A DNA stretch of 64,000 nucleotides from Candidatus Galacturonatibacter soehngenii (GTDB lineage: Bacteria > Bacillota > Clostridia > Lachnospirales > Lachnospiraceae). Each line of letters opens with the position of its first letter. Position 1 is the first letter of the stretch. This document shows positions 1 to 64,000 of this stretch, piece by piece. The DNA is taken from contig NZ_WAGX01000005.1 in the NCBI RefSeq assembly GCF_008830185.1, positions 372,001 through 436,000 on the forward strand, given 5' to 3'. The position numbers were made by a program, and so were the translations under genes. Below the pieces are notes generated by a model. It searched no databases and had not been told where the DNA came from. It saw only the letters and a program-made list of their open reading frames with translations.

Positions 1-944
1 CCTTTGTCATAAGGAATACCTTCCGCTCTTGGTGCTTGAGAATTTTTAGAGGTAAACACAAGCACAACTAAAGTTGTTACATATGGTACCATTTTGTAAA
101 TATAACTTGGTACTCCAAGAGAAGCCAAAACTGGAATTCCTGAATAAGATGCTGCAATTGTCTTCATTAATCCAAAGAAAAAGGAAGCAAATAAGATTCG
201 TACTGGATGCCATTGTCCAAAAATAAGTACTGCTAAAGCAAGGAATCCATATCCAGCAACCGTTGCATTAAAATTCGTAGATGTTGGAATAACAAACACC
301 AAGCCACCAATCCCTGCAAAAGCACCAGAGATTAATACACCTGCATATTGCATTTTATATACATTAATTCCTACAGAATCCGCCGCCTGTGGATGTTCTC
401 CACATGCACGAAGTCTCAAGCCAAACTTGGTTTTATATAATACAATCGTTGATAGAATCAAAATCAAAATCCCAATGTACGTAGTAATATAAGTGTTCTT
501 AAAAAATAGATCCCCAATAATTGGAATATTTCCAAGCACTGGTACGGATTCAATACGAAATGTGTTAGTAAATTGAATTTGTTGTACACCTTGAAGTATT
601 CTTGCAACAAATATTGCAAATGCAGGTGCAAACAAATTGAGCGCAGTACCACTAATGGTCTGATCCGCTTTCATATTGATGGAAGCAAACGCATGAAAGA
701 GTGAAAATAGCATACCTGCAATTGCTGCTATGACTACTGCTAAGATTAATTGTGTTTGTCCGCTTAACACTCCTTGTGTACGGTTGATGAATAAAATACT
801 AACAAATGCTCCCATGATCATAATACCTTCAAGCGCGATATTGATAATACCAGAACGCTCAGAAAACATTCCACCAAGAGCTACTATTAGTAGGGGAATT
901 GTAAAAAACATGGTTTGCTGAAATACGGAAAATACTATATTCAT
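1..944 (-). CDS. Nucleoside ABC transporter permease 2 (partial, runs off the left edge)
   Basis: Membrane permease of a BMP-type nucleoside importer (NupQ/YufQ-like, branched-chain permease superfamily). Reading the minus strand from an ATG at 944 gives an uninterrupted hydrophobic protein beginning MNIVFSVFQQTMFFTIPLL, with the family phrase SERSGIINIALEGIM near residue 29 and a later LRACGEHPQAADSVGINV segment typical of these permeases. The C-terminus lies outside the window. Its start overlaps the stop of the upstream permease gene by four bases (ATGA), indicating translational coupling as the last visible gene of the operon. It pairs with the 941-2026 permease to form the heterodimeric channel. 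Confidence is high for family; the substrate (nucleosides) comes from family knowledge. Confidence 0.85.
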   Translation of the reverse strand, partial: MNIVFSVFQQTMFFTIPLLIVALGGMFSERSGIINIALEGIMIMGAFVSILFINRTQGVLSGQTQLILAVVIAAIAGMLFSLFHAFASINMKADQTISGTALNLFAPAFAIFVARILQGVQQIQFTNTFRIESVPVLGNIPIIGDLFFKNTYITTYIGILILILSTIVLYKTKFGLRLRACGEHPQAADSVGINVYKMQYAGVLISGAFAGIGGLVFVIPTSTNFNATVAGYGFLALAVLIFGQWHPVRILFASFFFGLMKTIAASYSGIPVLASLGVPSYIYKMVPYVTTLVVLVFTSKNSQAPRAEGIPYDK

Positions 945-2026
945 GCTTTTTTACCTCCATTTCTTTTCTTATCTAAACGTTCCATAAAAGTTTTAATAAT
1001 GAGTGCAAATGCACTAAAATAAATAATAACTGCTACAATAATATCTATAATTTCTGTTGAAAACTCAAATAACTGCAAATAAAATCCACCTGCTGTAATG
1101 TAAGCAATGAATAAGCCAGCTAAAAGAATACCAATTGGATTGGATAAACCAAGAAGTGCTACCGAAATACCTGTAAATCCTTCTGAAGCCAATACATCTA
1201 CTACTTCGATATGTTTTCCAGAACCTGCAAGATATAAAAGCCCTCCTGCAAGGCCTGCAAGTGCACCTGCAATCATCATAGATAAAATAACATTTCTTTT
1301 TTCGTTCATTCCCGCATATTTACTAGCATCTCTATTAAAACCTGCTGCCTTTAATTCAAAACCAAAGGTGGTTCGATTTAATAAAATGTGAATGGCGATT
1401 ACTGCGATTACTGCAATAAAGAATCCACCATTGATACTAGAATCAGGAAAAATAACATTTAATCCCATTTTTGGAATTTGTGCGGTTTTAGCAATTGGAA
1501 GTGATTGGTTACGCAGTGAATCAAATAACACCTTGCTTCCCTTTACACTGAAATTAACAAAATACATACCAATATAATTCATCATGATACATGCAATTAC
1601 TACATTAACATTAAAGTATGCATTGAATGCACCTGGGATTAAAGCCCATAATGCGCCCGCTATCATACTTGCAATTACTGCAACAATCCATTGTGCATTT
1701 CCTAAGAAACCACCCCTTATTCCTACAATAATTGCTGCAAAAGCACCAACGATAAATTGACCAGGCGTTCCAATATTAAAAAGTCCTGTTTTAAAAGCAA
1801 ATCCTACAGAAAGTCCTGTCAAGATAATTGGTGTCGCATAATAAAATACTTGTCCTACTCCCTTTAAACCATGTGTAAAAGAACCAGTTAATATCGTTAA
1901 AAAGCCTGGTAATGCTTGAGAAGGATTACTAATAATTAAAACGACAAAACCAAATAAAAGTCCTACAATAATAGCAAAAATGGACGACATTAAGCCTACA
2001 TAATTCTTTTTCTTTGCCTCATTCAT
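941..2026 (-). CDS. Nucleoside ABC transporter permease 1
   Basis: 361-residue integral membrane protein of the BMP/NupP (YufP) family. It has an N-terminal membrane segment (about residues 12-35), then about eight further hydrophobic helices, with the conserved phrases FKTGLFNIGTPGQF and LKAAGFNRDASKYAGMN, the latter being the cytoplasmic coupling-loop region. Length matches the family (about 350-370). It lies one base downstream of the ATPase gene and overlaps the next permease by four bases, so the ATPase and both permeases are one translational unit. The likely role is the first half of the transmembrane channel of a nucleoside importer. The exact substrate cannot be read from sequence. 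Confidence 0.88.
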   Translation of the reverse strand: MNEAKKKNYVGLMSSIFAIIVGLLFGFVVLIISNPSQALPGFLTILTGSFTHGLKGVGQVFYYATPIILTGLSVGFAFKTGLFNIGTPGQFIVGAFAAIIVGIRGGFLGNAQWIVAVIASMIAGALWALIPGAFNAYFNVNVVIACIMMNYIGMYFVNFSVKGSKVLFDSLRNQSLPIAKTAQIPKMGLNVIFPDSSINGGFFIAVIAVIAIHILLNRTTFGFELKAAGFNRDASKYAGMNEKRNVILSMMIAGALAGLAGGLLYLAGSGKHIEVVDVLASEGFTGISVALLGLSNPIGILLAGLFIAYITAGGFYLQLFEFSTEIIDIIVAVIIYFSAFALIIKTFMERLDKKRNGGKKA

Positions 2027-2027
2027 G

Positions 2028-3560
2028 CTACTTCACCTCCTCTTTCTTAGATCCTGCCATGTAAAGTCCAAGTTCTTGAATCGTAACTGTCTTTGGATCT
2101 AAATCTGCTACAAGTTCTCCTTCGTAAATTACTAAAATGCGGTCACTTAAATTCATAACTTCATCTAGCTCAAGAGATATGAGTAAAACTGCTTTCCCAT
2201 TGTCTCTTTGCTCTATGATTTGTTTATGTATGAATTCAATTGCTCCAACATCCAAACCACGAGTCGGCTGTACCGCTATGAGTATATCCGGATTCTTATC
2301 TATTTCTCTTGCTATAATGGCTTTTTGCTGATTCCCTCCAGACATACTTCTGGCACTGGTAATACTCCCTTGCCCACTTCGAATATCATATTTCTCAATT
2401 AATTTTTTTGCATATTCTTCAATTTTTTTAAATTTTAAAAATCCATTCTTTTGAAATTCAGGAGTAAAATACTCTTGTAATACCAGATTTTCTCCTAATG
2501 TATAATCAAGAACCAAGCCATGCTTATGTCTATCTTCTGGGATATGTGACATACCATGTGTATTTTTATAGCGGATACTCTTTTTCGATATATCTTCTCC
2601 ATTTAAAAGCACTTTACCAGAATCCATTCCTGATAATCCAGTGATTGCCTGAACTAGTTCGCTTTGACCATTTCCGTCAATTCCAGCAATACAAACTACT
2701 TCACCTCTTCGTACTTTAAATGTAGTGTTGTTTACCACACTTTTTGTATGTCCTTCTTTTTTTGCATTCACAGTAAGTCCAATTACATCTAATACCACTT
2801 CACCAGGCTTACTGTCCTTTTTCTCAATCTTTAAATTAACTTTGCGTCCCACCATCATTTCAGACATGGCCTGTTTGTCCGTATCTTTCACTTCCACAGT
2901 TCCAATATATTTTCCACGGCGAAGTACAGAGCATCGGTCTGCAACTGCCTTAATTTCATTCAATTTGTGAGTTATAAAGATGATTGATTTTCCTTCCTTT
3001 GTCAGGTTCTTCATGATGTTCATCAATTCATCAATTTCTTGAGGTGTAAGAACCGCTGTCGGCTCATCAAAGATAAGTATTTCATTCTCTCGATACAGCA
3101 TTTTTAATATTTCAACACGTTGCTGCATACCAACTGTGATATCAGAAATAAGAGCATCAGGCTCTACAAATAGATTGTATTTTTCACTTAAGGCCACAAC
3201 TTTTTTTCTTGCCTCTTTCATTTCCATCAAGCCATATTTTACGCTTTCCATTCCTAATACAATATTTTGTAATACTGTAAAATTATGCACTAATTTAAAA
3301 TGCTGATGTACCATTCCGATGCCTAAAGCATTTGCATCCAAAGGACTGTTAATCTTTACTTCCTTGCCTTTTACTTTAATCATCCCTTTTTCTGGTTGAT
3401 AAAGTCCAAACAATACACTCATAAGTGTGGATTTACCTGCTCCATTTTCTCCAAGCAATGCATGTATCTCACCTTTTTTAATTTGAAGTGTAATGTCGTC
3501 ATTGGCTATAATTCCTGGAAATTCTTTTGTTATACCAAGCATTTCAATAATGTATTCCAT
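2028..3560 (-). CDS. Nucleoside ABC transporter ATP-binding protein (double NBD)
   Basis: 510-residue tandem ATPase like NupO/YufO. The first domain carries Walker A GENGAGKST near residue 37, an ITVGMQQRVEILK signature and Walker B ILIFDEPTAVLTPQE. The second has a degenerate Walker A (GIDGNGQSE), the signature SGGNQQKAIIAREI and ILIAVQPTRGLD. A weakened second site (VQPTRG instead of DEPT) is normal for this family and for rbsA-type ATPases. It energises the two downstream permeases and receives substrate from the lipoprotein encoded upstream at 3684-4871. A hairpin terminator/attenuator separates it from that lipoprotein gene, which would give less ATPase than binding protein. Confidence 0.92.
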   Translation of the reverse strand: MEYIIEMLGITKEFPGIIANDDITLQIKKGEIHALLGENGAGKSTLMSVLFGLYQPEKGMIKVKGKEVKINSPLDANALGIGMVHQHFKLVHNFTVLQNIVLGMESVKYGLMEMKEARKKVVALSEKYNLFVEPDALISDITVGMQQRVEILKMLYRENEILIFDEPTAVLTPQEIDELMNIMKNLTKEGKSIIFITHKLNEIKAVADRCSVLRRGKYIGTVEVKDTDKQAMSEMMVGRKVNLKIEKKDSKPGEVVLDVIGLTVNAKKEGHTKSVVNNTTFKVRRGEVVCIAGIDGNGQSELVQAITGLSGMDSGKVLLNGEDISKKSIRYKNTHGMSHIPEDRHKHGLVLDYTLGENLVLQEYFTPEFQKNGFLKFKKIEEYAKKLIEKYDIRSGQGSITSARSMSGGNQQKAIIAREIDKNPDILIAVQPTRGLDVGAIEFIHKQIIEQRDNGKAVLLISLELDEVMNLSDRILVIYEGELVADLDPKTVTIQELGLYMAGSKKEEVK

Positions 3561-3583
3561 ATGTTCACCTCAACGTTTATTTT

Positions 3584-3610
3584 AAAAAAGAGGATGCTAA
3601 ATAGCATCCC
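3584..3610 (-). terminator. Attenuator hairpin between lipoprotein and ATPase genes
   Basis: On the minus strand an 8-bp stem (GGGATGCT / AGCATCCT, loop ATTT) is followed by a run of T residues (plus-strand A-run 3584-3589). It sits between the binding-protein gene and the ATPase gene of the same operon, so it probably acts as a leaky terminator that sets a high binding-protein to transporter ratio. Confidence 0.65.
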
Positions 3611-3683
3611 CTTTTATAGTTAACAAAAAATGCTTATTCAAACATTTTTATACTCTATTATCTATTCGCTATTACGATAGGAA

Positions 3684-4871
3684 TTATTGTACAACGTTTA
3701 CTTTTGCAACTTTTAGACCAAATGCTCCAACTGCTGCGTTTGTATCACTTTCTTTTGTATCATTGTTGATTTTGATTTCTCCACCTGCAAGTTTCGCAAA
3801 AACAGAATCATAATCATCTGATGAAAAAGTCTTGAATTTAGATGTTTCCATTGGAAGACCTACACCATCGTTAGCTGCAGTAAATGTAGTGGTTTTTCCA
3901 CCTTGAAATGCGTTGTCATATACGGCTTTAATTCCATCATATACAGATACGGATAACTTCTTCATAGCTGAAGTAATTACGGTATCTGATTCAGGAGATT
4001 GATCAACGTCTACACCAATAACTGCTTTACCATTTGCTTCTGCTGCTGCCATAACTGAGTTACCAACTCCACCACCACAGCCAAAGATTACTTCTGTACC
4101 TGCACCATACCAAGAAGCTGCTAAAGTCTGTACTTCTGGAGTTGCATCGAATCCGCCTGTATAGTGGTAAGAAATTTCAACTGAATCAAGTCCTAATTCA
4201 CTTGCTGCATAATCAGCACCTTGAACAAACCCGTATCCAAAACGGATAACTGCTGGTACTGCCATACCGCCCATGAAACCAAGCTTTGTATAACCGTCTT
4301 TTACTGCTGCATATCCTGCTAAGAATCCAGCCTCATCTTCCTGAAATAAGATAGCCATAGTGTTATCAGCAGTCTTATATTCGGAATAATCCGCATTATG
4401 TGGTTCTCCATCTAATAGGATGAACTTTACATCTGTATATTTATCTTGAGAAATAAATACTGCTTCTTCAAATAAATAGCCTGGGCAAACTACTACTTTA
4501 GCTCCACCTTCAATTGCTAAATCTATGGTTTCTACATAAGAATCTGTTGTTTTTTCTGCTGGCTGGTAATATTTATAAGACTTACCGCTTTCTTTTGCAT
4601 ATTGAACTACACCTTCCCAAGCACCTTGATTGAATGATTTGTCATCAATGGTTCCAATGTCAGTTACTAATGCAAGCTCATACCCATCTGCAGATGCCTC
4701 ACCTTCTGCTACTGCATCTTCCTTTGTATCGGTTGCTGCGTCTGTTGATTCTGTTGTCTCTGTTTTAGAACTATCATTGGTAGGTTCTGTAGTTTTACTT
4801 GAACTTCCACATGCAGTTAATGAAGCTATCATACAGCCTGCTAAAACGAATGATAAAAGTTTCTTTTTCAT
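3684..4871 (-). CDS. BMP-family nucleoside-binding lipoprotein
   Basis: 395-residue extracellular substrate-binding lipoprotein of the BmpA/NupN (basic membrane protein, PnrA) family. A signal peptide, MKKKLLSFVLAGCMIASLTACGSSS, ends in a lipobox (LTAC, Cys at about 21). A Ser/Thr/Glu-rich linker runs to about residue 65, then comes the BMP fold with LVTDIGTIDDKSFNQGAWEG, the family N-terminal hallmark, and IFGCGGGVGNSV. I start at the ATG at 4871, which has a GGAGG 11 bases upstream. A TTG seven codons earlier would lie inside that ribosome site. It is the first gene of the importer operon, has its own extended -10 promoter and is followed by a hairpin. By family, it binds purine or other nucleosides at the cell surface. 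Confidence 0.92.
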   Translation of the reverse strand: MKKKLLSFVLAGCMIASLTACGSSSKTTEPTNDSSKTETTESTDAATDTKEDAVAEGEASADGYELALVTDIGTIDDKSFNQGAWEGVVQYAKESGKSYKYYQPAEKTTDSYVETIDLAIEGGAKVVVCPGYLFEEAVFISQDKYTDVKFILLDGEPHNADYSEYKTADNTMAILFQEDEAGFLAGYAAVKDGYTKLGFMGGMAVPAVIRFGYGFVQGADYAASELGLDSVEISYHYTGGFDATPEVQTLAASWYGAGTEVIFGCGGGVGNSVMAAAEANGKAVIGVDVDQSPESDTVITSAMKKLSVSVYDGIKAVYDNAFQGGKTTTFTAANDGVGLPMETSKFKTFSSDDYDSVFAKLAGGEIKINNDTKESDTNAAVGAFGLKVAKVNVVQ

Positions 4872-4934
4872 AATAATATTTTCCTCCTTCAAGATGTGGG
4901 GTCGTTATACGACATTTTATAAATTAACTTAAGA

Positions 4935-5094
4935 CCAAACGCTTGGACTTAAATATAACTTATCATATTATAGCAAAGCTTGGCATAAAATTGGCTACTT
5001 TTAAGTTACCTTATATCTTAAAAATAGCCTCGTTGCTACGCAAATCGTTACGTCCAAAATCAAATTTATAATATAATTTATTTAATTTGATTTT
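4935..5094. promoter_or_regulatory. Candidate operators in the importer/DeoR divergent region
   Basis: The 368-base gap between the two divergent genes has no ORF worth calling. It holds two inverted repeats. A near-palindrome CCAAACGCTTGG (4935-4946) lies just downstream of the likely importer start site. A perfect 11-bp inverted repeat, AAAATCAAATT / AATTTGATTTT, lies at 5056-5066 and 5084-5094, with centres about 28 bp apart. Either could be bound by the divergently encoded DeoR-type regulator. This is inference from position; AT-rich repeats can arise by chance. Confidence 0.35.
4967..4996 (-). promoter_or_regulatory. Probable sigma-A promoter (extended -10) of the nucleoside importer
   Basis: On the minus strand TATAAT (4972-4967) is preceded by TGC, making an extended -10 TGnTATAAT. 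The best upstream match (TAGCCA, 19 bp away) is weak, as is usual for extended -10 promoters. Transcription would start near 4960, leaving a leader of about 90 bases before the lipoprotein start. Confidence 0.55.
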
Positions 5095-5155
5095 ATCATT
5101 CTCTCCACATATAGTCAATACTTTTGTTAAAGTATGTTACTTTTCCAACATTTTA

Positions 5156-5184
5156 TTGCATATTATTCATAGAAATGTTAGAAT
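5156..5184 (+). promoter_or_regulatory. Sigma-A promoter of the DeoR-type regulator
   Basis: TTGCAT (5156-5161), a 17-bp spacer and TAGAAT (5179-5184) form a good vegetative promoter pointing to the gene starting at 5240, with a leader of about 50 bases. Confidence 0.6.
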
Positions 5185-5239
5185 ATTCACATTATAAGGA
5201 ATATGAACTGTCATATCCAGAAAGGATCGCTGTATTGTC

Positions 5240-6025
5240 ATGAGCAAAAAATATGAACGCATGAATCATTTAATAAAAATAATAAAAGATTCACAGGGAG
5301 CTTCTGCAAAAGAACTTGCTGCAAAATTTAACGTTTCTGAAATGACAATACGAAGAGATCTAAATCAGCTAATAAAACAAGGCATCATTAGAAATCAATA
5401 TGGTGCTTTCTTCTATAATTTTGAGACTACCAAACCTTTGGATCATGCAGACGATCATTACGCTTTAGGAAGTGCTGTTACTTCTTTTATGGAAGAAAAA
5501 AGACGCATTGGAAGCTTTGCAGCAACCTTGATTGAGGAAAATGACATTTTAATTATTGATACTGGTTCCACAACAGAGTATCTTGCAAAGGCTTTACCTT
5601 CCACACTTAGTGCAACCATCCTTTGCTATAACCGCAACATCTTAAATCAACTTGTAGATAAGACAAATATATCCATTATCTTTGCAGGTGGATACTATCA
5701 TGCTAATACAGAAATGTTTGAAAGTATGGAAGGACTTTCGCTTATTCAACATACACGAGCGAGTAAGGTTTTTATTTCTGCTGCTGGCGTTCATGAAACT
5801 TTAGGAGTGACCTGTGCAAATAATTACGAAATCGCGACCAAACAAGCTATTTTTAAATCTGGTATTGAAAAAATTCTTTTAATCGATTCCAGTAAATTTT
5901 CTATTATAAAATCCTCCTATTTTGCAAACATTGAAGATTTTGATACCATTATCACTGATTGCGGCATATCTGATACATGGATTGACCTCATACATTCCTT
6001 GCAAATCAAACTACACATTGTTTAA
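5240..6025 (+). CDS. DeoR/GlpR-family transcriptional regulator
   Basis: 261-residue repressor-type protein. An N-terminal winged helix (residues 1-57; SAKELAAKFNVSEMTIRRDLNQL) is typical of DeoR regulators. It is followed by a sugar-phosphate-sensing domain with the family phrases IIDTGSTTEYLAKAL and DSSKFSIIKSSYF. It is transcribed away from the nucleoside importer, so it likely controls that importer in response to a phosphorylated (deoxy)ribose or related metabolite; this link is inference from position only. A GGA-containing ribosome site lies upstream of the ATG, and a clear hairpin terminator follows the gene, so it is monocistronic. Confidence 0.88.
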   Translation: MSKKYERMNHLIKIIKDSQGASAKELAAKFNVSEMTIRRDLNQLIKQGIIRNQYGAFFYNFETTKPLDHADDHYALGSAVTSFMEEKRRIGSFAATLIEENDILIIDTGSTTEYLAKALPSTLSATILCYNRNILNQLVDKTNISIIFAGGYYHANTEMFESMEGLSLIQHTRASKVFISAAGVHETLGVTCANNYEIATKQAIFKSGIEKILLIDSSKFSIIKSSYFANIEDFDTIITDCGISDTWIDLIHSLQIKLHIV

Positions 6026-6033
6026 TTGAACGA

Positions 6034-6064
6034 ACACTTTGTGCTTGTAGGCACAAAGTGTTTC
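6034..6064 (+). terminator. Terminator after DeoR-type gene
   Basis: An 11-bp perfect stem, ACACTTTGTGC / GCACAAAGTGT, with a 6-base loop followed by TTCTTT, nine bases after the regulator stop codon. Confidence 0.75.
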
Positions 6065-6090
6065 TTTCATATTGCTCGAAGAATTAATTC

Positions 6091-6130
6091 TCTTTTATCT
6101 AAACAAATTCTCTTTTATCCAAACAAATTC
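6091..6130. repeat. Two-copy 20-bp tandem repeat
   Basis: The unit TCTTTTATCTAAACAAATTC (6091-6110) is repeated immediately at 6111-6130 with a single T-to-C change. It lies in the intergenic region before the ABC-F gene. It may be a slippage product; no function is evident. Confidence 0.7.
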
Positions 6131-6219
6131 TGTTGAAAAACGTCTCCTGATATATTATAATCGTCAAAGCGGATCTTGAATTACTATCTATTAAAGTATG
6201 CACAGCCAAAGGAGATTTT

Positions 6220-7773
6220 ATGAGTATATTAAATGTTGAAAACTTAAGCCATGGTTTTGGTGACAGAGCCATTTTTAATAATGTATCTTTTCGCTTGTTA
6301 AAGGGTGAACACATTGGCTTAATTGGAGCAAATGGAGAAGGTAAGTCTACTTTCATGAATATTATTACTGGAAAGCTTATGCCTGACGACGGTAAAGTAG
6401 AGTGGTCAAAAAATGTGCGTGTGGGTTATCTCGATCAGCATACTGCATTAGAAAAAGGTATGACCATACGAGATGTATTAAAATCAGCCTACGCATTTTT
6501 GTTTGATATGGAGTCAAAAATGAATGCTATCTGTGACAAAATGGGAGAAGCTTCGGAAGAAGAACTTGCGAACATGATGGATGAACTTGGTATCATTCAA
6601 GATCTTTTAATGGCACACGACTTTTATGTTATAGATTCTAAAATCGAAGAAATCAGTCATGCCTTTGACATTGATGAACTAGGTCTTGACAGAGATGTAA
6701 TGGACTTAAGCGGTGGTCAAAGAACAAAAGTATTGCTTGCCAAACTCTTATTAGAAAAGCCAGATATTTTACTACTGGATGAGCCTACCAACTACCTTGA
6801 CGTAACACATATAGAATGGCTAAAACGTTATTTACAAGAGTATGAAAATGCTTTTATCTTAATCTCTCATGATATTCCATTCTTAAATAGTGTTGTAAAC
6901 CTAATTTATCACATGGATAACCAAGAATTAAACCGTTATGTGGGTGATTATGATAAATTCCAAGAAGTATATGCAATCAAAAAAGCCCAGCTAAATGCTG
7001 CTTACAATAGACAACAACAAGAAATTGCTGAATTAGAGGATTTCGTTGCAAGAAATAAAGCGCGTGTATCAACTAGAAATATGGCAATGTCTAGACAAAA
7101 GAAACTAGATAAAATGGAAAAAATTGAATTGGTTCGTGAGAAACCAAAGCCTGAATTTCATTTTCAGAATGCTAGAGCAGCAGGTAAATACATCTTTGAA
7201 ACAAAAGACCTTGTAATCGGCTATGATGAGGCACTCTCTAAACCGTTAAACCTTTCTATGAAACGTGGACAAAAAATTGTATTAACTGGAGCAAATGGAA
7301 TCGGAAAGACTACATTGTTAAAGAGCATATTAGGATTAATTAAGCCACTAAGCGGTGAGGCAGCACTTGGTGATTATTTATACATAGGCTATTTTGAACA
7401 GGAGATGGCTCCTGATAATACCTCCACATGCATTGAAGAAATATGGAAAGAGTTCCCTTCCTATACCCAGTATCAAGTGCGTTCTGCACTGGCTAAATGT
7501 GGATTGACCACCAAACATATTGAAAGTCAGGTACGTGTTTTAAGTGGTGGAGAACAAGCCAAAGTTCGATTATGTAAATTAATGAATCGAGAAACTAATA
7601 TTTTACTTTTAGACGAGCCTACTAATCACTTAGATGTGGATGCAAAAGCAGAGTTAAAACGAGCTCTAAAAGAATATAAGGGAAGCATTCTTTTAATTTG
7701 TCATGAGCCTGATTTTTATGAAGGGCTTTCCACTGATATATGGGACTGCTCAAAATGGAGCTTAAAGATATAA
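6220..7773 (+). CDS. ABC-F family ATPase (YkpA/YbiT-like)
   Basis: 517-residue soluble protein with two ABC domains and no membrane segments. Domain 1 has Walker A GANGEGKS (36-43), signature LSGGQRTKVLLAK and Walker B ILLLDEPTNYLD. A charged linker of roughly 70 residues (the P-site tRNA-interaction motif position) follows. Domain 2 has GANGIGKTT, VLSGGEQAKVRL and ILLLDEPTNHLD. ABC-F proteins act on ribosomes in translation control or antibiotic protection rather than in transport. The long insert in domain 1 (about residues 90-150) resembles the YbiT/YkpA group more than resistance types such as Vga or Lsa. Single gene, ending in a bidirectional terminator. Confidence 0.9.
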   Translation: MSILNVENLSHGFGDRAIFNNVSFRLLKGEHIGLIGANGEGKSTFMNIITGKLMPDDGKVEWSKNVRVGYLDQHTALEKGMTIRDVLKSAYAFLFDMESKMNAICDKMGEASEEELANMMDELGIIQDLLMAHDFYVIDSKIEEISHAFDIDELGLDRDVMDLSGGQRTKVLLAKLLLEKPDILLLDEPTNYLDVTHIEWLKRYLQEYENAFILISHDIPFLNSVVNLIYHMDNQELNRYVGDYDKFQEVYAIKKAQLNAAYNRQQQEIAELEDFVARNKARVSTRNMAMSRQKKLDKMEKIELVREKPKPEFHFQNARAAGKYIFETKDLVIGYDEALSKPLNLSMKRGQKIVLTGANGIGKTTLLKSILGLIKPLSGEAALGDYLYIGYFEQEMAPDNTSTCIEEIWKEFPSYTQYQVRSALAKCGLTTKHIESQVRVLSGGEQAKVRLCKLMNRETNILLLDEPTNHLDVDAKAELKRALKEYKGSILLICHEPDFYEGLSTDIWDCSKWSLKI

Positions 7774-7805
7774 AAAAATGAGGTGTTGCCACACCTCATT
7801 TTTTT
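7772..7805. terminator. Bidirectional terminator between ABC-F and chemoreceptor genes
   Basis: A perfect stem of AAAATGAGGTGT paired with ACACCTCATTTT around the loop TGCC, flanked by A- and T-runs on both sides. It serves both convergent genes. Confidence 0.85.
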
Positions 7806-7828
7806 AACTAAAATTATAACTTTGACTA

Positions 7829-9994
7829 CTATTTCTCTATTTTAAAAGACTCTACCATTTCATTTAAATCCGCAGTAGAATATTCTAAGCTTTCAATTAC
7901 CTTAGAAAGCTTTCCTGTTTGTTTATTGATATAAGATACCAACTCTAATGCTTCTTTGCTGCTTGTTTCTCCACGAATTGAATTTTCTTCATTTTGCTTT
8001 GCCATCATCAATATATTACTTCTAACTTCATTCATCAACACAGATTGTTCTGACATGGTTTCTAAGATATATGATATCGTTTTTGATATATCAATGACAA
8101 GGCTTACCGCCTTCATACTTTCTGTAGAATTTTCAATACTCGTCTTCACTTTATTTTCTATCGCCATGAAGCTAGCATTCGTTTGATTGATTTCATTTTG
8201 AATGGTATGAATCAGTCCTTCTATTACAGTAGTTGCCTCATTCGTTCCTTCTGATAGACTTTTAATCTCTTGTGCAACTACCGCAAATCCTTTTCCTACT
8301 TCTCCTGCACGAGCTGCCTCAATCGATGCATTTAAAGCTAATAGACTCGTTTGTTTGCTAATTCGATTAATGGTACTAATAATATTGGTAATCTCTAAGG
8401 ATTCCTTTTCCAACGATGATATGCTTCCCATTGCTTTTACCATGGCATGTTCTAGTTCTTGATTTACAAGATTTGCCTCTTGTTGAACTTTAACTGGATC
8501 ATTTTTAAAAACAGTAGCACTTGCCGTTTTTTCTTTCATTGTTTCAACCAAATGACTTAATTCATTATTTTCTAAACAATCTGCTATCTTATTCACTTCT
8601 ATTTGCGTATTATGAAATAATTGATTTTGTTCCATCGCATTATTTGATAAGGTATGGACCATTTCTTCTATACTTCTCATACTATTTTGAATCTTTTGAT
8701 TCGAATTTGACACTGTTGTCACTGTTTTTTGAGATGCCTTTAAGGAGTTTTTAACCCGAATTATCATATTCATTTGATTGCTTATAAATTTATTGAACCA
8801 TCGGATTAGCTGACCTATCTCATTGGTGGAATCCATTGGCAGACGCTTGGTTAAGTCTCCTTCTCCCTCAGCAATATCCCATAAAGTGTTGGTTACGTTA
8901 TTGAGTGGGGTTACGATTGTTTTTTTGCATATAGCATAAGTGACGAAAATGGTATAAAGGATTATGATTCCTCCTGATAGTAATTGATTCGATAAAAAAG
9001 AATCCAATACGTATTGAACCAATAAAGAGGAAGACGCCAAAATACCAAGATAGATTGGAATTCTTCGGCTCAAATGAGAATAGTGATAAATATCTTCAAT
9101 ATCTCCTTCACACATCATACCCCATACTTCATCAGAATAAGGTGGCTTAATAATTGTCCCTTTTCCCCCTACCATGATATGCCTGTAATCTGGATATCCA
9201 GGCCAACAATCAAGATTTTCTTCGTTATGTATTGTATTTTGAACCCCTTGATGAAGCTTACCAGTAGCTGGGTCGGTAAAAATAACTTCGAATTCTGTAT
9301 GATCTTTTATTTTAACAATATCCCAATGCTTTGTTTTGATACCATCTTTTAGATTATCTCCCAAAGAAAAAGTTTGGTCTTCAAACCGACTTCGTGAGAT
9401 TGCGGTCCCTGGCTCGATTCCTCTATTGCTTTGAATCATAAATAAATAATTATCACCAGAATCTTTATAAATATGGGTATCCTCCTCTTGAATCACGTTG
9501 CTCATATCATCGTTTAATACCCTTGCCAGTAAAATATATAGTTGCCCATTTATCTCAAGGGGAGTGGAAAAAAGTAAGGTTACTTCATCAAAAAAAGGTT
9601 TTTGTTTCAAATCTATATCAAGTGTTGCCTTATCGCAATATGGACCATACATATAATTTTCATTCTTGATTCCCTTTTTTATATTAGGAAACTCTGAAAA
9701 ATCATTCCCAATGTGCCTTGTAAAGGAAGATGCAATGACCTTTCCACTTACATCACATAAAAAAACTTCTATCATTGTCTGTGACCTTTTTTGCGAATCA
9801 TTTAAAACTTCTTGAATGATTTGCGCAGTTCCTTGTGATGATATCAACGTCCTTTTTACTACATCTAGCTGGAGCCAGCAATCTTTAAACCAGTTATAAA
9901 GGGCTGCCTTTCTTCCATTAGAAATACCTTCAAAAATTTGCTCTGCCTGTTTTCTTTTATGTCTGTTTGCGGCATATCTAAGTTTTTCTCTCAT
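7829..9994 (-). CDS. Methyl-accepting chemotaxis protein with N-terminal Cache-like region before the membrane hairpin
   Basis: 721-residue chemoreceptor. The first 300 residues look like a Cache-type sensor ([19 protein letters not shown] near residue 78) but have no leading transmembrane helix; the N-terminus is strongly basic. The only two membrane segments are adjacent (about 311-331 and 338-356), followed by HAMP (about 357-410) and a full MCP signalling hairpin with [20 protein letters not shown]. The sensor region would therefore be cytoplasmic if the topology is as it appears, unlike classical receptors. The gene stands alone, with a GGGAGAAAT-type ribosome site upstream of the ATG at 9994. 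The ligand is unknown. Confidence 0.88.
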
Positions 9995-10076
9995 CGTAAT
10001 TTCTCCCTTTTCGTATATTTGTATTCAAAACAAAGGATGCGCTTTCGGCCAATTCATCTTTTTTGTTAAAGGATAC

Positions 10077-10119
10077 ACAAAAAAGGACAAAAAGTGCCTA
10101 TAACGACACCTTTGTCCTT
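10077..10119 (-). terminator. Terminator downstream of small membrane-protein pair
   Basis: On the minus strand AAGGACAAAGGTGTC pairs, with two mismatches, to GGCACTTTTTGTCCTT around a short loop and is followed by a T-run (plus A-run 10077-10083). It lies downstream of the gene ending at 10185. Confidence 0.65.
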
Positions 10120-10184
10120 CGACATAATTATATTGTAAAAAGGAAAAGATTACAATTACTTTTACAATTTTTCTACAATAAAAC

Positions 10185-10445
10185 TTAATCTGGTTGCGTG
10201 ACTCTTATTTTATCTTTTTTGGACTTGGATAATACTTCTTTTTCTACTTTCCTATGACACAGGAAATCTCTTGACTGATAAAACATTTGATTATCATCCT
10301 TAACCACAATCAAGTGATTCACGTAATAAATGGTGAGCTTTTGGCCTACGCACGTGTCTGTCTTGCTAGCCATTTGACATACAAAGCTCAATAAAATAAA
10401 TAACACTAAGCTAATACGATAGAATCTGTGCTTTTTATTATTCAT
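10185..10445 (-). CDS. Small hypothetical protein with N-terminal membrane anchor
   Basis: 86 residues, not recognised. A basic N-terminus (MNNKKHRFYR) is followed by one hydrophobic segment, ISLVLFILLSFVC (about 11-23), then a short polar domain with two cysteines and a Lys-rich tail. It could be a membrane-anchored or exported small protein; no catalytic motif is visible. It begins three bases after the stop of the upstream small gene (10449-10775), so the two are probably co-transcribed and translationally linked. A terminator follows. It is called on the basis of this coupling and a good length for an open frame, not on homology. Confidence 0.55.
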   Translation of the reverse strand: MNNKKHRFYRISLVLFILLSFVCQMASKTDTCVGQKLTIYYVNHLIVVKDDNQMFYQSRDFLCHRKVEKEVLSKSKKDKIRVTQPD

Positions 10446-10448
10446 GGA

Positions 10449-10775
10449 TCAGCCTCCAATTAATTGGCTAAAAACCTGCATTGCCTGTTGCCTAAGTTGT
10501 CCATTAAGTGCGGTATTGATTCCTATTGTAATTAAGAAACAAAGGATTCCCCATATAAGGATACGCACCAAAATATAAAAAGAATGGGTTAATAGTTCCA
10601 ATAACTTTGCAAGAAAAGAAATTTTTTTGACAATAACATAGTCTTTTCCATTCTTCCCTTCAAGTTGTTCTACTAAAAGGTCGAATCGTTTCTTTTCTAA
10701 ACGTTTTCGTATCAATCTTTTATTGTATGTTTTTTTCGTTTTTTTTGGTCTGCAATTAATTACCTCCCCAAGCAT
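10449..10775 (-). CDS. Small hypothetical membrane protein
   Basis: 108 residues, not recognised. A very basic N-terminal half (NCRPKKTKKTYNKRLIRKRL) and one transmembrane segment near residues 72-90 (FYILVRILIWGILCFLITIG) are visible, followed by a short polar tail. The frame is open to an earlier ATG at 10874 that has no ribosome site. I start at 10775 because a strong AGAGGAGG lies five bases upstream of that ATG. First gene of a two-gene unit with the 86-residue protein downstream. The basic patch could bind nucleic acid or phospholipid, but this is speculation. Confidence 0.6.
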   Translation of the reverse strand: MLGEVINCRPKKTKKTYNKRLIRKRLEKKRFDLLVEQLEGKNGKDYVIVKKISFLAKLLELLTHSFYILVRILIWGILCFLITIGINTALNGQLRQQAMQVFSQLIGG

Positions 10776-10929
10776 GTTCCTCCTCTCTGATAATAAGCAT
10801 ATGTGGTTTTTGGTAAAAATAATTAGTTTTGGATAAGTGCGCGAAGATGCGCTAGAAATGAATCTAGAATTCATGGATTTATCATATCAGCATTTGACAG
10901 GAAAAGCAATATCTTTAAGGATAAAACTT

Positions 10930-10956
10930 CCAAAAGGGTTACTATTTCGTAACCCC
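10930..10956 (-). terminator. Terminator after flavodoxin gene
   Basis: On the minus strand GGGTTAC - GAAATA - GTAACCC is followed by TTTTGG, 16 bases after the flavodoxin stop codon. Confidence 0.7.
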
Positions 10957-10971
10957 AAGGTCGCTATGCTT

Positions 10972-11463
10972 TTACTTTATATGATTTAAGATATTATAGC
11001 AAAATGTATCAATTTGTAGCTGATCTTCATTTGTTTTCTTTTTCGCTGGATTAACCAATGCAAGTGTTGCTGCAACTTGACAATTCTTAAGTTCATTTTT
11101 TAATTTTTCAAAACACTTACTTGCATCATTTCCCGACTGGCAAGCAAAGAAAGCAACACTTTTTCCACTCAAATCATTTTCTGATAAAAATGTTTTAATT
11201 GGAGGAGTATAGCTACTTGCCCAAACTGGTGTACCAATCACAATAACATCATAATCTTCTTTATTAAATTGATACGATTCTAGCTTCGGTTTTTCATTAA
11301 ATATAACACTTTTTCCACCCCAGAAGAATTTACTTACCTTCCCAGTTGGATACTCTTTTTTAGGAGTCAAACATAGCATATCAGCATTCAACTGCTTCTT
11401 AATTTTTTCTGCTACAAATTTTACATTACCCTCCAAAGAAAAATATACTATAATCGCTTTCAT
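10972..11463 (-). CDS. Flavodoxin-like protein
   Basis: 163-residue cytoplasmic FMN-binding electron carrier family member. The N-terminal beta strand and phosphate-binding loop are visible as IIVYFSLEGNVKFVAEKI. VIGTPVWASSYTPPIKTFL is the conserved second FMN-contact loop (flavodoxin-like fold, flavodoxin_4-type). I start at the ATG at 11463 (MKAIIVYFS) because GGAG lies seven bases upstream. An ATG four codons earlier lacks a ribosome site and would contain the GGAG. Single gene with a terminator. It may serve low-potential electron transfer or quinone/NADPH-dependent reduction; the partner is not apparent. Confidence 0.85.
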   Translation of the reverse strand: MKAIIVYFSLEGNVKFVAEKIKKQLNADMLCLTPKKEYPTGKVSKFFWGGKSVIFNEKPKLESYQFNKEDYDVIVIGTPVWASSYTPPIKTFLSENDLSGKSVAFFACQSGNDASKCFEKLKNELKNCQVAATLALVNPAKKKTNEDQLQIDTFCYNILNHIK

Positions 11464-11611
11464 TGTTATCTCCATCTTATTTTTTCAATCATTATAACAT
11501 ATATTGATTTTATTTCACATATTTAATTATTTTTACATAATATGAAGCATAGTACTTTATATAAGACATTGATTTCATGTCTTAACAATAAATATCAAAA
11601 GGGGACATAAT

Positions 11612-13465
11612 ATGTGTGGTATTGCAGGTTTTTTTAATCCTTACGAGCATTACTCAAATTCATCAAACTATTATAATGAAATATTAACTAGAATGAATAC
11701 CGTACAAAAGCATCGCGGTCCTGATGATGATGGCACTTATCTTTCGGATGCCTTTGCATTTGCTCATGTAAGATTATCCATCATAGACTTGGCTGGTGGC
11801 CACCAACCCATGACCAGAACCTATTATAATAGCAATTATACGATTGTATACAATGGAGAGCTCTATAATACGATAGAACTTAGAGAGGACCTAAAAGCAA
11901 AAGGTCATTCCTTTTTCACCTCATGTGATACAGAGGTAATCTTAATTGGTTTTATAGAATATGGTCCCTCCTTCGTACAAAAACTAAATGGAATATTTGC
12001 TTTTGCAATTAGTGACGAAAGGAAAAATGAACTTTATCTATTTCGCGATCGCTTTGGAATCAAACCTCTTTTTTACACCCAAAAAGAGGATACTCTCATT
12101 TTTTCTTCAGAAATAAAAGGCATCTTTGAGCATCCATTCATTCAACCAGAAGTAGACATAAACGGACTCAATGAAATCTTTAGCATCGGGCCTGCAAAAA
12201 CCCCTGGCATTGGTGTATTTAAAGACATGAATGAAGTTCTTCCAGGCTATTATTGTCAGTTTGGTAAAGATGGTTTACATCTACATCAATATTGGCAGCT
12301 TGAGGCTTATGAACATACGGATTCTCTAGAGGAGACAGTTGCCAAAACCTCCTTTTTAATTCAAGATTCAATCAAGCGTCAAATGGTTTCTGATATCCCG
12401 ATTTGTACCTTCTTATCTGGTGGTCTTGATAGTAGCATCGTTTCCGCCGTGTGCGCCAACGAATTAAAAAAGAAAAATAAACAGCTTTCTACGTTTTCTT
12501 TTGATTTTGTCAACAATAACAGATACTTTAAGTCGAACTCATTTCAGCCTTCACAAGACAGACCATGGGCAGAAAAAATGGCTAAGTTCCTAGATTCCAA
12601 GCACATTTTTCTTGAATGTGACAAACTTAGCCTTGCCGAAAAACTAAAAGATTCGGTTCGAGCACACGACCTTCCTTCCATGGCAGATGTGGATTCCTCT
12701 ATGCTATATTTTTGCTCTCTAGTAAAGGAATATAATGCGGTAACACTAACAGGCGAGTGTGCTGATGAAATTTTTGGGGGCTATCCTTGGTTTCACAAAG
12801 AGGAATGTTTTCAGGCACAAACATTTCCTTGGACGATGAATTTAGAACCACGTAAGGCATTGCTTAAAGATGATTTTTTAAACGAACTAAATATGGATGA
12901 GTATGTACAGAAAACCTATGAAGAATCCATAGCGCAAACTCCTCATTTATACAGCGAAAATAAAACCGAATCACGTAGACGTGAGATATCTTTCCTTAAC
13001 ATAAAGTGGTTTATGCAAACCTTACTAACAAGAATGGATCGCTGTAGTATGTATTCAGGATTAGAGGCAAGAGTTCCATTTGCTGACCATCGTTTGGCAG
13101 AATATGTATTTAATGTTCCTTGGTCAATGAAATATCATAATGAAGTTGTAAAAAGTCTACTACGCGAAGCTTCTATTGGACTGCTCCCAGAAGAGGTGTT
13201 GTTTAGAAAGAAATCTCCATATCCAAAAACCTATGACCCTGGATACGAAAGCCTACTTGCAAAAAAACTAATCGAAGTAATTGAAGAGCCATCCTCTCCC
13301 CTTCTACAGTTTATTGATAAAGCAAAAGTATACTTTTTTATCAATACTCCATCCGATTATGGTTCTCCATGGTATGGTCAGCTTATGGCTGCACCTCAGC
13401 TCATCGCCTATATGTTAATGATTAATGATTGGTTACTTACGTATAAGGTAAAAATCACTATCTGA
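11612..13465 (+). CDS. asnB: Asparagine synthase (glutamine-hydrolysing)
   Basis: 617-residue cytoplasmic enzyme converting aspartate, glutamine and ATP to asparagine. Met is followed by the catalytic Cys2 (MCGIAGFFNP) of a class II glutamine amidotransferase domain (about 2-210; HRGPDDDGT, VYNGELYN). The C-terminal synthetase domain carries the ATP pyrophosphatase loop FLSGGLDSSIVSA near residue 273 and LTGECADEIFGGYPWF. Length is typical (about 610-640). GGGG lies about six bases upstream of the ATG, and a short hairpin (AAGACAT...ATGTCTT, 11563-11583) sits in the leader. Single gene convergent with the legionaminic-acid operon, sharing a bidirectional terminator. Paralogues of this family also amidate other carboxylates, so an alternative acceptor is possible but less likely. 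Confidence 0.9.
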   Translation: MCGIAGFFNPYEHYSNSSNYYNEILTRMNTVQKHRGPDDDGTYLSDAFAFAHVRLSIIDLAGGHQPMTRTYYNSNYTIVYNGELYNTIELREDLKAKGHSFFTSCDTEVILIGFIEYGPSFVQKLNGIFAFAISDERKNELYLFRDRFGIKPLFYTQKEDTLIFSSEIKGIFEHPFIQPEVDINGLNEIFSIGPAKTPGIGVFKDMNEVLPGYYCQFGKDGLHLHQYWQLEAYEHTDSLEETVAKTSFLIQDSIKRQMVSDIPICTFLSGGLDSSIVSAVCANELKKKNKQLSTFSFDFVNNNRYFKSNSFQPSQDRPWAEKMAKFLDSKHIFLECDKLSLAEKLKDSVRAHDLPSMADVDSSMLYFCSLVKEYNAVTLTGECADEIFGGYPWFHKEECFQAQTFPWTMNLEPRKALLKDDFLNELNMDEYVQKTYEESIAQTPHLYSENKTESRRREISFLNIKWFMQTLLTRMDRCSMYSGLEARVPFADHRLAEYVFNVPWSMKYHNEVVKSLLREASIGLLPEEVLFRKKSPYPKTYDPGYESLLAKKLIEVIEEPSSPLLQFIDKAKVYFFINTPSDYGSPWYGQLMAAPQLIAYMLMINDWLLTYKVKITI

Positions 13466-13484
13466 TGTTAATTTATCCTATATT

Positions 13485-13521
13485 CAAAAGGAGCATTGCT
13501 TTGTATGGCAATACTCCTTTT
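13485..13521. terminator. Bidirectional terminator between asnB and the Leg operon
   Basis: AAAAGGAGCATTGC pairs with GCAATACTCCTTTTT around TTTGTATG, with one mismatch; T-runs occur on both strands. It ends both asnB (+) and the long Leg/Maf operon (-). Confidence 0.8.
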
Positions 13522-13522
13522 T

Positions 13523-14206
13523 CTATTCAGACCGACTCATAAGCCAAGTTGCAAGTTCAAATTGAAATTCATTGTCGATGTCAATTGACTCCTCCTCTTT
13601 CATGAGATATGCGTATGTATTCTCCCCATAAAAATCTTTTGCTTTCATAAAAAACTCTGTAGTAGCTATATAAATAGCACCATTGATTCGATATTGCATT
13701 ACGCTATCTTGCCTTCTTTTTCTTTTGTGCAAACAATCCGTTTGAATTCTTCCCTTTGCGTCTAGAGAAACATGTAAAAAAGATGGGTGTTCCACTTTAC
13801 AAACACTTACTAAAGCATCCGCTTTTTTCTCTACTACTATCTGTGCACTTTCAATTATGTGACGAACTTTTCTAAGGGGGGATGTAGGTTGTAAAAGCAT
13901 AAAATACGTGAAGTCTTTTCCTTGATTATGATATTGGTTTAGTACTTCTAGAATTACTTCATTGGAGAAAGCCGTATCACTTGCAAGCTCTAAAGACCTT
14001 AAAAATGGCACACTTGCACCATATTGAATTGCTATTTCAGCATAAGAAGCGGAATCTGTTGATACAATTATCTCATCAAAAATCTGTGATTTTTTGCATG
14101 CCTCTATGGTATAGGCTATCAGTGGCTTGTTATTTATTTGTTTAATATTTTTATCTGGTATGCCTTTTGAACCACTTCTTGCAGGTATTATTGCTAAAAA
14201 ATTCAT
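13523..14206 (-). CDS. legF: CMP-legionaminic/CMP-sialic acid synthetase
   Basis: 227-residue cytidylyltransferase that activates a nonulosonic acid with CTP. The N-terminal nucleotide-binding signature IIPARSGSKGIPDKNIKQI, then IVSTDSASYAEIA and LLQPTSPLR, are diagnostic of the NeuA/LegF/PseF family. Length is normal for the single-domain form (about 225-235). It is the last gene of the operon, seven bases after the hydrolase gene and just before the shared terminator. With legB, legC, legH, legG, legI and the PtmE-like gene upstream, legionaminic acid is the likeliest substrate, though the family alone does not separate sialic, pseudaminic and legionaminic acids. Confidence 0.88.
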   Translation of the reverse strand: MNFLAIIPARSGSKGIPDKNIKQINNKPLIAYTIEACKKSQIFDEIIVSTDSASYAEIAIQYGASVPFLRSLELASDTAFSNEVILEVLNQYHNQGKDFTYFMLLQPTSPLRKVRHIIESAQIVVEKKADALVSVCKVEHPSFLHVSLDAKGRIQTDCLHKRKRRQDSVMQYRINGAIYIATTEFFMKAKDFYGENTYAYLMKEEESIDIDNEFQFELATWLMSRSE

Positions 14207-14213
14207 ACATTTA

Positions 14214-15380
14214 TCAATCCTTTTCCTGTTTTAATTGATAAAAACCCTTTTTCAATTGAATCCCTTGATTTAGGTTTTGTTTGATAATATTTATTATATT
14301 CTTACTGGTATTTTCTTTATAATAAGGATTATCTCCTTTTTCATTCTTCCAATCGTGAGTGATTGCATGGTGTATTCCTCTAGCTATTTCCTTAGCGGTT
14401 GGCTTTGAATTAATTACAAAGTCAGGCTTAATTCTTCCTTCTTGTCGTTCTCCAATGTTAACGACAGGTATTCTTAGATAAGGTACTTCCAAAATGCCAC
14501 TTGAAGAATTGCCAATTACCGCCTTGGCGTATTTGACAAGACTAAAATAGCGTAGGCTTCCAAGAGATGAAAAGACCATGGCTCTGGCTTTATTTTTTAA
14601 TATATAAGTGTCAATTTTTTTATTGATAATATCCCCACCAGCATCAGAATTACTTCTTGTAAAAATGATTTGATAATCCACAAACGAATCTAAGGCCAAT
14701 AATAACTCTTTGATTTGATATTTTGTCTCCTTCTCATCTAGGGTCATAGGATGGTAGGTAACCACCAGATATGGCTCATGAAGTGTGATTGCTAAACAAG
14801 TTTCTAATTCCTCTCTAGAAAGTAATGACAATCGTGTTATATTTTCAATTCCTAATGCTCCTACCTGATACACACGTTTTGGGTCTTCTCCTAGCTGAAT
14901 GACACGTCTTTGATATTCATTGGCGCAGGTAAAATGCAGATAGCTCATTTTCGTAATTGCATGACGCATGCAGTCATCGATACTTCCTTTAGTTATTTCA
15001 CCACCATGTATATGTGCAATAGGAATGTTACAGATACAAGCTGCCACTGCCGCAGATAATATCTCATATCGATCTCCCAATAAAATAACCATATCTGGTT
15101 TCATTCGCTCATATGCATCTCCAAAAGAAAGTAAGCCAAGACCTGTTGATTTACATATACCTGTTTTTGTATCTGTTGCCAAATTCATTTCTATTTTTTC
15201 TTGTATCGAAAATCCATCTTTTATAATCTCTTGCTCTGTTATTCCATATCTTGTGTCCAGATGCATCCCTGCAACAATTAGTAAAAGCTCACACTCTTTG
15301 TCTTCAAGGATTCTTAACATCACAGGCTTTAACAAGCTATATTCCGCTCTACTTCCTGTCACCACACAAAGCTTCTTCAC
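14214..15380 (-). CDS. legG: NDP-N,N'-diacetylbacillosamine 2-epimerase (hydrolysing)
   Basis: 388-residue member of the UDP-GlcNAc 2-epimerase (hydrolysing) family: NeuC/LegG type. Visible signatures are CVVTGSRAEYSLLKPVM at the N-terminus, ILLGDRYEILSAAVAA, HIHGGEITKGSIDD and GNSSSGILEVPYL. It removes the nucleotide and epimerises C2 to give the free hexose condensed by LegI. The start is GTG at 15380, overlapping the stop of legI by four bases (GTGA). Length fits the family (about 370-390). NeuC (UDP-GlcNAc substrate) is the alternative, but the accompanying dehydratase and aminotransferase favour LegG. Confidence 0.85.
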   Translation of the reverse strand: MKKLCVVTGSRAEYSLLKPVMLRILEDKECELLLIVAGMHLDTRYGITEQEIIKDGFSIQEKIEMNLATDTKTGICKSTGLGLLSFGDAYERMKPDMVILLGDRYEILSAAVAACICNIPIAHIHGGEITKGSIDDCMRHAITKMSYLHFTCANEYQRRVIQLGEDPKRVYQVGALGIENITRLSLLSREELETCLAITLHEPYLVVTYHPMTLDEKETKYQIKELLLALDSFVDYQIIFTRSNSDAGGDIINKKIDTYILKNKARAMVFSSLGSLRYFSLVKYAKAVIGNSSSGILEVPYLRIPVVNIGERQEGRIKPDFVINSKPTAKEIARGIHHAITHDWKNEKGDNPYYKENTSKNIINIIKQNLNQGIQLKKGFYQLKQEKD

Positions 15381-16378
15381 TCTTTGATCCTCTCATCCTT
15401 TTCATAATCTATTTGTGCCTTTCTACCAAGTATCTCATTGATTCTCATAGGGGTAATTCCCTCTCCGACTCGTTTGACGCCGATGTTTTCGAATGTAAAC
15501 GTATCCCCTTGTTTGATTGGTCTTGTCGCAACTAGATATTTTCTTACCAATTTTTTATTTTGTTGTTCCTCCTCTGTCAGTGTTTTCTCTCCATTTCCAA
15601 GTGCTTGTTCCACTCGTCGAATCGAATTCACATAATTCTTAAATTCATTGGGCTCCATACTAACTCTATGGTCTGGCCCATTCCATTCCTTGTTAAGCGT
15701 AATGTGTTTTTCAATTACAGTTGCTCCCATTGCTACCGCGGCTAGACCTGCCTCGTATCCGATGGTATGATCTGAGAATCCAACTTGTTTTAAAAACGTA
15801 GTACGAAGTGATTCCATTACTCGTAAATTTACCTCTGATAGTTTTGTGGGATAAGAGCTAATACAATGCAAAAGGATAATTTGTCTTTGTATATGATTGC
15901 TTTCTAGTAATTCTATTGCATCCTTAATTTCATCAAAGCTAGCCATGCCAGTTGATAAAATGATATCTTGTTTTAGGTAAGATAGTCTTTTTAATAGCAA
16001 ATAATTCGTAATCTCTCCAGAAGGAATTTTGAGTATTTGAACGCCTAGTTGTTCTAGATATTCATAGCTTTCTTCCTCAAAGGCTGACGATAAGAACTGT
16101 ATGTTTTTACTCTTACAGTACCAAAAAAGTTCTTCCATATCTTTTGCTGACAGCTCAAGTTTTTTAAGCATATCAAATTGTGAATCATCACAACCCGTAT
16201 TCCTCTTTTGATATTTTGTCTTTTGTAGCGTAGGAACAGCTAATTGCTCCGTGTGATAAAATTGAAACTTAACCGCGTCTGCTTTTGCATCACAGGCCAT
16301 ATCAACTAAACGCTTAGCCAAATTCAAATCGCCATTGTGATTAACCCCTGCCTCAGCAATTATCATTACAGGTTTCAA
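15377..16378 (-). CDS. legI: N,N'-diacetyllegionaminate synthase
   Basis: 333-residue NeuB-family synthase condensing a hexose with phosphoenolpyruvate. A TIM barrel (about 1-260) shows IIAEAGVNHNGDLNLAKRLVD, LSTGMASFDEI, GFSDHTIGYEAGLAAVAMGA and EKHITL. A C-terminal SAF/antifreeze-like domain (about 275-330) shows KYLVATRPIKQGD. I retain the TTG start at 16378 because AAGGAGG lies nine bases upstream. ATG at 16366 is the alternative and would remove four residues. The start lies inside the end of the acetyltransferase gene (26-base overlap), so the two are translationally coupled. Confidence 0.9.
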   Translation of the reverse strand: MKPVMIIAEAGVNHNGDLNLAKRLVDMACDAKADAVKFQFYHTEQLAVPTLQKTKYQKRNTGCDDSQFDMLKKLELSAKDMEELFWYCKSKNIQFLSSAFEEESYEYLEQLGVQILKIPSGEITNYLLLKRLSYLKQDIILSTGMASFDEIKDAIELLESNHIQRQIILLHCISSYPTKLSEVNLRVMESLRTTFLKQVGFSDHTIGYEAGLAAVAMGATVIEKHITLNKEWNGPDHRVSMEPNEFKNYVNSIRRVEQALGNGEKTLTEEEQQNKKLVRKYLVATRPIKQGDTFTFENIGVKRVGEGITPMRINEILGRKAQIDYEKDERIKE

Positions 16379-17018
16379 TCCTTCTTACCTCCTTTACTGG
16401 ACTTCCATAATATATCCTATTTGCCTTTAAATCTTTTAATACAAGGCTGCCTGCACCTACAATTACATTTTCTTCTATTCTTATATTTTGCAAAAGGGTG
16501 GAATTGGCCCCAATGTGTGTATTGGCTTTCACCCATACATTGCCACACAATACACTTCCAGGTGCCAAATGAACAAAATCCTCAATACAAGTCTCGTGCT
16601 CCATAATTACACCTGTATTCACAATACATACATTACCAAGCACAGCTTTTGCATTGATGATAGCGCCTTTTCCAATGTAATTTCCCTCTCCCATTTTTAT
16701 ATCTTTTGATACAACCGCATCTTTGTCTATAATGTTTGGAAAATGATATCCTGCTTTTTTACACCTGTCATATAACGCTCTCCTTACCTTTGCATTTGCA
16801 ATTCCTCCAACTGTAATCACAGCAAACTGGATTCCTTTCTGGTAGAAAGCGTCTAATTCATCATCTACCCCTATGATTTTTACTCCTGCTACGCACGTAT
16901 TCACTTTTTCTTTTTTATCAAGTATACCTGCTATCTCATATCTTTTTAAATGCTTTATTGAGTCAATTACACTGATCGCATGTGCACCCCCGCCAATTAA
17001 AAGAACCTTTTTTTCCAT
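16353..17018 (-). CDS. legH: Sugar O/N-acetyltransferase (PglD/NeuD-type)
   Basis: 221-residue acetyltransferase. An N-terminal Rossmann-like part, KVLLIGGGAHAISVIDSIK, binds the UDP- or GDP-sugar, and a left-handed beta-helix of hexapeptide repeats (from about residue 95) ends in IYYGSPVKEVRRI. PglD/LegH enzymes N-acetylate the 4-amino group of the bacillosamine precursor using acetyl-CoA. In this operon it should act after LegC and before LegG. It lies one base downstream of the PtmE-like gene and overlaps legI. NeuD-type O-acetyltransferase activity is the alternative. Confidence 0.8.
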   Translation of the reverse strand: MEKKVLLIGGGAHAISVIDSIKHLKRYEIAGILDKKEKVNTCVAGVKIIGVDDELDAFYQKGIQFAVITVGGIANAKVRRALYDRCKKAGYHFPNIIDKDAVVSKDIKMGEGNYIGKGAIINAKAVLGNVCIVNTGVIMEHETCIEDFVHLAPGSVLCGNVWVKANTHIGANSTLLQNIRIEENVIVGAGSLVLKDLKANRIYYGSPVKEVRRIETCNDNC

Positions 17019-17019
17019 T

Positions 17020-18063
17020 CTATACTAATCTTTCCATCATATTTTTCATTTCCCTAAACTCACCCATGTCAAGCCAGTTACTCCCCATAATTGGATAAGC
17101 TCCGATTCTTTCATTATTTTGTTTCAATAACTTTATTAAATCTGTCATATCAAAATATTGATTCTTTGGAATATATTTTCTTACCTCTTCATTCAAAACA
17201 TAACATCCAGTATTCACTAATAATTCATAGCAGGGCTTTTCTTCAATTTCTTTTACACTTCCATGCTGTCCCAATTCAATCACTCCATATGGTATTTCAA
17301 AGCTTTTCATAGCTGTAACAATTGTGATTTTATTATTGTTTTCCTTGTGATATGACATCAAATCTAAATAATTAATATCCACAATTACATCGCAGTTGCA
17401 AACAAAAAAGCTTTTTTCTTTTGGAATATCTAGTAGTTTTAACGCACCCGCAGTACCCAGCGGTTTGTCTTCTTCTATAAAGTAAGGACAATACTTGGTT
17501 TGTTCTGAAAAATATGCTTTGATCATTTCTTTTTTGTAGCAAATTGTTAAAAAGAACTTATGATACCCATAGTTACTAAATTTTTTCATAATTCGTTCTA
17601 CAATGGGAATATCACCAATTGGAATCAATGGCTTTGGAATTATTTTCGTATATGGATATAATCGACTCCCTTTTCCACCTGCCATAATTACAATCGGTGC
17701 CTCATTTACTCTTTCACAAAAAGATTGTTGGTTACTCATATCATTCCAAAATAAAACGTTGATTACCCTATTATTCTCATCTACCAAAGGAACGCCTTCT
17801 ATCTTATTTTGCCTCATGAATTCAAATGCCAAATGTTCCTCCTCTTTTTTTAAAGAAAGAGGATTTTCATTCATAATATAAGAAACAGGCAAGGATAGAT
17901 TTCCTCCCTTTAGTATCCATCTTCTTATATCCCCATCTGTTACAATACCTAAAAGCTCTCCTTTTTCTACTATGATAAGAAGTTTTTTCGCTGTCTGATC
18001 AAGTACTTTTATAACATTTACAATGGACATACTTTTCTCAATTAATAAACTAGATACCTCCAT
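17020..18063 (-). CDS. CBS-domain sugar nucleotidyltransferase (PtmE-like)
   Basis: 347 residues: two CBS motifs (about 1-115; GIVTDGDIRRWILKGGN is a clear CBS phrase) fused to a nucleotidyltransferase domain (about 120-347; IVIMAGGKGSRLYPYTKIIPKPLIPIG). This architecture is that of PtmE in Campylobacter jejuni, which makes GDP-GlcN/GlcNAc feeding a GDP-based legionaminic acid route. Its presence suggests the pathway here starts from a GDP-sugar rather than UDP-GlcNAc. The CBS pair probably senses adenosine nucleotides. It lies between legC and legH with gaps of 13 bases and one base. It is not a UTP-glucose-1-phosphate type because of the CBS fusion. Confidence 0.82.
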   Translation of the reverse strand: MEVSSLLIEKSMSIVNVIKVLDQTAKKLLIIVEKGELLGIVTDGDIRRWILKGGNLSLPVSYIMNENPLSLKKEEEHLAFEFMRQNKIEGVPLVDENNRVINVLFWNDMSNQQSFCERVNEAPIVIMAGGKGSRLYPYTKIIPKPLIPIGDIPIVERIMKKFSNYGYHKFFLTICYKKEMIKAYFSEQTKYCPYFIEEDKPLGTAGALKLLDIPKEKSFFVCNCDVIVDINYLDLMSYHKENNNKITIVTAMKSFEIPYGVIELGQHGSVKEIEEKPCYELLVNTGCYVLNEEVRKYIPKNQYFDMTDLIKLLKQNNERIGAYPIMGSNWLDMGEFREMKNMMERLV

Positions 18064-18076
18064 ACTGCTCCCTCTT

Positions 18077-19228
18077 TCAAGTGATCTTACTTAATACATC
18101 TGCTATGTAGTCTATCTCACCGTAAGTAAGGGTAACGCTACAAGGTATATTTATGATACGCTCCCAATAAAAATAAGCTTTTTCAATATAAAAGGATTGA
18201 TTACTTTGATACATTTTTTGCATATGACAAAGCTTCCAGATTGGTCTCGTCTGAATTTCATATCTTTTCAATTCTTCTACAAAAAATTCTTTGGTGGAAT
18301 TTGTTTGAGATAACAAAAGACTATAGAACCAGTAATTACTTCTGACGTCCTTTTGAAAAGGAAGAAGCTTAACGTGTTTCATTGATTCTAATTTTTTCTT
18401 GTAATAGGTGTAATTATCGTTCTTAATTTTAATAAAGGATTCTAACTGCTCTAACTGCGCAACACCCAAGGCAGCTTGCAGATTTGTCATTCGATAATTA
18501 TAACCAACGTCATTGTGAATATAATTCAAATCATCGTCCTTTGCCTGTGTTGATAAATATCTAGCTCTTTGAACCATTTTATCATCTTTGGCAGTTAACA
18601 TTCCTCCGCCCCCTGTTGTAATAATCTTGTTGCCATTAAAGGAAAATGCACCAAAGTCCCCCATTGTTCCTGAAAATTGATTGCATAATTCCCCTTCGCA
18701 ATAGAAGCTTCCAATACTTTCTGTTGCATCTTCAATCAACTTTAGATCGTATTGTTTTGCTAATTCGGATAAACGTTTCATGTTTGCCATATTGCCAAAT
18801 ACATGTACTGCAATGATTGCCTTAATATAACGATTCGAACTTTTATTTTTTATCCCTTTAGAAGTTTGCATACATTCTTGTTGAAGGAACTGTTCTAGCT
18901 TATCACAATCAATGGTAAGATAATCGTCACAGTCCATAAAAACAGGTTCTGCACCTAGATATTTTATGGGATTAATGGTCGCTATAAAAGTAAGGGTCGG
19001 AACAATCACTTCATTATTTCGTTCAACCCCAGCCAATCGTAGCGCCAAATGAATTGCTGCAGTTCCACTTTGTAATGCCACACAACTTTTTACCTTTAGA
19101 TACTTTTCTAATTCTTGCTCAAATCTTATGACGTACCCTCCTGCACTTGAAACCCAGGTTTTATTAAGTGCATCAAGTACATAGCGCTCCTCATTTCCTT
19201 TTAAACAAGGAACTGATAAAGGAATCAT
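18077..19228 (-). CDS. legC: PLP-dependent sugar aminotransferase
   Basis: 383-residue DegT/DnrJ/EryC1-family enzyme. SAGGYVIRFEQELEKYL, VALQSGTAAIHLALRL, EDATESIGSFY and the PLP lysine in FSFNGNKIITTGGGGML are visible. It transfers an amino group from glutamate to C4 of the 4-keto-6-deoxy sugar made by LegB. The neighbour just upstream is the dehydratase. Length is typical (about 370-400). The LegC assignment rests on the full gene set; PseC or PglE would look similar. Confidence 0.87.
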   Translation of the reverse strand: MIPLSVPCLKGNEERYVLDALNKTWVSSAGGYVIRFEQELEKYLKVKSCVALQSGTAAIHLALRLAGVERNNEVIVPTLTFIATINPIKYLGAEPVFMDCDDYLTIDCDKLEQFLQQECMQTSKGIKNKSSNRYIKAIIAVHVFGNMANMKRLSELAKQYDLKLIEDATESIGSFYCEGELCNQFSGTMGDFGAFSFNGNKIITTGGGGMLTAKDDKMVQRARYLSTQAKDDDLNYIHNDVGYNYRMTNLQAALGVAQLEQLESFIKIKNDNYTYYKKKLESMKHVKLLPFQKDVRSNYWFYSLLLSQTNSTKEFFVEELKRYEIQTRPIWKLCHMQKMYQSNQSFYIEKAYFYWERIINIPCSVTLTYGEIDYIADVLSKIT

Positions 19229-19252
19229 ATACTCCCTCTTTTCAATCTAAGT

Positions 19253-20233
19253 TTATATATTATATTGATCTGCTTTATAATTTGTTAAATTATTTTTAAT
19301 CCAATGAATTGTCTCACACAATCCCTCTTCCAACGTAAAGCTTTGACTCCATTCTGTTAGATCTAATATTTTTTTATTTGCCCCCAAAAGTCTTACTACC
19401 TCACTCTTTTCTGGCCTCATTCTTTGTTGGTTAATTTTTATTTTTGCAGCAGGATTAATCAACTTTATTAATTTATTTGCTAAATCCTTCATACTAATTT
19501 CAGTCTGACTTGCAATATTTACTTCTTCTCCAAGTGTCTTATCACTTTTTTCTATCTCTACAAAACCCTTTACGGTATCTAAAACGTAATTTAAATCTCT
19601 TGTTGTATCTAGATTACCTAGTTCAATTTCTTCTTTTCCGACCAAAAGCTGTGTAATGATTGTAGGAATAATGGCCCTCGCTGATTGTCTTGGCCCATAC
19701 GTATTAAATGGGCGAACAATTGTTACAGGTGTTGCAAAACTCTTGTAAAAAGCTTCTGCTAACCGATCCGCACCAATTTTGGTGGCGGAATAGGGCGATT
19801 GTCCTTGAAATGGATGCTTTTCATCGATTGGAACATAACAGGCACTTCCATATACTTCTGATGTAGAGGTAATAAGCACCTTATTTGTTTCTAACTCTCT
19901 TGCTGCCTGTAATATATTTAATGTACCTTTTATATTTGTATCTACGTAAGAATCTGGAGAATGGTAGCTAAATGGAATTGCAATTAGTGCCGCCAAATGA
20001 AATACACTATCCACACCTTTCATGGCAGCTCGCACACCGTTTGGATCACGAATATCACCCGCTTGTATCTCAATCTCACGGATTTTATCTGAATCTAAAT
20101 ATTCCAAACAACCAAGAGAATTATAAGAATTATAGTAGATAAAGGCTCTTACATCATAGCCTTTCCTTAATAAATATTCGGTCAGATGACTTCCAATAAA
20201 TCCATCTGCCCCCGTTACCAATACTTTTTTCAT
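19253..20233 (-). CDS. legB: NDP-sugar 4,6-dehydratase
   Basis: 326-residue extended SDR enzyme. It shows the NAD-binding motif TGADGFIGSHL (about 6-16) and the catalytic YSATK with its accompanying active-site residues (YGSACYVPIDE, TSTSEVYG). It would convert NDP-GlcNAc to the 4-keto-6-deoxy intermediate, the first committed step of legionaminic acid synthesis. I start at ATG 20233; the preceding GTG (20236) would be only four bases from the GGAG. First of the seven sugar-pathway genes, 24 bases after the last small beta-sandwich gene, so apparently in the same operon. Confidence 0.87.
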   Translation of the reverse strand: MKKVLVTGADGFIGSHLTEYLLRKGYDVRAFIYYNSYNSLGCLEYLDSDKIREIEIQAGDIRDPNGVRAAMKGVDSVFHLAALIAIPFSYHSPDSYVDTNIKGTLNILQAARELETNKVLITSTSEVYGSACYVPIDEKHPFQGQSPYSATKIGADRLAEAFYKSFATPVTIVRPFNTYGPRQSARAIIPTIITQLLVGKEEIELGNLDTTRDLNYVLDTVKGFVEIEKSDKTLGEEVNIASQTEISMKDLANKLIKLINPAAKIKINQQRMRPEKSEVVRLLGANKKILDLTEWSQSFTLEEGLCETIHWIKNNLTNYKADQYNI

Positions 20234-20257
20234 CACCAGACTCCTTATTTGCCTTGC

Positions 20258-20524
20258 TTATGATTCATGATAATTGTCAAATACCTTTATTTTATACCCA
20301 CTTAATTTATCTGTAATATAAAAACAAAACTCTCCAAGTTCATTGGTAAGTGTATGCGCAAGGTAAACACAATAGCTTTCCTCCTCTTGTAATTCTTCAT
20401 TAAACTCTACTATTATTTTATCTAGTATTACTATTGCATTTATGATGGGACGGTATGCTATATCATGAACAAATCCTCTTACTAGTAAGGTATCAATATC
20501 GTTTCCATTAAAAAAATCATTCAT
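20258..20524 (-). CDS. Small beta-sandwich-like protein D
   Basis: 88 residues, no signal peptide or membrane segment. It matches the shared pattern of the neighbouring small proteins: VRGFVHD...PIINAIVILDKI, a variable loop, AHTLTNELGEFCFYI and YKIKVFDNY. The pattern resembles carboxypeptidase-regulatory-like / transthyretin-type beta-sandwich domains, but this copy is the most divergent. It overlaps the preceding gene (20517-20825) by eight bases and is followed by legB after 24 bases. Function unknown. I infer from context that it is a structural or acceptor protein for the sugar made by the operon. Confidence 0.7.
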   Translation of the reverse strand: MNDFFNGNDIDTLLVRGFVHDIAYRPIINAIVILDKIIVEFNEELQEEESYCVYLAHTLTNELGEFCFYITDKLSGYKIKVFDNYHES

Positions 20525-20825
20525 CCTTTATTCCTTCCAATGGTTCATATGCATTTAGTAAATAGTCAGTGCAATTGTTTTTTTCTACAACGAATGCAAA
20601 TTCACCTTGGTAATTGGTTAAAACATAACCCATTTTTACCCTACAATTTCCATTATGAATAGCTACTACTTCAATTACTGCACCTTCAATTGCTTTGCGT
20701 TCAGGACTATAAATGGTTCCTATAATCAATGCATCCTTCGTACGTCTTATTGAAATATCCTTTTGTAATATGGTAATATGTGACATTTCCTCTGGAGTAA
20801 TTATGATTTCCCTATAACCACTCAT
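20517..20825 (-). CDS. Small beta-sandwich-like protein C
   Basis: 102 residues, cytoplasmic by sequence (no leader). The shared pattern is very clear: IIGTIYSPERKAIEGAVIEVVAI, a variable loop, MGYVLTNYQGEFAFVV and YLLNAYEPLEG. The order (G-T/I-Y, P-x-x-G-A-x-V-x-V, G-Y-V-x-T-x-x-G-E-F, YEPLE) fits a carboxypeptidase-regulatory-like domain of seven or eight strands. GGAG lies upstream of the ATG at 20825. It overlaps the next gene. Not recognised as a named family; a role in a surface structure is inferred only from the glycosylation genes beside it. Confidence 0.75.
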   Translation of the reverse strand: MSGYREIIITPEEMSHITILQKDISIRRTKDALIIGTIYSPERKAIEGAVIEVVAIHNGNCRVKMGYVLTNYQGEFAFVVEKNNCTDYLLNAYEPLEGIKDE

Positions 20826-20837
20826 ATCCTCTCCTTC

Positions 20838-21143
20838 TTACCTTTCTAACGGTTCATAAACGATTAATTCATATAGCATATAAGGTTTGGCGTTGATAGA
20901 AAACAAATACCCTCCATCTTCACCAGTAATTACATAACCAATAGTCTCAATCCTATTATCCTTTAAGTTTCGTTGAATTACTTGTACAACAGCTCCTATA
21001 CATGGTACGTTATTTGATTGATACACAGTGCCTTTTACAATTTGAAATTCTTTACACTCCAATTGCATCTGTACCCTATTTTCTCCATGACAACGTAACT
21101 TATCTCCTCTTATTAAAAGGGATGTATTTCTACGATAAGGCAT
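20838..21143 (-). CDS. Small beta-sandwich-like protein B
   Basis: 101 residues, no signal peptide. A basic N-terminus (MPYRRNTSLLIRGDKL) precedes the common core VKGTVYQSNNVPCIGAVVQVIQR, a charged loop, IGYVITGEDGGYLFSI and YELIVYEPLER. The core can be aligned by eye to proteins A, C, D and E of this operon, so these are diverged duplicates. Contains two cysteines. Located between the 73-residue protein and protein C, with 12-base and 3-base gaps, consistent with one transcript. Function unknown. Confidence 0.75.
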   Translation of the reverse strand: MPYRRNTSLLIRGDKLRCHGENRVQMQLECKEFQIVKGTVYQSNNVPCIGAVVQVIQRNLKDNRIETIGYVITGEDGGYLFSINAKPYMLYELIVYEPLER

Positions 21144-21146
21144 CGG

Positions 21147-21368
21147 TTAGCTACTTTCTTTCTCAGTTTCAAAAGTATACTCCGCTTTTTGTGTATAAAC
21201 CGTCACATTTAATTCTTGTTTTTCCTTGGTATCTTCAGCCGAAATTACATTTCCAGCTTGCTCTTTTCCATTTACTATCATTTTATTTATTTTAACCTCT
21301 TTATACTTTGTTTTTAACTCTTTCGCTATTTTATCATTATCAATTGACATAATTTGAATTTCACTCAT
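21147..21368 (-). CDS. Small hypothetical protein (73 residues)
   Basis: 73-residue polar protein without membrane segments or cysteines, rich in Lys and Glu. Unlike its neighbours, it shows no beta-sandwich G-Y/T-G-E-Y pattern; the middle (YKEVKINKMIVNGKEQAGNV) suggests a small alpha/beta fold. A GGAGG ribosome site lies upstream of the ATG at 21368, and the gene sits 36 bases after the Maf gene and three bases before protein B, so it belongs to the same operon. Function unknown; an accessory or chaperone for the glycosyltransferase is only a guess. Confidence 0.65.
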   Translation of the reverse strand: MSEIQIMSIDNDKIAKELKTKYKEVKINKMIVNGKEQAGNVISAEDTKEKQELNVTVYTQKAEYTFETEKESS

Positions 21369-21404
21369 GTTACATCCTCCTACCTTTTCTACTTTTACTA
21401 TATG

Positions 21405-23123
21405 CTACTCATAAAATTCTATTACCGTTTTAGATATTAATTCTTTTGCTATATGAAGCATTTCTTTTAATTTTTCAAAATAAACGTAGAACGCATTTGC
21501 TTGGTGTTGTAAGTCAGATGTTAGCTTGTTGTAGTCTTTTGCTGACATATAAAAAGTATCTTTTTTCATATCATATAAAAATTCCGTCAAATAACCTCCT
21601 AAGTATCTGGCTTTTAGCGAGTTTTCAAATTCATTTATGATAGTAAGCATATACAATACTTTTTGTAAATCAATATCATCTTCCTCAACTTCTATTAAAG
21701 ATTTAGTCTGTTTTTGTGAAATAATTTCACTGCTTAATTCAATTCCCTGATCTGCCTTTATCAAAAAATAATCAATCACTTGATATATTTCATCAAGAAT
21801 CACTTCACTATCAATCGCTACATTCTTTTCTTCTTGGAATGACATTTTTTTGACTCTTATTATTTCTTTTTCTAATATCTCGTTTAGTGGTTTGAAACTA
21901 GCCCCTTTGATTTTTGCACCATAAGAGCAGTTGATAAATTCGACTCTTTTTGACTCCTGATACAAATCAATATATTCCTCAAGTCGCCTTCTAAAATGAT
22001 CGAGTGTTGGTGACGTTAAAATGTCATTTCCAAATACATCTTTTACTTTTAGCTTTAAAAACTGTGATAACTCTTTGTCAAAAGTAAAACTTGCACTCTT
22101 TGCATGATGCTTTTGATCGGTATATGCAAAATCCTGCCCAACCAAAATAATTGGTGAACATCCCATCATATTTGCTATGTCAATACATGAATGCGAGACA
22201 GAACCGCCACAATAGATTCCCTTTAAGTGAGAAAGTGACTCTATGGTAGTGGATAATAGAATTGGGATATATACCTTATCTCCTTTATACTCTTTCATTA
22301 GAAACCGATTGCTATACTCATAAAATGCCAATGGTACATCTAGGTGTAGATAGTCTTTCATCATATCATAATTCGCATCAATTGGGTCAACCGAGACAAT
22401 CATATCGGGGATAATTCCTTGCTTTACCAATGTTCCTACCGTTCTACTTCCTGTAATAATAAAATACTCTTTCAACTTATCCCGAAACAAAAGCATTTCC
22501 TGAATGTTTTTATCTAAAGACGGACCTGCCGATATAACAAGAGCAGGAACATTTAAATTCCTATGATAATATGACTGAATTAACGTGGTTTCATTTAATA
22601 TTTTTAGATTGGCTATCATATTTTGTAAGAAAACTTCTTTAAATCTCTTTGCTAGACTTAATTGCGAGGAGGCATTTATTAGCGTTGCATTTAAATGCTC
22701 AATTAACACATCGTATTCTTTTTTATAAATTGTCTCATACTGTCCAAACGAATGAAAATAAACATTATTAATGTTTTTATAATTGATAGATTCAGCAAAA
22801 ATAATTTTCATTACTTTTTCATCAAAATAAACCAATTGTATCTTATCATCCAATTCTTTGGAATAACGTAAGAATATTTTTTTATTTGGTTCAAAGATTA
22901 TTACTTTGTTATTTTTACAGATAATTTTTTTTAATTGATTGAGATATTCACCAGTATCTAAGCCAAATATAAAGATTAAAGAATCATATCTGATATCATC
23001 TAACGTATTGAATAGATGATTTATTTCTTGTTTATAATTCAATCTATTTGCCAAAAAAAAATATTTATGATCCTTTTTTATTCGATAAACATGATATCCG
23101 TCTAATGATTGAAACTTTTTCAT
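21405..23123 (-). CDS. Maf-type (DUF115) glycosyltransferase
   Basis: 572-residue motility-accessory-factor family protein. The DUF115 core (about residues 190-340) shows LVISAGPSLDKNI, GTLVKQGIIPDMIVSVDP, GGSVSHSCIDIANMMGCSPIILVGQDFAYTDQKHHA, the family's signature. Maf enzymes transfer CMP-activated nonulosonic acids (pseudaminic or legionaminic) to Ser/Thr of flagellin in the cytoplasm. No flagellar gene is near. Instead the gene is embedded among small beta-sandwich protein genes and followed by a complete legionaminic-acid pathway, so it probably uses CMP-Leg on a non-flagellin acceptor. N- and C-terminal extensions are diverged. No signal peptide. Confidence 0.85.
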   Translation of the reverse strand: MKKFQSLDGYHVYRIKKDHKYFFLANRLNYKQEINHLFNTLDDIRYDSLIFIFGLDTGEYLNQLKKIICKNNKVIIFEPNKKIFLRYSKELDDKIQLVYFDEKVMKIIFAESINYKNINNVYFHSFGQYETIYKKEYDVLIEHLNATLINASSQLSLAKRFKEVFLQNMIANLKILNETTLIQSYYHRNLNVPALVISAGPSLDKNIQEMLLFRDKLKEYFIITGSRTVGTLVKQGIIPDMIVSVDPIDANYDMMKDYLHLDVPLAFYEYSNRFLMKEYKGDKVYIPILLSTTIESLSHLKGIYCGGSVSHSCIDIANMMGCSPIILVGQDFAYTDQKHHAKSASFTFDKELSQFLKLKVKDVFGNDILTSPTLDHFRRRLEEYIDLYQESKRVEFINCSYGAKIKGASFKPLNEILEKEIIRVKKMSFQEEKNVAIDSEVILDEIYQVIDYFLIKADQGIELSSEIISQKQTKSLIEVEEDDIDLQKVLYMLTIINEFENSLKARYLGGYLTEFLYDMKKDTFYMSAKDYNKLTSDLQHQANAFYVYFEKLKEMLHIAKELISKTVIEFYE

Positions 23124-23162
23124 AATGCCTCCAGATATTTATTATTAATACTTATCATAAGC

Positions 23163-23465
23163 TTACACTTCTTCTAAAGCTGCATAGGCAATTAACTTAT
23201 ATTCTCTATTCGCAACATATGGTATCGATACACCATAAGTGCCATCCGCAATGGTAAAGGTCACTCCAAGCCTCTTTTCCTCTATAGGAAAGATTGTATT
23301 ATTGATTAAAACTATTTCAACAGCGGCATTGGCTAACGGCTCCCCATTGGGGCTATACACAATTCCTTTTACAAAAAAATATTGATAAGCAGCTAACTGA
23401 ATATCCTTTGTAACGATTTGGGAACAGATAATTTGTCTGCCTCTTAATGTCACTTTTGACGGCAT
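23163..23465 (-). CDS. Small beta-sandwich-like protein A (carboxypeptidase-regulatory-like)
   Basis: 100 residues with no leader. The clearest example of the domain in this operon: FVKGIVYSPNGEPLANAAVEIVLI, a loop, LGVTFTIADGTYGVSIP and YKLIAYAALEE. This spacing is that of carboxypeptidase-regulatory-like / SpaA-type beta-sandwich domains, usually found as extracellular repeat domains but here standing alone. AAGGAGAG lies about six bases upstream of the ATG at 23465. Located 39 bases upstream of the Maf gene. Function unknown; candidate acceptor or scaffold for the sugar. Confidence 0.78.
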   Translation of the reverse strand: MPSKVTLRGRQIICSQIVTKDIQLAAYQYFFVKGIVYSPNGEPLANAAVEIVLINNTIFPIEEKRLGVTFTIADGTYGVSIPYVANREYKLIAYAALEEV

Positions 23466-23500
23466 GGCTATCTCTCCTTAGCTTTTACATTGTTAATAAG

Positions 23501-23559
23501 GAAAGAAAGAGCGCATAAAAATGATTCATCTTTAACATTTGTTATACGTTCTTTCTTTC
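23501..23559 (-). other. Long imperfect hairpin between operon genes E and A
   Basis: GAAAGAAAGAACGTATAAC and its imperfect complement GCGCTCTTTCTTTC bracket about 25 bases. It is not followed by a proper T-run, so it may be an RNA-processing or stabilising hairpin, or a weak attenuator, after the first gene. Confidence 0.5.
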
Positions 23560-23569
23560 TATTCTTTAA

Positions 23570-23857
23570 TTAGTTATCATAGAATTTCAGTAGTATTCGT
23601 ACATCTGCCCTACAAGTAATTCCATATTCACCAGTTGCATTGGTAAACGTAAAGCGATTTGCATTTCTAGTCGTGGTTGTGTTAGTATCCTCCCAGACAG
23701 CAACAGCACCACTTCTTAATACGGTATCTGAATACTCTGCAGTACCTTTTACTAAAACAAGACCCCAATTACTGGTTGAAACATTCTTTGTGATCATAGT
23801 TCCATCAACTGCCGCAGATGCGGAGATTAATGCAGGTTTTGGTCTATAATTAGGCAT
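23570..23857 (-). CDS. Small beta-sandwich-like protein E with Thr-rich loop
   Basis: 95 residues, no signal peptide. Same general pattern (VLVKGTAEYSDTVLRSGAVAVWED, loop, FTFTNATGEYGITC, ILLKFYDN), with a Thr/Asn-rich variable loop, TNTTTTRNANRF, in place of the charged loop of its paralogues. Such a loop would be a natural O-glycosylation site for the co-transcribed Maf transferase; this is inference. First gene of the operon, with an excellent AAAGGAGG ribosome site and a sigma-K-like promoter upstream, so it is probably the most highly expressed product. The N-terminus (PNYRPKPALISASAAVDG) is Ala/Ser-rich. Confidence 0.75.
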   Translation of the reverse strand: MPNYRPKPALISASAAVDGTMITKNVSTSNWGLVLVKGTAEYSDTVLRSGAVAVWEDTNTTTTRNANRFTFTNATGEYGITCRADVRILLKFYDN

Positions 23858-23904
23858 AATGTTGCCTCCTTTTTTGAAAGCTTTTGAAATACGTATTTCT
23901 TATA

Positions 23905-23931
23905 TATAATATGTTTTCTTATAGAAAAAGT
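23905..23931 (-). promoter_or_regulatory. Sigma-K-like (mother-cell) promoter candidate of the Leg/Maf operon
   Basis: On the minus strand, AC (23931-23930), a 16-base spacer and CATATTATA (23913-23905) match the late mother-cell consensus AC-N16/17-CATANNNTA at every fixed position. Transcription would begin near 23898, about 40 bases before the start of protein E. The region is AT-rich, so a chance match or an ordinary sigma-A promoter cannot be excluded. Confidence 0.45.
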
Positions 23932-24040
23932 GATAAATTAGAAGTACTTTGCATATATTCATAGATGATATATTTTTAGAATAAATTACTTACTTTGTAG
24001 AAACTTTAAGTACCACCTGTTACAACGCAATTTATAATAC

Positions 24041-24077
24041 AAAAAAAGAACGAGATACATACCTCATTCTTTCTTTT
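24041..24077 (-). terminator. Terminator after truncated permease gene
   Basis: On the minus strand AAAGAAAGAATGAG pairs imperfectly with CTCGTTCTTTTTTT around GTATGTAT and ends in seven T residues. It separates the 24102 gene from the Leg/Maf operon promoter. Confidence 0.75.
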
Positions 24078-24101
24078 ACTGATTTTGACTCTATTTTACA
24101 T

Positions 24102-24647
24102 TTATTTTATGATAGGTATCGTTGTTAGCAAAAGAACTAAAAAAACTACATTTGCCATTGTAAATACGCTAATATATTTTTTTGCATCATGATTATGGAC
24201 TCCCACATAATATCGATAAGATATCAAGCTTGCCATTGATGCAATCAATGTTCCAAGCCCCCCTATATTAACTCCAATTAAAAGCTCTACATAATCCTTG
24301 GTAAAACCTGACAGTAACACAGCCGCTGGTACATTACTTATGAACTGGCTTGAAATTACTGCAAAAAGAATTGTATTATCAGCCATTCTTCTTTGAATTA
24401 ATGTTTGCACAAACTCCATATGTTGCATATTGCCAATAAAGATAAAAAACGCAATAAATGTAACCAACAAGCTGTAATCCACTTTTTTCATTAAATGTTT
24501 GTCACTTATCATTGCACCAAAAATGACAATTACAGTTAACACCACATAAGAAATCAAATGTAAAACTGTACCTATGCATAGGGCAAATAAAAAAACATAC
24601 AATAGAAAACGTCTCTTATCCTCTACTTCTTTGATTGAAAGTTGCAT
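24102..24647 (-). CDS. ArsB/NhaD (SLC13-like) anion permease, C-terminal half only
   Basis: 181 residues with about five hydrophobic helices. SSQFISNVPAAVLLSGF and IGVNIGGLGTLIASMASLISYRYY are the conserved second-repeat motifs of the ion transporter superfamily (ArsB/NhaD/CitM). Intact members have 370-430 residues and two such repeats; here the first half is missing, and only 52 bases separate it from the nitroreductase stop upstream. It is therefore most likely a gene remnant, although the frame is open and has a weak ribosome site. It could only work if half-size proteins can dimerise. Confidence 0.6.
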   Translation of the reverse strand: MQLSIKEVEDKRRFLLYVFLFALCIGTVLHLISYVVLTVIVIFGAMISDKHLMKKVDYSLLVTFIAFFIFIGNMQHMEFVQTLIQRRMADNTILFAVISSQFISNVPAAVLLSGFTKDYVELLIGVNIGGLGTLIASMASLISYRYYVGVHNHDAKKYISVFTMANVVFLVLLLTTIPIIK

Positions 24648-24699
24648 ATCTATCGTTTCATTTTTCTCTTATGTCCTTATCTAACATTGTTCATTCTAG

Positions 24700-25533
24700 T
24701 TATTGCAATACCCATGAGAAAAGATAAGTTAATTTCTCTTCTTTTACTACATCGGAACTTGGAAGCTTAGTTAATTTACCTGTCAAATCTTTCTCAATCG
24801 CTGCCTTATGAAAATGGCAGAATCCTATTCCTAGATCGACTCTTTGAATGTCTATCTCTATTTTATCTTCCTTTAATGACTTAGCCTCGTAAAAATGAAA
24901 CGCCTCATCCTTAAATAATACTCTCCATGGCTGTTTATTTGCCGCTGATGGTGCTAAACGTAGCATTTCTAGTGCGTATCCATACTCACATGCTACACTT
25001 TTATCTAAATCAGTAGAAAAATCCTCGAAGTAAAATAATCCTTCCCAAGCTTTTCTTTTATCGGATTTAGCTGCCCATCGAACCAAAGAATCTTTCACGG
25101 ATCGTTTTTCTACAGGGTATCCAATTGGAGTAATTGCAGGAAATATGTCATTTTCTTTTACTCCCATAGCTTTTGAAAATCCACCTTTATTAAAAGTTCC
25201 GCCTAGCCAACACGTACCAATTCCTAATGAAGTAATGTATAATATTAACTCTTCAAATGAATATCCCAAAGCCTCTAAAGCAAATTCACCTTCTTTTACC
25301 GTTGCACCAATAAAATCCTTGGCACCTTTAATCATACCGTATGTACCAAGCTTTTCTGTCTTTATTGCCTCCGTTTCAATTATTTGAAAAGATACTTCCA
25401 CTCCAAATGGATTTTCCAAGTGTTTCATATATGCAAGAATTTTTTCTTTTTCTTCTTTTGCTATAGGGCGTTCTTCGTACGTTCTAACACTGATTCTATT
25501 TCTTACTGCCTTTTCAATTGAAAATTTTTCCAC
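24700..25533 (-). CDS. Nitroreductase-family protein (TM1586-type)
   Basis: 277-residue FMN-dependent oxidoreductase-like protein. The N-terminal region has AVRNRISVRTYEERPI, the usual flavin-contact start of nitroreductases. YITSLGIGTCWLGGTFNKGGF and the later MLRLAPSAANKQPWRVLF form an apparent internal duplication of the half-fold, which is characteristic of the long single-chain (TM1586/PF14512) type. Substrate unknown; such proteins reduce nitroaromatics, quinones or flavins. The ribosome site AGGAAAG lies upstream of the ATG at 25533. Next downstream is the truncated permease. Confidence 0.85.
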   Translation of the reverse strand: MEKFSIEKAVRNRISVRTYEERPIAKEEKEKILAYMKHLENPFGVEVSFQIIETEAIKTEKLGTYGMIKGAKDFIGATVKEGEFALEALGYSFEELILYITSLGIGTCWLGGTFNKGGFSKAMGVKENDIFPAITPIGYPVEKRSVKDSLVRWAAKSDKRKAWEGLFYFEDFSTDLDKSVACEYGYALEMLRLAPSAANKQPWRVLFKDEAFHFYEAKSLKEDKIEIDIQRVDLGIGFCHFHKAAIEKDLTGKLTKLPSSDVVKEEKLTYLFSWVLQ

Positions 25534-25584
25534 TCTTTTCTTCCTTTCCTACCTTATTATATTTTCATAATACACTTTTTCTTG

Positions 25585-25757
25585 CTAATAACGATCTACA
25601 AATTCATTTGACTGTCCGCCTGGATAGCCTGATGAAATCATAACATAAGGAAGGATATGTTTTGGTAGCTTGCACATATTCTTAATATTATCTGTCATTT
25701 CTTTCCATGTTGCAACTCCAAGCCATCCCCACTTTTTCCCATAGTCCTTCACCAGAT
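25585..25757 (-). pseudogene. Nitroreductase C-terminal remnant
   Basis: The 334-base gap between the nitroreductase gene and the sugar operon terminator contains a minus-strand frame, without a start, reading about 57 codons: KDYGKKWGWLGVATWKEM, LPKHILPYVMISSGYPGG and EFVDRY before TAG at 25585. The order (W-L/M-G-V, LP-x-x-x-x-P-x-x-x-x-x-GYP, V-D-R-Y) matches the C-terminal end of short nitroreductases. The N-terminal two thirds are absent, so this is a decayed gene. The rest of the gap shows nothing recognisable. Confidence 0.5.
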
Positions 25758-25811
25758 AACATACAAATTAACACGTTTTTATTCTCTCGTCAAATCTATT
25801 TTTTATAACAC

Positions 25812-25857
25812 AAAAAAGATAAAGGGGAACTTTTTAAAAGTTCACACTTTATCTTGT
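25812..25857 (-). terminator. Terminator of the sugar ABC/ROK operon
   Basis: On the minus strand AAGATAAAG...GAACTTTT pairs with AAAGTTC...CTTTATCTT, followed by TTTTTG. It lies 11 bases after the ROK kinase stop codon. Confidence 0.75.
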
Positions 25858-25867
25858 TTCCTTTTTC

Positions 25868-26782
25868 CTATTTATCCCGTTCATTTTTGCTGTCCAAATG
25901 ATGCTTTAAAGCCCCAATTAGATTGGCATCACTATTGTAGTGACACCGAACGATTTTAGCCTTTGACGGTGTTTGTATTGGAAATACTTGATAGATATAA
26001 TCTACCTTTTCTTGAATCATTGAAATCAACAAATCCTGTTTGCTGATTCCACCACCGATTGCAATTAATTCAGGATCTAAAATATTTTGTAAATTAAATA
26101 TTTCTTTAGCGATTTCCATAACAAAACGATCCAATGCCTTTAAAACCATCGTATCATTCGCATTTGCCATCTCAAATATTTTAATTCCGTCTAATTCCTC
26201 GAAATCTTGATTCTTTGCACATGCAACCATTTGGCGCAGTCTCTTATTTCCACTTTTCATTCCCCAAACATTTTCTATACTTTCGTAATCATGTCCTAAA
26301 AGGATAAAACTAAACTCACCTGCTGCAAAATGCTTTCCTTTATATATCTTTTTATCTTTTATAATACCGCCGCCAACGCCAGTTCCAAGTACAATTACAA
26401 TTCCATCCTTGCAATCTTTCAAACTTCCATTCCAGCTTTCCGCCAGTGCAGCACACTTTCCGTCATTTTCTACGCTTACTCTCACGTTACAACGCTTTGA
26501 TAGAAGCTTCGCAACTGGAGTATGATTGATAAATAAAAAAGAACCACCTGTGATTGCAATTCCTTCATCGCTGTCAATGACACCAGGCATAGAAAGAGCA
26601 ATTCCATCCACTTTTCCCTCGTATATTGTATAAATTTTGACTAAGTTATCAATATAACCATCCACACCATTATCAAAGGTTGTTTTTATTTTTCCTCGCT
26701 CTAGTATATCTGATTGTTCTGTCATTAAAGCATATTTCATTTCCGTTCCGCCAACATCAATTGCAAGATATCTTTTATCCAT
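25868..26782 (-). CDS. ROK-family sugar kinase
   Basis: 304-residue cytoplasmic kinase. AIDVGGTEMKYALM (phosphate 1), IVLGTGVGGGIIKDKKIYKG (phosphate 2) and AIGGGISKQ are the ROK signatures. The usual CxCGxxGC zinc motif is absent from the segment after HFAAGEFSF, which is common in the beta-glucoside kinase and some glucomannokinase groups. It is the last gene of a sugar-import operon (solute-binding protein, two permeases), so it likely phosphorylates the imported sugar or a product of its hydrolysis. The start follows the MalG-type permease gene by four bases. Confidence 0.88.
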   Translation of the reverse strand: MDKRYLAIDVGGTEMKYALMTEQSDILERGKIKTTFDNGVDGYIDNLVKIYTIYEGKVDGIALSMPGVIDSDEGIAITGGSFLFINHTPVAKLLSKRCNVRVSVENDGKCAALAESWNGSLKDCKDGIVIVLGTGVGGGIIKDKKIYKGKHFAAGEFSFILLGHDYESIENVWGMKSGNKRLRQMVACAKNQDFEELDGIKIFEMANANDTMVLKALDRFVMEIAKEIFNLQNILDPELIAIGGGISKQDLLISMIQEKVDYIYQVFPIQTPSKAKIVRCHYNSDANLIGALKHHLDSKNERDK

Positions 26783-26786
26783 ATGA

Positions 26787-27653
26787 TTACCCCTTTACCG
26801 CTCCTGCTGCAATTCCATTAATAAATTGTTTTTGAAGTATCGCAAATATTATTATAAGAGGTAGAGCACACAATATGCAAGCTGCAAATAACACATTCCA
26901 CTGAGCAGGATTTTCTCTATCTCCTAAAAATTGAATCATTCCTACTGGTAAAGAATACTGTGAGGATTTTGATACAAATACCATTGGGAAGAAATAATCA
27001 TTCCAAATCCATAAGCCTTGCGTAATTATAGTCGATACGGTTGCTGGTTTTAACAAAGGAAATACAATCTTTACAAACCTAGTAAAAAGACTTGCTCCAT
27101 CTAAATAAGCGGATTCTTCGATTTCGACTGGCACACTTTTCATAAAGCCAGCGTAGAGAAATGTCGCAAACGGAAGACTACAAGTTATAAACATAATCAT
27201 AGGTGTAAATCTCGTGTTTGGAATATGCAATCGTCCAAACATTTGCGCTACTGGTACAATTACCATTTGTGCTGGAATAACAAGTCCTGCAATAAAAAAA
27301 TAGTATAAGCCCTTACTAAGCGGGCGCTTAATTCTTGTAATTGGATACGCTGCCATAGTCGCAATGCAAACAATTGCAAATACAGAACCTCCCGTAGTCA
27401 TGAAGCTGTTTAAAAACTGCATTGGATAATTCATCTTACGAAAAGCTGTTATATAGCTACTTAATGTGAATTGACTAAACAAAATAAGAGGTGATTTCAT
27501 ATTGGAAGCCTCACGTAATGAACTTGACAATACAATTACAAGAGGAGCCATAATAACAATACAAAATAAAATAAGTATGATGTAGATAGCAACAATTGCA
27601 GGTGAAAGCTTCTCATATCTTTCTACCTCTTTGTCTTTCTTTCCTAATGCCAT
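26787..27653 (-). CDS. Carbohydrate ABC transporter permease (MalG-type)
   Basis: 288-residue inner-membrane permease with six predicted helices. The cytoplasmic coupling motif EESAYLDGASLFTRFVKIVFPLLKP (EAA loop, about residues 185-210) and the long first extracytoplasmic loop are characteristic of MalG/CUT1 partners. It overlaps the upstream MalF-type gene by one base. With the 27653-28570 permease it makes the channel for an oligosaccharide. No ATPase gene is in the operon, as is usual for Firmicute CUT1 systems that share an MsmX-type ATPase. Confidence 0.92.
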   Translation of the reverse strand: MALGKKDKEVERYEKLSPAIVAIYIILILFCIVIMAPLVIVLSSSLREASNMKSPLILFSQFTLSSYITAFRKMNYPMQFLNSFMTTGGSVFAIVCIATMAAYPITRIKRPLSKGLYYFFIAGLVIPAQMVIVPVAQMFGRLHIPNTRFTPMIMFITCSLPFATFLYAGFMKSVPVEIEESAYLDGASLFTRFVKIVFPLLKPATVSTIITQGLWIWNDYFFPMVFVSKSSQYSLPVGMIQFLGDRENPAQWNVLFAACILCALPLIIIFAILQKQFINGIAAGAVKG

Positions 27654-28570
27654 TACAGTTCCACCTCCCTTTTGTTCATAAAAATAAGCATAAATATCGT
27701 AATTAAAATGATAACAATAAATGATACCACTGAAAATGCACTTGCTTTGCCCATCATCTGATCCGTAAATGCAATCTTATATATAGTAAACATTAATGTA
27801 TTGGTTGATTTACCTGGTCCACCATTGGTCATGATAAAGGAATAATCAAAGGCCTTTAGACCAGCAATCACGTTTAATATTACATTAATTGTAATTGTCG
27901 AGGATATTAACGGAAGTTTTACCTTCTTAATTAACTGCCATTCATTGCAACCGTCAATTCTTCCAGCCTCTAACAGACTTTCATCTACCGTCTGTAATCC
28001 TGCAAGATAAATAATCATAGTGGTACCAAAGCTTTTCCATATTTCAACTGCTGCAATTCCATATAATGCGGTCTTATAATTACCAAGTAAATTAAATTTA
28101 GAACCATCAAGCCCAATTAAAGTTAAAAAAGATGCAATGAGTCCAGAGTCTGGCATATAAACGTAAGACCATATAAAACCAACTACAATTGCGCTAAATA
28201 AAGCTGGAACATAGGCACAAGTCCTAAAAAATGCCTTTCCTCTTATCTTTATATTTAAAACCATAGCAACACATAATCCAAGAAGATTACTTCCAATTAC
28301 AATAATAACTGCGTATATTAAAGTATTCTTAATGGAGTTGGTCATTGTTCCTTCTCGAAATAAAGTGATATAATTTTTAAATCCCACAAAATCATATTGA
28401 TAGTTGATACCGTTGAAATTCGTTATACTATAATAAAATAACTGTAATACAGGAAATACCCAAAATACACAGAATAATAATAGTGCTGGAACAGCAAATA
28501 AATACATTCTATTTGGAAATACCAAGGAAATATTTTTCTTGTTGTTTTTCTTTTTCTCCAACTTCTTCAC
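27653..28570 (-). CDS. Carbohydrate ABC transporter permease (MalF-type)
   Basis: 305-residue permease. A Lys/Asn-rich cytoplasmic N-terminus (about 1-18) is followed by six helices, with the EAA loop DESLLEAGRIDGCNEWQLIKKVKLPLI around residue 190 and the terminal GGPGKSTNTLMFTIYKIAF, the usual MalF/UgpA phrase. Upstream lies the solute-binding protein gene with an intercistronic hairpin. It imports an oligosaccharide of unknown identity, under YesM/YesN control by context. Confidence 0.92.
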   Translation of the reverse strand: MKKLEKKKNNKKNISLVFPNRMYLFAVPALLLFCVFWVFPVLQLFYYSITNFNGINYQYDFVGFKNYITLFREGTMTNSIKNTLIYAVIIVIGSNLLGLCVAMVLNIKIRGKAFFRTCAYVPALFSAIVVGFIWSYVYMPDSGLIASFLTLIGLDGSKFNLLGNYKTALYGIAAVEIWKSFGTTMIIYLAGLQTVDESLLEAGRIDGCNEWQLIKKVKLPLISSTITINVILNVIAGLKAFDYSFIMTNGGPGKSTNTLMFTIYKIAFTDQMMGKASAFSVVSFIVIILITIFMLIFMNKREVEL

Positions 28571-28578
28571 CTCTTTAG

Positions 28579-28613
28579 GAAGGAATGAACGACCAAATAT
28601 CGCTCATTCCTTC
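28579..28613 (-). other. Intercistronic hairpin after the solute-binding protein gene
   Basis: GAAGGAATGAGCG and its imperfect complement CGTTCATTCCTTC enclose ATATTTGGT. There is no T-run, so it is probably a 3' stabiliser that keeps binding-protein mRNA above permease mRNA. Confidence 0.55.
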
Positions 28614-28627
28614 TAATTTTTATATCT

Positions 28628-29992
28628 TTATTCTGTATATAGTTCTTGGAATTTCATCTGCATTCCATTTACAATATCAGAAACGCTAGTTCCTTGACCA
28701 CCAATTGCTTCGCTAAATAAAGCTTCCATTTCGGTTTCTGTACCAGCTGGCCAGCCTTGATTACACCAGTAAAAGGATTTTCCATCATTGTATAAGTCAA
28801 TAAATGGCTGGAATAATGGATTTACCTTATCTGCTCCATAACCATAAGTTACAACAAATCTTCCTGAGTCTGCATAAGCCTTATAGATATCAGATTCTCC
28901 ATCAAACCATTTTTCTAAGATTGCCTTACATTCCTCAATGTATTTAGAACCTGAATAGATAGCTGGCCCTGCACCCATTGCCATCGCTGCATATAAATCT
29001 GTACCCGCATCATTACCTGGTAAAGGAAAATATCCTCTTTCAAACTCAACAGCACCTTTCGCTGTAATTGCAGCTGCATTAAAGGAGCCATCAAAGGTCA
29101 TGGCAGCTTCACCATCCACAAATTTTTGAATTGCTTGTTGTGCACCAAGCCCTAAAGAAGAAGTCTGGATGTAACCATTGTCATATAAGCTCTTATACAT
29201 TTCTAAGACTTTATCCCAAGTACCTTCATCTGTGAATTTGGTTTCTCCTGATCTTAACTGATCATCAAAAGAAGCATTTTTTGCATACACTTGGTTAGCT
29301 GCAATCTGATAAAGACCAAACTGCATCACATACATATCTTTGTCACCCATTACGATTGGCTGAATTCCTGCATCTTTTAACGTTTTACAAACATTTAAAA
29401 ATTCATCCCAATTTGTTGGCACGGATAAACCATTTTCTTCAAATATATTCTTGTTATAATAAGTTCCAAGCATCGTTACACCACTTGGTACTGCATACAC
29501 ATCATTTTCATAGACAAATGATTCTCTACCTGCTACTCCTGCAAGTTCAATTGCCTTTAACCCTGTAAGAGGTTCTAGGTATCCTGCTTTAGCAAGTCCA
29601 ATTACGGAGTTAGCACCTGCGTACTTAGGCTGTACCAATATCATATCAGGGCATTCACCTGATGCTAACTTAGTCTTTAATGCCGTATAGTACTGATCGT
29701 CTGGTAATTTGGTTACTTCCAATGTAATATTAGGAAATTCTTCTTTTACAAGCTTTGGTAATATTTCTGTCTCAAAGTCGTTTTCTGCTGCTGTTCCTGA
29801 ATACATCATAGTAATTGTGATATTATCCTTTGTTACTTCTCCAGCACTTTCTTCCTTTGAATCGCTTGTGGCTTGCGATTCACTTGTTGATGTGGAATTA
29901 CTTCCTGCATCGTTTGCTTTACTGCATCCTGTCAAACTTGACAAAACCAATACTGCTGTGAGAGCGAGAGCTCCTATTCTTTTTCGTTTCAT
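28628..29992 (-). CDS. Sugar ABC transporter solute-binding lipoprotein
   Basis: 454-residue extracellular lipoprotein: signal peptide MKRKRIGALALTAVLVLSSLTGC with the lipobox Cys at 23, then a Ser/Glu-rich linker to about residue 53, then a CUT1-type type I binding protein fold with YNKNIFEENGLSVPTNWDEFL, the conserved hinge phrase. Length and architecture are normal. It is the first gene of an operon divergent from yesM/yesN-like genes. Trp/Tyr-rich C-terminal parts (YWCNQGWPAGTE) suggest aromatic stacking with sugars. The sugar cannot be named from sequence. Confidence 0.9.
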   Translation of the reverse strand: MKRKRIGALALTAVLVLSSLTGCSKANDAGSNSTSTSESQATSDSKEESAGEVTKDNITITMMYSGTAAENDFETEILPKLVKEEFPNITLEVTKLPDDQYYTALKTKLASGECPDMILVQPKYAGANSVIGLAKAGYLEPLTGLKAIELAGVAGRESFVYENDVYAVPSGVTMLGTYYNKNIFEENGLSVPTNWDEFLNVCKTLKDAGIQPIVMGDKDMYVMQFGLYQIAANQVYAKNASFDDQLRSGETKFTDEGTWDKVLEMYKSLYDNGYIQTSSLGLGAQQAIQKFVDGEAAMTFDGSFNAAAITAKGAVEFERGYFPLPGNDAGTDLYAAMAMGAGPAIYSGSKYIEECKAILEKWFDGESDIYKAYADSGRFVVTYGYGADKVNPLFQPFIDLYNDGKSFYWCNQGWPAGTETEMEALFSEAIGGQGTSVSDIVNGMQMKFQELYTE

Positions 29993-30051
29993 CGTAATCC
30001 TCCCTTTTTAAAAACAATACTTTCTTTACATTTTTAATTCTATCACATCTA

Positions 30052-30084
30052 TAGTATACTTTTGTTTGGATTAATGGTATACTA
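30052..30084. promoter_or_regulatory. Symmetric divergent promoter/operator region
   Basis: A perfect 8-bp inverted repeat TAGTATAC / GTATACTA with a 17-bp spacer lies between the sugar importer and the sensor kinase. Each arm contains TATACT on the outward strand, so the arms can serve as -10 boxes of two outward promoters. The spacing also places each arm where the other promoter's -35 would be, so the symmetry could alternatively be the operator of the AraC-type response regulator. Confidence 0.4.
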
Positions 30085-30121
30085 TTGTTAGATTTTAGTT
30101 TACCTGTATGGAGGTATCTTT

Positions 30122-31900
30122 ATGAAGTTGAAAACAAAGTTTTTAATTATATTCTTGTTTATTTCCAATCTTCCAATCCTTATCATAACCAGTTATACCT
30201 ATAAGCAGTATACTGCTTTGATTCATGCGCAAACAAAACAAGTCTCAGAAAATATATTTAATAACGCAAAGGATTTTGCTAATAATTCGATTGCAAACAT
30301 CAATCATATCGCAGAAATTTTTTCCTTTTATTCAGGAAGTAATGACGCTATCATTGAAGATTTGAAAAAATATGCAAATCCAAATCATTCTTATAGTACT
30401 TATGACGTGTTTCAAAGCAATAACAACATCAAATTCATTTGTCAAAACTTAATCTATTCCTCCTCTTATGTAAATGGTATATTTGTATTCACTCCTAGCG
30501 GGGAAGTCCTAGGTTACGGTTATGGTGATAACATAGATATACGCTATGAATATCGCCCTTTTAACGATAATTGGTATCAAGAAACACTCGCATTAGAAGG
30601 AAAAACCTATGTAAACGGAATCAATACGAAGGACTTTATCTTACATGGAAAACCCTCCATCTCTTTTTCACGCGCACTTTATGATGTCTATTCTCATGAA
30701 TTTTTGGGCGTATTATTTATTGATTGTTCTCCCGATGTATTTGATTTATCCTCCGTTAATACCTTACCAAACCTCATGCTTTTATCCATTCAAGATGAAA
30801 AAAGCAATTTATTGTATACCAATGTGTTTGATTTAGAAGATCGCTTTACAAATGAGACCACCACAAGACAATCGGTTCCATTAAATATTGAAGGGCTTAA
30901 TTTAAACTGTGCAGTAAACTATTCGCATTTATATAAGCAGTTTAATTATACAAGAACATTAATCATCTTAATTGGCGTAATATGTGCCATGGCTTTTTTA
31001 ATTATATCCATTTTACTGTCCGATTCACTAACAAAGCCTATCACTTATCTAAGCAATATGATGAGTAATCGCCCTGGGCACAATCTAAAAGGAGAGCGCG
31101 CAACTCTTTTACTAACTAAGTCAGCCTTTGCACGTCAAGAAAAATATCTGACACGTACCGATGAAATTGGTGTCTTATACAATGAGTACAACCGTATGAT
31201 TGAGCAGTTGAATACCTTTATTAAAAGTGAGTACCAAAACAAACTCATTACACTGGATTCACAAATGAAATCCTTAGAGGCTCAAATCAACTCACACTTT
31301 TTATACAATACACTAGAATCCATTAACAGCATAGCAGAAATCGAAGAAGTGGAAAGTATCGCTACCATGTCACTTGCACTAGGAAATATGTTTCGCTATA
31401 GCATCAAAACGCAAAGTGAGCTTGTAACGATTGAAGAAGAACTCAACCATGTTAGAGATTATATTGCAATTCAAAAGATTCGTTTTGATAATAAATTTGC
31501 TATGGTAATCGATATGCCACAGGAAATGACCAATCTTAAAATCTTAAAGTTAATTATGCAGCCGATTGTAGAAAACGCCTTATACCATGGACTCAATTAT
31601 TGTAACACAGGAAGTTATATTAAAATACATGGCTATGTAAAGGATTCTAATATCTTTCTTGAAATCTGTGATGACGGAGCAGGTATGGATAAAGAACAAA
31701 TCCTTACGTTAGAAAAGAGTTTTCAAGAAACCGCTCACTTTACAGAGCTTGGGCATCGAAACAAACATAGCATCGGACTTAAGAACATCCATACAAGGAT
31801 TGCCCTTTATTATGGACAAGGCTATGGCCTATCCGTACAAAGCTCATTGCAAGAAGGAACCATTATTACAATAAAACTTCCGCTATTATTTCAAGCGTAG
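30122..31900 (+). CDS. YesM-family sensor histidine kinase
   Basis: 592-residue membrane kinase. Helix 1 (about 7-25) and helix 2 (about 280-300) flank an extracellular sensor of about 250 residues (Cache-like). HAMP follows (about 300-360), then the His_kinase domain with the phosphoacceptor in QINSHFLYNTLESINS and a C-terminal ATPase with NALYHGLNYC, CDDGAGMD and IGLKNIHTRI. It should sense an extracellular sugar or loaded binding protein and phosphorylate the response regulator encoded 18 bases downstream. The divergent sugar importer is its probable target operon. Confidence 0.92.
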   Translation: MKLKTKFLIIFLFISNLPILIITSYTYKQYTALIHAQTKQVSENIFNNAKDFANNSIANINHIAEIFSFYSGSNDAIIEDLKKYANPNHSYSTYDVFQSNNNIKFICQNLIYSSSYVNGIFVFTPSGEVLGYGYGDNIDIRYEYRPFNDNWYQETLALEGKTYVNGINTKDFILHGKPSISFSRALYDVYSHEFLGVLFIDCSPDVFDLSSVNTLPNLMLLSIQDEKSNLLYTNVFDLEDRFTNETTTRQSVPLNIEGLNLNCAVNYSHLYKQFNYTRTLIILIGVICAMAFLIISILLSDSLTKPITYLSNMMSNRPGHNLKGERATLLLTKSAFARQEKYLTRTDEIGVLYNEYNRMIEQLNTFIKSEYQNKLITLDSQMKSLEAQINSHFLYNTLESINSIAEIEEVESIATMSLALGNMFRYSIKTQSELVTIEEELNHVRDYIAIQKIRFDNKFAMVIDMPQEMTNLKILKLIMQPIVENALYHGLNYCNTGSYIKIHGYVKDSNIFLEICDDGAGMDKEQILTLEKSFQETAHFTELGHRNKHSIGLKNIHTRIALYYGQGYGLSVQSSLQEGTIITIKLPLLFQA

Positions 31901-31918
31901 AATTTAAGGAGGTCGCAC

Positions 31919-33481
31919 ATGTATACTTATATTGTTGTAGACGATGAAAGTCTCATACGAAAAGGAACGATTAAAAAATTAGAAGCGCTAAAGGATTGCA
32001 TTACTTGTATCGGAGAAGCCGCTAATGGAAATGAAGCGCTTGCGCTAATTGCCAACAAAAATCCTGATATTATCATAACAGACATGAATATGCCTATCAT
32101 GGATGGGACACAATTTCTTCCTCTCCTTGCAGAGAACTATCCTGATAAGCGACTGATTGTCATAAGTGGATATAAAGACTTTGAATACACCAGACATGCA
32201 ATTTCTGCGAAAGCCATTGATTATATCTTAAAGCCATTTAGCAAAGAGGAAATCCAGGCAACCGTAAAAAAAGCAATTAAGCAAATTGAAGACAAAGATG
32301 CCTTACTAAACAAAATTGATTTGAGCGAATCGGAAAAAGAGCGTGCACGTTATGAATATGACATTCAGATGTTAAAGAATATGATTCTTGGTTATCACAT
32401 CGCCTCTACTTCCATTACCTCAAAGAGACTTAAATTTATTGAAACCACACATGATTTCGTGTTAATTACGATTCGTTCCTCATCTCCTTTGATGGAAGAA
32501 TCCATGCAAAACTTTCTTTTGGAAAATGGATTTGGTGATTTGGCGATTTACTTACAACATATTCATTGCAATAATCTAGGATTTTTTATTCTTTTTATCC
32601 CAGAGCAAGCTGCAATCTCTGTTGAGGATTTGTGTAAACAAGTAGTAAATAGCCTCTACTCCCATCTAAGCACGCAAAACATTGATTCGTTTTTTGGCAT
32701 CAGCAATACACACTCGGACCTTAATTCGTTAAACAAAGCCTTTTCAGAGGATGTTGTAGCGTTAAATTCAAGAGAAATTGTCTCGAGTCAGCGATATACC
32801 TTCTATCATTATGTCACAAACGAGCCTTTGACTATCAACTGGGAAAAATACGAAGAGTTTTTATTTCGAATTGAGTCTGGAATGACCATGCAAATAATTG
32901 AATTATTAGAGGATTTATTTTTATATGTAAAAAGCTTAAAGCATGCTACCTTATCTGATGTGAAATACTATTGCTTTCAATTAGCGGATAATGCTAAACT
33001 AATTATGTCAGAGTATTTAGAACAAGTTAATACCAATACGGTATCTGCCAGTATGCAAAACATATTAAATACCATGTTTTCGCTTGATGAACTTAAGCAA
33101 TATTACGAGCAGTTTTTTACAAACATCTCTGAGATATTAAAATCAAAAAGTATTTATGCCTCCAATGATGTTATTGAAAAAATGCAAATTTATGCCAAAC
33201 GAAACTATTATAAGAATTTAAATGTTGAATTTTTATCCTCTTTGTTTTACATGAATCGTAGTTATTGCTCACATCTTTTTAAAGAGAAAACAGGAATTAA
33301 CTTTGTAGATTTTGTTAATCAAATTCGCATTGAAAAAGCCAAAGAGCTTCTAAAAAATACCGATAAAAAGATGTATCAAGTAAGTAAAGCAGTCGGATAT
33401 GATAATGTAAAATATTTCTTTCGGATTTTTAAAAAAATAGAAGGAATTACACCCGAACAATATAGAAAGAATCAACAGTGA
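31919..33481 (+). CDS. YesN-family AraC-type response regulator
   Basis: 520 residues. The N-terminal receiver domain (1-120) carries the phosphoacceptor Asp in DIIITDMNMPIMDGTQF and the conserved Lys in DYILKPF. A long middle region (about 130-400) has no clear motif. The C-terminal AraC DNA-binding domain (about 415-520) shows FLSSLFYMNRSYCSHLFKEKTGINF and YQVSKAVGYDNVKYFFRIFKKIEGITPEQYR. AGGAGG lies eight bases before the start. Directly downstream of the kinase and coupled to the Fic gene. It likely activates the sugar importer and nearby hydrolase. Confidence 0.92.
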   Translation: MYTYIVVDDESLIRKGTIKKLEALKDCITCIGEAANGNEALALIANKNPDIIITDMNMPIMDGTQFLPLLAENYPDKRLIVISGYKDFEYTRHAISAKAIDYILKPFSKEEIQATVKKAIKQIEDKDALLNKIDLSESEKERARYEYDIQMLKNMILGYHIASTSITSKRLKFIETTHDFVLITIRSSSPLMEESMQNFLLENGFGDLAIYLQHIHCNNLGFFILFIPEQAAISVEDLCKQVVNSLYSHLSTQNIDSFFGISNTHSDLNSLNKAFSEDVVALNSREIVSSQRYTFYHYVTNEPLTINWEKYEEFLFRIESGMTMQIIELLEDLFLYVKSLKHATLSDVKYYCFQLADNAKLIMSEYLEQVNTNTVSASMQNILNTMFSLDELKQYYEQFFTNISEILKSKSIYASNDVIEKMQIYAKRNYYKNLNVEFLSSLFYMNRSYCSHLFKEKTGINFVDFVNQIRIEKAKELLKNTDKKMYQVSKAVGYDNVKYFFRIFKKIEGITPEQYRKNQQ

Positions 33482-33489
33482 GGTGCAAC

Positions 33490-34239
33490 ATGCAAGAATT
33501 AAAAGAACTGATACAAAAAGCGGATTCCTATAAAGAAAAACGGTTGGCAAATACGTTTTCTTTGGAAGAACAAAACAAAATAAACGAATTATTAAAGATT
33601 AAATTTATCTACAACAGCAATGCGATAAATGAGAATTCACTTACTCTTTTTGAAACAACAAAAATATTAACTACAAACTCCTTAACCATTCCATCACACA
33701 AAGATTATAAGGAGGTACTAGGGCATAGCGCTGCTTATGATTACATGCTTTCTTTATCACAGCAAGAGGAATTGATTATAACAAGAGAAAACATACTAAA
33801 ATTACATGTTCTCTTATACGGTCAAATAAAAGCTCAAAGTGCCGGAACCATTAGAACAACTATGGTAGTTCCAAAAGAAAGTAACTATGTAGTGCCAAGT
33901 CCAGATGAACTAGACCATCTTATGAATCATCTGGCAGATCAGCTAGACTCCTCAAAATATGCACTTCATCCAATTGAACTTGCCGCACTTGCGCATAAGC
34001 GCTTACTCGATATCTATCCGTTTCTCTATGGTAACGGGCAAGTTGCAAGGTTACTTATGAATCTAATTCTAATTCATGCAGGCTATGGAATTACAATCAT
34101 TCCTTGTGAGAAAAAAGAAGATTATTTCAAAGCTTTGGCTACATCAAGAAAGCTATATAATCCTGACCCTATCACAAAACTCATTGCAGAATGTATCGTA
34201 AATACAAACGCTACTTACTTTGAACAATTAAACCAGTAA
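33490..34239 (+). CDS. Fic-family protein with degenerate catalytic motif
   Basis: 249 residues of Fic/DOC fold. The usual active-site loop HPFxDGNGRxxR reads DIYPFLYGNGQVARLLMN here: the catalytic His is Tyr, the acidic residue is Tyr and the first Arg is Gln. The N-terminal inhibitory helix, normally SxxIEGNSLT, reads SNAINENSLTLFET. AMP transfer therefore seems unlikely; it may bind a nucleotide or partner as a pseudoenzyme, or catalyse a different reaction. I start at ATG 33490, with GAGG seven bases upstream; a GTG at 33478 overlaps the preceding stop. It follows yesN without a gap. Confidence 0.8.
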   Translation: MQELKELIQKADSYKEKRLANTFSLEEQNKINELLKIKFIYNSNAINENSLTLFETTKILTTNSLTIPSHKDYKEVLGHSAAYDYMLSLSQQEELIITRENILKLHVLLYGQIKAQSAGTIRTTMVVPKESNYVVPSPDELDHLMNHLADQLDSSKYALHPIELAALAHKRLLDIYPFLYGNGQVARLLMNLILIHAGYGITIIPCEKKEDYFKALATSRKLYNPDPITKLIAECIVNTNATYFEQLNQ

Positions 34240-34259
34240 GTTCAAACCTTTTGTTTTTT

Positions 34260-34303
34260 GTGTGATATCATAACAATTGCAAAGCAACTTTATGATATCA
34301 CAC
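34260..34303. terminator. Hairpin between convergent Fic and hydrolase genes
   Basis: A perfect 13-bp stem, GTGTGATATCATA / TATGATATCACAC, with an 18-base loop. The T-run is weak on the plus strand, so termination efficiency is uncertain. It ends the YesMN-Fic transcript and may act on the convergent one. Confidence 0.6.
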
Positions 34304-34315
34304 TTTCCAAACTTC

Positions 34316-36457
34316 TTATTTGTCTGTAACTACAAAAAGTGTACGATTCTTTGGTATTGTTAATTTGAATTCATAGCCGTCCTTGACCTTCTTTGCGTCA
34401 CTTAAGGTTATTATCTCTCCATTTTCTGGATTGCATAGGATTGGCACACAATGTGACACTACATAAATGATTAAATCCTCATCTTTTTCATTGTAATTAG
34501 TGAAATTAAAGATTCGTTCTTCGCCTTTAACATATCTGTTTACTCCCACTCCGTATAAGCTCTCCCCATCATGTATATAAGGGTCGATAAGCCTTGCTTC
34601 ATAGCTTGACTTTGTATGAGCCACCTCATCTACTCCACAAAGAATTTCATAATGTGGGTTGATATTCTCTTCGCAGTATCTAACTACCTCTACTATTTTT
34701 TTCTTAACAATATGGTTATGCTGTTTTAATTTCTCGCATGGGTAATTCCTCATATGAGCGCCGTCTTTTCTTACTACTGTTTTGACATCACTTTGATAGC
34801 TGACAATAATTCCCCCTGCCTCACTAAATTCATTCAAAAGTAAAACCAAATCTTCGGTCAAAACTTCGGTTAAAGGTAATACAAATATTTCATAGCTTGC
34901 TTTTGTTTTTACATTTACCAAACGTCTTCCTTCTACTTTAAAATTCTTAGCAACGTCTGCTCCAAAGATATGAAAGTCAAGGTTACGATCAATTAGCTTA
35001 TTGCATAAAAGCTGAAACTGATTGTCAATGAATTTGGCATTTTCATCTGTAATCCAAGGCCCTTCATTCCAAAAGCCTGTTTTTACCTCTAAATCTGGCT
35101 CAAAATAATTCCAAAAGGTTTCCATTGGGGCATATACTAAAACTTCACACTCTTGCCTTCCATTACTAAGCATCTCCATCATGCGATTTGCCATTTTTAC
35201 ATACATTGGCATATGATCCCAGTACTTCCATTGATAAAAATAGGAAGGTGGAAAATCCTTGCTACGCTCTTCTCTTATGGAATAGTAGAATCCATGCATA
35301 ATAATTAGATTGATTCCTTGTTGAAACAGCCAATTTGATATCTTAACCATCTCTTCAAAATTGATATCCCAACCAGATGCACCAAATGCTTCACAGGCAA
35401 TTCTTGTTTTCCCGTAATGATGCGAAGCACTTACTGCAAATTTGGCATCTAAACTTCCGATTCCATTTCCAAGGTGATCGATTCCAGGAACATGAAAATA
35501 TTGATATCCTCTCATCATATCTCCTCCAAAATAAGATTGGGTAGCAAGCGTCTCTTCCCCTAGAAAATGACCAATGGTAAGCAGATTATTCTTTTCACAC
35601 CAATCATATACCTGTAAAAAGGTAGCCTCTGTATAAAGGTCTGATACCACATCATAATAATCATAACGTACATAAGCGGATTGCTTTGTTTTTTTCACTA
35701 ATAAAGGAAGATATTTCGTAATGTCATAGCCCTTTCTTTTCTCAAACTCTTCCACAAATGTTTTCGTCCAAGGCATGGCATTACAAAATCTTGTTTCATC
35801 CATAAAGATTCCAGTTATAAATTTTCCAAATTCTTTGCTAAAATGCTCTTTGTATTTTTCGTGTGTGCTTTCTAAGAATTTTTGAATGGCTTCTTTGCTT
35901 AAGTAATCGACGCAAAGTTTTCCTATCGGCTCATATGCATCGACATCAACATACACTGCATAAACTTCTGCTTTTTGTTCGGAAGAAAAAACTAGGGTAT
36001 CCTCTTCATCCCTTAACAATTCTATTTGCGTTCCATCTTCTAAGTAAGCGGTAATGGTCAGGTAATTTTTCTCATTTTTATTTATCTTAAGTTCTTCTTT
36101 TTCTTGTAGCTTTACTATATCAAATTGTAAAAAATGTTCTCTATACTCTTCATCCATTGTAATGGTCCAAGAACAATTTCCGCTTGGCCAGTTATTTTCA
36201 TCATATAACCATATTTTTTGATTGTTTTGTTTGCACACATCAATTACACTTTGAATACGTTCAAACCAATCATTGCTTAAATACTCGTTCGTTAATCCAA
36301 AACGAGAATGTACAACTGGTTGATTTGCTCCAATTCGCTTCATCATATTCATCTGTTCTGTTGTTTTATCGTCTGTGATGGTATCATTCCAAAACCAAAA
36401 TCCCGAAACACTGTAATCTGGATCTGTAAGTGGATTCTTAAAAAATTCCTGATTCAT
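34316..36457 (-). CDS. Glycoside hydrolase-like protein (GH106-related)
   Basis: 713-residue protein without a signal peptide, hence cytoplasmic. The start SGFWFWNDTITDDKTTEQMNMMKRIGA, followed by IWLYDENNWPSG and later GIFMDETRFCN, recalls the TIM-barrel of GH106-type alpha-L-rhamnosidases and their uncharacterised relatives, which begin with a W-x-W-N phrase. The acidic residues in those phrases are candidate catalysts. The C-terminal part (about 560-713) looks like a beta-sandwich. The gene is divergent from an AraC regulator and neighbours a sugar importer, so it may process the imported oligosaccharide. The linkage is unknown. Confidence 0.7.
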   Translation of the reverse strand: MNQEFFKNPLTDPDYSVSGFWFWNDTITDDKTTEQMNMMKRIGANQPVVHSRFGLTNEYLSNDWFERIQSVIDVCKQNNQKIWLYDENNWPSGNCSWTITMDEEYREHFLQFDIVKLQEKEELKINKNEKNYLTITAYLEDGTQIELLRDEEDTLVFSSEQKAEVYAVYVDVDAYEPIGKLCVDYLSKEAIQKFLESTHEKYKEHFSKEFGKFITGIFMDETRFCNAMPWTKTFVEEFEKRKGYDITKYLPLLVKKTKQSAYVRYDYYDVVSDLYTEATFLQVYDWCEKNNLLTIGHFLGEETLATQSYFGGDMMRGYQYFHVPGIDHLGNGIGSLDAKFAVSASHHYGKTRIACEAFGASGWDINFEEMVKISNWLFQQGINLIIMHGFYYSIREERSKDFPPSYFYQWKYWDHMPMYVKMANRMMEMLSNGRQECEVLVYAPMETFWNYFEPDLEVKTGFWNEGPWITDENAKFIDNQFQLLCNKLIDRNLDFHIFGADVAKNFKVEGRRLVNVKTKASYEIFVLPLTEVLTEDLVLLLNEFSEAGGIIVSYQSDVKTVVRKDGAHMRNYPCEKLKQHNHIVKKKIVEVVRYCEENINPHYEILCGVDEVAHTKSSYEARLIDPYIHDGESLYGVGVNRYVKGEERIFNFTNYNEKDEDLIIYVVSHCVPILCNPENGEIITLSDAKKVKDGYEFKLTIPKNRTLFVVTDK

Positions 36458-36596
36458 AAAAACACCCTTCCTTTGTTACTAACGTATTTTATAATGTTAG
36501 GTTACCTTGTTTTTCTTTTAGTTTCAATTCTTAAATTTAAGATATTATATTGATGTTTTTAAAGATTTGGGGCATACTGTTTGTAGAGGTGATTCT

Positions 36597-37652
36597 ATGA
36601 CAAAACAAGAGCTTATGACAAAGCTTCATCAATATACAAAACATGAACAAATATATCGGACATATTACGAATTGAATTCTGAAGATGAAAAACAAGAGTA
36701 TCTTAAGGATTTACAAGCTTCTGATTTTGCAAAAGAAAATCTTTGGCTTCCTGGATTTTTTGAAAATCAAAATCGAATGCTTTCTGAACAAGTCTTATTT
36801 CAAGAAAATCAAGACGTAAGCAAAAATATTGTACTTCAAAAACATAATCGTTTTACGCCTGCCTTTCAACATGAACATGAGTTTTTTGAAATGATTTATG
36901 TATATTCTGGATGTGCCAAACATGAAATTCAAAATACAAGCCAATCCATTATAGAGGGTGATGTCCTTATCATCGCACCTGGTGTCAAACATGCTTTGTC
37001 GGTTTTTGATGATAGTATTATAATTGATGCCTTGATACGAAAAGGTACCTTTTTAAACCAGTTTTTTGAATTTCTAAAAAAGGATAATATTTTATCCTCT
37101 TTTTTTCAACGTGATTTGTATTCCAGACAACATCAGCCTTGTATTACGTTTCATACCAATAAGGATCTTGAATTAGAAAACCTTTTATTTGATATGTTTT
37201 TAGAGCATTATAAGGATGATGAATTTAGCACTGATATTTTAAGTAATTTATGCCGCGTATATTTTGCAAAGCTCGTAAGGCTTCATCAATCACACGTAGA
37301 AATCTTTTCACCCATCGCAAAGGAAAACGAACAGCTTTTTCGTATCCTTACCTATATTCAAAATCATTATGACCAGGTGACGCTGACAAGTGTAGCAAAG
37401 CATTTTCATTATGCTCCTGCTTATTTTAGTAATTATCTAAAAGAGCATACTGGTACTTCGTTTATCAGTTTGGTAAAAGAGGCTAAATTAAGTCGTGCCG
37501 AGTATTTATTAAGAAGCAGCAACTTGTCCATTCAAGAAATATGTCAGACAATTGGTTATGAAAGCCCTGCTCACTTTATTCGCTTGTTTAAAGATAAATA
37601 TCAAGAATCTCCTGCAAAATATAGAAAGAAGTATAGCAGTCCTTTTTCCTAA
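36597..37652 (+). CDS. AraC-family regulator with cupin sensor
   Basis: 351 residues. An N-terminal region is followed by a cupin-type ligand domain (about 85-160; FTPAFQHEHEFFEMIYVYSG and IIEGDVLIIAPGVKHAL) and a C-terminal AraC DNA-binding domain (about 255-345; VTLTSVAKHFHYAPAYFSNYLKEHTGTSF). I start at ATG 36597, with GAGG seven bases upstream; the upstream in-frame codon at 36567 lacks a ribosome site. Divergent from the GH106-like hydrolase gene, which it probably regulates in response to a sugar. A CTAAC / GTTAG repeat lies in the shared gap. Confidence 0.88.
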   Translation: MTKQELMTKLHQYTKHEQIYRTYYELNSEDEKQEYLKDLQASDFAKENLWLPGFFENQNRMLSEQVLFQENQDVSKNIVLQKHNRFTPAFQHEHEFFEMIYVYSGCAKHEIQNTSQSIIEGDVLIIAPGVKHALSVFDDSIIIDALIRKGTFLNQFFEFLKKDNILSSFFQRDLYSRQHQPCITFHTNKDLELENLLFDMFLEHYKDDEFSTDILSNLCRVYFAKLVRLHQSHVEIFSPIAKENEQLFRILTYIQNHYDQVTLTSVAKHFHYAPAYFSNYLKEHTGTSFISLVKEAKLSRAEYLLRSSNLSIQEICQTIGYESPAHFIRLFKDKYQESPAKYRKKYSSPFS

Positions 37653-37666
37653 GGACTGCTTTTTTG
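37635..37666 (+). terminator. Terminator overlapping the end of the AraC gene
   Basis: AGCAGTCCTT - TTTCCT - AAGGACTGCT followed by TTTTTTG; the left arm is inside the last codons of the regulator. It also faces the convergent RNase J gene. Confidence 0.8.
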
Positions 37667-37674
37667 TTGATACT

Positions 37675-39354
37675 TTATGAGTCTATTTCTATGATGATAG
37701 GTAAGATTAATGGCGCTCGTTTCATTTCCTTCCATAAAAAGTCGTTCAAATCTTCTTTGATTGCTGTCTTTATTTTTCCCCAATCAGAAATATTTTTACT
37801 CAAACACCGATCCACACTTTTAAATGCTAATTGCTTTATTTTCCCCATTAACTCATCCGCCTCTCTTACATAGACAAAACCTCTTGATATAATATCTGGG
37901 CCTGATAGGATTTGATTGGTTGTTTTTTGTAATCCAATTATGATTATAATAAGTCCATTTTCTGCTAATATCTGTCTGTCCTTGATAACGATATTTCCCA
38001 CATCACCAATTCCCAGCCCGTCTACGTAGATTTCTCGTGCTTTTACCTGACCTGCTATGTTTGCTTCTTTTTCTGATAGCTCTAATACATTACCTGATTG
38101 CAAAAGAAAGATATTCTTACTCTCAATCCCCATGGCTTGGGCCAAATTTTGTTGTGCTTTTAGATGTTTAAATTCTCCATGTAATGGAATCGCATATTGA
38201 GGTCTAACTAATGCATAGATTAGTTTGATTTCCTCTTCACATGCGTGTCCCGATACATGAGTATCTTGGTATATCACTTCTGCGCCTTTCATGGCAAGTT
38301 CATTGATAACTCTAGATACCGCCTTTTCGTTACCAGGTATCGGTGTGGAACTAAATATAATCTGATCTCCTGGTTTAATGGATATCGTTCGATGAGTTGA
38401 ATCCGCCATGCGAGAAAGTCCTGCCATAGACTCCCCTTGACTTCCTGTTGTAATGATGACTAGCTGTTCATCTGTATAACTTTTCATCTGATCCACATCG
38501 ATAATCGTTTGATCTGGAATCGTAAGGTATCCAAGCTCTGATGCTACTTGGATTACATTTACCATACTTCTGCCTTGGATGACAACTTTTCTATTAAACT
38601 CATAGGCCGTATAAATAATTTGTTGTACACGGTCTATGTTCGATGCAAAGGTTGCTACAATTATCCGATTTTTCTTATTTTCAGAAAAAATATTGCGAAA
38701 GGTTTTAGCTACTAGTTTTTCAGAAATTGTAAATCCTGGTCTTTGTGCATTGGTGCTATCGCAAAGAAGTGCCAAGACGCCCTTTTTTCCAAGTTCTGCA
38801 AAACGTTGCAAGTTTATCGTATCCCCAAACAATGGTGTATAGTCAATCTTAAAATCCCCCGTATGAACGATAATACCAGCAGGTGAAAAAATTGCTAGTG
38901 CTGAAGCATCTGCAATACTATGATTTGTCTTAATAAACTCAACGCGGAAAATACCTAGATTTATCGATTGTCCATGCTTTACTACTTTTCTTTTGGTTGA
39001 ATGTATGAGATTATGTTCCTTTAACTTTAAATCAATTAATCCTAGCGTTAATTTTGTTGCGTAAACTGGAACATTTAAATCCTTCAATACATATGGTAAG
39101 GCTCCAATGTGATCTTCATGCCCATGCGTAATAAAAATTCCCTTAACTTTATCTTTGTTTTCAATCAAAAATGTAACATCTGGAATGACCAAATCTATTC
39201 CAAGCATTCCTTCTTCTGGGAATGAAATACCACAATCCACAACAATAATCTGATTGTCACATTCAAAAGCAGTGATATTCATTCCTATTTTCCCAAGACC
39301 TCCAAGAGGTATTAACTTTACTTTCTTTTCATTGGCTTGTTTTAATTCCTTCAT
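37675..39354 (-). CDS. rnj: Ribonuclease J
   Basis: 559-residue beta-CASP metallo-ribonuclease acting in mRNA decay and RNA maturation, with both 5'-3' exo- and endonuclease activity in the family. IPLGGLGKIGMNITAFE opens the protein, ITHGHEDHIGALPY is the metal-binding HxHxDH motif and VHTGDFKID and PLHGEFKHL complete the site. The C-terminal domain shows ISRGFVYVRE. I start at ATG 39354, with GGGG seven bases upstream; an in-frame codon at 39411 would add 19 residues (MQLKSNRFVCMKDKKDRGN) not seen in the family. Single gene. Length is typical (about 555). Confidence 0.9.
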   Translation of the reverse strand: MKELKQANEKKVKLIPLGGLGKIGMNITAFECDNQIIVVDCGISFPEEGMLGIDLVIPDVTFLIENKDKVKGIFITHGHEDHIGALPYVLKDLNVPVYATKLTLGLIDLKLKEHNLIHSTKRKVVKHGQSINLGIFRVEFIKTNHSIADASALAIFSPAGIIVHTGDFKIDYTPLFGDTINLQRFAELGKKGVLALLCDSTNAQRPGFTISEKLVAKTFRNIFSENKKNRIIVATFASNIDRVQQIIYTAYEFNRKVVIQGRSMVNVIQVASELGYLTIPDQTIIDVDQMKSYTDEQLVIITTGSQGESMAGLSRMADSTHRTISIKPGDQIIFSSTPIPGNEKAVSRVINELAMKGAEVIYQDTHVSGHACEEEIKLIYALVRPQYAIPLHGEFKHLKAQQNLAQAMGIESKNIFLLQSGNVLELSEKEANIAGQVKAREIYVDGLGIGDVGNIVIKDRQILAENGLIIIIIGLQKTTNQILSGPDIISRGFVYVREADELMGKIKQLAFKSVDRCLSKNISDWGKIKTAIKEDLNDFLWKEMKRAPLILPIIIEIDS

Positions 39355-39530
39355 ATTTCCCCTGTCTTTCTTATCTTTCATACATACAAATCTATTAGAT
39401 TTTAACTGCAACGCTTAGCCATGCCACCTCTGGCTGAACTGTTACATATTATTCCCTTAAACACTTAGAATGATACTGTTTTTTTATCTAATATTTGTTA
39501 TAATAAAAGGAAAAAGATAGGAGGGTTACT

Positions 39531-40205
39531 ATGCTTGACAAAGAGGCTCTGGATTATGTGACATCTCGCTTAAGCTTTTGGGATAAACTTGACAGTGATG
39601 AAAAAAATATACTTTCAAACAATATAACAAAGATTAACTACCGTAAAGGTAGTAAACTATATAGTAAAAATGGAGAGTGCTTAGGTGTACTTCTCGTTCA
39701 TACGGGTGAGTTACGTGTTTATATCTTATCAGAGGATGGTCGTGACGTTACTTTATATCGAATACTAGAGGGGGATTTATGTGTTTTATCTGCTTCTTGT
39801 GTTTTAAATAGCATTACTTTTGATGTAGAAATTGAAGCAGAGGTTGATACCGAAGTTTATTTATTAAATATTCAAGCTTTTAGTAAGCTTGCTAGCCAGA
39901 ATATATATGTAGAAAATTTTGCATATAAGAATGCAATTGAACGTTTTTCTGATGTAATGTGGTCAATGGAACAAATATTGTTTATGCGCTTTGATAAGCG
40001 ACTTGCCATTTTTTTGCTGGATGAAATGGCAAAAAATAATTCTTATGACTTAAACTTAACACAAGAACAAATTGCCAAATATGTGGGAAGTGCAAGAGAA
40101 GTGGTTTCAAGAATGTTAAAGGTATTTCAATCACAAGGAATACTAGAGCAATCCAGAGGGGCAATTCATATCATTGATCGAGATAAATTAATGGCACTTA
40201 TATAA
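39531..40205 (+). CDS. Crp/Fnr-family transcriptional regulator
   Basis: 224 residues. A cyclic-nucleotide-binding-like fold (about 15-140) without the Fe-S cysteine cluster of FNR; the cAMP-binding residues are not conserved, so the effector is unknown. The C-terminal winged helix (about 170-220) contains LTQEQIAKYVGSAREVVSRMLKVFQ; its R-E-x-x-x-R recognition-helix pattern equals that of CRP (Arg180, Glu181, Arg185), which reads TGTGA. Perfect TGTGA-N5-TCACA palindromes lie at the nearby ccdA and trxA promoters, so this gene is their likely regulator. GGAGG lies before the ATG. Confidence 0.88.
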   Translation: MLDKEALDYVTSRLSFWDKLDSDEKNILSNNITKINYRKGSKLYSKNGECLGVLLVHTGELRVYILSEDGRDVTLYRILEGDLCVLSASCVLNSITFDVEIEAEVDTEVYLLNIQAFSKLASQNIYVENFAYKNAIERFSDVMWSMEQILFMRFDKRLAIFLLDEMAKNNSYDLNLTQEQIAKYVGSAREVVSRMLKVFQSQGILEQSRGAIHIIDRDKLMALI

Positions 40206-40214
40206 CATAGGGTT

Positions 40215-40265
40215 AAAAATACTGATTTATAAAAGCGATTGCTTTCATAAATCAGCATTTTTTTA
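40215..40265. terminator. Bidirectional terminator between Crp/Fnr and CcdA-TlpA genes
   Basis: AAAAATACTGATTTAT pairs with ATAAATCAGCATTTTTTT around an AAAGCGATTGCTTT loop that itself can fold. T-runs occur on both sides. Confidence 0.75.
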
Positions 40266-40270
40266 TTCTT

Positions 40271-41578
40271 CTAATTCGTTGATTCAAGTACCTGATTAAT
40301 TACATTTTGCATAATGTCCTTTGTCATCATACCTGGTACATAACCAGCCACATTACCGTTTTTATCAATCATAAATGTAGTTGGGAATGCGGATATATAA
40401 TAGGACTGAAATAATTCTCCACTTTCATCAAATACCGTTGGGAATGTGTATCCATTTTCTTGTAAAAAATCAGTGATTTCTTCTTTGGTAACATCCTGAT
40501 TATTTGGATAAGTGTCACTTTTGGGATTGGTGACTCCAAGAAATACCACGTCCTCCTCATTTAAATTATAATCTTGATATAACTCTTCAATATGAGGCAT
40601 TTCTTCTTTACATGGCGGACACCAAGTAGCCCAGAAATTAAGGAAAACCACTTTACCTTTGTAATCTGATAAGGTATGCTCGTTTCCATATTGATCGGTC
40701 AATGTAAAATCAATCGCAGGTAATGTCTCATTTTTACTCTCTTCTTCTTCTGCCGTTTCGCTTTCTTGTTTTGTTTCCTTTGTTTGCGATTCCTTTGTGG
40801 TATTTTCTTTAGCAACTTCTTTTTCAACGTTTTGCTGCTTTAAAGTTATCGAATTTAAATAACTAGATATTCCATTCATCCAACCAGTAAAAGTCATAAT
40901 TCCCATAATAAGTAAAATGACTCCACCCGCTTTTATCGCATACTTAAGCAGACGTTGTTTTCGCTTTAAGAAATTAAGTGCTTGCGTTGTAAATAAACCA
41001 AGTATCAAGAATGGAATTAAGAAACCTAATGCATATACGAAAACAAGTAAATTACCTGTTGCTGCAGTTTTGGCTCCTGATGCCATAATTAATACTGACG
41101 AAAGTGCAGGGCCAATACAAGGAGTCCAGGCAAAGCTAAAGGTAAATCCCATCAAAAGTGCCATGATAGGGTTCATTGTTTTATTCGCAAAATTAATATT
41201 TATTTTTCTCTCTTTTTGTAAGAAGGCAAAATCAAAAATACCAAGTTGAAAAAGTCCAAGAAATATAATTAAAATTCCACCTATTCTAGTAAACAACAAT
41301 TTGTGACTACTAAAAAAATTACCGAGTACTGAAAAAGACATACCTAATATAAAGAAGGCAAATGAAATTCCTAGAACAAAAAATAAAGTATGTGCAAAAA
41401 CCTTTTTTCTTTCGTATGTAACAGTCCCAAACTCATCTGTTCTTTTTGCATTACCAGCTAATACACTCATATAAACTGGAATTAACGGAATGACACAAGG
41501 TGAAAAAAAAGATAAAACTCCTTCTAAAAAAACAAGTATAAGACTAATGCTATTCGTTGTTACGATATCTGCGATCAT
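40271..41578 (-). CDS. CcdA-TlpA fusion (thiol-disulfide transmembrane reductase)
   Basis: 435 residues. The first part (about 1-240) is CcdA/DsbD-beta-like with six helices and single cysteines in SFFSPCVIPLIPVYMSVL and FAWTPCIGPALSSV, which form the redox pair moving electrons across the membrane. A Glu/Lys/Thr-rich linker (about 245-285) joins an extracellular TlpA/ResA-type thioredoxin domain with FWATWCPPCKEEMPHIEELY. It would take electrons from cytoplasmic thioredoxin (trxA is encoded upstream) and reduce outside disulfides, or help heme maturation. It follows a 31-residue membrane peptide gene. A CRP-type site and promoter lie upstream. Confidence 0.9.
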   Translation of the reverse strand: MIADIVTTNSISLILVFLEGVLSFFSPCVIPLIPVYMSVLAGNAKRTDEFGTVTYERKKVFAHTLFFVLGISFAFFILGMSFSVLGNFFSSHKLLFTRIGGILIIFLGLFQLGIFDFAFLQKERKININFANKTMNPIMALLMGFTFSFAWTPCIGPALSSVLIMASGAKTAATGNLLVFVYALGFLIPFLILGLFTTQALNFLKRKQRLLKYAIKAGGVILLIMGIMTFTGWMNGISSYLNSITLKQQNVEKEVAKENTTKESQTKETKQESETAEEEESKNETLPAIDFTLTDQYGNEHTLSDYKGKVVFLNFWATWCPPCKEEMPHIEELYQDYNLNEEDVVFLGVTNPKSDTYPNNQDVTKEEITDFLQENGYTFPTVFDESGELFQSYYISAFPTTFMIDKNGNVAGYVPGMMTKDIMQNVINQVLESTN

Positions 41579-41595
41579 TCAAAACTCCTTTCATA

Positions 41596-41691
41596 CTATG
41601 AAAAAGATAATACGACTCCAATTACTGTTGTTACAACGATAAGTCGATAGAAAACCATTCCTATACCATATGGATGAATTAAAATTGCCAT
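41596..41691 (-). CDS. 31-residue membrane peptide
   Basis: A short frame, MAILIHPYGIGMVFYRLIVV through TTVIGVVLSFS, preceded by AGGAG ten bases before the ATG. About 20 residues are hydrophobic, forming one helix. It lies 17 bases before the CcdA-TlpA gene and downstream of the CRP-type promoter, so it is the first gene of that unit. No cysteine is present, unlike the small CXXC peptides sometimes seen beside such genes. Not recognised; the frame is too short for firm proof that it is expressed. Confidence 0.5.
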   Translation of the reverse strand: MAILIHPYGIGMVFYRLIVVTTVIGVVLSFS

Positions 41692-41749
41692 ATAACATTC
41701 TCCTCTTATTTTTTTCACAACCTAAGTAAGTTGATATTTGACAACTTTA

Positions 41750-41790
41750 ATTATAAAGATAATTTCATTTATCTCTGTGACTATATCACA
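41750..41790 (-). promoter_or_regulatory. CRP-type site and promoter for the ccdA unit
   Basis: The palindrome TGTGACTATATCACA (41776-41790) lies upstream of a minus-strand TATAAT (41755-41750). The predicted start near 41743 puts the site centre at about -40, the classical class II activator position. No good -35 is present, as expected for an activated promoter. The site matches the recognition helix of the nearby Crp/Fnr regulator. Confidence 0.6.
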
Positions 41791-41823
41791 AACGATAATA
41801 TAATATACTATTTTATGATATAA

Positions 41824-41856
41824 AATACTCCTCCTTGTAATAACTACAAGGGGGAG
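41824..41856 (-). terminator. Terminator after trxA
   Basis: On the minus strand CCCCCTTGTA - GTTAT - TACAAGGAGG followed by AGTATTTTAT. It ends the trxA transcript before the ccdA promoter. Confidence 0.65.
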
Positions 41857-41879
41857 CATCCCTTAACACAGATTGAATT

Positions 41880-42191
41880 TTATTGAATCATTGCTAAAAT
41901 ATTTTGTTTGGATTGAACTCCAACTGCACTTTGTACTACTTTTCCATCTTTGATTACAACCAAAGTAGGAATACTCATTACGTTGTATTTTTGAGCCAAA
42001 TCACGCTCTTCGTCCACATTCACTTTACCAACTTTTGCCGAATCTCCTAATTCCTCTGCTACCTCATCTACCACTGGACCAACCATTCTACATGGTCCAC
42101 ACCAATCTGCCCAAAAATCTAATAAAACTGGTTTATCGGATTGCATTACTTCTGAATCGAAATTATTTTTTGTTATTTTTAGTACACTCAT
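41880..42191 (-). CDS. trxA: Thioredoxin
   Basis: 103-residue cytoplasmic thioredoxin with the active site in FWADWCGPCRMVGPV (Cys about 31 and 34) and the cis-Pro region SIPTLVVIKDG. Standard length. It reduces protein disulfides and would supply electrons to the CcdA part of the neighbouring fusion protein. The ribosome site AAAGGAG precedes the ATG. A CRP-type palindrome and candidate -10 lie 50-90 bases upstream, inside the left end of the tandem duplication. Confidence 0.95.
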   Translation of the reverse strand: MSVLKITKNNFDSEVMQSDKPVLLDFWADWCGPCRMVGPVVDEVAEELGDSAKVGKVNVDEERDLAQKYNVMSIPTLVVIKDGKVVQSAVGVQSKQNILAMIQ

Positions 42192-42237
42192 ATGAATTCT
42201 CCTTTGTCAATCATTTTATTTAATTTGTCCTACTTAT

Positions 42238-42279
42238 ATTTTAATATATTTCAGTACGTTTTTCTGTGATTTAGTCACA
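42238..42279 (-). promoter_or_regulatory. CRP-type site and promoter for trxA
   Basis: The palindrome TGTGATTTAGTCACA (42265-42279) lies 29 bp, centre to first base, from a minus-strand TAAAAT (42243-42238), nearly the same spacing as at the ccdA site. Overlapping TATATT is an alternative -10. Entirely inside duplication copy 1. Confidence 0.5.
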
Positions 42280-42319
42280 TAAAATTCAATTGTATGATTA
42301 CGATTTAAACCTTTAGACA

Positions 42320-42868
42320 CTACTTCATGTGGGGTTTTATTAATTTAACGGTATAGGTTAGTATAATAAACAAAATGATTGTATCAATTGGCCACATAAT
42401 CAGATTCTTAATTACTCTGGCTGAAATCAATATCATAAATCCTTTGCCATAAAGTATACTTAGCCAAATTGTATTAAGAATACAGTTTACGATTACTTTA
42501 TCAACCAAACCTGCAATTGCTATACGTGTCAATTTTACTGGTTTCTTATAAAGAAAGATACCATAAATGATTCCACTTGCAATTTCACTGATTGTAAATC
42601 CTACAAAAAAAGGTCCAGTCGGTCTTACGAAATAACGGATGATATCAAGTGTACCACCAAAAATCCCTCCGACAATAGGTCCAAACAGTAATTCAATTAC
42701 TCTGTTAGGAATTCCCCAAAATCCAATTTTTATGTACGGTCCAATTTGAATGGTTGTAATAAAGGTTAGAATAACAGCAATTGCAGCCATTAACCCACAA
42801 AAAATGACATTTCTTGTTTGTTTAAACTCGTACAAGGTTTCTTTGCTTACTCTTAGTAGCTTATTCAT
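42320..42868 (-). CDS. folT: Folate-family ECF transporter S component (copy 1)
   Basis: 182-residue membrane protein with about six helices, of the FolT family: substrate-specific subunit of an energy-coupling-factor vitamin transporter. IKIGFWGIPNRVIELLFGPIVGGIFGGTLD and YFVRPTGPFFVGFTISEIASGIIYG are typical. I start at ATG 42868, which has AAAGGAGG seven bases upstream; a longer open frame to 43021 would translate the riboswitch. The core ECF ATPases and T component are not in this window, as usual for group II systems. A THF riboswitch precedes it, which fixes folate as the likely substrate. Confidence 0.88.
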   Translation of the reverse strand: MNKLLRVSKETLYEFKQTRNVIFCGLMAAIAVILTFITTIQIGPYIKIGFWGIPNRVIELLFGPIVGGIFGGTLDIIRYFVRPTGPFFVGFTISEIASGIIYGIFLYKKPVKLTRIAIAGLVDKVIVNCILNTIWLSILYGKGFMILISARVIKNLIMWPIDTIILFIILTYTVKLIKPHMK

Positions 42869-42902
42869 AAATTGCCTCCTTTGTTGCAGTAATTTCCTAA
42901 TA

Positions 42903-43040
42903 CTACATAAAAAAGGCAATATAAGCCTCACTATGTAGCAGCGGGATGCGAACTTCGTACCGCAAGTTTTCACTTTTCGTCCAAATGACAACTCCCTGTT
43001 CACTTGGCACTTAACGCACAAAATTCTACTCTGCTTTGTT
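42903..43040 (-). ncRNA. THF (tetrahydrofolate) riboswitch, copy 1
   Basis: In the leader of folT the minus strand reads AGAGTAGAATTTTGTGCGTTAAGTG, in two conserved pieces (AGAGTAGA and GCGTTAAGTG), then AGGGAGTTGTCA, GACGAA, GCGGTACGAA and CGCATCCCGC. These are the consensus blocks of the folT-type THF riboswitch in the right order. Downstream, AGGC-TTATATT-GCCT followed by TTTTTT makes an intrinsic terminator, and CTACATA / TATGTAG can enclose it. Folate excess would thus stop folT transcription. Confidence 0.85.
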
Positions 43041-43098
43041 GTATTGTTTTACCATAGTTGTTCTTGTCCTATGGATTTATACATTTCATTACTTTTGA

Positions 43099-43455
43099 TT
43101 ATTTAATGAAGCTATCAATCGCTTTATTAAGATTATCAATGGCTTCTTTATCTCCTGATTCCACAGCATCTACGATACAGTGTTCCAAATGGTCTTTTAA
43201 GATCACCTTACCTGTATTATTAAGAGCTGCAATAACCGCCGAAAGTTGAATCAAAACTTCACTACAATCTTTTCCTTCTTCTACCATACGACGAACTGAT
43301 TCCAGATGTCCACTGGCACGAGCCAATCGGTTGATAACAGCCTTTGTATGCCTGTGATTATGATTATGCCCTTTGTTTTCCTTATCCATATGACTATGCT
43401 CATATGTAGTACCATCCAATCTTTTATGAATATGTACTTGTTCTCTTTCTTGCAT
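43099..43455 (-). CDS. CsoR-family metal-sensing repressor with His-rich N-terminus (copy 1)
   Basis: 118 residues. The helical DUF156 domain (about 37-118) contains Cys-X24-His-X3-Cys (EGKDC ... KDHLEHC), the Cu(I) ligand set of CsoR, distinguishing it from FrmR/RcnR. A His-rich leader (HIHKRLDGTTYEHSHMDKEN then HNHNHRH) may bind or sense extra metal. No copper-transporting ATPase or chaperone gene is nearby. It lies between folT and an HD hydrolase gene in the duplicated unit. The target operon is unknown; autoregulation is likely. Confidence 0.85.
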   Translation of the reverse strand: MQEREQVHIHKRLDGTTYEHSHMDKENKGHNHNHRHTKAVINRLARASGHLESVRRMVEEGKDCSEVLIQLSAVIAALNNTGKVILKDHLEHCIVDAVESGDKEAIDNLNKAIDSFIK

Positions 43456-43593
43456 AATCTTAATCCCCTCTTATTTGTTGTAGGTAAGCCTTGTGACTTC
43501 TTTCAGTACAAAAATAATGAAATATATATCATTTTAACTAATTTACAAAAAAATAGCAAGAAAAGGTTTGTTAATAGATTTGCTTTGTTATTA

Positions 43594-44097
43594 CTACAAA
43601 GGTTTGATATACATTTGTTCTAATAATTTTTTTCCAGTTTCCGTTCGAAAAAGTTTATTTTTTACCTTTTCAATCGCTACATCATCCATATTATCTTCAT
43701 ACGCATTTACTAGAAAATCTGCTTCCACCAATATCTGATAATCCATTTCCACTATATTGTGATACGTATGATGGTGTGCAATCAAATAGCACACTCTCTC
43801 AATTATTTCACTCTCAATATTCAATGAAGATAATAGTTCTTTTGCCTCTGGAGGGCCCTCAATCTGCTGGTAATTTCCAGCACAACTGTTATACTTTTGT
43901 TCGCTTATTTTAATACCGATGTCGTGTGTAACTGCTGCTATTTCTAAAATGTTTTGTGTTTCTTCTGTTAGATTTTCCATCTCTCCAATGGTTTTTGCAA
44001 AGCTATAAACCTTTAAAAAATGATTGATTCGACGAACATCACCGCTATAATAAGAAATCATAGCATTTATTACTTCACCAATTTTACTTTTTGTCAT
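43594..44097 (-). CDS. HD-domain phosphohydrolase (copy 1)
   Basis: 167 residues, cytoplasmic. The HD motif is visible in order: H (INHFLKVYSFA), HD (AAVTHDIGIK), H-H (LIAHHHTYHN) and D (LVEADFLVN). It resembles small YedJ/YfbR-like metal-dependent nucleotide phosphohydrolases. Substrate unknown. AGGGCAAGG precedes the ATG at 44097. In copy 1 the upstream DNA is the duplicated trxA promoter region, unlike copy 2. Confidence 0.82.
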   Translation of the reverse strand: MTKSKIGEVINAMISYYSGDVRRINHFLKVYSFAKTIGEMENLTEETQNILEIAAVTHDIGIKISEQKYNSCAGNYQQIEGPPEAKELLSSLNIESEIIERVCYLIAHHHTYHNIVEMDYQILVEADFLVNAYEDNMDDVAIEKVKNKLFRTETGKKLLEQMYIKPL

Positions 44098-44145
44098 CCT
44101 TGCCCTCTACTTTCTATCACAAAACAACTAATTTGTCCTACTTAT

Positions 44146-44187
44146 ATTTTAATATATTTCAGTACGTTTTTCTGTGATTTAGTCACA
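44146..44187 (-). promoter_or_regulatory. Duplicated CRP-type promoter now upstream of HD gene copy 1
   Basis: Exact second copy of the trxA promoter and its palindrome (44173-44187). Because of the tandem junction, it now points into the HD gene of copy 1 (start 44097), about 50 bases upstream of it, instead of trxA. Confidence 0.5.
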
Positions 44188-44227
44188 TAAAATTCAATTG
44201 TATGATTACGATTTAAACCTTTAGACA

Positions 44228-44776
44228 CTACTTCATGTGGGGTTTTATTAATTTAACGGTATAGGTTAGTATAATAAACAAAATGATTGTATCAATTGGC
44301 CACATAATCAGATTCTTAATTACTCTGGCTGAAATCAATATCATAAATCCTTTGCCATAAAGTATACTTAGCCAAATTGTATTAAGAATACAGTTTACGA
44401 TTACTTTATCAACCAAACCTGCAATTGCTATACGTGTCAATTTTACTGGTTTCTTATAAAGAAAGATACCATAAATGATTCCACTTGCAATTTCACTGAT
44501 TGTAAATCCTACAAAAAAAGGTCCAGTCGGTCTTACGAAATAACGGATGATATCAAGTGTACCACCAAAAATCCCTCCGACAATAGGTCCAAACAGTAAT
44601 TCAATTACTCTGTTAGGAATTCCCCAAAATCCAATTTTTATGTACGGTCCAATTTGAATGGTTGTAATAAAGGTTAGAATAACAGCAATTGCAGCCATTA
44701 ACCCACAAAAAATGACATTTCTTGTTTGTTTAAACTCGTACAAGGTTTCTTTGCTTACTCTTAGTAGCTTATTCAT
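44228..44776 (-). CDS. folT: Folate-family ECF transporter S component (copy 2)
   Basis: Identical in sequence to the 42320-42868 gene, including its start codon (ATG 44776, AAAGGAGG upstream) and riboswitch leader. Same predicted role: membrane substrate-binding subunit for folate uptake through a shared ECF module. The second copy would double folT dosage under the same THF control. Confidence 0.88.
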   Translation of the reverse strand: MNKLLRVSKETLYEFKQTRNVIFCGLMAAIAVILTFITTIQIGPYIKIGFWGIPNRVIELLFGPIVGGIFGGTLDIIRYFVRPTGPFFVGFTISEIASGIIYGIFLYKKPVKLTRIAIAGLVDKVIVNCILNTIWLSILYGKGFMILISARVIKNLIMWPIDTIILFIILTYTVKLIKPHMK

Positions 44777-44810
44777 AAATTGCCTCCTTTGTTGCAGTAA
44801 TTTCCTAATA

Positions 44811-44948
44811 CTACATAAAAAAGGCAATATAAGCCTCACTATGTAGCAGCGGGATGCGAACTTCGTACCGCAAGTTTTCACTTTTCGTCCAAATGACAAC
44901 TCCCTGTTCACTTGGCACTTAACGCACAAAATTCTACTCTGCTTTGTT
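44811..44948 (-). ncRNA. THF riboswitch, copy 2
   Basis: Exact copy of the element at 42903-43040, with the same conserved blocks (GCGTTAAGTG, AGGGAGTTGTCA, CGCATCCCGC) and the same AGGC/GCCT-T6 terminator before folT copy 2. Confidence 0.85.
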
Positions 44949-45006
44949 GTATTGTTTTACCATAGTTGTTCTTGTCCTATGGATTTATACATTTCATTAC
45001 TTTTGA

Positions 45007-45363
45007 TTATTTAATGAAGCTATCAATCGCTTTATTAAGATTATCAATGGCTTCTTTATCTCCTGATTCCACAGCATCTACGATACAGTGTTCCAAATGG
45101 TCTTTTAAGATCACCTTACCTGTATTATTAAGAGCTGCAATAACCGCCGAAAGTTGAATCAAAACTTCACTACAATCTTTTCCTTCTTCTACCATACGAC
45201 GAACTGATTCCAGATGTCCACTGGCACGAGCCAATCGGTTGATAACAGCCTTTGTATGCCTGTGATTATGATTATGCCCTTTGTTTTCCTTATCCATATG
45301 ACTATGCTCATATGTAGTACCATCCAATCTTTTATGAATATGTACTTGTTCTCTTTCTTGCAT
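45007..45363 (-). CDS. CsoR-family metal-sensing repressor (copy 2)
   Basis: Identical to the 43099-43455 protein, with Cys-X24-His-X3-Cys copper ligands and a His-rich leader. AGGGG lies before the ATG at 45363. Two identical repressor genes would double the repressor level, with no other change visible. Confidence 0.85.
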   Translation of the reverse strand: MQEREQVHIHKRLDGTTYEHSHMDKENKGHNHNHRHTKAVINRLARASGHLESVRRMVEEGKDCSEVLIQLSAVIAALNNTGKVILKDHLEHCIVDAVESGDKEAIDNLNKAIDSFIK

Positions 45364-45501
45364 AATCTTAATCCCCTCTTATTTGTTGTAGGTAAGCCTT
45401 GTGACTTCTTTCAGTACAAAAATAATGAAATATATATCATTTTAACTAATTTACAAAAAAATAGCAAGAAAAGGTTTGTTAATAGATTTGCTTTGTTATT
45501 A

Positions 45502-46005
45502 CTACAAAGGTTTGATATACATTTGTTCTAATAATTTTTTTCCAGTTTCCGTTCGAAAAAGTTTATTTTTTACCTTTTCAATCGCTACATCATCCATATT
45601 ATCTTCATACGCATTTACTAGAAAATCTGCTTCCACCAATATCTGATAATCCATTTCCACTATATTGTGATACGTATGATGGTGTGCAATCAAATAGCAC
45701 ACTCTCTCAATTATTTCACTCTCAATATTCAATGAAGATAATAGTTCTTTTGCCTCTGGAGGGCCCTCAATCTGCTGGTAATTTCCAGCACAACTGTTAT
45801 ACTTTTGTTCGCTTATTTTAATACCGATGTCGTGTGTAACTGCTGCTATTTCTAAAATGTTTTGTGTTTCTTCTGTTAGATTTTCCATCTCTCCAATGGT
45901 TTTTGCAAAGCTATAAACCTTTAAAAAATGATTGATTCGACGAACATCACCGCTATAATAAGAAATCATAGCATTTATTACTTCACCAATTTTACTTTTT
46001 GTCAT
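45502..46005 (-). CDS. HD-domain phosphohydrolase (copy 2)
   Basis: Identical to the 43594-44097 protein, with the same HD residues. This copy keeps what must be the original upstream sequence (46039 onwards), so it represents the ancestral arrangement, whereas copy 1 has gained the trxA-type promoter region. Function as described for copy 1. Confidence 0.82.
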   Translation of the reverse strand: MTKSKIGEVINAMISYYSGDVRRINHFLKVYSFAKTIGEMENLTEETQNILEIAAVTHDIGIKISEQKYNSCAGNYQQIEGPPEAKELLSSLNIESEIIERVCYLIAHHHTYHNIVEMDYQILVEADFLVNAYEDNMDDVAIEKVKNKLFRTETGKKLLEQMYIKPL

Positions 46006-46136
46006 CCTTGCCCTCTACTTTCTATCACAAAACAACTATTTTAACTGATAACTATTACTATTATACATACCGTACATACAGATGGCAAGAGTGAAGAAAT
46101 AGAGAAACTTTAATTACCACGACACTTTTGTTCCAA

Positions 46137-46694
46137 TTAGGAAAATACTAACATACCAACCAAACCTGATAACAGCATAATGAAGATTGGATTTGCCTTG
46201 TATCTTCTTAGGCCTATCAATGCAAAGGTAAAAATGACGATAGATGCATAATCGATTGAATGAAACCGAAGTAAATCCTGTCTTTCAAGACCAAATGAAG
46301 CTTGGCATAGAGAAAGTCCTGCTGATAAAACAAGAGCAATTACAGCTGGCCTTAATCCTTTTAATATCCCTTGTATCATGGAAAGTCCACGATATCTATA
46401 ATACAAAGTAGACAATATCATAATTATGATACAGGAAGGCAAGATACAGCCAGCGGTTGCAACAACGGCTCCCAAAACACCTGCAACACGAAGCCCTACA
46501 AAGGTAGCACTATTTATGGCAATCGGACCTGGTGTCATCTGAGATACTGTTATAACATCTGCAAACTCCTTCATACTTAACCACCCATGAAGGTCAACGA
46601 TTTGGTTTTGAATAAGGGGCATCGATGCATACCCTCCACCAAAACTAAATAAACCAATTTGAAAAAAACTCCAAAATATCTTTATATAAATCAT
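46137..46694 (-). CDS. Chromate transporter subunit 2 (short-chain CHR)
   Basis: 185-residue membrane protein with about five helices. FFQIGLFSFGGGYASMPLIQNQIV at the N-terminus and MTPGPIAINSATFVGLRVAGVLGAVVATAG are the CHR-domain hallmarks. Its partner is the adjacent gene, with a four-base overlap (ATGA). Short-chain CHR proteins work as heteropairs with opposite topology. Family members export chromate, but in anaerobes the true substrate may be another anion. Confidence 0.88.
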   Translation of the reverse strand: MIYIKIFWSFFQIGLFSFGGGYASMPLIQNQIVDLHGWLSMKEFADVITVSQMTPGPIAINSATFVGLRVAGVLGAVVATAGCILPSCIIIMILSTLYYRYRGLSMIQGILKGLRPAVIALVLSAGLSLCQASFGLERQDLLRFHSIDYASIVIFTFALIGLRRYKANPIFIMLLSGLVGMLVFS

Positions 46695-47272
46695 AATCTT
46701 TTACCACTTCTTTTTCTCTTCTTTTGATATTCATTTATTCCTCCAGTGAAAGCTGCTCCAATAATGATAAAGGCTACATTTATCTGAAAAAGAAAGGACG
46801 CTAAAAAAGCAGCTACCAAGACAATATAAAATGTGTTATTTCTTTCTTCCTTGCCTTCTTTTACCATGTCGAGTACAACCGATAAAATCACCGCAGCAAC
46901 TCCTGCCTGCATGCCTTTTAACATACCATTGATATAAGTGTTTTTTATGAAAGAAGAGTATATCGTAGAAATTATGGATAATATGAAAAATGGTGGTAAA
47001 ATAGTCGCAAGAATTGTTACAATTGAACCAACTACCCCTTTTAATCGATACCCAACTAATATAGCAACATTTACTGCCAACGGTCCTGGTGATGCTTGAG
47101 CAATCGCTATCAAATCAATCATTTCCTCCTCATCAATCCAGTGATACCTATCTACAAATCTTTTTCTTAGTAAGGGTACAATCACATATCCCCCTCCAAA
47201 GGTAAATAAGCTGATATAAAAGGTCGACCAAAATAACGTTGCATAAAATTTCAAATTTTCTCTCACAATCAT
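46691..47272 (-). CDS. Chromate transporter subunit 1 (short-chain CHR)
   Basis: 193-residue partner of the downstream CHR protein, with FYISLFTFGGGYVIVPLLRKRFV and ASPGPLAVNVAILVGYRLKGVVGSIV. GGAGG lies only two bases before ATG 47272, so GTG 47266 (eight bases from it) may be the true start, giving a protein two residues shorter. A codon at 47281 is TTG within the ribosome site and is rejected. Together the two genes encode the heterodimeric form of a full-length ChrA. Confidence 0.87.
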   Translation of the reverse strand: MIVRENLKFYATLFWSTFYISLFTFGGGYVIVPLLRKRFVDRYHWIDEEEMIDLIAIAQASPGPLAVNVAILVGYRLKGVVGSIVTILATILPPFFILSIISTIYSSFIKNTYINGMLKGMQAGVAAVILSVVLDMVKEGKEERNNTFYIVLVAAFLASFLFQINVAFIIIGAAFTGGINEYQKKRKRSGKRL

Positions 47273-47315
47273 TACCTCCAAATATCTCTATTATAATACT
47301 TGTCGATTCATAAGT

Positions 47316-47432
47316 AAAATTGTATACGTTAATTACATGATAGTCTTCTTTTCTTAAAACTCTACAGGCATTACTACTTCTTCCTCCAGACTGGCACATA
47401 AGGACAAAGTTATTTGTGACTGAATCACAAAA
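47316..47432 (-). pseudogene. Rhodanese-domain remnant
   Basis: A minus-strand frame reads CDSVTNNFVLMCQSGGRSSN, then ACRVLRKEDYHVINVYNF. The CQSGGRS loop with the active Cys and the following helix match the rhodanese fold. The rest of the domain is absent on both sides, and the frame then runs out of family similarity, so this is a fragment, not a functional gene. Confidence 0.5.
47415..47429. promoter_or_regulatory. Third TGTGA-N5-TCACA palindrome
   Basis: TGTGACTGAATCACA has the same form as the sites upstream of ccdA and trxA and lies about 145 bases upstream of the chromate transporter. No -10 box sits at the matching distance, and it overlaps the rhodanese remnant, so its role is less certain. 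Confidence 0.35.
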
Positions 47433-47467
47433 ATAATCGGTTACAAAACATTCGTTTTGTAACCGAT
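47431..47467 (-). terminator. Terminator after PBP gene
   Basis: A perfect 14-bp stem on the minus strand, ATCGGTTACAAAAC - GAAT - GTTTTGTAACCGAT, followed by TATTTTTG, 12 bases after the PBP stop codon. Confidence 0.8.
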
Positions 47468-47478
47468 ATTGGTCTATC

Positions 47479-49680
47479 TTATTCGGAAAGAGAGCCAAAT
47501 GCTTCGCTAACCTTTTGACTCATCTCAGCTCTTAAGGTATCGCTAGAAATTTGATTTACCTTTATCATTGCATTGTCATACATTGAATTTGCATAAGCTG
47601 GCCAGTTTGGATCGGCCGTATTAATGGCATACATATTATTTATAATCTCTTGAACGGATTCGGCAACAGCTAAATCGCTATCTGTTGCATCATCATAATT
47701 AGACAACTCTTCTTCATTTTGCTCAAAAGTACCATCAAAGCTTTTAGCCGGTAAATCTTTGATATACTCACTCATTGCTTTGTTCCAGATTTTTAATGGG
47801 TAGGAGGCTCCGTATAGTCCTGTCATAGCCTTTGGATTGTCATATCCAACCCACACTGAAATCGTATAATACGGTGTCACACCACTAAACCAACCATCTT
47901 TATTGTCATTTGTTGTTCCTGTTTTACCTGCTGCTTGTGTCTTACTTGACCATCCAGCTGACCTAGCAGTACCTTTGGTAATAACACCTTTTAAAACATC
48001 AATCATTCCAATCGCTGCATTTTCTGTATAAACCTGTCTGGTCTGTCTTTTGTCTTCATACACTTCTTTTCCGTCTTTATCTATGATTGATACAATGCAA
48101 TCTGGTTGTGTATACACTCCTTTGTTCACGAGTGTATTATAAGCGCTTGCCATTTCAACGGTAGATACACCATAAGTAAGTCCTCCAAGGGATGCAGATT
48201 CATAAAAATCATTTGGTACTATTTTTGCAAAATTCATACTCTGTAAATAGCTTAATGCCTTTTTCGGTGTGATTTCTAGCATTAGTCCCCATGCCGCACC
48301 ATTTTTTGATTGTTCGACGGCGTTACGAAACTCAATCGGACTTCCTGTCACTTCTTTTGATGCTTTCCATGTGTCAATATTAATGTCCGTAATTGTACTG
48401 TCTGGATTATAACCCATCTCTAAAGCAGGCGCATAAACTATAAGCGGCTTTATTGCACTTCCTGGCTGTCGATAACTTTGGTAAGCTCGATTTAAATATG
48501 TTGTAATCTCTTGAGACCTACCACCTATGATTGCAACTACTTTATTGGTCTCATTGTCAATACAAGTTGCACTACTTTGCAACGAATAGATTCCATTCTC
48601 ATTCACATCCTCACTAAAGCTTAAAGCCGAGTCAATGGATTCTTGCAAAATTTCTTGCATATTCGAGTTGAGTGAAGTATGGATTTGATATCCACTCTTA
48701 TACCATTCATTTCTTGCCTCTTCATAACTTACATTATAATTTTCAAGATATGTATTGTAAGCATCCATGCTATCAAATACATATTGGAATTCAAATCCAT
48801 TGCGTTCCATAAAGTATCTGGTCACACAATCGATCGCGTAGCTTGCTGCATAAGGATTGGATTCAATGTTTTTAGCACTCATATCTAAAACAATATCTTC
48901 TGTAGTTGCAGCTTGATAATCCGATTCCTTAATATAACCCATTTCCTTCATGTCTTTTAAAATTTTATCTCTTCTTGTTAAAGCATTATCTGGGTTCTTA
49001 ATCGGGTCATAGTAGGTCGGCGAATTAGGAATTGCACATAAATAGGCCATTTGACTCAAACTTAATTCTGATGCGGACTTATTAAAATATCCTTTTGCTG
49101 CAGCTTCAATTCCATAATAACCATTCATGTAATAAATATTATTCACATAATATTCCATAATCTGCTTTTTTGTGTAATGCTTTGTTAATTCCATTGCATA
49201 ACACATTTCTTTTAATTTTCTCTCCAATGTAACTTCACTGGTAATATAGACTTTACGAACCAACTGTTGGGTAATCGTACTTGCACCATGCATTTGTTCT
49301 CCGCCAGTACGAACGTAATTATAAATAACACGTAGAATTCCTTTTAAATCCACACCACTGTTCGTCCAAAAAGTCCTATCCTCAATGGCTATGAATGCAT
49401 TGATGACCTCTTTTGGTATTTCATCGTAGCTTAAATAATTCGTATCTTTTTCGTTCTTAATTTTCTTAATGATATTACCTTCATCATCATATATATATCC
49501 CGTTAAAGAAGAATAAAAAGCTTCATCTCCCATGGATTCGATATCTTGCTTTGCTTTTGTTGTATATTCTTGATATTTTGGAAAAAGTGCAAAGAATGGT
49601 ACTAATATAAACACTATAATTAAAATAGTACCAATTATAAACCCTCTTCTAAAAGCACGTATGTATGTTTTTTTCTTCAT
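47479..49680 (-). CDS. Bifunctional penicillin-binding protein (class A, PBP1A-type)
   Basis: 733-residue membrane-anchored peptidoglycan synthase. One N-terminal helix (about 13-33), a GT51 glycosyltransferase domain (about 70-240; EDRTFWTNSGVDLKGILR, GASTITQQLVRKVY), and a transpeptidase domain (about 370-650) with the serine in RQPGSAIKPL (SxxK), SKNGA (SxN) and KTGTTND (KTGT). Length and order are standard. A Glu/Asp-rich C-terminal tail follows. Single gene with its own terminator. It polymerises glycan and cross-links peptides; a vegetative or sporulation role cannot be told apart by sequence. Confidence 0.93.
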   Translation of the reverse strand: MKKKTYIRAFRRGFIIGTILIIVFILVPFFALFPKYQEYTTKAKQDIESMGDEAFYSSLTGYIYDDEGNIIKKIKNEKDTNYLSYDEIPKEVINAFIAIEDRTFWTNSGVDLKGILRVIYNYVRTGGEQMHGASTITQQLVRKVYITSEVTLERKLKEMCYAMELTKHYTKKQIMEYYVNNIYYMNGYYGIEAAAKGYFNKSASELSLSQMAYLCAIPNSPTYYDPIKNPDNALTRRDKILKDMKEMGYIKESDYQAATTEDIVLDMSAKNIESNPYAASYAIDCVTRYFMERNGFEFQYVFDSMDAYNTYLENYNVSYEEARNEWYKSGYQIHTSLNSNMQEILQESIDSALSFSEDVNENGIYSLQSSATCIDNETNKVVAIIGGRSQEITTYLNRAYQSYRQPGSAIKPLIVYAPALEMGYNPDSTITDINIDTWKASKEVTGSPIEFRNAVEQSKNGAAWGLMLEITPKKALSYLQSMNFAKIVPNDFYESASLGGLTYGVSTVEMASAYNTLVNKGVYTQPDCIVSIIDKDGKEVYEDKRQTRQVYTENAAIGMIDVLKGVITKGTARSAGWSSKTQAAGKTGTTNDNKDGWFSGVTPYYTISVWVGYDNPKAMTGLYGASYPLKIWNKAMSEYIKDLPAKSFDGTFEQNEEELSNYDDATDSDLAVAESVQEIINNMYAINTADPNWPAYANSMYDNAMIKVNQISSDTLRAEMSQKVSEAFGSLSE

Positions 49681-49823
49681 ATCTTATACCCTTTCGTTAT
49701 ACTATTTTTTTATTATAATACATTTCCACTCATTAATCTGCAAGTTTTATAAAATGTAAATAAATATTAAAATATTTAATAGTAATAACATATTTGTTTT
49801 TAATCGTTTCTGGCTATATAACG

Positions 49824-49848
49824 AAAGGAAGCCTTGTGGCTCCCCTCC
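49824..49848 (-). terminator. Terminator after flavodoxin-ferredoxin gene
   Basis: GGGAGCC - ACAA - GGCTTCC on the minus strand followed by TTTCG. A short stem with a weak T-run. Confidence 0.5.
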
Positions 49849-49858
49849 TGCAATCTGG

Positions 49859-50632
49859 CTAATACTCACTTTTTATTGCTTGATATTGCTTACATGATTT
49901 ACGGTTGTAAAGAATAGCGTTTTTGGGACAACTATTAATACATCTCATACAAAAAATACACTTTTTATCAAATTTAGGTATTTTTTTACACATTTTTATA
50001 TTGCCAACAGGACATTTCTTTGCGCATAGACCACAGCCGTTGCACGATTGAGACGTAGAATATTTTACTCCAAACCATGCAAATAATTTCGTAAACAGAT
50101 ATCCCGATGCAAAGGTTACTTGGCTATACAATGGTTTCATTGTTTCTTTTGATTCTTTCCCCGTCAAAAGACAAGTAATCAGATGCTTCATTTCGCTTTC
50201 AAGCTTCTCTAGATTCTGTTTTACTTTCTCAGGTTTTGTTACGGGAAAGGAGTCAAAAATAACCATATTATTTGCTATGGGAATGCTTTTTGTTACAAGC
50301 AATCGATAGTTTTTTCTCTTTAGAATCTTTTCTATCTCATTAAAATTAGTTTCTAAGTGCGCTACCTGCGTACAAAACATCATAACTGGCACTCTTTTGT
50401 GATTCGTTGGCAGATAATCTTTTATGTATTTAATAAACTCGACTACTGGATATTCATAATACTTGGGGCAGCCAAGTATCAAAATATCAAAAGAATTTGC
50501 GTTAATTGGTGATTTCTCTTCAATGGAATGTATTTCGGTTGAACAATTCTTTTTGTTTAACATATCACTAATCTTTTTTACTACATAAAATGTATTCCCT
50601 GTACCACTAAAGTACAGTAGATATGCCTTCAT
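49859..50632 (-). CDS. EFR1-type flavodoxin-ferredoxin protein
   Basis: 257 residues. An N-terminal flavodoxin-like domain (about 1-150; YLLYFSGTGNTFYVVKKI is the FMN phosphate loop) is followed by two 4Fe-4S clusters near the C-terminus (CNGCGLCAKKCPVGNIKMC and CIFCMRCINSCPKNAI). This flavodoxin plus 2x4Fe-4S arrangement is that of the EFR1 family, common in clostridia, which moves low-potential electrons between unknown partners. No complex subunits are adjacent. Single gene. Confidence 0.88.
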   Translation of the reverse strand: MKAYLLYFSGTGNTFYVVKKISDMLNKKNCSTEIHSIEEKSPINANSFDILILGCPKYYEYPVVEFIKYIKDYLPTNHKRVPVMMFCTQVAHLETNFNEIEKILKRKNYRLLVTKSIPIANNMVIFDSFPVTKPEKVKQNLEKLESEMKHLITCLLTGKESKETMKPLYSQVTFASGYLFTKLFAWFGVKYSTSQSCNGCGLCAKKCPVGNIKMCKKIPKFDKKCIFCMRCINSCPKNAILYNRKSCKQYQAIKSEY

Positions 50633-50738
50633 TTAATCTTCATTACTCCTTTTAAGAATATTAACACAATCTGTTATTTTTATACATATGATTTATTAAC
50701 AAATTATACGCCTATTTAAAAAGCTTTCCTTTATCTAA

Positions 50739-52022
50739 CTATATCGTAATATCTTTAAAATGAAATGTCTTATTTCCACTCGCATAATCTGTTACGGTCT
50801 GCCCTGAGCCAAAAATCTTATACTTATAGCTTAATAGCCCTTCTAATCCAACAGGCCCTCTCGCATGAAGTTTGCTAGTACTAATCCCTACTTCTGCTCC
50901 AAAGCCGTAGCGGTAACCATCTGCAAATCTCGTAGAACAGTTATGATAGACATTGGCAGAATCAACCATCTTCATAAAAACATCAACAGCCTGCATATCT
51001 TCTGTGATAATGCAATCGGTGTGATGTGAACCATAATAATTAATATGATGAATGGCCTCCTCTACAGATTCTACCGTCTTAATCGCCAAAATGTAATCTA
51101 GATATTCCGTTTCATAATCTTGATCACTTAATTCATTGCATTCAATGAGTTCACATATATCCTTGCTTGCTCTGATTTCTACCTTCTTTTCCTCCAAAGC
51201 TATCTTCAAATCTTTTATAACCTCATGCATGATATCTTTGTGAATTAATAGTGTCTCTACTGTATTACAAGCAGATACATATTGAGTCTTAGCATCTACA
51301 ACAATTGGGATTACCTTACTAATATCTGCTTTCTTATCCACATAAATGTGGCAAATTCCATCTGCATGCCCCATAACAGGTATCTTGGTATTGTTCATAA
51401 TATATTGTACAAAGGAATTAGAGCCTCGTGGTATCAATAAATCAACGGATTCATGGCAAGTTAGAAGTTCATTAATCTCACTTCTTGCTTCTAACAACAT
51501 CATACTGTCTTTAGGCAAATTAGCCAAACATATTGCATTTTGAATTATTTGAAACAAGATCTTATTTGTCTTCATTGCCTCGCTTCCACCCTTTAAGATA
51601 ATGCAGTTTCCGCTCTTTATACATAAGGTAGAAATCTGAATCAAGGCATCAGGGCGCGCCTCAAAGATAACACCAATTACCCCAATTGGACAAGTCTCTT
51701 TATAAAGCTTTAATCCTTCATCCAATTCTCGTGCCAACTGTGTCTGAAACAATGGATCTTTCATTTTAATCAAGTCCTGAATTCCTGTTATGACATCTTG
51801 TAACTTTTTTTCATCAAATTTTAGTCGTCCTAAAACTGCCTTTTCAATGTTATTTTCAATGGCAAGTTCCATATCCTTATGATTTTCTTCTAAAATTTCT
51901 TCCTTGTGTTCTAATAACGCTTTTATAATTTCTTCCAATGCCTTATTTCGATTCTCTATCGACGTTCCTTGCAATTGTATGCTAGCTTGTTTTACCTTTT
52001 TAATATCCTCTTTTAAATTCAA
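50739..52022 (-). CDS. proA: Glutamate-5-semialdehyde dehydrogenase
   Basis: 427-residue cytoplasmic enzyme of proline synthesis: NADPH-dependent reduction of gamma-glutamyl phosphate. CPIGVIGVIFEARPDALIQI and LKGGSEAMKTNKIL form the nucleotide-binding part. The active-site Cys lies in QYVSACNTVETLL. NVYHNCSTRFADGYRYGFGAEVGIST is a ProA signature. Length is normal (about 415-430). proB is not next to it in this window, so it may stand apart or lie elsewhere. The ribosome site AAGGAGAT lies upstream of the ATG at 52022. Confidence 0.94.
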   Translation of the reverse strand: MNLKEDIKKVKQASIQLQGTSIENRNKALEEIIKALLEHKEEILEENHKDMELAIENNIEKAVLGRLKFDEKKLQDVITGIQDLIKMKDPLFQTQLARELDEGLKLYKETCPIGVIGVIFEARPDALIQISTLCIKSGNCIILKGGSEAMKTNKILFQIIQNAICLANLPKDSMMLLEARSEINELLTCHESVDLLIPRGSNSFVQYIMNNTKIPVMGHADGICHIYVDKKADISKVIPIVVDAKTQYVSACNTVETLLIHKDIMHEVIKDLKIALEEKKVEIRASKDICELIECNELSDQDYETEYLDYILAIKTVESVEEAIHHINYYGSHHTDCIITEDMQAVDVFMKMVDSANVYHNCSTRFADGYRYGFGAEVGISTSKLHARGPVGLEGLLSYKYKIFGSGQTVTDYASGNKTFHFKDITI

Positions 52023-52048
52023 GTTAACTCATCTCCTTAATCTTTGAC

Positions 52049-53176
52049 TTACTTATCATATTCTCCATATTCACAACCAGTGTTTCGAAACTCTATCTCA
52101 TCAATTAATACTTTAAAATCATTTGTTTTCTCATACAACTTAATTCTACCAAAACCCGTTCCACCATTCCACAAACGATTGTGACGTTTCTTACCGTTTG
52201 GTGCTTCATAATTAATCTTTAACATCTCATCTTTTTTACACTTTAGCACCAAATGCATGACTGAATGATGATTCTGGGCAATTAATTTCCAAGTGTGATA
52301 GATTTCACCTTCTTCAAAGCTAAAATCAATGCGAGAACCCGTCCAGAATTTCGAGAAATTATAGTCATACATTTTTCCTTCGTAGTACAATCCACCAAGT
52401 AATCTTCTATTTAATGTAATACCAAATACCTTTGGTCTACCACCGCCAAATTCAACCGCTGAATTGGCAAGAACCTTTCCAGTAAGTAAACTTTTCATAT
52501 TACAGCTACTGATCCAAAGCCAAGGGGAAGTAAAATCAGCTCCCCAGTTTTTGTCTGCATATCCAAAGGATTTATCTGGTATGATATCATAAACTTCATT
52601 GTCATATTCGACAACTCCACTATATTTTGTCTTAATTCCCTCTGCATGCCAAAACATTTCAAACGCATTTAATTTTCGAAATAGCTTAGAAGCACCATAT
52701 CCTACATGATACGATATTTGTTTGTCTATTTTTAAATCCCATTTCATGCTTCCTGCATCACACATATATTCTGGATGAAGGATTGCTTCTTCTTTTGATA
52801 CCTCACAATAACCTTCCATATGCTTTTCTGTTAGGATGCAATCACCAATTTGAATGGAAAGGTTTTTTTTCTCAAAAGTAAAATCCGAAATGGGATAAAA
52901 ATTATGAATTTGCTTTGGGTTTTCTCCCCAGCTTCCAACCTTTATCATAGCATAAGAAGGCTTCTTTCCAAGCTTTTGATTGTTTTTCTCTTGTCCAAGT
53001 ACAGGAATCTCTTCTCCTAATGCAGGATTACATATAAAATACTCAATAAAAAACGCCTTTTCTTTTCCCGTTTTTCTATGATACCCAGTAAAATTATGCC
53101 ACCACCAGTCATATCCTTTTTTTCTTAAGGGACCATTTAACATATAAAAATTACGGCTTATATCACTCTTGTTCAT
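52049..53176 (-). CDS. Tocopherol-cyclase-like protein
   Basis: 375 residues, no signal peptide or helix. The start FYMLNGPLRKKGYDWWWHNFTG, then WHAEGIKTKYSGVVEYDNEVYDIIPDKSFGYADKNWGADFTSPWLWISSCNM in separate phrases, resembles the tocopherol cyclase-like family (PF14249), where the D-K-N-W-G and W-L-W phrases are conserved. Bacterial members have no known tocopherol pathway, and none is apparent here, so cyclisation of a prenylated quinol is unlikely; a lipocalin-like lipid binding role is possible. Sits between proA and dus without a close operon link (26- and 37-base gaps). Confidence 0.7.
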   Translation of the reverse strand: MNKSDISRNFYMLNGPLRKKGYDWWWHNFTGYHRKTGKEKAFFIEYFICNPALGEEIPVLGQEKNNQKLGKKPSYAMIKVGSWGENPKQIHNFYPISDFTFEKKNLSIQIGDCILTEKHMEGYCEVSKEEAILHPEYMCDAGSMKWDLKIDKQISYHVGYGASKLFRKLNAFEMFWHAEGIKTKYSGVVEYDNEVYDIIPDKSFGYADKNWGADFTSPWLWISSCNMKSLLTGKVLANSAVEFGGGRPKVFGITLNRRLLGGLYYEGKMYDYNFSKFWTGSRIDFSFEEGEIYHTWKLIAQNHHSVMHLVLKCKKDEMLKINYEAPNGKKRHNRLWNGGTGFGRIKLYEKTNDFKVLIDEIEFRNTGCEYGEYDK

Positions 53177-53213
53177 TTTGTCATCCTTTCAAAAAATCTA
53201 TTGTCCCATGCAC

Positions 53214-54158
53214 TTATAAACAACTTATTGTCTCCTCTTTAAAAATACTTTTGACAACCGCATCATATTCATATAACTTTTGCGCTTTTTTTATCTTTTT
53301 TACGTATTTATCAGGGTTAGAAAACATGTGACCAAAATAATGCCAAAACTCTTTCATTTTAAACAATACATTTTTTTCACCAAATAAAACACTTTGATAA
53401 TCGGTGTAAATCTTATTATGAAACTCCCATAACTGATTCTTATCGAGATCTTCTTTTCCATTTATCTGACAAATCAAAAAAGGATTATATAGCAAACCTC
53501 TTCCAAGCATAACGGTATTTATGGTAGGAAACCTCTCTATTAATTTTTGATAATCTATCAATGTATGAATATCCCCATTGTAACATATAGGATTCTTGCT
53601 TAATTTTAGTGCATCTTCAAATATGAAAAGATTCGGTTTGTTATTGTAATAATCTGCTTGAAGCCTTGGATGAATGATTAATTCTTTGATCGGAAATTGA
53701 TTGTAAATATCCATTAACGCATAAAATTCTTCTGGATCTTCCATGCCAATTCTTGTTTTAATCGATATTTGCGTGACCTTGCTTTCAAAAACCTCATCAA
53801 GAAATTCCTTTAATTCTTTCGGCTTTGCTAAAAAACCTGAACCTCTATATTTTGTGACCACTGTTTTAGAAGGACACCCAAGATTTAGATTTATTTCTTC
53901 ATAGCCAAATTTGTGTAACTTAGATGAAGTATGAAGGAAATCCTTTGCCCTATTTGTCATGATTTGAGGAATTAGATTTATGTCTTTATTATTTTCTGGG
54001 AAAATATCATTTAATTCACGACTCTTAAAGCTTTCACTTAAATTAGCATTGATAAAAGGCGCAAAATATTTATCTACATTATTTCCACAAAAAGCATGAT
54101 GTGCATTTCTATAAATATATCCTGTAATACCCTCCATTGGTGCAAAATAAAACTTCAT
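53214..54158 (-). CDS. dus: tRNA-dihydrouridine synthase
   Basis: 314-residue FMN-dependent enzyme reducing uridines in tRNA D-loops. The protein opens with FAPMEGITGYIYRNAH (Dus hallmark A-P-M-E/A-G-V/I-T), contains INLNLGCPSKTVVTKYRGSGF with the catalytic Cys, ISIKTRIGMEDPEEFY, and IIHPRLQADYYN. Length matches DusB/DusC-type (about 310-330). A common housekeeping gene; the start is ATG 54158 with AGAAGGAT upstream. Confidence 0.9.
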   Translation of the reverse strand: MKFYFAPMEGITGYIYRNAHHAFCGNNVDKYFAPFINANLSESFKSRELNDIFPENNKDINLIPQIMTNRAKDFLHTSSKLHKFGYEEINLNLGCPSKTVVTKYRGSGFLAKPKELKEFLDEVFESKVTQISIKTRIGMEDPEEFYALMDIYNQFPIKELIIHPRLQADYYNNKPNLFIFEDALKLSKNPICYNGDIHTLIDYQKLIERFPTINTVMLGRGLLYNPFLICQINGKEDLDKNQLWEFHNKIYTDYQSVLFGEKNVLFKMKEFWHYFGHMFSNPDKYVKKIKKAQKLYEYDAVVKSIFKEETISCL

Positions 54159-54299
54159 ATCCTTCTTTCTCCTTATCTTAAGTGTTTCTATTATACCATT
54201 TCCTTTGTATCAAATCTATAAAAATTATTTTAGTTATTGACATATGCCCATAATAATTTTAAGATTATACTAACTACAAATTCAAAAGGAGAAATGAAA

Positions 54300-54662
54300 A
54301 TGAAAATTGCACTACCAACCAGACAAAATAACATTGACGAACATTTTGGACATTGTGAATACTACACAATCTATACCACGAATGAAAAAGCCATCTTGTC
54401 GGAGGAAACGTTACCTTCGCCAAAGGACTGTGGATGCAAATCTGGTATTGCAAAAACTTTAGCTGATCATGGAGTCACTGTAATGCTAGCGGGCAATATG
54501 GGAGAAAATGCAACAAGTATATTAAATGCAAATGGAATTGAAGTTATTAGAGGGTGTTTTGGCAATGTAAAAGAGGTAGCTCAATCTTGGCTTTCTGGTA
54601 AATTAATTGATTCAAAAGAATCCTGTCACTCACATGAATGTGGCGACCACGAAGCATACTAA
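54300..54662 (+). CDS. NifB/NifX-family FeMo-cofactor-binding-like protein
   Basis: 120 residues. KIALPTRQNNIDEHFGHCEYYTIY is the conserved beginning of the dinitrogenase iron-molybdenum cofactor biosynthesis fold (NifX/NafY/NifB C-terminal). A Cys/His-rich tail (CGCKSG, SCHSHECGDHEAY) could bind metal. I start at ATG 54300, with AAAGGAG nine bases upstream; the open frame extends further left without a ribosome site. Such stand-alone proteins occur widely in anaerobes without nitrogenase. The convergent DUF134 gene is often found with it. Confidence 0.85.
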   Translation: MKIALPTRQNNIDEHFGHCEYYTIYTTNEKAILSEETLPSPKDCGCKSGIAKTLADHGVTVMLAGNMGENATSILNANGIEVIRGCFGNVKEVAQSWLSGKLIDSKESCHSHECGDHEAY

Positions 54663-54716
54663 AATAGAACATCTGCTTTGCTAACTTTTAACCAAGGTCT
54701 AAGGCAATCCCCATGG

Positions 54717-54777
54717 AAAAAGCGCAAAATGCTACAAGATTACTTGTTTTGCATTGTGCGCTTTTTATTTAATCTTA
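54717..54777. terminator. Bidirectional terminator
   Basis: AAAAAGCGCAAAATGC pairs with GCATTGTGCGCTTTTT, with one mismatch, around an ACAAG/CTTGT inner stem. It lies between the convergent NifX-like and DUF134 genes. Confidence 0.8.
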
Positions 54778-54779
54778 AT

Positions 54780-55241
54780 CTATTGCTTATGACACATTCT
54801 TTTACTACATAATTTCTCATTACAATTTTTCTTACAGCACACTTTGAATGAACCACATTTGGGGCATGTATAATTTTCTTTAATTGCCTCTAAATTTTCA
54901 AAGCTATCTGACCATTCTTTCCCACATTGTACACAGTGAACAGGACATACCTTTCGGGTAAAATTTCCTCCCTCAATGTGCAATGCCTTTCCATTAACCA
55001 AGCAATCGGCTACCTTTTCTCTCGCAGCTAGAAGAATTCTTTGAAAAGTGGCCCTTGATACCTCCATTCTCTTTGCACATTCCTCTTGCTCAAAACCTTC
55101 TAAATCCTTTAAACGTATTGCTTCTAATTCCTCAAGCTTTAAAATATTTTCTGGTATTATTTCAGCAGAATTACTGGAAGGTATAAAATAAGATGTTGTA
55201 GGAATATGTTCTATTCTTCTCCATTTTGTTGGTCTTGCCAT
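54780..55241 (-). CDS. DUF134 DNA-binding protein with C-terminal zinc ribbon
   Basis: 153 residues. A sigma-70-like helix-turn-helix (about 30-95; EAIRLKDLEGFEQEECAKRMEVSRATFQRIL) marks the DUF134 family, followed by LHIEGGNF. The C-terminal 50 residues hold many Cys (CPVHCVQCGKEW, CPKCGSFKVCCKKNC), like a zinc ribbon or rubredoxin-type cluster. It may regulate the adjacent NifX-like and C_GCAxxG genes in response to metal or redox state. It overlaps the C_GCAxxG gene by 31 bases. Ribosome site GGGG upstream. Confidence 0.85.
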   Translation of the reverse strand: MARPTKWRRIEHIPTTSYFIPSSNSAEIIPENILKLEELEAIRLKDLEGFEQEECAKRMEVSRATFQRILLAAREKVADCLVNGKALHIEGGNFTRKVCPVHCVQCGKEWSDSFENLEAIKENYTCPKCGSFKVCCKKNCNEKLCSKRMCHKQ

Positions 55242-55714
55242 ACTTTTTCCCCTTTTTGCTCCATGATATATTCATCCAATATCTCTGCTGCCATAGATAC
55301 AAGTTCAAAACACGGTCTTTTTTTATAATATTCTTTTGTCCTTTCTTCCGGGACGGGTATATCTCTCTTATTATCAATTCCAAGCAATTCTCTACAAATG
55401 ATGGAGTTGTTTTTCTCTTCAAATTTCTTAGCTAAATACTGTACACGAGTATAATGCTCGGACTTTTGTATTTGATCCCTTGGATTCGTATAACCAAATA
55501 TCATACCTGCCGCCATAAACATTCCAGTTACAGCTCCGCAGACCTCTCTAAGTCGGCCCATTCCGCCTCCAAAGGAAGAACTAATTCGAAGTATTGTGTC
55601 TGAATCTAAATCATATTCATCCGAAAATGCTAGAAATACTGATTGTGCACAGTTGTAGCCTTCCATAAAATAATTCTTTGCCTGATCCTTGTGATTGATT
55701 TTAATAGTATTCAT
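55211..55714 (-). CDS. C_GCAxxG_C_C family redox protein
   Basis: 167 residues. MEGYNCAQSVFLAFSDEY has the first Cys, SFGGGMGRLREVCGAVTGMFMA gives the GCAxxG-like part (here CGAVTG) and FELVSMAAEIL follows; another Cys lies in ICRELLGI. The family is thought to bind metal or heme through its conserved cysteines and appears beside redox genes in anaerobes. The gene precedes and overlaps the DUF134 gene, so the two are co-transcribed. Function not established. Confidence 0.82.
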   Translation of the reverse strand: MNTIKINHKDQAKNYFMEGYNCAQSVFLAFSDEYDLDSDTILRISSSFGGGMGRLREVCGAVTGMFMAAGMIFGYTNPRDQIQKSEHYTRVQYLAKKFEEKNNSIICRELLGIDNKRDIPVPEERTKEYYKKRPCFELVSMAAEILDEYIMEQKGEKVWQDQQNGEE

Positions 55715-55851
55715 TATCTTATCTCACCATGCCCAATCTGTAATATCTTCTGATTTATACTTCTTATTTAATTATACTTTTTTTCTGGCATATGTCAATA
55801 ATGACACTTTTACACCACTCATAACGATAAGCCTCTTTCATTCACCAGGCT

Positions 55852-56015
55852 TTAGTGATAAACTTTTCCTGCTGGAATAGTAAACATAAATCCTACACCA
55901 ATACCTGAATCTTCATCAATTGATTCGTTTACTATTGACACTGCTCTACTATCTTTTCATTTTCAAGAACAGTAAATATAGTTTTACTAAATGGATGAGA
56001 ATCACCAATAAGCAT
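55852..56015 (-). pseudogene. Broken PII-like signalling protein gene
   Basis: The 326-base gap after the C_GCAxxG gene holds, downstream of the antiporter gene, two adjacent minus-strand frames: MLIGDSHPFSKTIFTVLEN followed by EKIVEQC, then, after a frameshift, IVNESIDEDSGIGVGFMFTI followed by PAGKVYH. Their order fits the C-terminal half of the PII/GlnB-like family (K-T-I-x-x-V, then G-x-G-x-G-F-x-x-x-x-x-V). The start is missing and the frame is broken, so it is a pseudogene. The remaining gap shows nothing else. Confidence 0.5.
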
Positions 56016-56040
56016 ATGTAGGATGTTAAAAAAAGGAATG

Positions 56041-57285
56041 TTATCCTTCAGACACTGGTAAAGCAGCATGCGCTATATTATTTTTCTTTTTGTTATATTC
56101 TTTTTTCTTTTGATCCAATCCATTTATTTCTCCTGCTTTTTGTATTGCAAGCTTTGCAAAGATAGGTCCTGATATTTCGTATATCAACACACTAAACATA
56201 ATTATGGTACTAATCTCTACGGCAAAATCTGGTATTTGTTGACGTACCAATACTAGAAGTCCAATAGATATACCCCCTTGTGGAAGTAAAGCAAAGCTAA
56301 GATATCTCGTAACCATAGGATCGGCTTTTACAATTTTTGCGCCACTCCATGCACCAAGCATTTTCCCTGCTGCTCTTGCTAACACATATGCAAAACCTAC
56401 GAATCCAACTCGAATCAAAACATTTAACTCTAAGCTAGCTCCAGCTAATGTAAAAAACAAAATATAAACTGGAGATACAAAATCATTTAAAGAATCAAAA
56501 ACTCTCTTAGAATTTTTTGTAATATTTACTACCGTTGCACCCATTACTATGCAAACTAATAAGGGGGATAAGCCCAAATAATTTGCAATTCCGGTTGCAA
56601 TTCCGATTGCCGCCAAAGATACTGCTTGTAACTCATCACGAGCACTCGATTTTTTTAAGACTATGATATAAAGCAACCCCATAATTAACCCTATTACGAT
56701 AGACCCTCCTATTTCAATAGCTGGTTCCATGAACAATTGGGCTACAGAAAATGTATGTTGGCCAGATGAAAGTTTTGCTAAAGAAATAGCAATCCCGAAC
56801 GCAATAATACCAAATACATCGTCTAATGCAACTACAGGTAAAATTGTTCTAGTTAATGGACCATGTGCTTTATATTGTTTTATCACTAACATAGTAGCTG
56901 CTGGTGCTGTAGCGGCTGACATAGCTGCTATTACAATACTAAAAGCAAAGGGCTGATGGAATAAATAGTACATGATTATAAAGACGATTCCAATAGCTCC
57001 TATAACCTCTGTAAGAGTTATAATCACAATAGATTTACCTAATTTTATCATATCTTTAAGAATGAATTCATTCCCTAAAGTAAATGCTATCGTTGCTAAT
57101 GCCAATTCATTAACAACTGAAAAAGATTCCATATCATTTGAATTAATGAATTTAAAAAATGTAGGTCCTAGAAAAAGACCAGCAACCAAAAAACCTGAAA
57201 CATTAGGAAGCTTAAAATGTTTCGCTCCTCTTCCACCAATAACTCCAACAATTAATACAATGCTAATTTTTAATAATAAACTCAA
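56041..57285 (-). CDS. Cation:proton antiporter (CPA2/Kef-type)
   Basis: 414-residue membrane protein with about 12 helices. LPNVSGFLVAGLFLGP at the N-terminus and LALATIAFTLGNEF are usual CPA2 signatures; PVVALDDVFGIIAFGIAISLA carries the conserved DD pair of the exchange site. No C-terminal TrkA/RCK domain follows, unlike KefB. The start is TTG at 57285, with GGAGG seven bases upstream. A c-di-AMP riboswitch precedes it, pointing to potassium or osmotic homeostasis. A decayed PII-like gene lies directly downstream. Confidence 0.88.
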   Translation of the reverse strand: MSLLLKISIVLIVGVIGGRGAKHFKLPNVSGFLVAGLFLGPTFFKFINSNDMESFSVVNELALATIAFTLGNEFILKDMIKLGKSIVIITLTEVIGAIGIVFIIMYYLFHQPFAFSIVIAAMSAATAPAATMLVIKQYKAHGPLTRTILPVVALDDVFGIIAFGIAISLAKLSSGQHTFSVAQLFMEPAIEIGGSIVIGLIMGLLYIIVLKKSSARDELQAVSLAAIGIATGIANYLGLSPLLVCIVMGATVVNITKNSKRVFDSLNDFVSPVYILFFTLAGASLELNVLIRVGFVGFAYVLARAAGKMLGAWSGAKIVKADPMVTRYLSFALLPQGGISIGLLVLVRQQIPDFAVEISTIIMFSVLIYEISGPIFAKLAIQKAGEINGLDQKKKEYNKKKNNIAHAALPVSEG

Positions 57286-57397
57286 TTTTTTCCTCCAAAT
57301 TGTAATTTTAAACCTTATGACATTGGCTTAACGCTTTATATAATCATAAACATCTAAATTACTCACAATCCCTCCTTATTGATATATTTTATGCATT

Positions 57398-57560
57398 AAA
57401 AAAGCGGATAAACTAACTCACTATGAGCTTCGTCATTCGCTTGGTATTCTCCTATGGGATTAGCTGACGGGTTAGGGCTTCCAAGTCGCCCTTCAATATT
57501 TCGGATTCACCCCTTAAATAGGTTTTCCCACTACAGTATTTGTATTCGGATTGTTTCACA
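57398..57560 (-). ncRNA. c-di-AMP riboswitch (ydaO/yuaA) with terminator
   Basis: The minus-strand leader of the antiporter carries the ydaO consensus pieces in order: AAGGGGTGAATCCG, AAGGGCGACTTGG, AGCCCTAACCCGTCAGCTAA and CATAGGAGAATACCAAGCGAA. The 3' end, TATCCGCTTTTTT, can pair with AAGCGAATG to form an intrinsic terminator (T-run 57403-57398). High c-di-AMP would switch the antiporter gene off, as seen for other potassium transport genes. Confidence 0.9.
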
Positions 57561-57675
57561 CAGTTTAGCATGGACCGAGTGAATAGTCAAATTGGCGTCT
57601 TTGCAATTAACGAAAAATGTAAATTTCCTTCAAAAAGAGCAAGTTTAAAATCATATGGTGCGGAGAAGTAATGGG

Positions 57676-57732
57676 GTTCTAGGAGCAGTCCTTGGATCTG
57701 TTGATTTTGCTGGTGGTAATGTAGTTCTATGA
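57676..57732 (+). pseudogene. Possible ammonium-transporter (Amt) fragment
   Basis: In the 586-base gap before the transposase, which otherwise holds the riboswitch and IS left end, a plus-strand frame reads VLGAVLGSVDFAGGNVVL then stop. D-F-A-G-G-x-V-V is a conserved Amt phrase. No start or other Amt parts are visible. A very short match, hence low confidence. It is on the opposite strand from the PII-like remnant. Confidence 0.25.
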
Positions 57733-57814
57733 ATTAAAGGATGTAGTACGTATGCAAACGAATCAGCATGGACCTGAAGCGATTTATTTATAACCAAAAG
57801 AAGGTGCCACACAC

Positions 57815-59235
57815 TGAACTGACCCCCATAAGTTAGACATAAAAATCTAGCTTAAGGGAGGTCAGTTTTTTATGGCAAAGTACAGTTATGAATTTAAGTT
57901 ACAAGTCGTACAAGATTATTTAAGAGGTATAGGAGGACATAAGTATCTTGCACAAAAGTACAACATTCCTTCTTACAGCAATGTCCAGAAGTGGATTAAT
58001 GCTTACAATGAGTTTGGAGCAGATGGATTGATGCGTTCTAGAAAAAATGAAACATATACTTTTGAATTTAAACTTCATGTGGTAGAGTTATATTTATCAA
58101 CAGAGGTCTCTTATCAGGAGTTGGCTCTATCAGTTGGCATAAACAATCCACCTTTAATTACTAAGTGGGTAAATGATTTTAGAATTGCTGGTCCTGATGC
58201 TTTACGACCCAAACGAAAGGGGCGGCGTACCAAAGTGTCTAAGCCAAAGGAAAACAAATCTAAAACCATTGAAACGGTTAGCAATAATTCAGAGTATTTA
58301 AAACAACTTGAAGATGAAAATCTTAAATTAAAAGCTATTCTCGCATGCACAGGTTTTCCTAAAGCGACATACATGTACTGGCAAAAACGCTTTGATAGGG
58401 AAAATCCAAACGAGGATCTTGAGCAAAGAATCCTTGAAATCAGAAAAGAAAACAAAGATTTTGGCTATCGTCGTATTTATGGAGAATTAAGAAAACAGGG
58501 ACTCATTGCAAACAAGAAACGTGTTCAACGAATTGTTCAGAAGCTAGGTCTTCAAGTTACTTCGTTCACAAGAAAAAGTCGCAAATACAGTTCTTATAAA
58601 GGCAGGGTGGGTAAGGTTTCTCCTAATAGAATTCACAGGAGGTTTGAAACTAATATTCCACACCAAAAGATTACAACAGACACCTCTGAATTTAAGTATT
58701 ATGATATAGATAACAAAGGACGAATGATCATCAAAAAACTCTATCTGGATCCATTTATGGATATGTGCAATAGAGAAATAATTAGTTATGGTATTTCAAA
58801 ACGACCATCAGCTGAAAGTATAATGAATGCTTTAAATGAAGCCATAATAATTACAAACGATTGTAAATACAGGCGTACATTTCATTCAGATCAAGGATGG
58901 GCTTATCAGATGAAGGCTTATAGATATAAGTTGACAGAAAATAAAATCTTCCAAAGTATGTCCCGGAAAGGTAACTGCCATGATAATTCTGTTATGGAAA
59001 ACTTCTTTGGGATTATGAAACAAGAGATGTACTATGGCGAGGTTTATTATAGCTATGAGCAACTGAAAGATACAATAGATAAATACATAAAGTATTATAA
59101 TGAGAAACGAATTAAAGAGAAACTAGGATGGATGAGTCCTGTAGAATACAAGCTCAGCCTCTTGGCTGCATAAAATAATTGCGTAGCAGTTAAAAACTAC
59201 TACGCAATAAAGTCTAACTTATTGGGGTCACATCA
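57815..59235 (+). mobile_element. IS3-family (IS150-group-like) insertion sequence
   Basis: The 1,421-bp element is bounded by inverted repeats: left TGAACTGACCCCCATAAGTT (then AGAC), right complement TGATGTGACCCCAATAAGTT (then AGAC). The flanking CAC on both sides is a likely 3-bp target duplication. It contains one transposase gene and an internal hairpin after it (59179-59208). It sits in the loop of the terminator of the adjacent symporter gene. Confidence 0.85.
57872..59173 (+). CDS. IS3-family transposase, single-frame OrfA-OrfB
   Basis: 433 residues in one reading frame. The N-terminal part (about 1-105) has two helix-turn-helix repeats (YEFKLQVVQDYLRG and FEFKLHVVELYLS) of OrfA. A short coiled segment, YLKQLEDENLKLKA, joins directly to ILACTGFPKATYMYWQKRF, the start of OrfB helper region. 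The rve integrase core shows TTDTSEFKYY (D), FHSDQGWAYQ (D) and ENFFGIMKQEMYYGE (E). Usual members use a programmed frameshift and have about 40 more residues at the OrfA/OrfB join, so this copy seems to have a deletion that fused the ORFs. Confidence 0.88.
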   Translation: MAKYSYEFKLQVVQDYLRGIGGHKYLAQKYNIPSYSNVQKWINAYNEFGADGLMRSRKNETYTFEFKLHVVELYLSTEVSYQELALSVGINNPPLITKWVNDFRIAGPDALRPKRKGRRTKVSKPKENKSKTIETVSNNSEYLKQLEDENLKLKAILACTGFPKATYMYWQKRFDRENPNEDLEQRILEIRKENKDFGYRRIYGELRKQGLIANKKRVQRIVQKLGLQVTSFTRKSRKYSSYKGRVGKVSPNRIHRRFETNIPHQKITTDTSEFKYYDIDNKGRMIIKKLYLDPFMDMCNREIISYGISKRPSAESIMNALNEAIIITNDCKYRRTFHSDQGWAYQMKAYRYKLTENKIFQSMSRKGNCHDNSVMENFFGIMKQEMYYGEVYYSYEQLKDTIDKYIKYYNEKRIKEKLGWMSPVEYKLSLLAA

Positions 59236-59263
59236 CACAATTTAAATGGTGGGCACCTTCTTT

Positions 59264-60610
59264 TTATTTGAGTGCTAGAAAAAAACTTTTTGTTTCTGAT
59301 GCAATTACCTTTCTAAGTCCTATGATACCGATTAAGTTAGGAATTGCCATCAAAGCATTTACAATGTCAGCAATCACCCATACAAGTTCAAGCTTTAAAT
59401 AAGGTCCTACTGCAACAAGAAGTATAAAAATATACCGGTATATCTTTATTCCTTTTACGCCAAATAAATACTCTGTACACCTTTCACCATAATAATTCCA
59501 CCCGATAATCGTTGTAAAGGCAAAGAATACCAAGCCAATTGTTACTATCATTTTACCTAAAGAAACACCTGGTAGTGCAGTGGAAAAGGCATAATTGGTA
59601 ATTGCTGCCCCTGCAAGATCCATATTCCATGCGTCTGTCAAAATAATAACCAACCCTGTCATAGTACAGACAACAATCGTATCAATAAAAGTACCAGTCA
59701 TTGAAATCAAGCCTTGTCGAACACATGACTTTGTCTTTGCAGCGGCGGCTGCAATAGGAGCACTTCCAAGCCCAGATTCATTTGAAAAGACTCCTCTTGC
59801 CACACCATTTTGAATTGCCTGCTTTACTGTTGCACCTAGAAATCCTCCTGCTGCTGCCACTGGTGTAAAAGCACTTTTCACAACAAGGAGTACAGCATTT
59901 GGTAATAAATCAATATGTAAAATTAAAATAATAACAGAACCTAAAATATATAAAACTGCCATGATAGGAACAATCAACTCTGCAACCTTTGAAATAGTTT
60001 TGATTCCATTTATCGTTACCAATGCAACAAGTATTGTAATTAATGTTGCAGATACGACAATCGGAACATTAAATGCGACTTGCGTAGCCTGCGTTATGGA
60101 GTTAATTTGTGCAAAAGTTCCTATTCCAAAGAAAGCAACACCAATACCAAATAGTGCAAAAAGCTTTGCAAGCCATTTAATACCTAAGCCTTTCTCAATA
60201 TAATACATTGGACCACCTGACATTTGTCCGTTTTCATCAATAACTCTGTATTTAACCGCTAACAAACCCTCTGCATACTTAGTTGCCATACCAAAGAAGG
60301 CTGCCATCCACATCCAAAATAGTGCACCAGGTCCTCCTACTTTAATAGCAGTTGCAACACCTACGATGTTTCCTGTTCCAATCGTAGCCGCCAATGCCGT
60401 ACATAACGCCGCGAAGCTACTCACATCGCCTTTTACCTCTTCTCCTACTTCCTTGGAAAAAAGATACTTAAAAGCTAACGGTAATTTAAATATCTGGATA
60501 AGTCCTAAACGTATGGTCAAATAAATTCCAGTTCCTACTAATAGTATTAAAAGTGGCGCTCCCCATATAAGAGAATCAATTTTGTTAAAAATTTCAATTA
60601 GTTGATTCAT
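59264..60610 (-). CDS. Sodium:alanine symporter (AGCS family)
   Basis: 448-residue membrane protein with about ten helices. SFAALCTALAATIGTGNIVGVATAI and MWMAAFFGMATKYAEGLLAVKYR (in part) are the AGCS hallmarks near residues 65-125. SNESGLGSAPIAAAAAKT is another conserved part. It imports alanine or glycine with sodium. Length is typical. GGAGG lies upstream of ATG 60610. Its terminator is interrupted by the IS element, so transcripts may now read into the IS. Confidence 0.93.
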   Translation of the reverse strand: MNQLIEIFNKIDSLIWGAPLLILLVGTGIYLTIRLGLIQIFKLPLAFKYLFSKEVGEEVKGDVSSFAALCTALAATIGTGNIVGVATAIKVGGPGALFWMWMAAFFGMATKYAEGLLAVKYRVIDENGQMSGGPMYYIEKGLGIKWLAKLFALFGIGVAFFGIGTFAQINSITQATQVAFNVPIVVSATLITILVALVTINGIKTISKVAELIVPIMAVLYILGSVIILILHIDLLPNAVLLVVKSAFTPVAAAGGFLGATVKQAIQNGVARGVFSNESGLGSAPIAAAAAKTKSCVRQGLISMTGTFIDTIVVCTMTGLVIILTDAWNMDLAGAAITNYAFSTALPGVSLGKMIVTIGLVFFAFTTIIGWNYYGERCTEYLFGVKGIKIYRYIFILLVAVGPYLKLELVWVIADIVNALMAIPNLIGIIGLRKVIASETKSFFLALK

Positions 60611-60837
60611 ATTTTCCTCCAGTAAAATTATAATTATGCCTTTTTATTAATATTCTTTCATCTGAAATATCATAATATATTTTTAAGCAGATTACAATAT
60701 TTGTTTTTCATTTGTGTATTACATGTTCTATATAAATGAAATGTATTTATTCATTATAACTAATTGATAAATAAAATGATTCCATTTTGGAGAAGATATG
60801 CAAATAAGAACTTATTTTTTAATAAAGGAGATTCAAA

Positions 60838-61254
60838 ATGAATAAAACAATTTTTTCTTATCTTCTCATTATCATGATTGGACTTTTACTTGCTAGCTGT
60901 TCAAACAAAGCATCAGACAATAACGCTTCCACTCAATCAATTGATCATGAATCCACACAATCTGCCCTAGAAGGAGAAGACATTGCAATTGCGTATGCTG
61001 CCACAAATGAACCAAGTAAAATACCCGACAGAGTCTTTACCTTAGAAGAACTAAAAACATACAATGGTGAAAATAATAACCCCGCTTATGTTGCTGTAAA
61101 CGGCATTGTTTATGATGTCAGTCATGTTTTTGAATGGAGCAATGGCTTACATCAAGGACTAATGGCTGGTAATGATTTGACAGAAGAGTTTTCTAATTCA
61201 CCTCATGGAATGAGTACCCTCCAATCCCTCCCTATTGTCGGAACACTTGAATAA
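60838..61254 (+). CDS. Cytochrome-b5-domain lipoprotein
   Basis: 138 residues. A signal peptide ends in the lipobox LLASC (Cys about 20), then a Ser/Asn/Thr-rich spacer. The cytochrome b5-like heme/steroid-binding domain (about 63-138) reads FTLEELKTYNGENNNPAYVA, VNGIVYDVSHVFEW, LHQGLMAGNDLTEEF, SPHGMSTLQSLPIVGTLE. The His in HQG and PHG are the likely axial pair of the clostridial b5 subtype. Heme binding on the outside of an anaerobe is unusual; the electron partner is unknown. GGAG lies nine bases before the ATG. Confidence 0.87.
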   Translation: MNKTIFSYLLIIMIGLLLASCSNKASDNNASTQSIDHESTQSALEGEDIAIAYAATNEPSKIPDRVFTLEELKTYNGENNNPAYVAVNGIVYDVSHVFEWSNGLHQGLMAGNDLTEEFSNSPHGMSTLQSLPIVGTLE

Positions 61255-61344
61255 CGGTAAGCATTTTCTTCCACCTCTTCCATATCTATCCGCTATTCTT
61301 CCAAAAATTATCATGCTATACTTTTGGAATAAAGGAGGGATCAT

Positions 61345-62910
61345 ATGAAAGAAAGAAACATTTACTTCAAACTATTAATTGCTCTTATTATCACCATTGT
61401 TGTTACAGGCTTTTTTCCCAATCATCCAATTTCTTATGCAAAAATTGTTGATAAAATTGCACCTACCACTCCAACAAAATTAAAAGCCAGTTCCATTAAA
61501 ACCACTTCCGTGAAACTAAGTTGGAAGAAATCAAAGGATAATGTTGGAGTAAAGGAATATAGAATTTATCGAAATGGTACATATATAGGAAAAACAAAAT
61601 CCACAAAATTTACGGTTAAAAATTTATCACCGAATAAAAAATATAAATTCTATGTGAAAGCAAGGGATAAAAAAGGAAATACCTCAAAAAAAAGTAAAAA
61701 GATAACGGTTAAAACAAAAGCGGAACCAAAAAAAGCAACAGTCGTAAAACCAACACCCGAACCCGCTCCTACTCCTACTCCTACTCCTACGCCTAAACCA
61801 ACACCTTCCCCAACTCCTGCTCCTACGCCTGCCCCAACTCCTACACCAAGTGCAAACACAAAAAAAATCGTAGGCTATTATGCTGCATGGGCGGCTTATT
61901 CAAAATATTTACCAACAAATATTGATGCTTCAAAACTCACTCATATCAATTATGCTTTTGCCAATATTAGCAAGGACTTAAAAATAACTTTAGGTTATCC
62001 CGATATCGATGAAAATAATATCAAACTACTCAATTCACTTAAAACAAAAAATCCAAACTTAAAGACTCTCATTTCAGTGGGCGGTTGGAATTGGTCTGGC
62101 AGATTTTCGGATGTTGCATTAAGTGATGCTTCCAGATCTACTTTTGCTGATAGCTGCGTTAGTTTTATCAAAAAATATGGTTTTGACGGAATTGATCTGG
62201 ATTGGGAATATCCCGTTAGTGGTGGATTATCAACAAATGTAACTAGGTCTTTGGATAAACAAAACTTTACCTTATTGTTGAAAACAATTCGAGAAAAATT
62301 AGATGTTCAAGGTAAAAAAGACAATACCCACTACCTACTAACTATTGCGGGTGGAGCGGATTCCTCTTATGTAAAAAATGTTGAATTATCAAAGATTGCA
62401 CCATATCTTGATTATGCTACGATAATGAGCTATGACTTACATGGTATGTGGGACTCTTATACCGATTTGCATGCACCATTATATAACAATACCGATAGTT
62501 CACCACAATATAAAACAAGCGTGGACTCGGCAGTGAATGCATGGCTAAATGCTTCTTTTCCATCGGATAAACTCATACTTGGTATTCCTTTTTATGGTTA
62601 TATTTATTCCTCAGTAACCAATACCAACAATGGACTTTATCAAAAATACGGTGGAGCAAATTCAATCAGCTATCAACTAATCGTAAATAATTACTTGAAT
62701 AAACAAGGCTATACAAGATATGTTCATTCCCAATCACTTACTCCTTGGTTGTTTAATGGTTCTGTTTTTATCAGCTATGAAGATAAAGAATCCATTTCTC
62801 ATAAAATGGCTTATATTAAATCAAAAAAACTTGGTGGAGCAACTGTATGGGAACTTAGCCAAGACTCAAACGGTGTACTTTTAAATGCTATCTATAATGG
62901 CATAAAATGA
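61345..62910 (+). CDS. Secreted GH18 chitinase with FnIII domain
   Basis: 521 residues. Signal peptide 1-32 ([20 protein letters not shown]), fibronectin type III domain about 38-120, Pro/Thr-rich linker about 125-165, then GH18 barrel from about 167 to the end. The catalytic motif DxxDxDWE is [11 protein letters not shown] with acid/base Glu288. [14 protein letters not shown] is the other GH18 signature. It degrades chitin outside the cell. GGAGG precedes the start codon. The PT-linker gives a low-complexity repeat. A strong terminator follows. No chitin-binding domain is evident apart from FnIII. Confidence 0.93.
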
Positions 62911-62979
62911 TATCAAAGTCACAAGATGAAGGTTTTTACATCCTTGTAACAAAAGGCATAACATAGACCTCATATAAAC

Positions 62980-63020
62980 GAAAGATACCAAGATGTGCGT
63001 TGTGCATCTTGGTATCTTTC
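62980..63020. terminator. Bidirectional terminator between chitinase and AraC/GyrI genes
   Basis: A perfect 16-bp stem, GAAAGATACCAAGATG / CATCTTGGTATCTTTC, with loop TGCGTTGTG. Located between convergent genes, but T-runs are modest. Confidence 0.75.
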
Positions 63021-63031
63021 ATTATCTCTTG

Positions 63032-63880
63032 TTATTTCTTAACAATAGGTATCCATACTTCAAATTTTGCATTTTCAGGATCGGCATTCAGATATACTTC
63101 AATATCAGCTGCATTCCCGTATTCATACCCAGAGGTTGGAAGCCACTCTGTTACAATTCTCTTTTCTAGCTCCTGTATGGAGGTATTCTTTCCCTCTCCT
63201 GAAAAAATAGCCCATGTTGATGCTGGAACCATATATTCTTCCAGCTCTTGATCCAGTGCTTTTTGACTAGCAACTGCTATATAATATTTCCATTCTTCTT
63301 CTGCATTGCAAGCACTGACTCCAAGTAGTCCCATTGGTACTCCTTCCATAAAAGATGCAAGTCTTGGTATTGTACCATCTACCGCTGCTTTTTGCCACAT
63401 TTGTGGTACAACAGCAAAGTTTTTTTCAATTTCTTTTTCCAAAGGCATGGAGATTCCAACCACACGAAAAGCCTCTTTTTTTTCAATTCTGTAATTCATT
63501 TCGCAGTCTCCTTTTATTGTTATTCGGAAGCTGATAGGCGGATATGCTTTTAATATGACACCACTCTCTCTTACTTTTGATGGTGCAATTCCATGAATGC
63601 TCTTAAAAGCTCTATTAAAGGCAGTGGGGGAATCATATCCATATTTTAGCCCTATATCAATCACCTTATTATCCTCCTCTTGCAAGTCAACTGCTGCCAG
63701 AGACATTTTTCTTCTTCGAATGTATTCAGATAAAGGCAGTTCCGCCATATACGTAAACATCCTTTGAAAATGATAAGTTGAACACCCTGCGATTTTTGCA
63801 ACCATATCGAAATCAATTGTATCCGTCATATTTTCTTCCATGTAGTTTATTGCACGATTTAATCGTTCCATCCATTCCAT
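63032..63880 (-). CDS. AraC-family regulator with GyrI-like effector domain
   Basis: 282 residues. N-terminal AraC DNA-binding domain (about 8-105; FDMVAKIAGCSTYHFQRMFTYMAELPLSEY and IGLKYGYDSPTAFNRAFKSIHG) and C-terminal GyrI-like / Rob-type ligand domain (about 125-282; YRIEKKEAFRVVGISMPL and PASTWAIFSGEG). Such proteins sense small hydrophobic or aromatic compounds and often control multidrug transporters. The target is outside the window or unknown. Upstream of the start (63881-64000) no further gene is visible. Single gene. Confidence 0.9.
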   Translation of the reverse strand: MEWMERLNRAINYMEENMTDTIDFDMVAKIAGCSTYHFQRMFTYMAELPLSEYIRRRKMSLAAVDLQEEDNKVIDIGLKYGYDSPTAFNRAFKSIHGIAPSKVRESGVILKAYPPISFRITIKGDCEMNYRIEKKEAFRVVGISMPLEKEIEKNFAVVPQMWQKAAVDGTIPRLASFMEGVPMGLLGVSACNAEEEWKYYIAVASQKALDQELEEYMVPASTWAIFSGEGKNTSIQELEKRIVTEWLPTSGYEYGNAADIEVYLNADPENAKFEVWIPIVKK

Positions 63881-64000
63881 ATCTTTCGCTCCTTACATAA
63901 CAATACGATATAATTCATTTACAAACCTCTCTTATTGTGAACGAATATAGAGAGTATCAAAAATTCTTTGATTTATTTCTACATCTCAATTTGCTTCCAT

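Follow-up and report, generated by a model that had tools for sequence, protein, structure and literature searches.

A Clostridia operon joining a Maf-type glycosyltransferase, small proteins and a legionaminic acid pathway behind a SigmaK-like promoter: a candidate spore glycoprotein system

Introduction

Nonulosonic acids are described on flagella and, since 2020, on Bacillus subtilis spores (PMC7439481), and Maf enzymes are described as modifying flagellin in the cytoplasm (PMC13317340). The window analysed in the present study (the whole 64,000-nt stretch of DNA) carries a Maf gene and a nonulosonic-acid pathway in one operon with the genes of six small proteins, S1 to S6, which raises the question of what this Maf would modify, and where. 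The first-pass annotation had proposed a dedicated glycoprotein system with the small proteins as acceptors, perhaps a layer of the spore surface or another secretion-independent coat. Adhesion, dispersal and recognition by hosts might all be influenced by sialic-acid-like sugars on Clostridia spores.

Results

Fourteen genes, all on the minus strand, follow one another in the order S1-S2-Maf-S3-S4-S5-S6-LegB-LegC-PtmE-LegH-LegI-LegG-LegF, separated by -26 to +104 nt; most starts are preceded by a purine-rich stretch that resembles a ribosome-binding site. The close packing noted in the first-pass annotation was thus borne out. The features are as follows.

23905..23931, minus strand: SigmaK-like promoter AC-N16-CATATTATA upstream of S1, a conserved motif
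23886..23899, no strand: palindrome GAAATACGTATTTC, directly 3' of the -10 box
23570..23857, minus strand: S1, 95 aa, Thr-rich small protein; 16 rows aligned
23501..23559, minus strand: strong hairpin after S1, -20.8 kcal/mol, no clear T-run
23163..23465, minus strand: S2, 100 aa, TTR/CarboxypepD_reg-like beta-sandwich; sub-threshold PF13620
21405..23123, minus strand: Maf-type glycosyltransferase, 572 aa, PF01973 core
21147..21368, minus strand: S3, 73 aa, small, charged, immediately 3' of Maf; 17 rows aligned
20838..21143, minus strand: S4, 101 aa, beta-sandwich-like, Cys-containing
20517..20825, minus strand: S5, 102 aa, beta-sandwich-like
20258..20524, minus strand: S6, 88 aa, beta-sandwich-like as judged from its alignment with S2/S4/S5
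19253..20236, minus strand: LegB, NAD-dependent 4,6-dehydratase; TIGR04180, 475.3 bits, cut-off 475
18077..19228, minus strand: LegC aminotransferase; TIGR04181, 484 bits, cut-off 420
17020..18063, minus strand: PtmE-like sugar-1-phosphate nucleotidylyltransferase; CBS-like N-terminus; sub-cut-off matches only
16353..17018, minus strand: LegH / NeuD-family acetyltransferase; TIGR03570, 199.6 bits, cut-off 160.8
15377..16378, minus strand: LegI / NeuB-type nonulosonate synthase; TIGR03569, 438.4 bits, cut-off 399.65
14214..15380, minus strand: LegG / NeuC-type hydrolysing 2-epimerase; TIGR03568, 454 bits, cut-off 235.9
13523..14206, minus strand: LegF-like CMP-nonulosonate cytidylyltransferase; TIGR03584 (PseF), 176 bits, below cut-off 205.7

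The GDP-type legionaminic acid pathway consists of LegB, LegC, PtmE, LegH, LegG, LegI and LegF, and all seven are present, in agreement with the first-pass annotation. The LegB, LegC, NeuD, NeuB and NeuC types all reach their NCBIfam cut-offs (LegB only just); the CMP-transferase stays under the PseF cut-off at 176.0 bits, and PtmE, which matched no specific model, was recognized by its architecture of a CBS-like N-terminus and a nucleotidyltransferase. Most of the gene names of this pathway are given in PMC13317340. No other glycosyltransferase, flippase or polymerase was found among the 14 genes.

The enzyme annotated as Maf/DUF115 among the small-protein genes was confirmed as a member of the core-domain family, matching PF01973 at 140.5 bits (cut-off 34.6). 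As a single sequence it matched no PDB chain; a joint profile of spore-type and flagellar Mafs matched structure 5mu5 (E 2.5e-10), deposited as an uncharacterised protein, which we take to be a Maf structure. The genome has two other Mafs, each one gene away from flagellin genes, and the operon Maf is only 23 and 24 percent identical to them, against 46-47 percent to three Mafs of other families in the same alignment. Moreover, the operon Maf has no linkage to flagellin or other flagellar genes: the three flagellin-domain matches in the genome, at C8 and C5:1.436 Mb, all fall outside the window, so that the reported lack of flagellar genes in the operon holds.

Five of the small proteins had been described as sharing a beta-sandwich pattern, and this description stands in part. 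S2, S4 and S5 of the window match CarboxypepD_reg below threshold, and 22/24 members of the S2/S4/S5 group match PF13620 at E <=0.1 (best 3.7e-7), the window members lying below the cut-off. A structure model of S2 (pLDDT 78.8) gave a middling best Z of 7.2 against TTR, CnaB-like and macroglobulin domains, a level at which the fold claim stops at a beta-sandwich and the missing ENA structures in the match list carry no information. S6 joins the group by alignment, and S1 appeared as a distant relative of S2/S4/S5 in a profile comparison (probability 93). Among the window members, S1, S3 and S6 have no credible Pfam match. S1 likewise has no credible PDB relative; a profile match to OspA at E 0.03 was taken as chance, and its poor AlphaFold model (pLDDT 46.4) was left out of the fold search. 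S3 was not picked up when its own genome was searched with the S-protein profile; it looks different from the other S proteins and is possibly a partner of the Maf, perhaps of the GlfM kind.

The first-pass annotation had also described five of the small proteins as lacking signal peptides. None of S1-S5 has a strongly hydrophobic N-terminus; that of S6 is mildly hydrophobic (KD18 1.61). Ser and Thr make up 21.6 percent of S1 on average, the highest value among the S families, as compared with 8-14 percent in S3-S6, and the S1 alignment contains conserved Ser/Thr columns. S1 is, from these sequences, the likeliest candidate for the sugar acceptor or major structural protein. Cysteine is found in S2, S4, S5 and S6.

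SigmaK promoters have the consensus AC at -35 and CATANNNTA at -10, spaced by 15-17 nt, and both elements are found at the operon. In C. difficile, AC distinguishes SigK from SigE promoters, with CATATAAT as an example of a -10 element (PMC3789822). AC-N15..17-CATANNNTA precedes S1 in 17/17 testable rows (15 distinct loci), several being close relatives, against 3/247 control ORFs, many of them inside operons or overlapping genes. Of 17 loci from two further Clostridia families, 5 have the strict promoter upstream of S1 (expected 0.3) and 12 lack it there; 4/121 sugar genes are preceded by it. Furthermore, the genome encodes SigK, SigE and SpoIVA, and SpoIVA was found in 26/26 genomes with S-protein matches and in 18/28 without, in a comparison not matched for family.

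The palindrome is exact in 14/17 rows (13/15 distinct loci). Because its 12-base core, AAATACGTATTT, occurs in the genome only at the operon and inside one coding frame, it looks operon-specific, and its candidacy as a regulon-wide element was rejected. The hairpin qualifies the earlier statement that the operon has no strong internal terminator, with the proviso that a clear T-run is lacking. A hairpin of <= -14 kcal/mol follows S1 in 23/25 loci examined (shuffles 53/300); equally strong ones follow S2 in 1/25, Maf in 0/25, S5 in 8/23 and S6 in 7/21. This trailing hairpin, together with the first position of S1 in window-type loci, suggests that S1 may be made in excess.

The 14-gene block was found in the same order in 12/17 distinct Lachnospiraceae-type loci, the window included. 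Two of the remaining five are cut by contig ends, two lack one or two genes (LegC in the C. fimetarium cluster, LegB and S6 in one MAG cluster) and one has broken frames. Because other genera repeat the gene order, the arrangement is, by this comparison, not a matter of chance. Maf and the small genes occur together in 20/20 rows (17 distinct loci), these rows having been found via Maf or via S proteins. Related clusters occur in the two further families, where Maf is present in 21 of 22 loci, all found via S1; the possibility raised earlier that the small genes never co-occur with Maf in other genomes is thereby refuted. The system is sparse in distribution among the genomes sampled. In a phylum-wide sample S1 was found only in its own genome (1/398), and the S-protein alignment matched 10/397 genomes of the family sample, four of which have multi-gene clusters; the other six were weak, fell within reading frames 343 to 2016 aa long and are presumed to reflect unrelated domains. 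G144, a genome of the same genus, gave no match to this alignment.

Nonulosonate-pathway genes accompany 20 of the 21 Maf-bearing loci of the other families (partly in L113), L107 having none, and in ten other-family loci a pseudaminic-acid pathway replaces the legionaminic one. If a Maf uses the CMP-sugar encoded beside it, Maf clades would be expected to match the type of sugar pathway. The 10 pseudaminate-linked Mafs all fall into a single clade (100/98) with hosts from two families, so that the Maf tree follows the sugar. The tree has long branches (L113, L114 and the flagellar rows), for which the program warns of possible false joining, and few genes underlie the Pse labels given to L113, L116 and L117.

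Discussion

The reading favoured here, with a probability of about 0.66, is that the operon encodes a sporulation-specific mother-cell system controlled by SigmaK, in which Maf puts nonulosonic acid on co-expressed small spore-coating proteins. The dedicated spore-surface system proposed earlier has become likelier because the synteny is conserved, the promoter is SigmaK-like and the Maf is distant from the genome's own flagellar Mafs; the acceptor role and the spore location are its predicted parts. Late in the mother cell, SigmaK would switch the operon on, and LegB to LegF would make CMP-legionaminic acid there. Maf, perhaps with S3 as its partner, would then move the sugar to Ser/Thr residues of the small proteins, most likely of S1, and S1 and the Cys-bearing S2, S4, S5 and S6 would reach the spore directly from the cytosol of the mother cell and assemble there, a route that would require neither a signal peptide nor a flippase nor an export apparatus. 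The product would be an outer layer or an appendage of the spore, hydrophilic and with negative charge.

Other explanations have to be weighed against this reading. The Maf and the sugar pathway might act in sporulation with S1-S6 as mere scaffolding or targeting proteins, the acceptor being another protein of the spore coat or of an appendage, with its gene outside the operon. We consider this unlikely: a Maf may act in trans, the S proteins are putative carriers of the sugar, and S3-S6 are poorer in Ser/Thr than S1, but Maf and the S proteins stay linked across three families and S1 itself is Ser/Thr-rich with conserved Ser/Thr columns. That the operon provides legionaminic acid for flagellin, the usual role of Maf systems, is distinctly improbable. 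Known Mafs are described as acting on flagellin (PMC13317340) and the genome has flagellin-domain matches of its own; however, its two other Mafs already stand one gene from flagellin genes, NeuB-like and CMP-transferase-like genes lie ~13 kb from one of them, and the operon has a SigmaK-like promoter and no flagellar gene. Most improbable of all is that the CMP-sugar goes to a capsule or spore polysaccharide, with Maf and the S proteins as unrelated neighbours. Although legionaminic acid of B. subtilis spores may sit on a crust-linked glycan (PMC7439481), the 14 genes include no other glycosyltransferase, flippase or polymerase, and the Maf clade tracks the sugar type.

Among known systems, Maf flagellin glycosylation in Campylobacter, Aeromonas and Clostridium likewise combines a CMP-nonulosonate pathway (Leg/Pse) with a Maf-family enzyme. 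The operon differs from it in having small beta-sandwich proteins and a SigmaK-like promoter instead of a linked flagellin or export gene, and in the low identity of its Maf to the flagellar Mafs of the same genome. In the B. subtilis sps system, as in the reading favoured here, legionaminic acid is made in sporulation for the spore surface; SpsA and SpsB were not required for its transfer, and the transferase and acceptor were not identified there (PMC7439481). The description of sps consulted here mentions neither Maf nor S-type proteins, a distinction that holds at the level of description (PMC7439481). The S proteins recall the endospore appendages F-ENA (DUF4183) and other ENAs, spore fibres whose subunits are small, at about 10 kDa, and mostly beta in structure; densities put down tentatively to O-glycosylation are described for F-ENA-3, and the description consulted here gives no linked Maf or nonulosonate pathway (PMC11952670). 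S1 and S2/S4/S5, unlike the ENAs, match no ENA Pfam family: DUF4183 and DUF3992 were found neither in 14 S1 members (Pfam E <=1) nor among the 13 Pfam families matched by 24 S2/S4/S5 members (E <=0.1), and the Pfam comparison of S3 and S6 covered the window members. We take DUF3992 to be an ENA domain as well.

No description of such a system was found in the literature searched. We would give even odds that it is an undescribed class of glycoprotein layer or appendage of Clostridia spores, delivered by the mother cell without secretion and made with Mafs that have moved from a flagellar to a sporulation role; S1 and its relatives would then be the first Maf acceptors other than flagellin, and the sugar module (legionaminic or pseudaminic acid) would be swapped between lineages along with its matching Maf. 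A concrete candidate transferase thus shares one conserved block with candidate acceptors that are small and easy to express, which makes cytosolic glycosylation of spore proteins directly testable.

The clusters of the other families also vary in layout. S2, not S1, leads the S genes in many of them, and in L114, L115, L120 and L121 there is no clear S1 at the locus, though the S1 profile matched their genomes weakly (E 2e-7 to 9e-6). The strict promoter precedes S3 or S3b in L065, L107, L108, L116 and L117, and in L117 it also precedes S1.

Organization of the operon and its small proteins

In this study, fourteen genes with intergenic gaps of -26 to +104 nt were found on the minus strand from 23857 to 13523 of the window, comprising six small proteins (S1 to S6), a Maf-type glycosyltransferase and a legionaminic acid (Leg) pathway.

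Genes of the operon (23857 to 13523), in operon order
1st, S1, minus strand, 95 aa
2nd, S2, minus strand, 100 aa
3rd, Maf-type enzyme, minus strand, 572 aa
4th, S3, minus strand, 73 aa
5th, S4, minus strand, 101 aa
6th, S5, minus strand, 102 aa
7th, S6, minus strand, 88 aa
8th, LegB, minus strand, curated cut-off passed by 0.3 bits
9th, LegC, minus strand, curated cut-off reached
10th, PtmE, minus strand, name rests on architecture
11th, LegH, NeuD-type acetyltransferase, minus strand, curated NeuD-type cut-off reached
12th, LegI, NeuB-type synthase, minus strand, curated NeuB-type cut-off reached
13th, LegG, NeuC-type epimerase, minus strand, curated NeuC-type cut-off reached
14th, LegF, CMP-transferase, minus strand, below PseF cut-off

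The NeuD, NeuB and NeuC homologues were given Leg names by pathway context, and the reaction order of the Leg enzymes is that of general pathway knowledge. Upstream of the operon lies a 181-aa gene (24102-24647) whose sole match, to the citrate transporter model CitMHS, was partial and covered 198-310 of 336.

No credible Pfam family match was obtained for S1 in 14 members, and profile comparison related S1 to S2, S4 and S5 (probability 93). In the frames as called, S1 had the highest Ser+Thr content (21.6 percent, followed by 15.6 in S2 and 8.3 to 14.2 in the others) and the lowest content of charged residues, and Cys averaged about 3 each in S4 and S6. The S2 model was a beta-sandwich starting at residue 29, with middling fold matches to TTR-like domains. 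Strong hydrophobicity was not found at the N-termini of S1 to S5, and that of S6 was mildly hydrophobic. In the S3 homologue of [Clostridium] fimetarium (L032 6462-7031), about 20 five-residue repeats containing ES formed a long tail, which was absent from the other 16 aligned S3 rows.

Conservation of the cluster

The S-protein alignment, used as a query against genomes of the family, gave matches in 10 of 397, with multi-gene clusters in four, including the own genome, and Maf sat between S2 and S4 in all four. Moreover, scanning genome contigs with the Maf alignment revealed at least 16 loci, whose hosts included Lacrimispora, Lachnotalea, [Clostridium] aerotolerans, [Clostridium] fimetarium and a Hungatella MAG; [Clostridium] fimetarium belongs to Lachnospiraceae in the class Clostridia. 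Together with the first four, these made 20 annotated rows, of which 3 were repeats. Among the matches listed, 12 of the 17 distinct loci contained all 14 genes in unchanged order; the frames were broken in L056, LegC was missing from L032, LegB and S6 were missing from L034, and contig ends cut L047 and L049. Two MAGs, L049 and L051, are labelled Paenibacillaceae, yet their Mafs are almost identical to those of Lacrimispora, and they are probably misnamed bins.

Searches with the S1 profile matched 5/391 genomes of a class sample, 14/194 and 8/71 genomes of two further families, and 1/398 of a phylum sample, the last being the own genome. Maf and S genes occurred together in 21 of 22 annotated loci of the two further families, the exception, L122, being a short contig on which only S genes were present. 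Nonulosonate-pathway genes lay near 20 of these 21, with L113 contributing no more than a fragment of PseI and a weak match to a dehydratase; none was found near the Maf and S cluster of L107. Ten clusters carried pseudaminate-type genes: PseB, PseC, PseG and PseI of L119 and PseG and PseI of L065 reached equivalog cut-offs, and the other clusters were labelled by similarity to these two, L113, L116 and L117 from few genes. In three such clusters, a protein of 564-565 aa lay between S2 and S1 (L065 5762-7456, L118 10386-12083, L119 10356-12053); its L065 version is rich in glycine. Seven clusters of one other family (L066, L067, L105, L106, L109, L110, L123) had extra PIG-L-like, GNAT-like, FemAB-like or second DegT-like aminotransferase genes, named by resemblance and pointing to modified legionaminic acids.

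Maf phylogeny and the flagellar Mafs

In the Maf tree, for which the program gave a long-branch warning on L113, L114 and the flagellar rows, the ten pseudaminate-linked Mafs formed a single clade (100/98) despite hosts from two families, and the legionaminate label required three changes, compared with 11.2 on average after shuffling. The own genome has three flagellin-domain matches and two additional Mafs, one separated by a single small gene from the flagellin gene that precedes it and the other one gene away from a flagellin. Both formed long branches outside all other Mafs. The window Maf shared 23 and 24 percent identity with them and 46-47 percent with three aligned Mafs of other families. 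Furthermore, NeuB-like (500 aa, longer than usual) and CMP-transferase-like (339 aa) genes lay about 13 kb from the second flagellar Maf, in a glycan region near one flagellin (L104 6081-8636 and L008), so that a separate donor may serve flagellar glycosylation.

Promoter, probable timing and proposed mechanism

The motif AC-N15..17-CATANNNTA was present 52 to 74 nt ahead of the S1 start used in all 17 testable rows (15 distinct loci), with a shuffle chance of 0.4 to 2.9 percent per sequence. Only 3/247 control ORFs (ATG-started, at least 120 aa, from the window and ten of these loci, many operon-internal or overlapping other genes) had it within 140 nt upstream. In C. difficile, an AC -35 distinguishes SigK from SigE promoters (PMC3789822). 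The own genome encodes SigE and a SigK scoring 304.9 bits (cut-off 252), which missed a second SigK model by 2 bits. In the two further families, 5 of 17 loci had the strict motif ahead of S1, against an expectation of 0.30, and it preceded sugar-pathway and other neighbouring genes in 4 of 121 cases. SpoIVA was present in 26/26 genomes with S-protein hits and 18/28 without (Fisher 0.0008), a weak association because the latter were non-randomly drawn from one family.

In the proposed mechanism, CMP-legionaminic acid would be produced in the mother cell, and Maf, perhaps with S3 as partner, would transfer legionaminic acid from the CMP donor to S1, which would assemble on the spore with S2 and S4-S6. 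For B. subtilis spores, PMC7439481 describes the Leg transferase and acceptor as not known, and Leg transfer as needing neither SpsA nor SpsB. No description of this Maf/S-protein/nonulosonate system was recognised among the papers listed from the library searched, judged by titles and abstract starts; most subscription journals and bioRxiv fall outside this library.

Directly after the -10 box, the palindrome GAAATACGTATTTC (window 23886-23899) occurred in 14/17 rows; it may serve as an operator or form a 5' hairpin in the mRNA. At the other end of S1, 23/25 loci had a hairpin at least as stable as -14 kcal/mol within 110 nt 3' of the gene; 53/300 shuffles of the post-S1 stretches reached this energy. 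Hairpins of this strength followed S2 in 1/25, Maf in 0/25, S3 in 2/22, S4 in 4/25, S5 in 8/23 and S6 in 7/21.

Follow-up and report, generated by a model that had tools for sequence, protein, structure and literature searches.

A pair of perfectly identical gene blocks side by side in a bacterial genome raises two questions: whether the cell really carries both copies, and what the event that produced them changed besides gene number. An exact repeat of 1.9 kb cannot be due to chance, and a recent duplication is the best reading of it. Here we describe the borders of the repeat, the genes and promoters that it rearranges, its distribution among relatives, and the explanations that compete with a genuine duplication.

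Extent and borders of the duplicated unit

The window (the whole stretch of DNA that was analyzed, 64,000 nucleotides) was compared with itself. Positions 42221-44130 equal 44129-46038 exactly over 1,910 bases; this is the sole such run at an offset of 1,908, and a mismatch directly flanks it on both sides. The duplicated unit is 1,908 bp long and lies in two head-to-tail copies with intact outer borders, so the arrangement is a direct tandem duplication. The original prediction of a perfect tandem duplication was right in its coordinates and offset, and every base is equal between the copies. A genome search returned the identical 4,101 bases in one piece from the window's own genome (G000; contig C5, 414100-418200), which comprises 4,095,748 bases in 8 contigs and carries the duplicated region on the 1.51-Mb contig C5. 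Neither border cuts any gene, and all genes of both copies are intact. Both borders fall in intergenic leaders. With only about 11% of the window non-coding, two intergenic borders would be somewhat unusual without selection, but the point was noticed post hoc and AT-rich leaders may break more often.

The dinucleotide TA is shared by the outer ends of the repeat (42221-42222 and 46037-46038), as had been reported, and is also present at the seam between the copies (44129-44130), across which the sequence reads CAAAACAACTAATTTGTCC. At least 2 bp are shared by 19% of random breakpoint pairs in the window (P about 0.19); because of this frequency, the TA is at chance level and uninformative on the joining pathway. 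The 2-bp microhomology that had been proposed is thus present but carries no signal: the seam lacks the homology beyond chance that would be expected of microhomology-mediated duplication, and microhomology was rejected as a pointer to any one pathway. An origin mediated by an insertion sequence or transposon was likewise rejected: no direct repeat of at least 30 bp other than the unit itself lies at the borders, and the genes of the unit are folT, csoR and HD. No mobile element or repeat flanking the unit, and no other exact direct repeat of at least 30 bp, was found in the 64-kb window. The seam sequence was not found in viral contigs.

Table 1. Features of the duplicated region and its surroundings (window coordinates).
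Feature	Position	Strand	Remarks and basis
Crp/Fnr-family regulator	39531..40205	+	PF13545/PF00027; nearest solved relative 3dv8
trxA (thioredoxin), single copy	41880..42191	-	TIGR01068; start codon 30 bp from left border
Copy 1 of 1,908-bp unit	42221..44128		Downstream copy by transcription sense, adjoins trxA; exact identity to 44129-46036
Predicted -10 (TAAAAT) of trxA	42238..42243	-	21 nt after box; geometry common to six further promoters in three genomes
TGTGACTAAATCACA box of trxA promoter, parental position	42265..42279	-	TGTGA-N5-TCACA pattern
folT copy 1 (ATG start)	42320..42868	-	TIGR04518; sequence
THF riboswitch copy 1	42937..43035	-	RF01831, 94.9 bits
CsoR/InrS-like repressor copy 1, His-rich N-terminal extension	43099..43455	-	PF02583; solved relatives 6ahx, InrS 5fmn
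HD-domain protein copy 1	43594..44097	-	PF01966; 31 bp downstream of seam
Seam	44129..44130		TA common to both parental breakpoints, CAAAACAAC-TA-ATTTGTCC; sequence of three borders
Copy 2 of 1,908-bp unit	44129..46036		Upstream copy, adjoins chromate transporter genes, shared TA then at 46037-46038; exact identity to copy 1
Duplicated -10 (TAAAAT)	44146..44151	-	Copy of trxA -10
Duplicated TGTGACTAAATCACA box, upstream of HD copy 1	44173..44187	-	Exact pattern match
folT copy 2	44228..44776	-	Identical to copy 1
THF riboswitch copy 2	44845..44943	-	RF01831, 94.9 bits
CsoR/InrS-like repressor copy 2	45007..45363	-	Identical to copy 1
HD-domain protein copy 2, native upstream region kept	45502..46005	-	Identical to copy 1
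Best HD promoter-like site, TTGCCA-17-TATAAT, 11/12	46060..46088	-	Consensus match only; outside unit

Genes within and beside the unit

The identities first assigned to the duplicated genes were borne out by profile matches (Table 1). FolT is a folate ECF S-component (TIGR04518, 116.6 bits against a cut-off of 60) and is preceded by a THF riboswitch (RF01831); the repressor belongs to the CsoR family (PF02583, 97.6 bits), and the HD-domain protein matches PF01966 (32.6 bits). The TTG start listed for the open reading frame of folT copy 1, at 43021, would run through the riboswitch, and the ATG start was taken instead. The best solved relatives of the repressor are 6ahx and InrS 5fmn; CsoR proteins and the nickel sensor InrS are both among its nearest solved relatives, which do not single out a metal. 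The protein (43099-43455 and 45007-45363) has a His-rich N-terminal extension, HNHNHRH, and the nickel sensor is its second-best solved relative; judging from these features it may not be a copper sensor. The unit is adjoined by trxA on the left and by two chromate-transporter genes, including chrA, on the right. Elsewhere in the window, a c-di-AMP riboswitch (RF00379, 72.1 bits) was observed on the minus strand at 57433-57561.

A predicted promoter carried across the seam

Only 30 bp separate the left border from the start codon of trxA. The unit therefore takes in the predicted trxA promoter, whose box and -10 lie between this border and folT. A TGTGA-N5-TCACA box stands 20-21 nt before a TATAAT-like -10 in seven promoters of three genomes, namely those of trxA and ccdA in this genome, of trxA and ccdA in the sister species G001, and of trxA, ccdA and a rhodanese gene in the sister species G002. 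Because the same spacing of box and -10 precedes trxA, ccdA(-resA) and rhodanese across these genomes, the box is read as a conserved promoter element. Across the 4.1-Mb genome, the pattern TGTGAYWWWRTCACA has just three matches, at ccdA, at trxA and at the duplicate of the trxA site, all within 2.4 kb; a control pattern had 0 matches in the genome, and 0 box matches were expected in the window. Assuming a transcription start about 7 nt past the -10, the center of the box lies near -41.5, the class II position of Crp/Fnr activators. The trxA transcript is expected to start near 42231 and that of the duplicated promoter near 44139, which is about 10 nt short of the seam.

A Crp/Fnr gene lies near the box here, and a relative of this gene occurs within 4 kb of the box in five other genera, in three of which a trxA relative lies alongside. 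Because of this proximity and linkage, the Crp/Fnr-family protein (39531-40205) is the likely regulator that binds the box. The genes preceded by the box could form a small Crp/Fnr-type redox regulon (trxA, ccdA-resA and rhodanese) with a very specific box; no useful description of thioredoxin control by a Crp-type regulator in Lachnospiraceae emerged from a literature search. Boxes were located at 41776-41790, 42265-42279 and 47415-47429 in the window, at 9780 and 10277 in L043, and at 8315, 8901 and 11450 in L044. The frame of the rhodanese gene in the window (47148-47498) retains the middle part alone, and its upstream box has no clear -10; this gene seems decayed, whereas G002 has an intact rhodanese gene with box and TATAAT.

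The predicted consequence of the seam, which the original prediction missed, is a swap of promoters. The trxA box and -10 lie inside the unit and, in the duplicated arrangement, ahead of HD, whereas the best predicted HD promoter, a consensus match (46088-46060), lies past the right border (46038). With the box, the -10 and the expected start within the unit and the HD site outside, copy 1 of HD is predicted to stand behind the trxA promoter and copy 2 to retain the native one. The predicted leader from the captured promoter to HD copy 1 is 42 nt, and the ribosome-binding region of HD is kept. Weak promoter matches, by consensus only, also occur between HD and csoR; csoR may have its own promoter there, in which case the seam would affect HD alone.

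Distribution among relatives

The sister species G001 and G002, which belong to the same genus, each have one folT adjoining one trxA. G001 has the genes in the same order, csoR-folT-trxA, without HD; G002 has trxA-folT, with csoR absent there and an HD relative elsewhere beside his genes. THF riboswitches were detected in 78 of 200 genomes of the family, eight of which have two copies. Only in the window's genome are the two riboswitches neighbors, at a distance of 1,908 bp; each of the other seven has them on separate contigs or 0.86 Mb from each other. Since both sister species have a single folT and no other tandem THF riboswitch occurs among the 78 positive genomes, the duplication is, on this comparison, derived and confined to the lineage of the window's genome. 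The polarity rests on sister species and is compatible both with fixation in the species and with a clone-specific event; a scan of genome contigs with the HD protein, which could have brought up strains of the same species, gave only five relatives at 58-61% identity. The description of the duplication as "very recent" fits the zero differences and the single folT in both sister species; the "very" is not strictly shown, as gene conversion or an assembler can also impose identity.

Proposed event and comparison with known duplications

A single illegitimate tandem duplication with promoter capture is the best explanation of these observations, and we hold it with moderate confidence. The route that we infer is one illegitimate, RecA-independent exchange, involving two sister chromosomes or nascent strands, in which a site immediately ahead of HD became joined to a site immediately ahead of trxA; the product is the 1,908-bp direct tandem duplication. 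Such an event would double the dosage of folT, csoR and HD, and its seam would set HD copy 1 31 bp behind a duplicate trxA promoter. Should this duplicate be active in the way it is at the parental place, HD copy 1 would come under the Crp/Fnr-type box otherwise serving trxA and ccdA-resA, and csoR and folT of copy 1 would perhaps also be transcribed from it by read-through, while copy 2 would keep its native promoter. Most likely, the duplication is an unselected or transiently favored clonal variant, readily collapsed by homologous recombination. Provided that the second copy exists, the case would be a duplication that rewires expression as well as dosage, caught before decay in an organism that probably depends on imported folate.

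Promoter-fusing tandem duplications have long been known, as the account of the Salmonella his fusions (Anderson and Roth 1978) in PMC11111574 indicates, and a tandem duplication activated transferred genes in E. coli (PMC11111574). These cases resemble the present one in being direct tandem duplications whose join point shows little homology or none, in placing a gene behind a promoter from within the unit, and in preserving the parental arrangement in the other copy. They differ in having arisen under laboratory selection and in having switched on a gene that was silent, whereas here the event is known from an assembly and the gene already had a promoter. The patAB duplication of Streptococcus pneumoniae M184, for which read-through, overexpression and instability or loss have been measured (PMC4432121), likewise concerns a transporter locus: at its seam one copy (there copy 2) comes under read-through from a new upstream transcription unit. 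There the read-through comes from a tRNA gene, whereas here it would come from a predicted Crp-box promoter. Unselected duplications at short homologies are common in Salmonella cultures, but the confirmed duplications of that study have at least 11 bp of homology, and a 2-bp junction such as the present one would fail its chimeric-read filter (PMC3411829). The duplication is thus probably a fresh example of an already known class of promoter-capture duplications, and its interest lies mainly in the clean seam.

A second copy or an assembly artefact

The main rival to a single illegitimate duplication is that the genome has one copy, and that the assembler looped or concatenated overlapping contig ends, or wrote a seam from a minority of cells or a small circle as a full copy. 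The structure of the assembly lends this some weight. Seven of the 13 contig ends examined begin directly in sequence common to other contig ends or interiors (0.67-1.7 kb), two more reach such repeats within 0.3 kb, and four contigs have 16S rRNA at an end. Within the 737 kb sampled, no repeat with two contig-internal copies comes near the 1,910-bp one in length: the remaining exact repeats measure about 0.1 kb, apart from a 0.88-kb repeat that has its second copy at a contig end. The assembly is repeat-limited, and repeats of 1.9-kb size are normally not resolved in it. Because it breaks at other long repeats, the copy number rests on the assembler, and one that halts at rRNA and at a 0.9-kb repeat is not expected to separate perfect 1.9-kb neighbors by read overlap. 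Two copies could instead have been written by depth-based loop unrolling, in which case the seam is in the reads and the count is an estimate, or by error. At one contig start, exactly 127 bases are common to another contig before the sequences differ, as would be expected at a vertex of a de Bruijn graph built with k = 127. The perfect identity of the copies and the chance-level overlap of 2 bp also fit a misassembly. A misjoin, however, would fall anywhere, whereas both borders lie in intergenic leaders (the post hoc point noted above). Furthermore, a loop in a de Bruijn graph forms only if some reads span the seam, and assemblers usually unroll such a loop only where depth is in excess, which counts against an artefact. 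A literature search on the behavior of assemblers with tandem duplications gave nothing useful. Overall, the artefact is unlikely but has to be taken seriously, and a real duplication in most cells is considered fairly probable. If the second copy is an artefact, the lesson is that perfect tandem copies in repeat-limited assemblies need a depth check before an adaptive story is built on them.

Selection and the age of the duplication

A real duplication may also have been selected, either for more folate uptake, by way of extra FolT dosage or of a stronger promoter, or for a change in HD or CsoR control; this reading overlaps with the favored one, to which it adds selection. The gene for dihydropteroate synthase (folP, TIGR01496) was not found in the genome of the window or in G002, whereas it is present in G001 and scored above cut-off in 12 of 14 control genomes. 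Because folP was undetected, imported folate probably matters in this organism, and such dependence fits selection for uptake. Each border lies a short distance downstream of a predicted transcription start, so the event would be a promoter fusion and go beyond mere dosage. On the other hand, a THF riboswitch still lies between the captured promoter and folT copy 1, and G002 also lacks a detectable folP yet has a single folT. Selection for folate uptake, suggested in the original prediction, is thus possible, but there is no positive evidence for selection; metal sensing, the other cause suggested there, has no support beyond the presence of the gene. We regard a selected duplication as improbable.

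More doubtful still is an older duplication in which gene conversion or repeated unequal crossing-over has maintained identity. Tandem repeats of 1.9 kb recombine readily, and identity alone gives no date. Neither sister species has the duplication, however, and under conversion one would not expect perfect homology to persist to the last base of both borders, whereas the match here ends exactly at the TA. Least probable of all is an adaptive capture, in which a folate-dependent bacterium would have set a second HD-csoR-folT under a thioredoxin/Crp redox promoter in one step, by joining two transcription-start regions, and so coupled folate uptake or metal control to redox.

Two further features of the assembly were observed. 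Contig C8 (379 kb) has the same 104 bases at its two ends (L053 1-104 and L055 19897-20000), and it may therefore represent a second, circular replicon. The length of contig C2, exactly 140,000 bases, suggests that it was cut and does not stop at a natural contig end.
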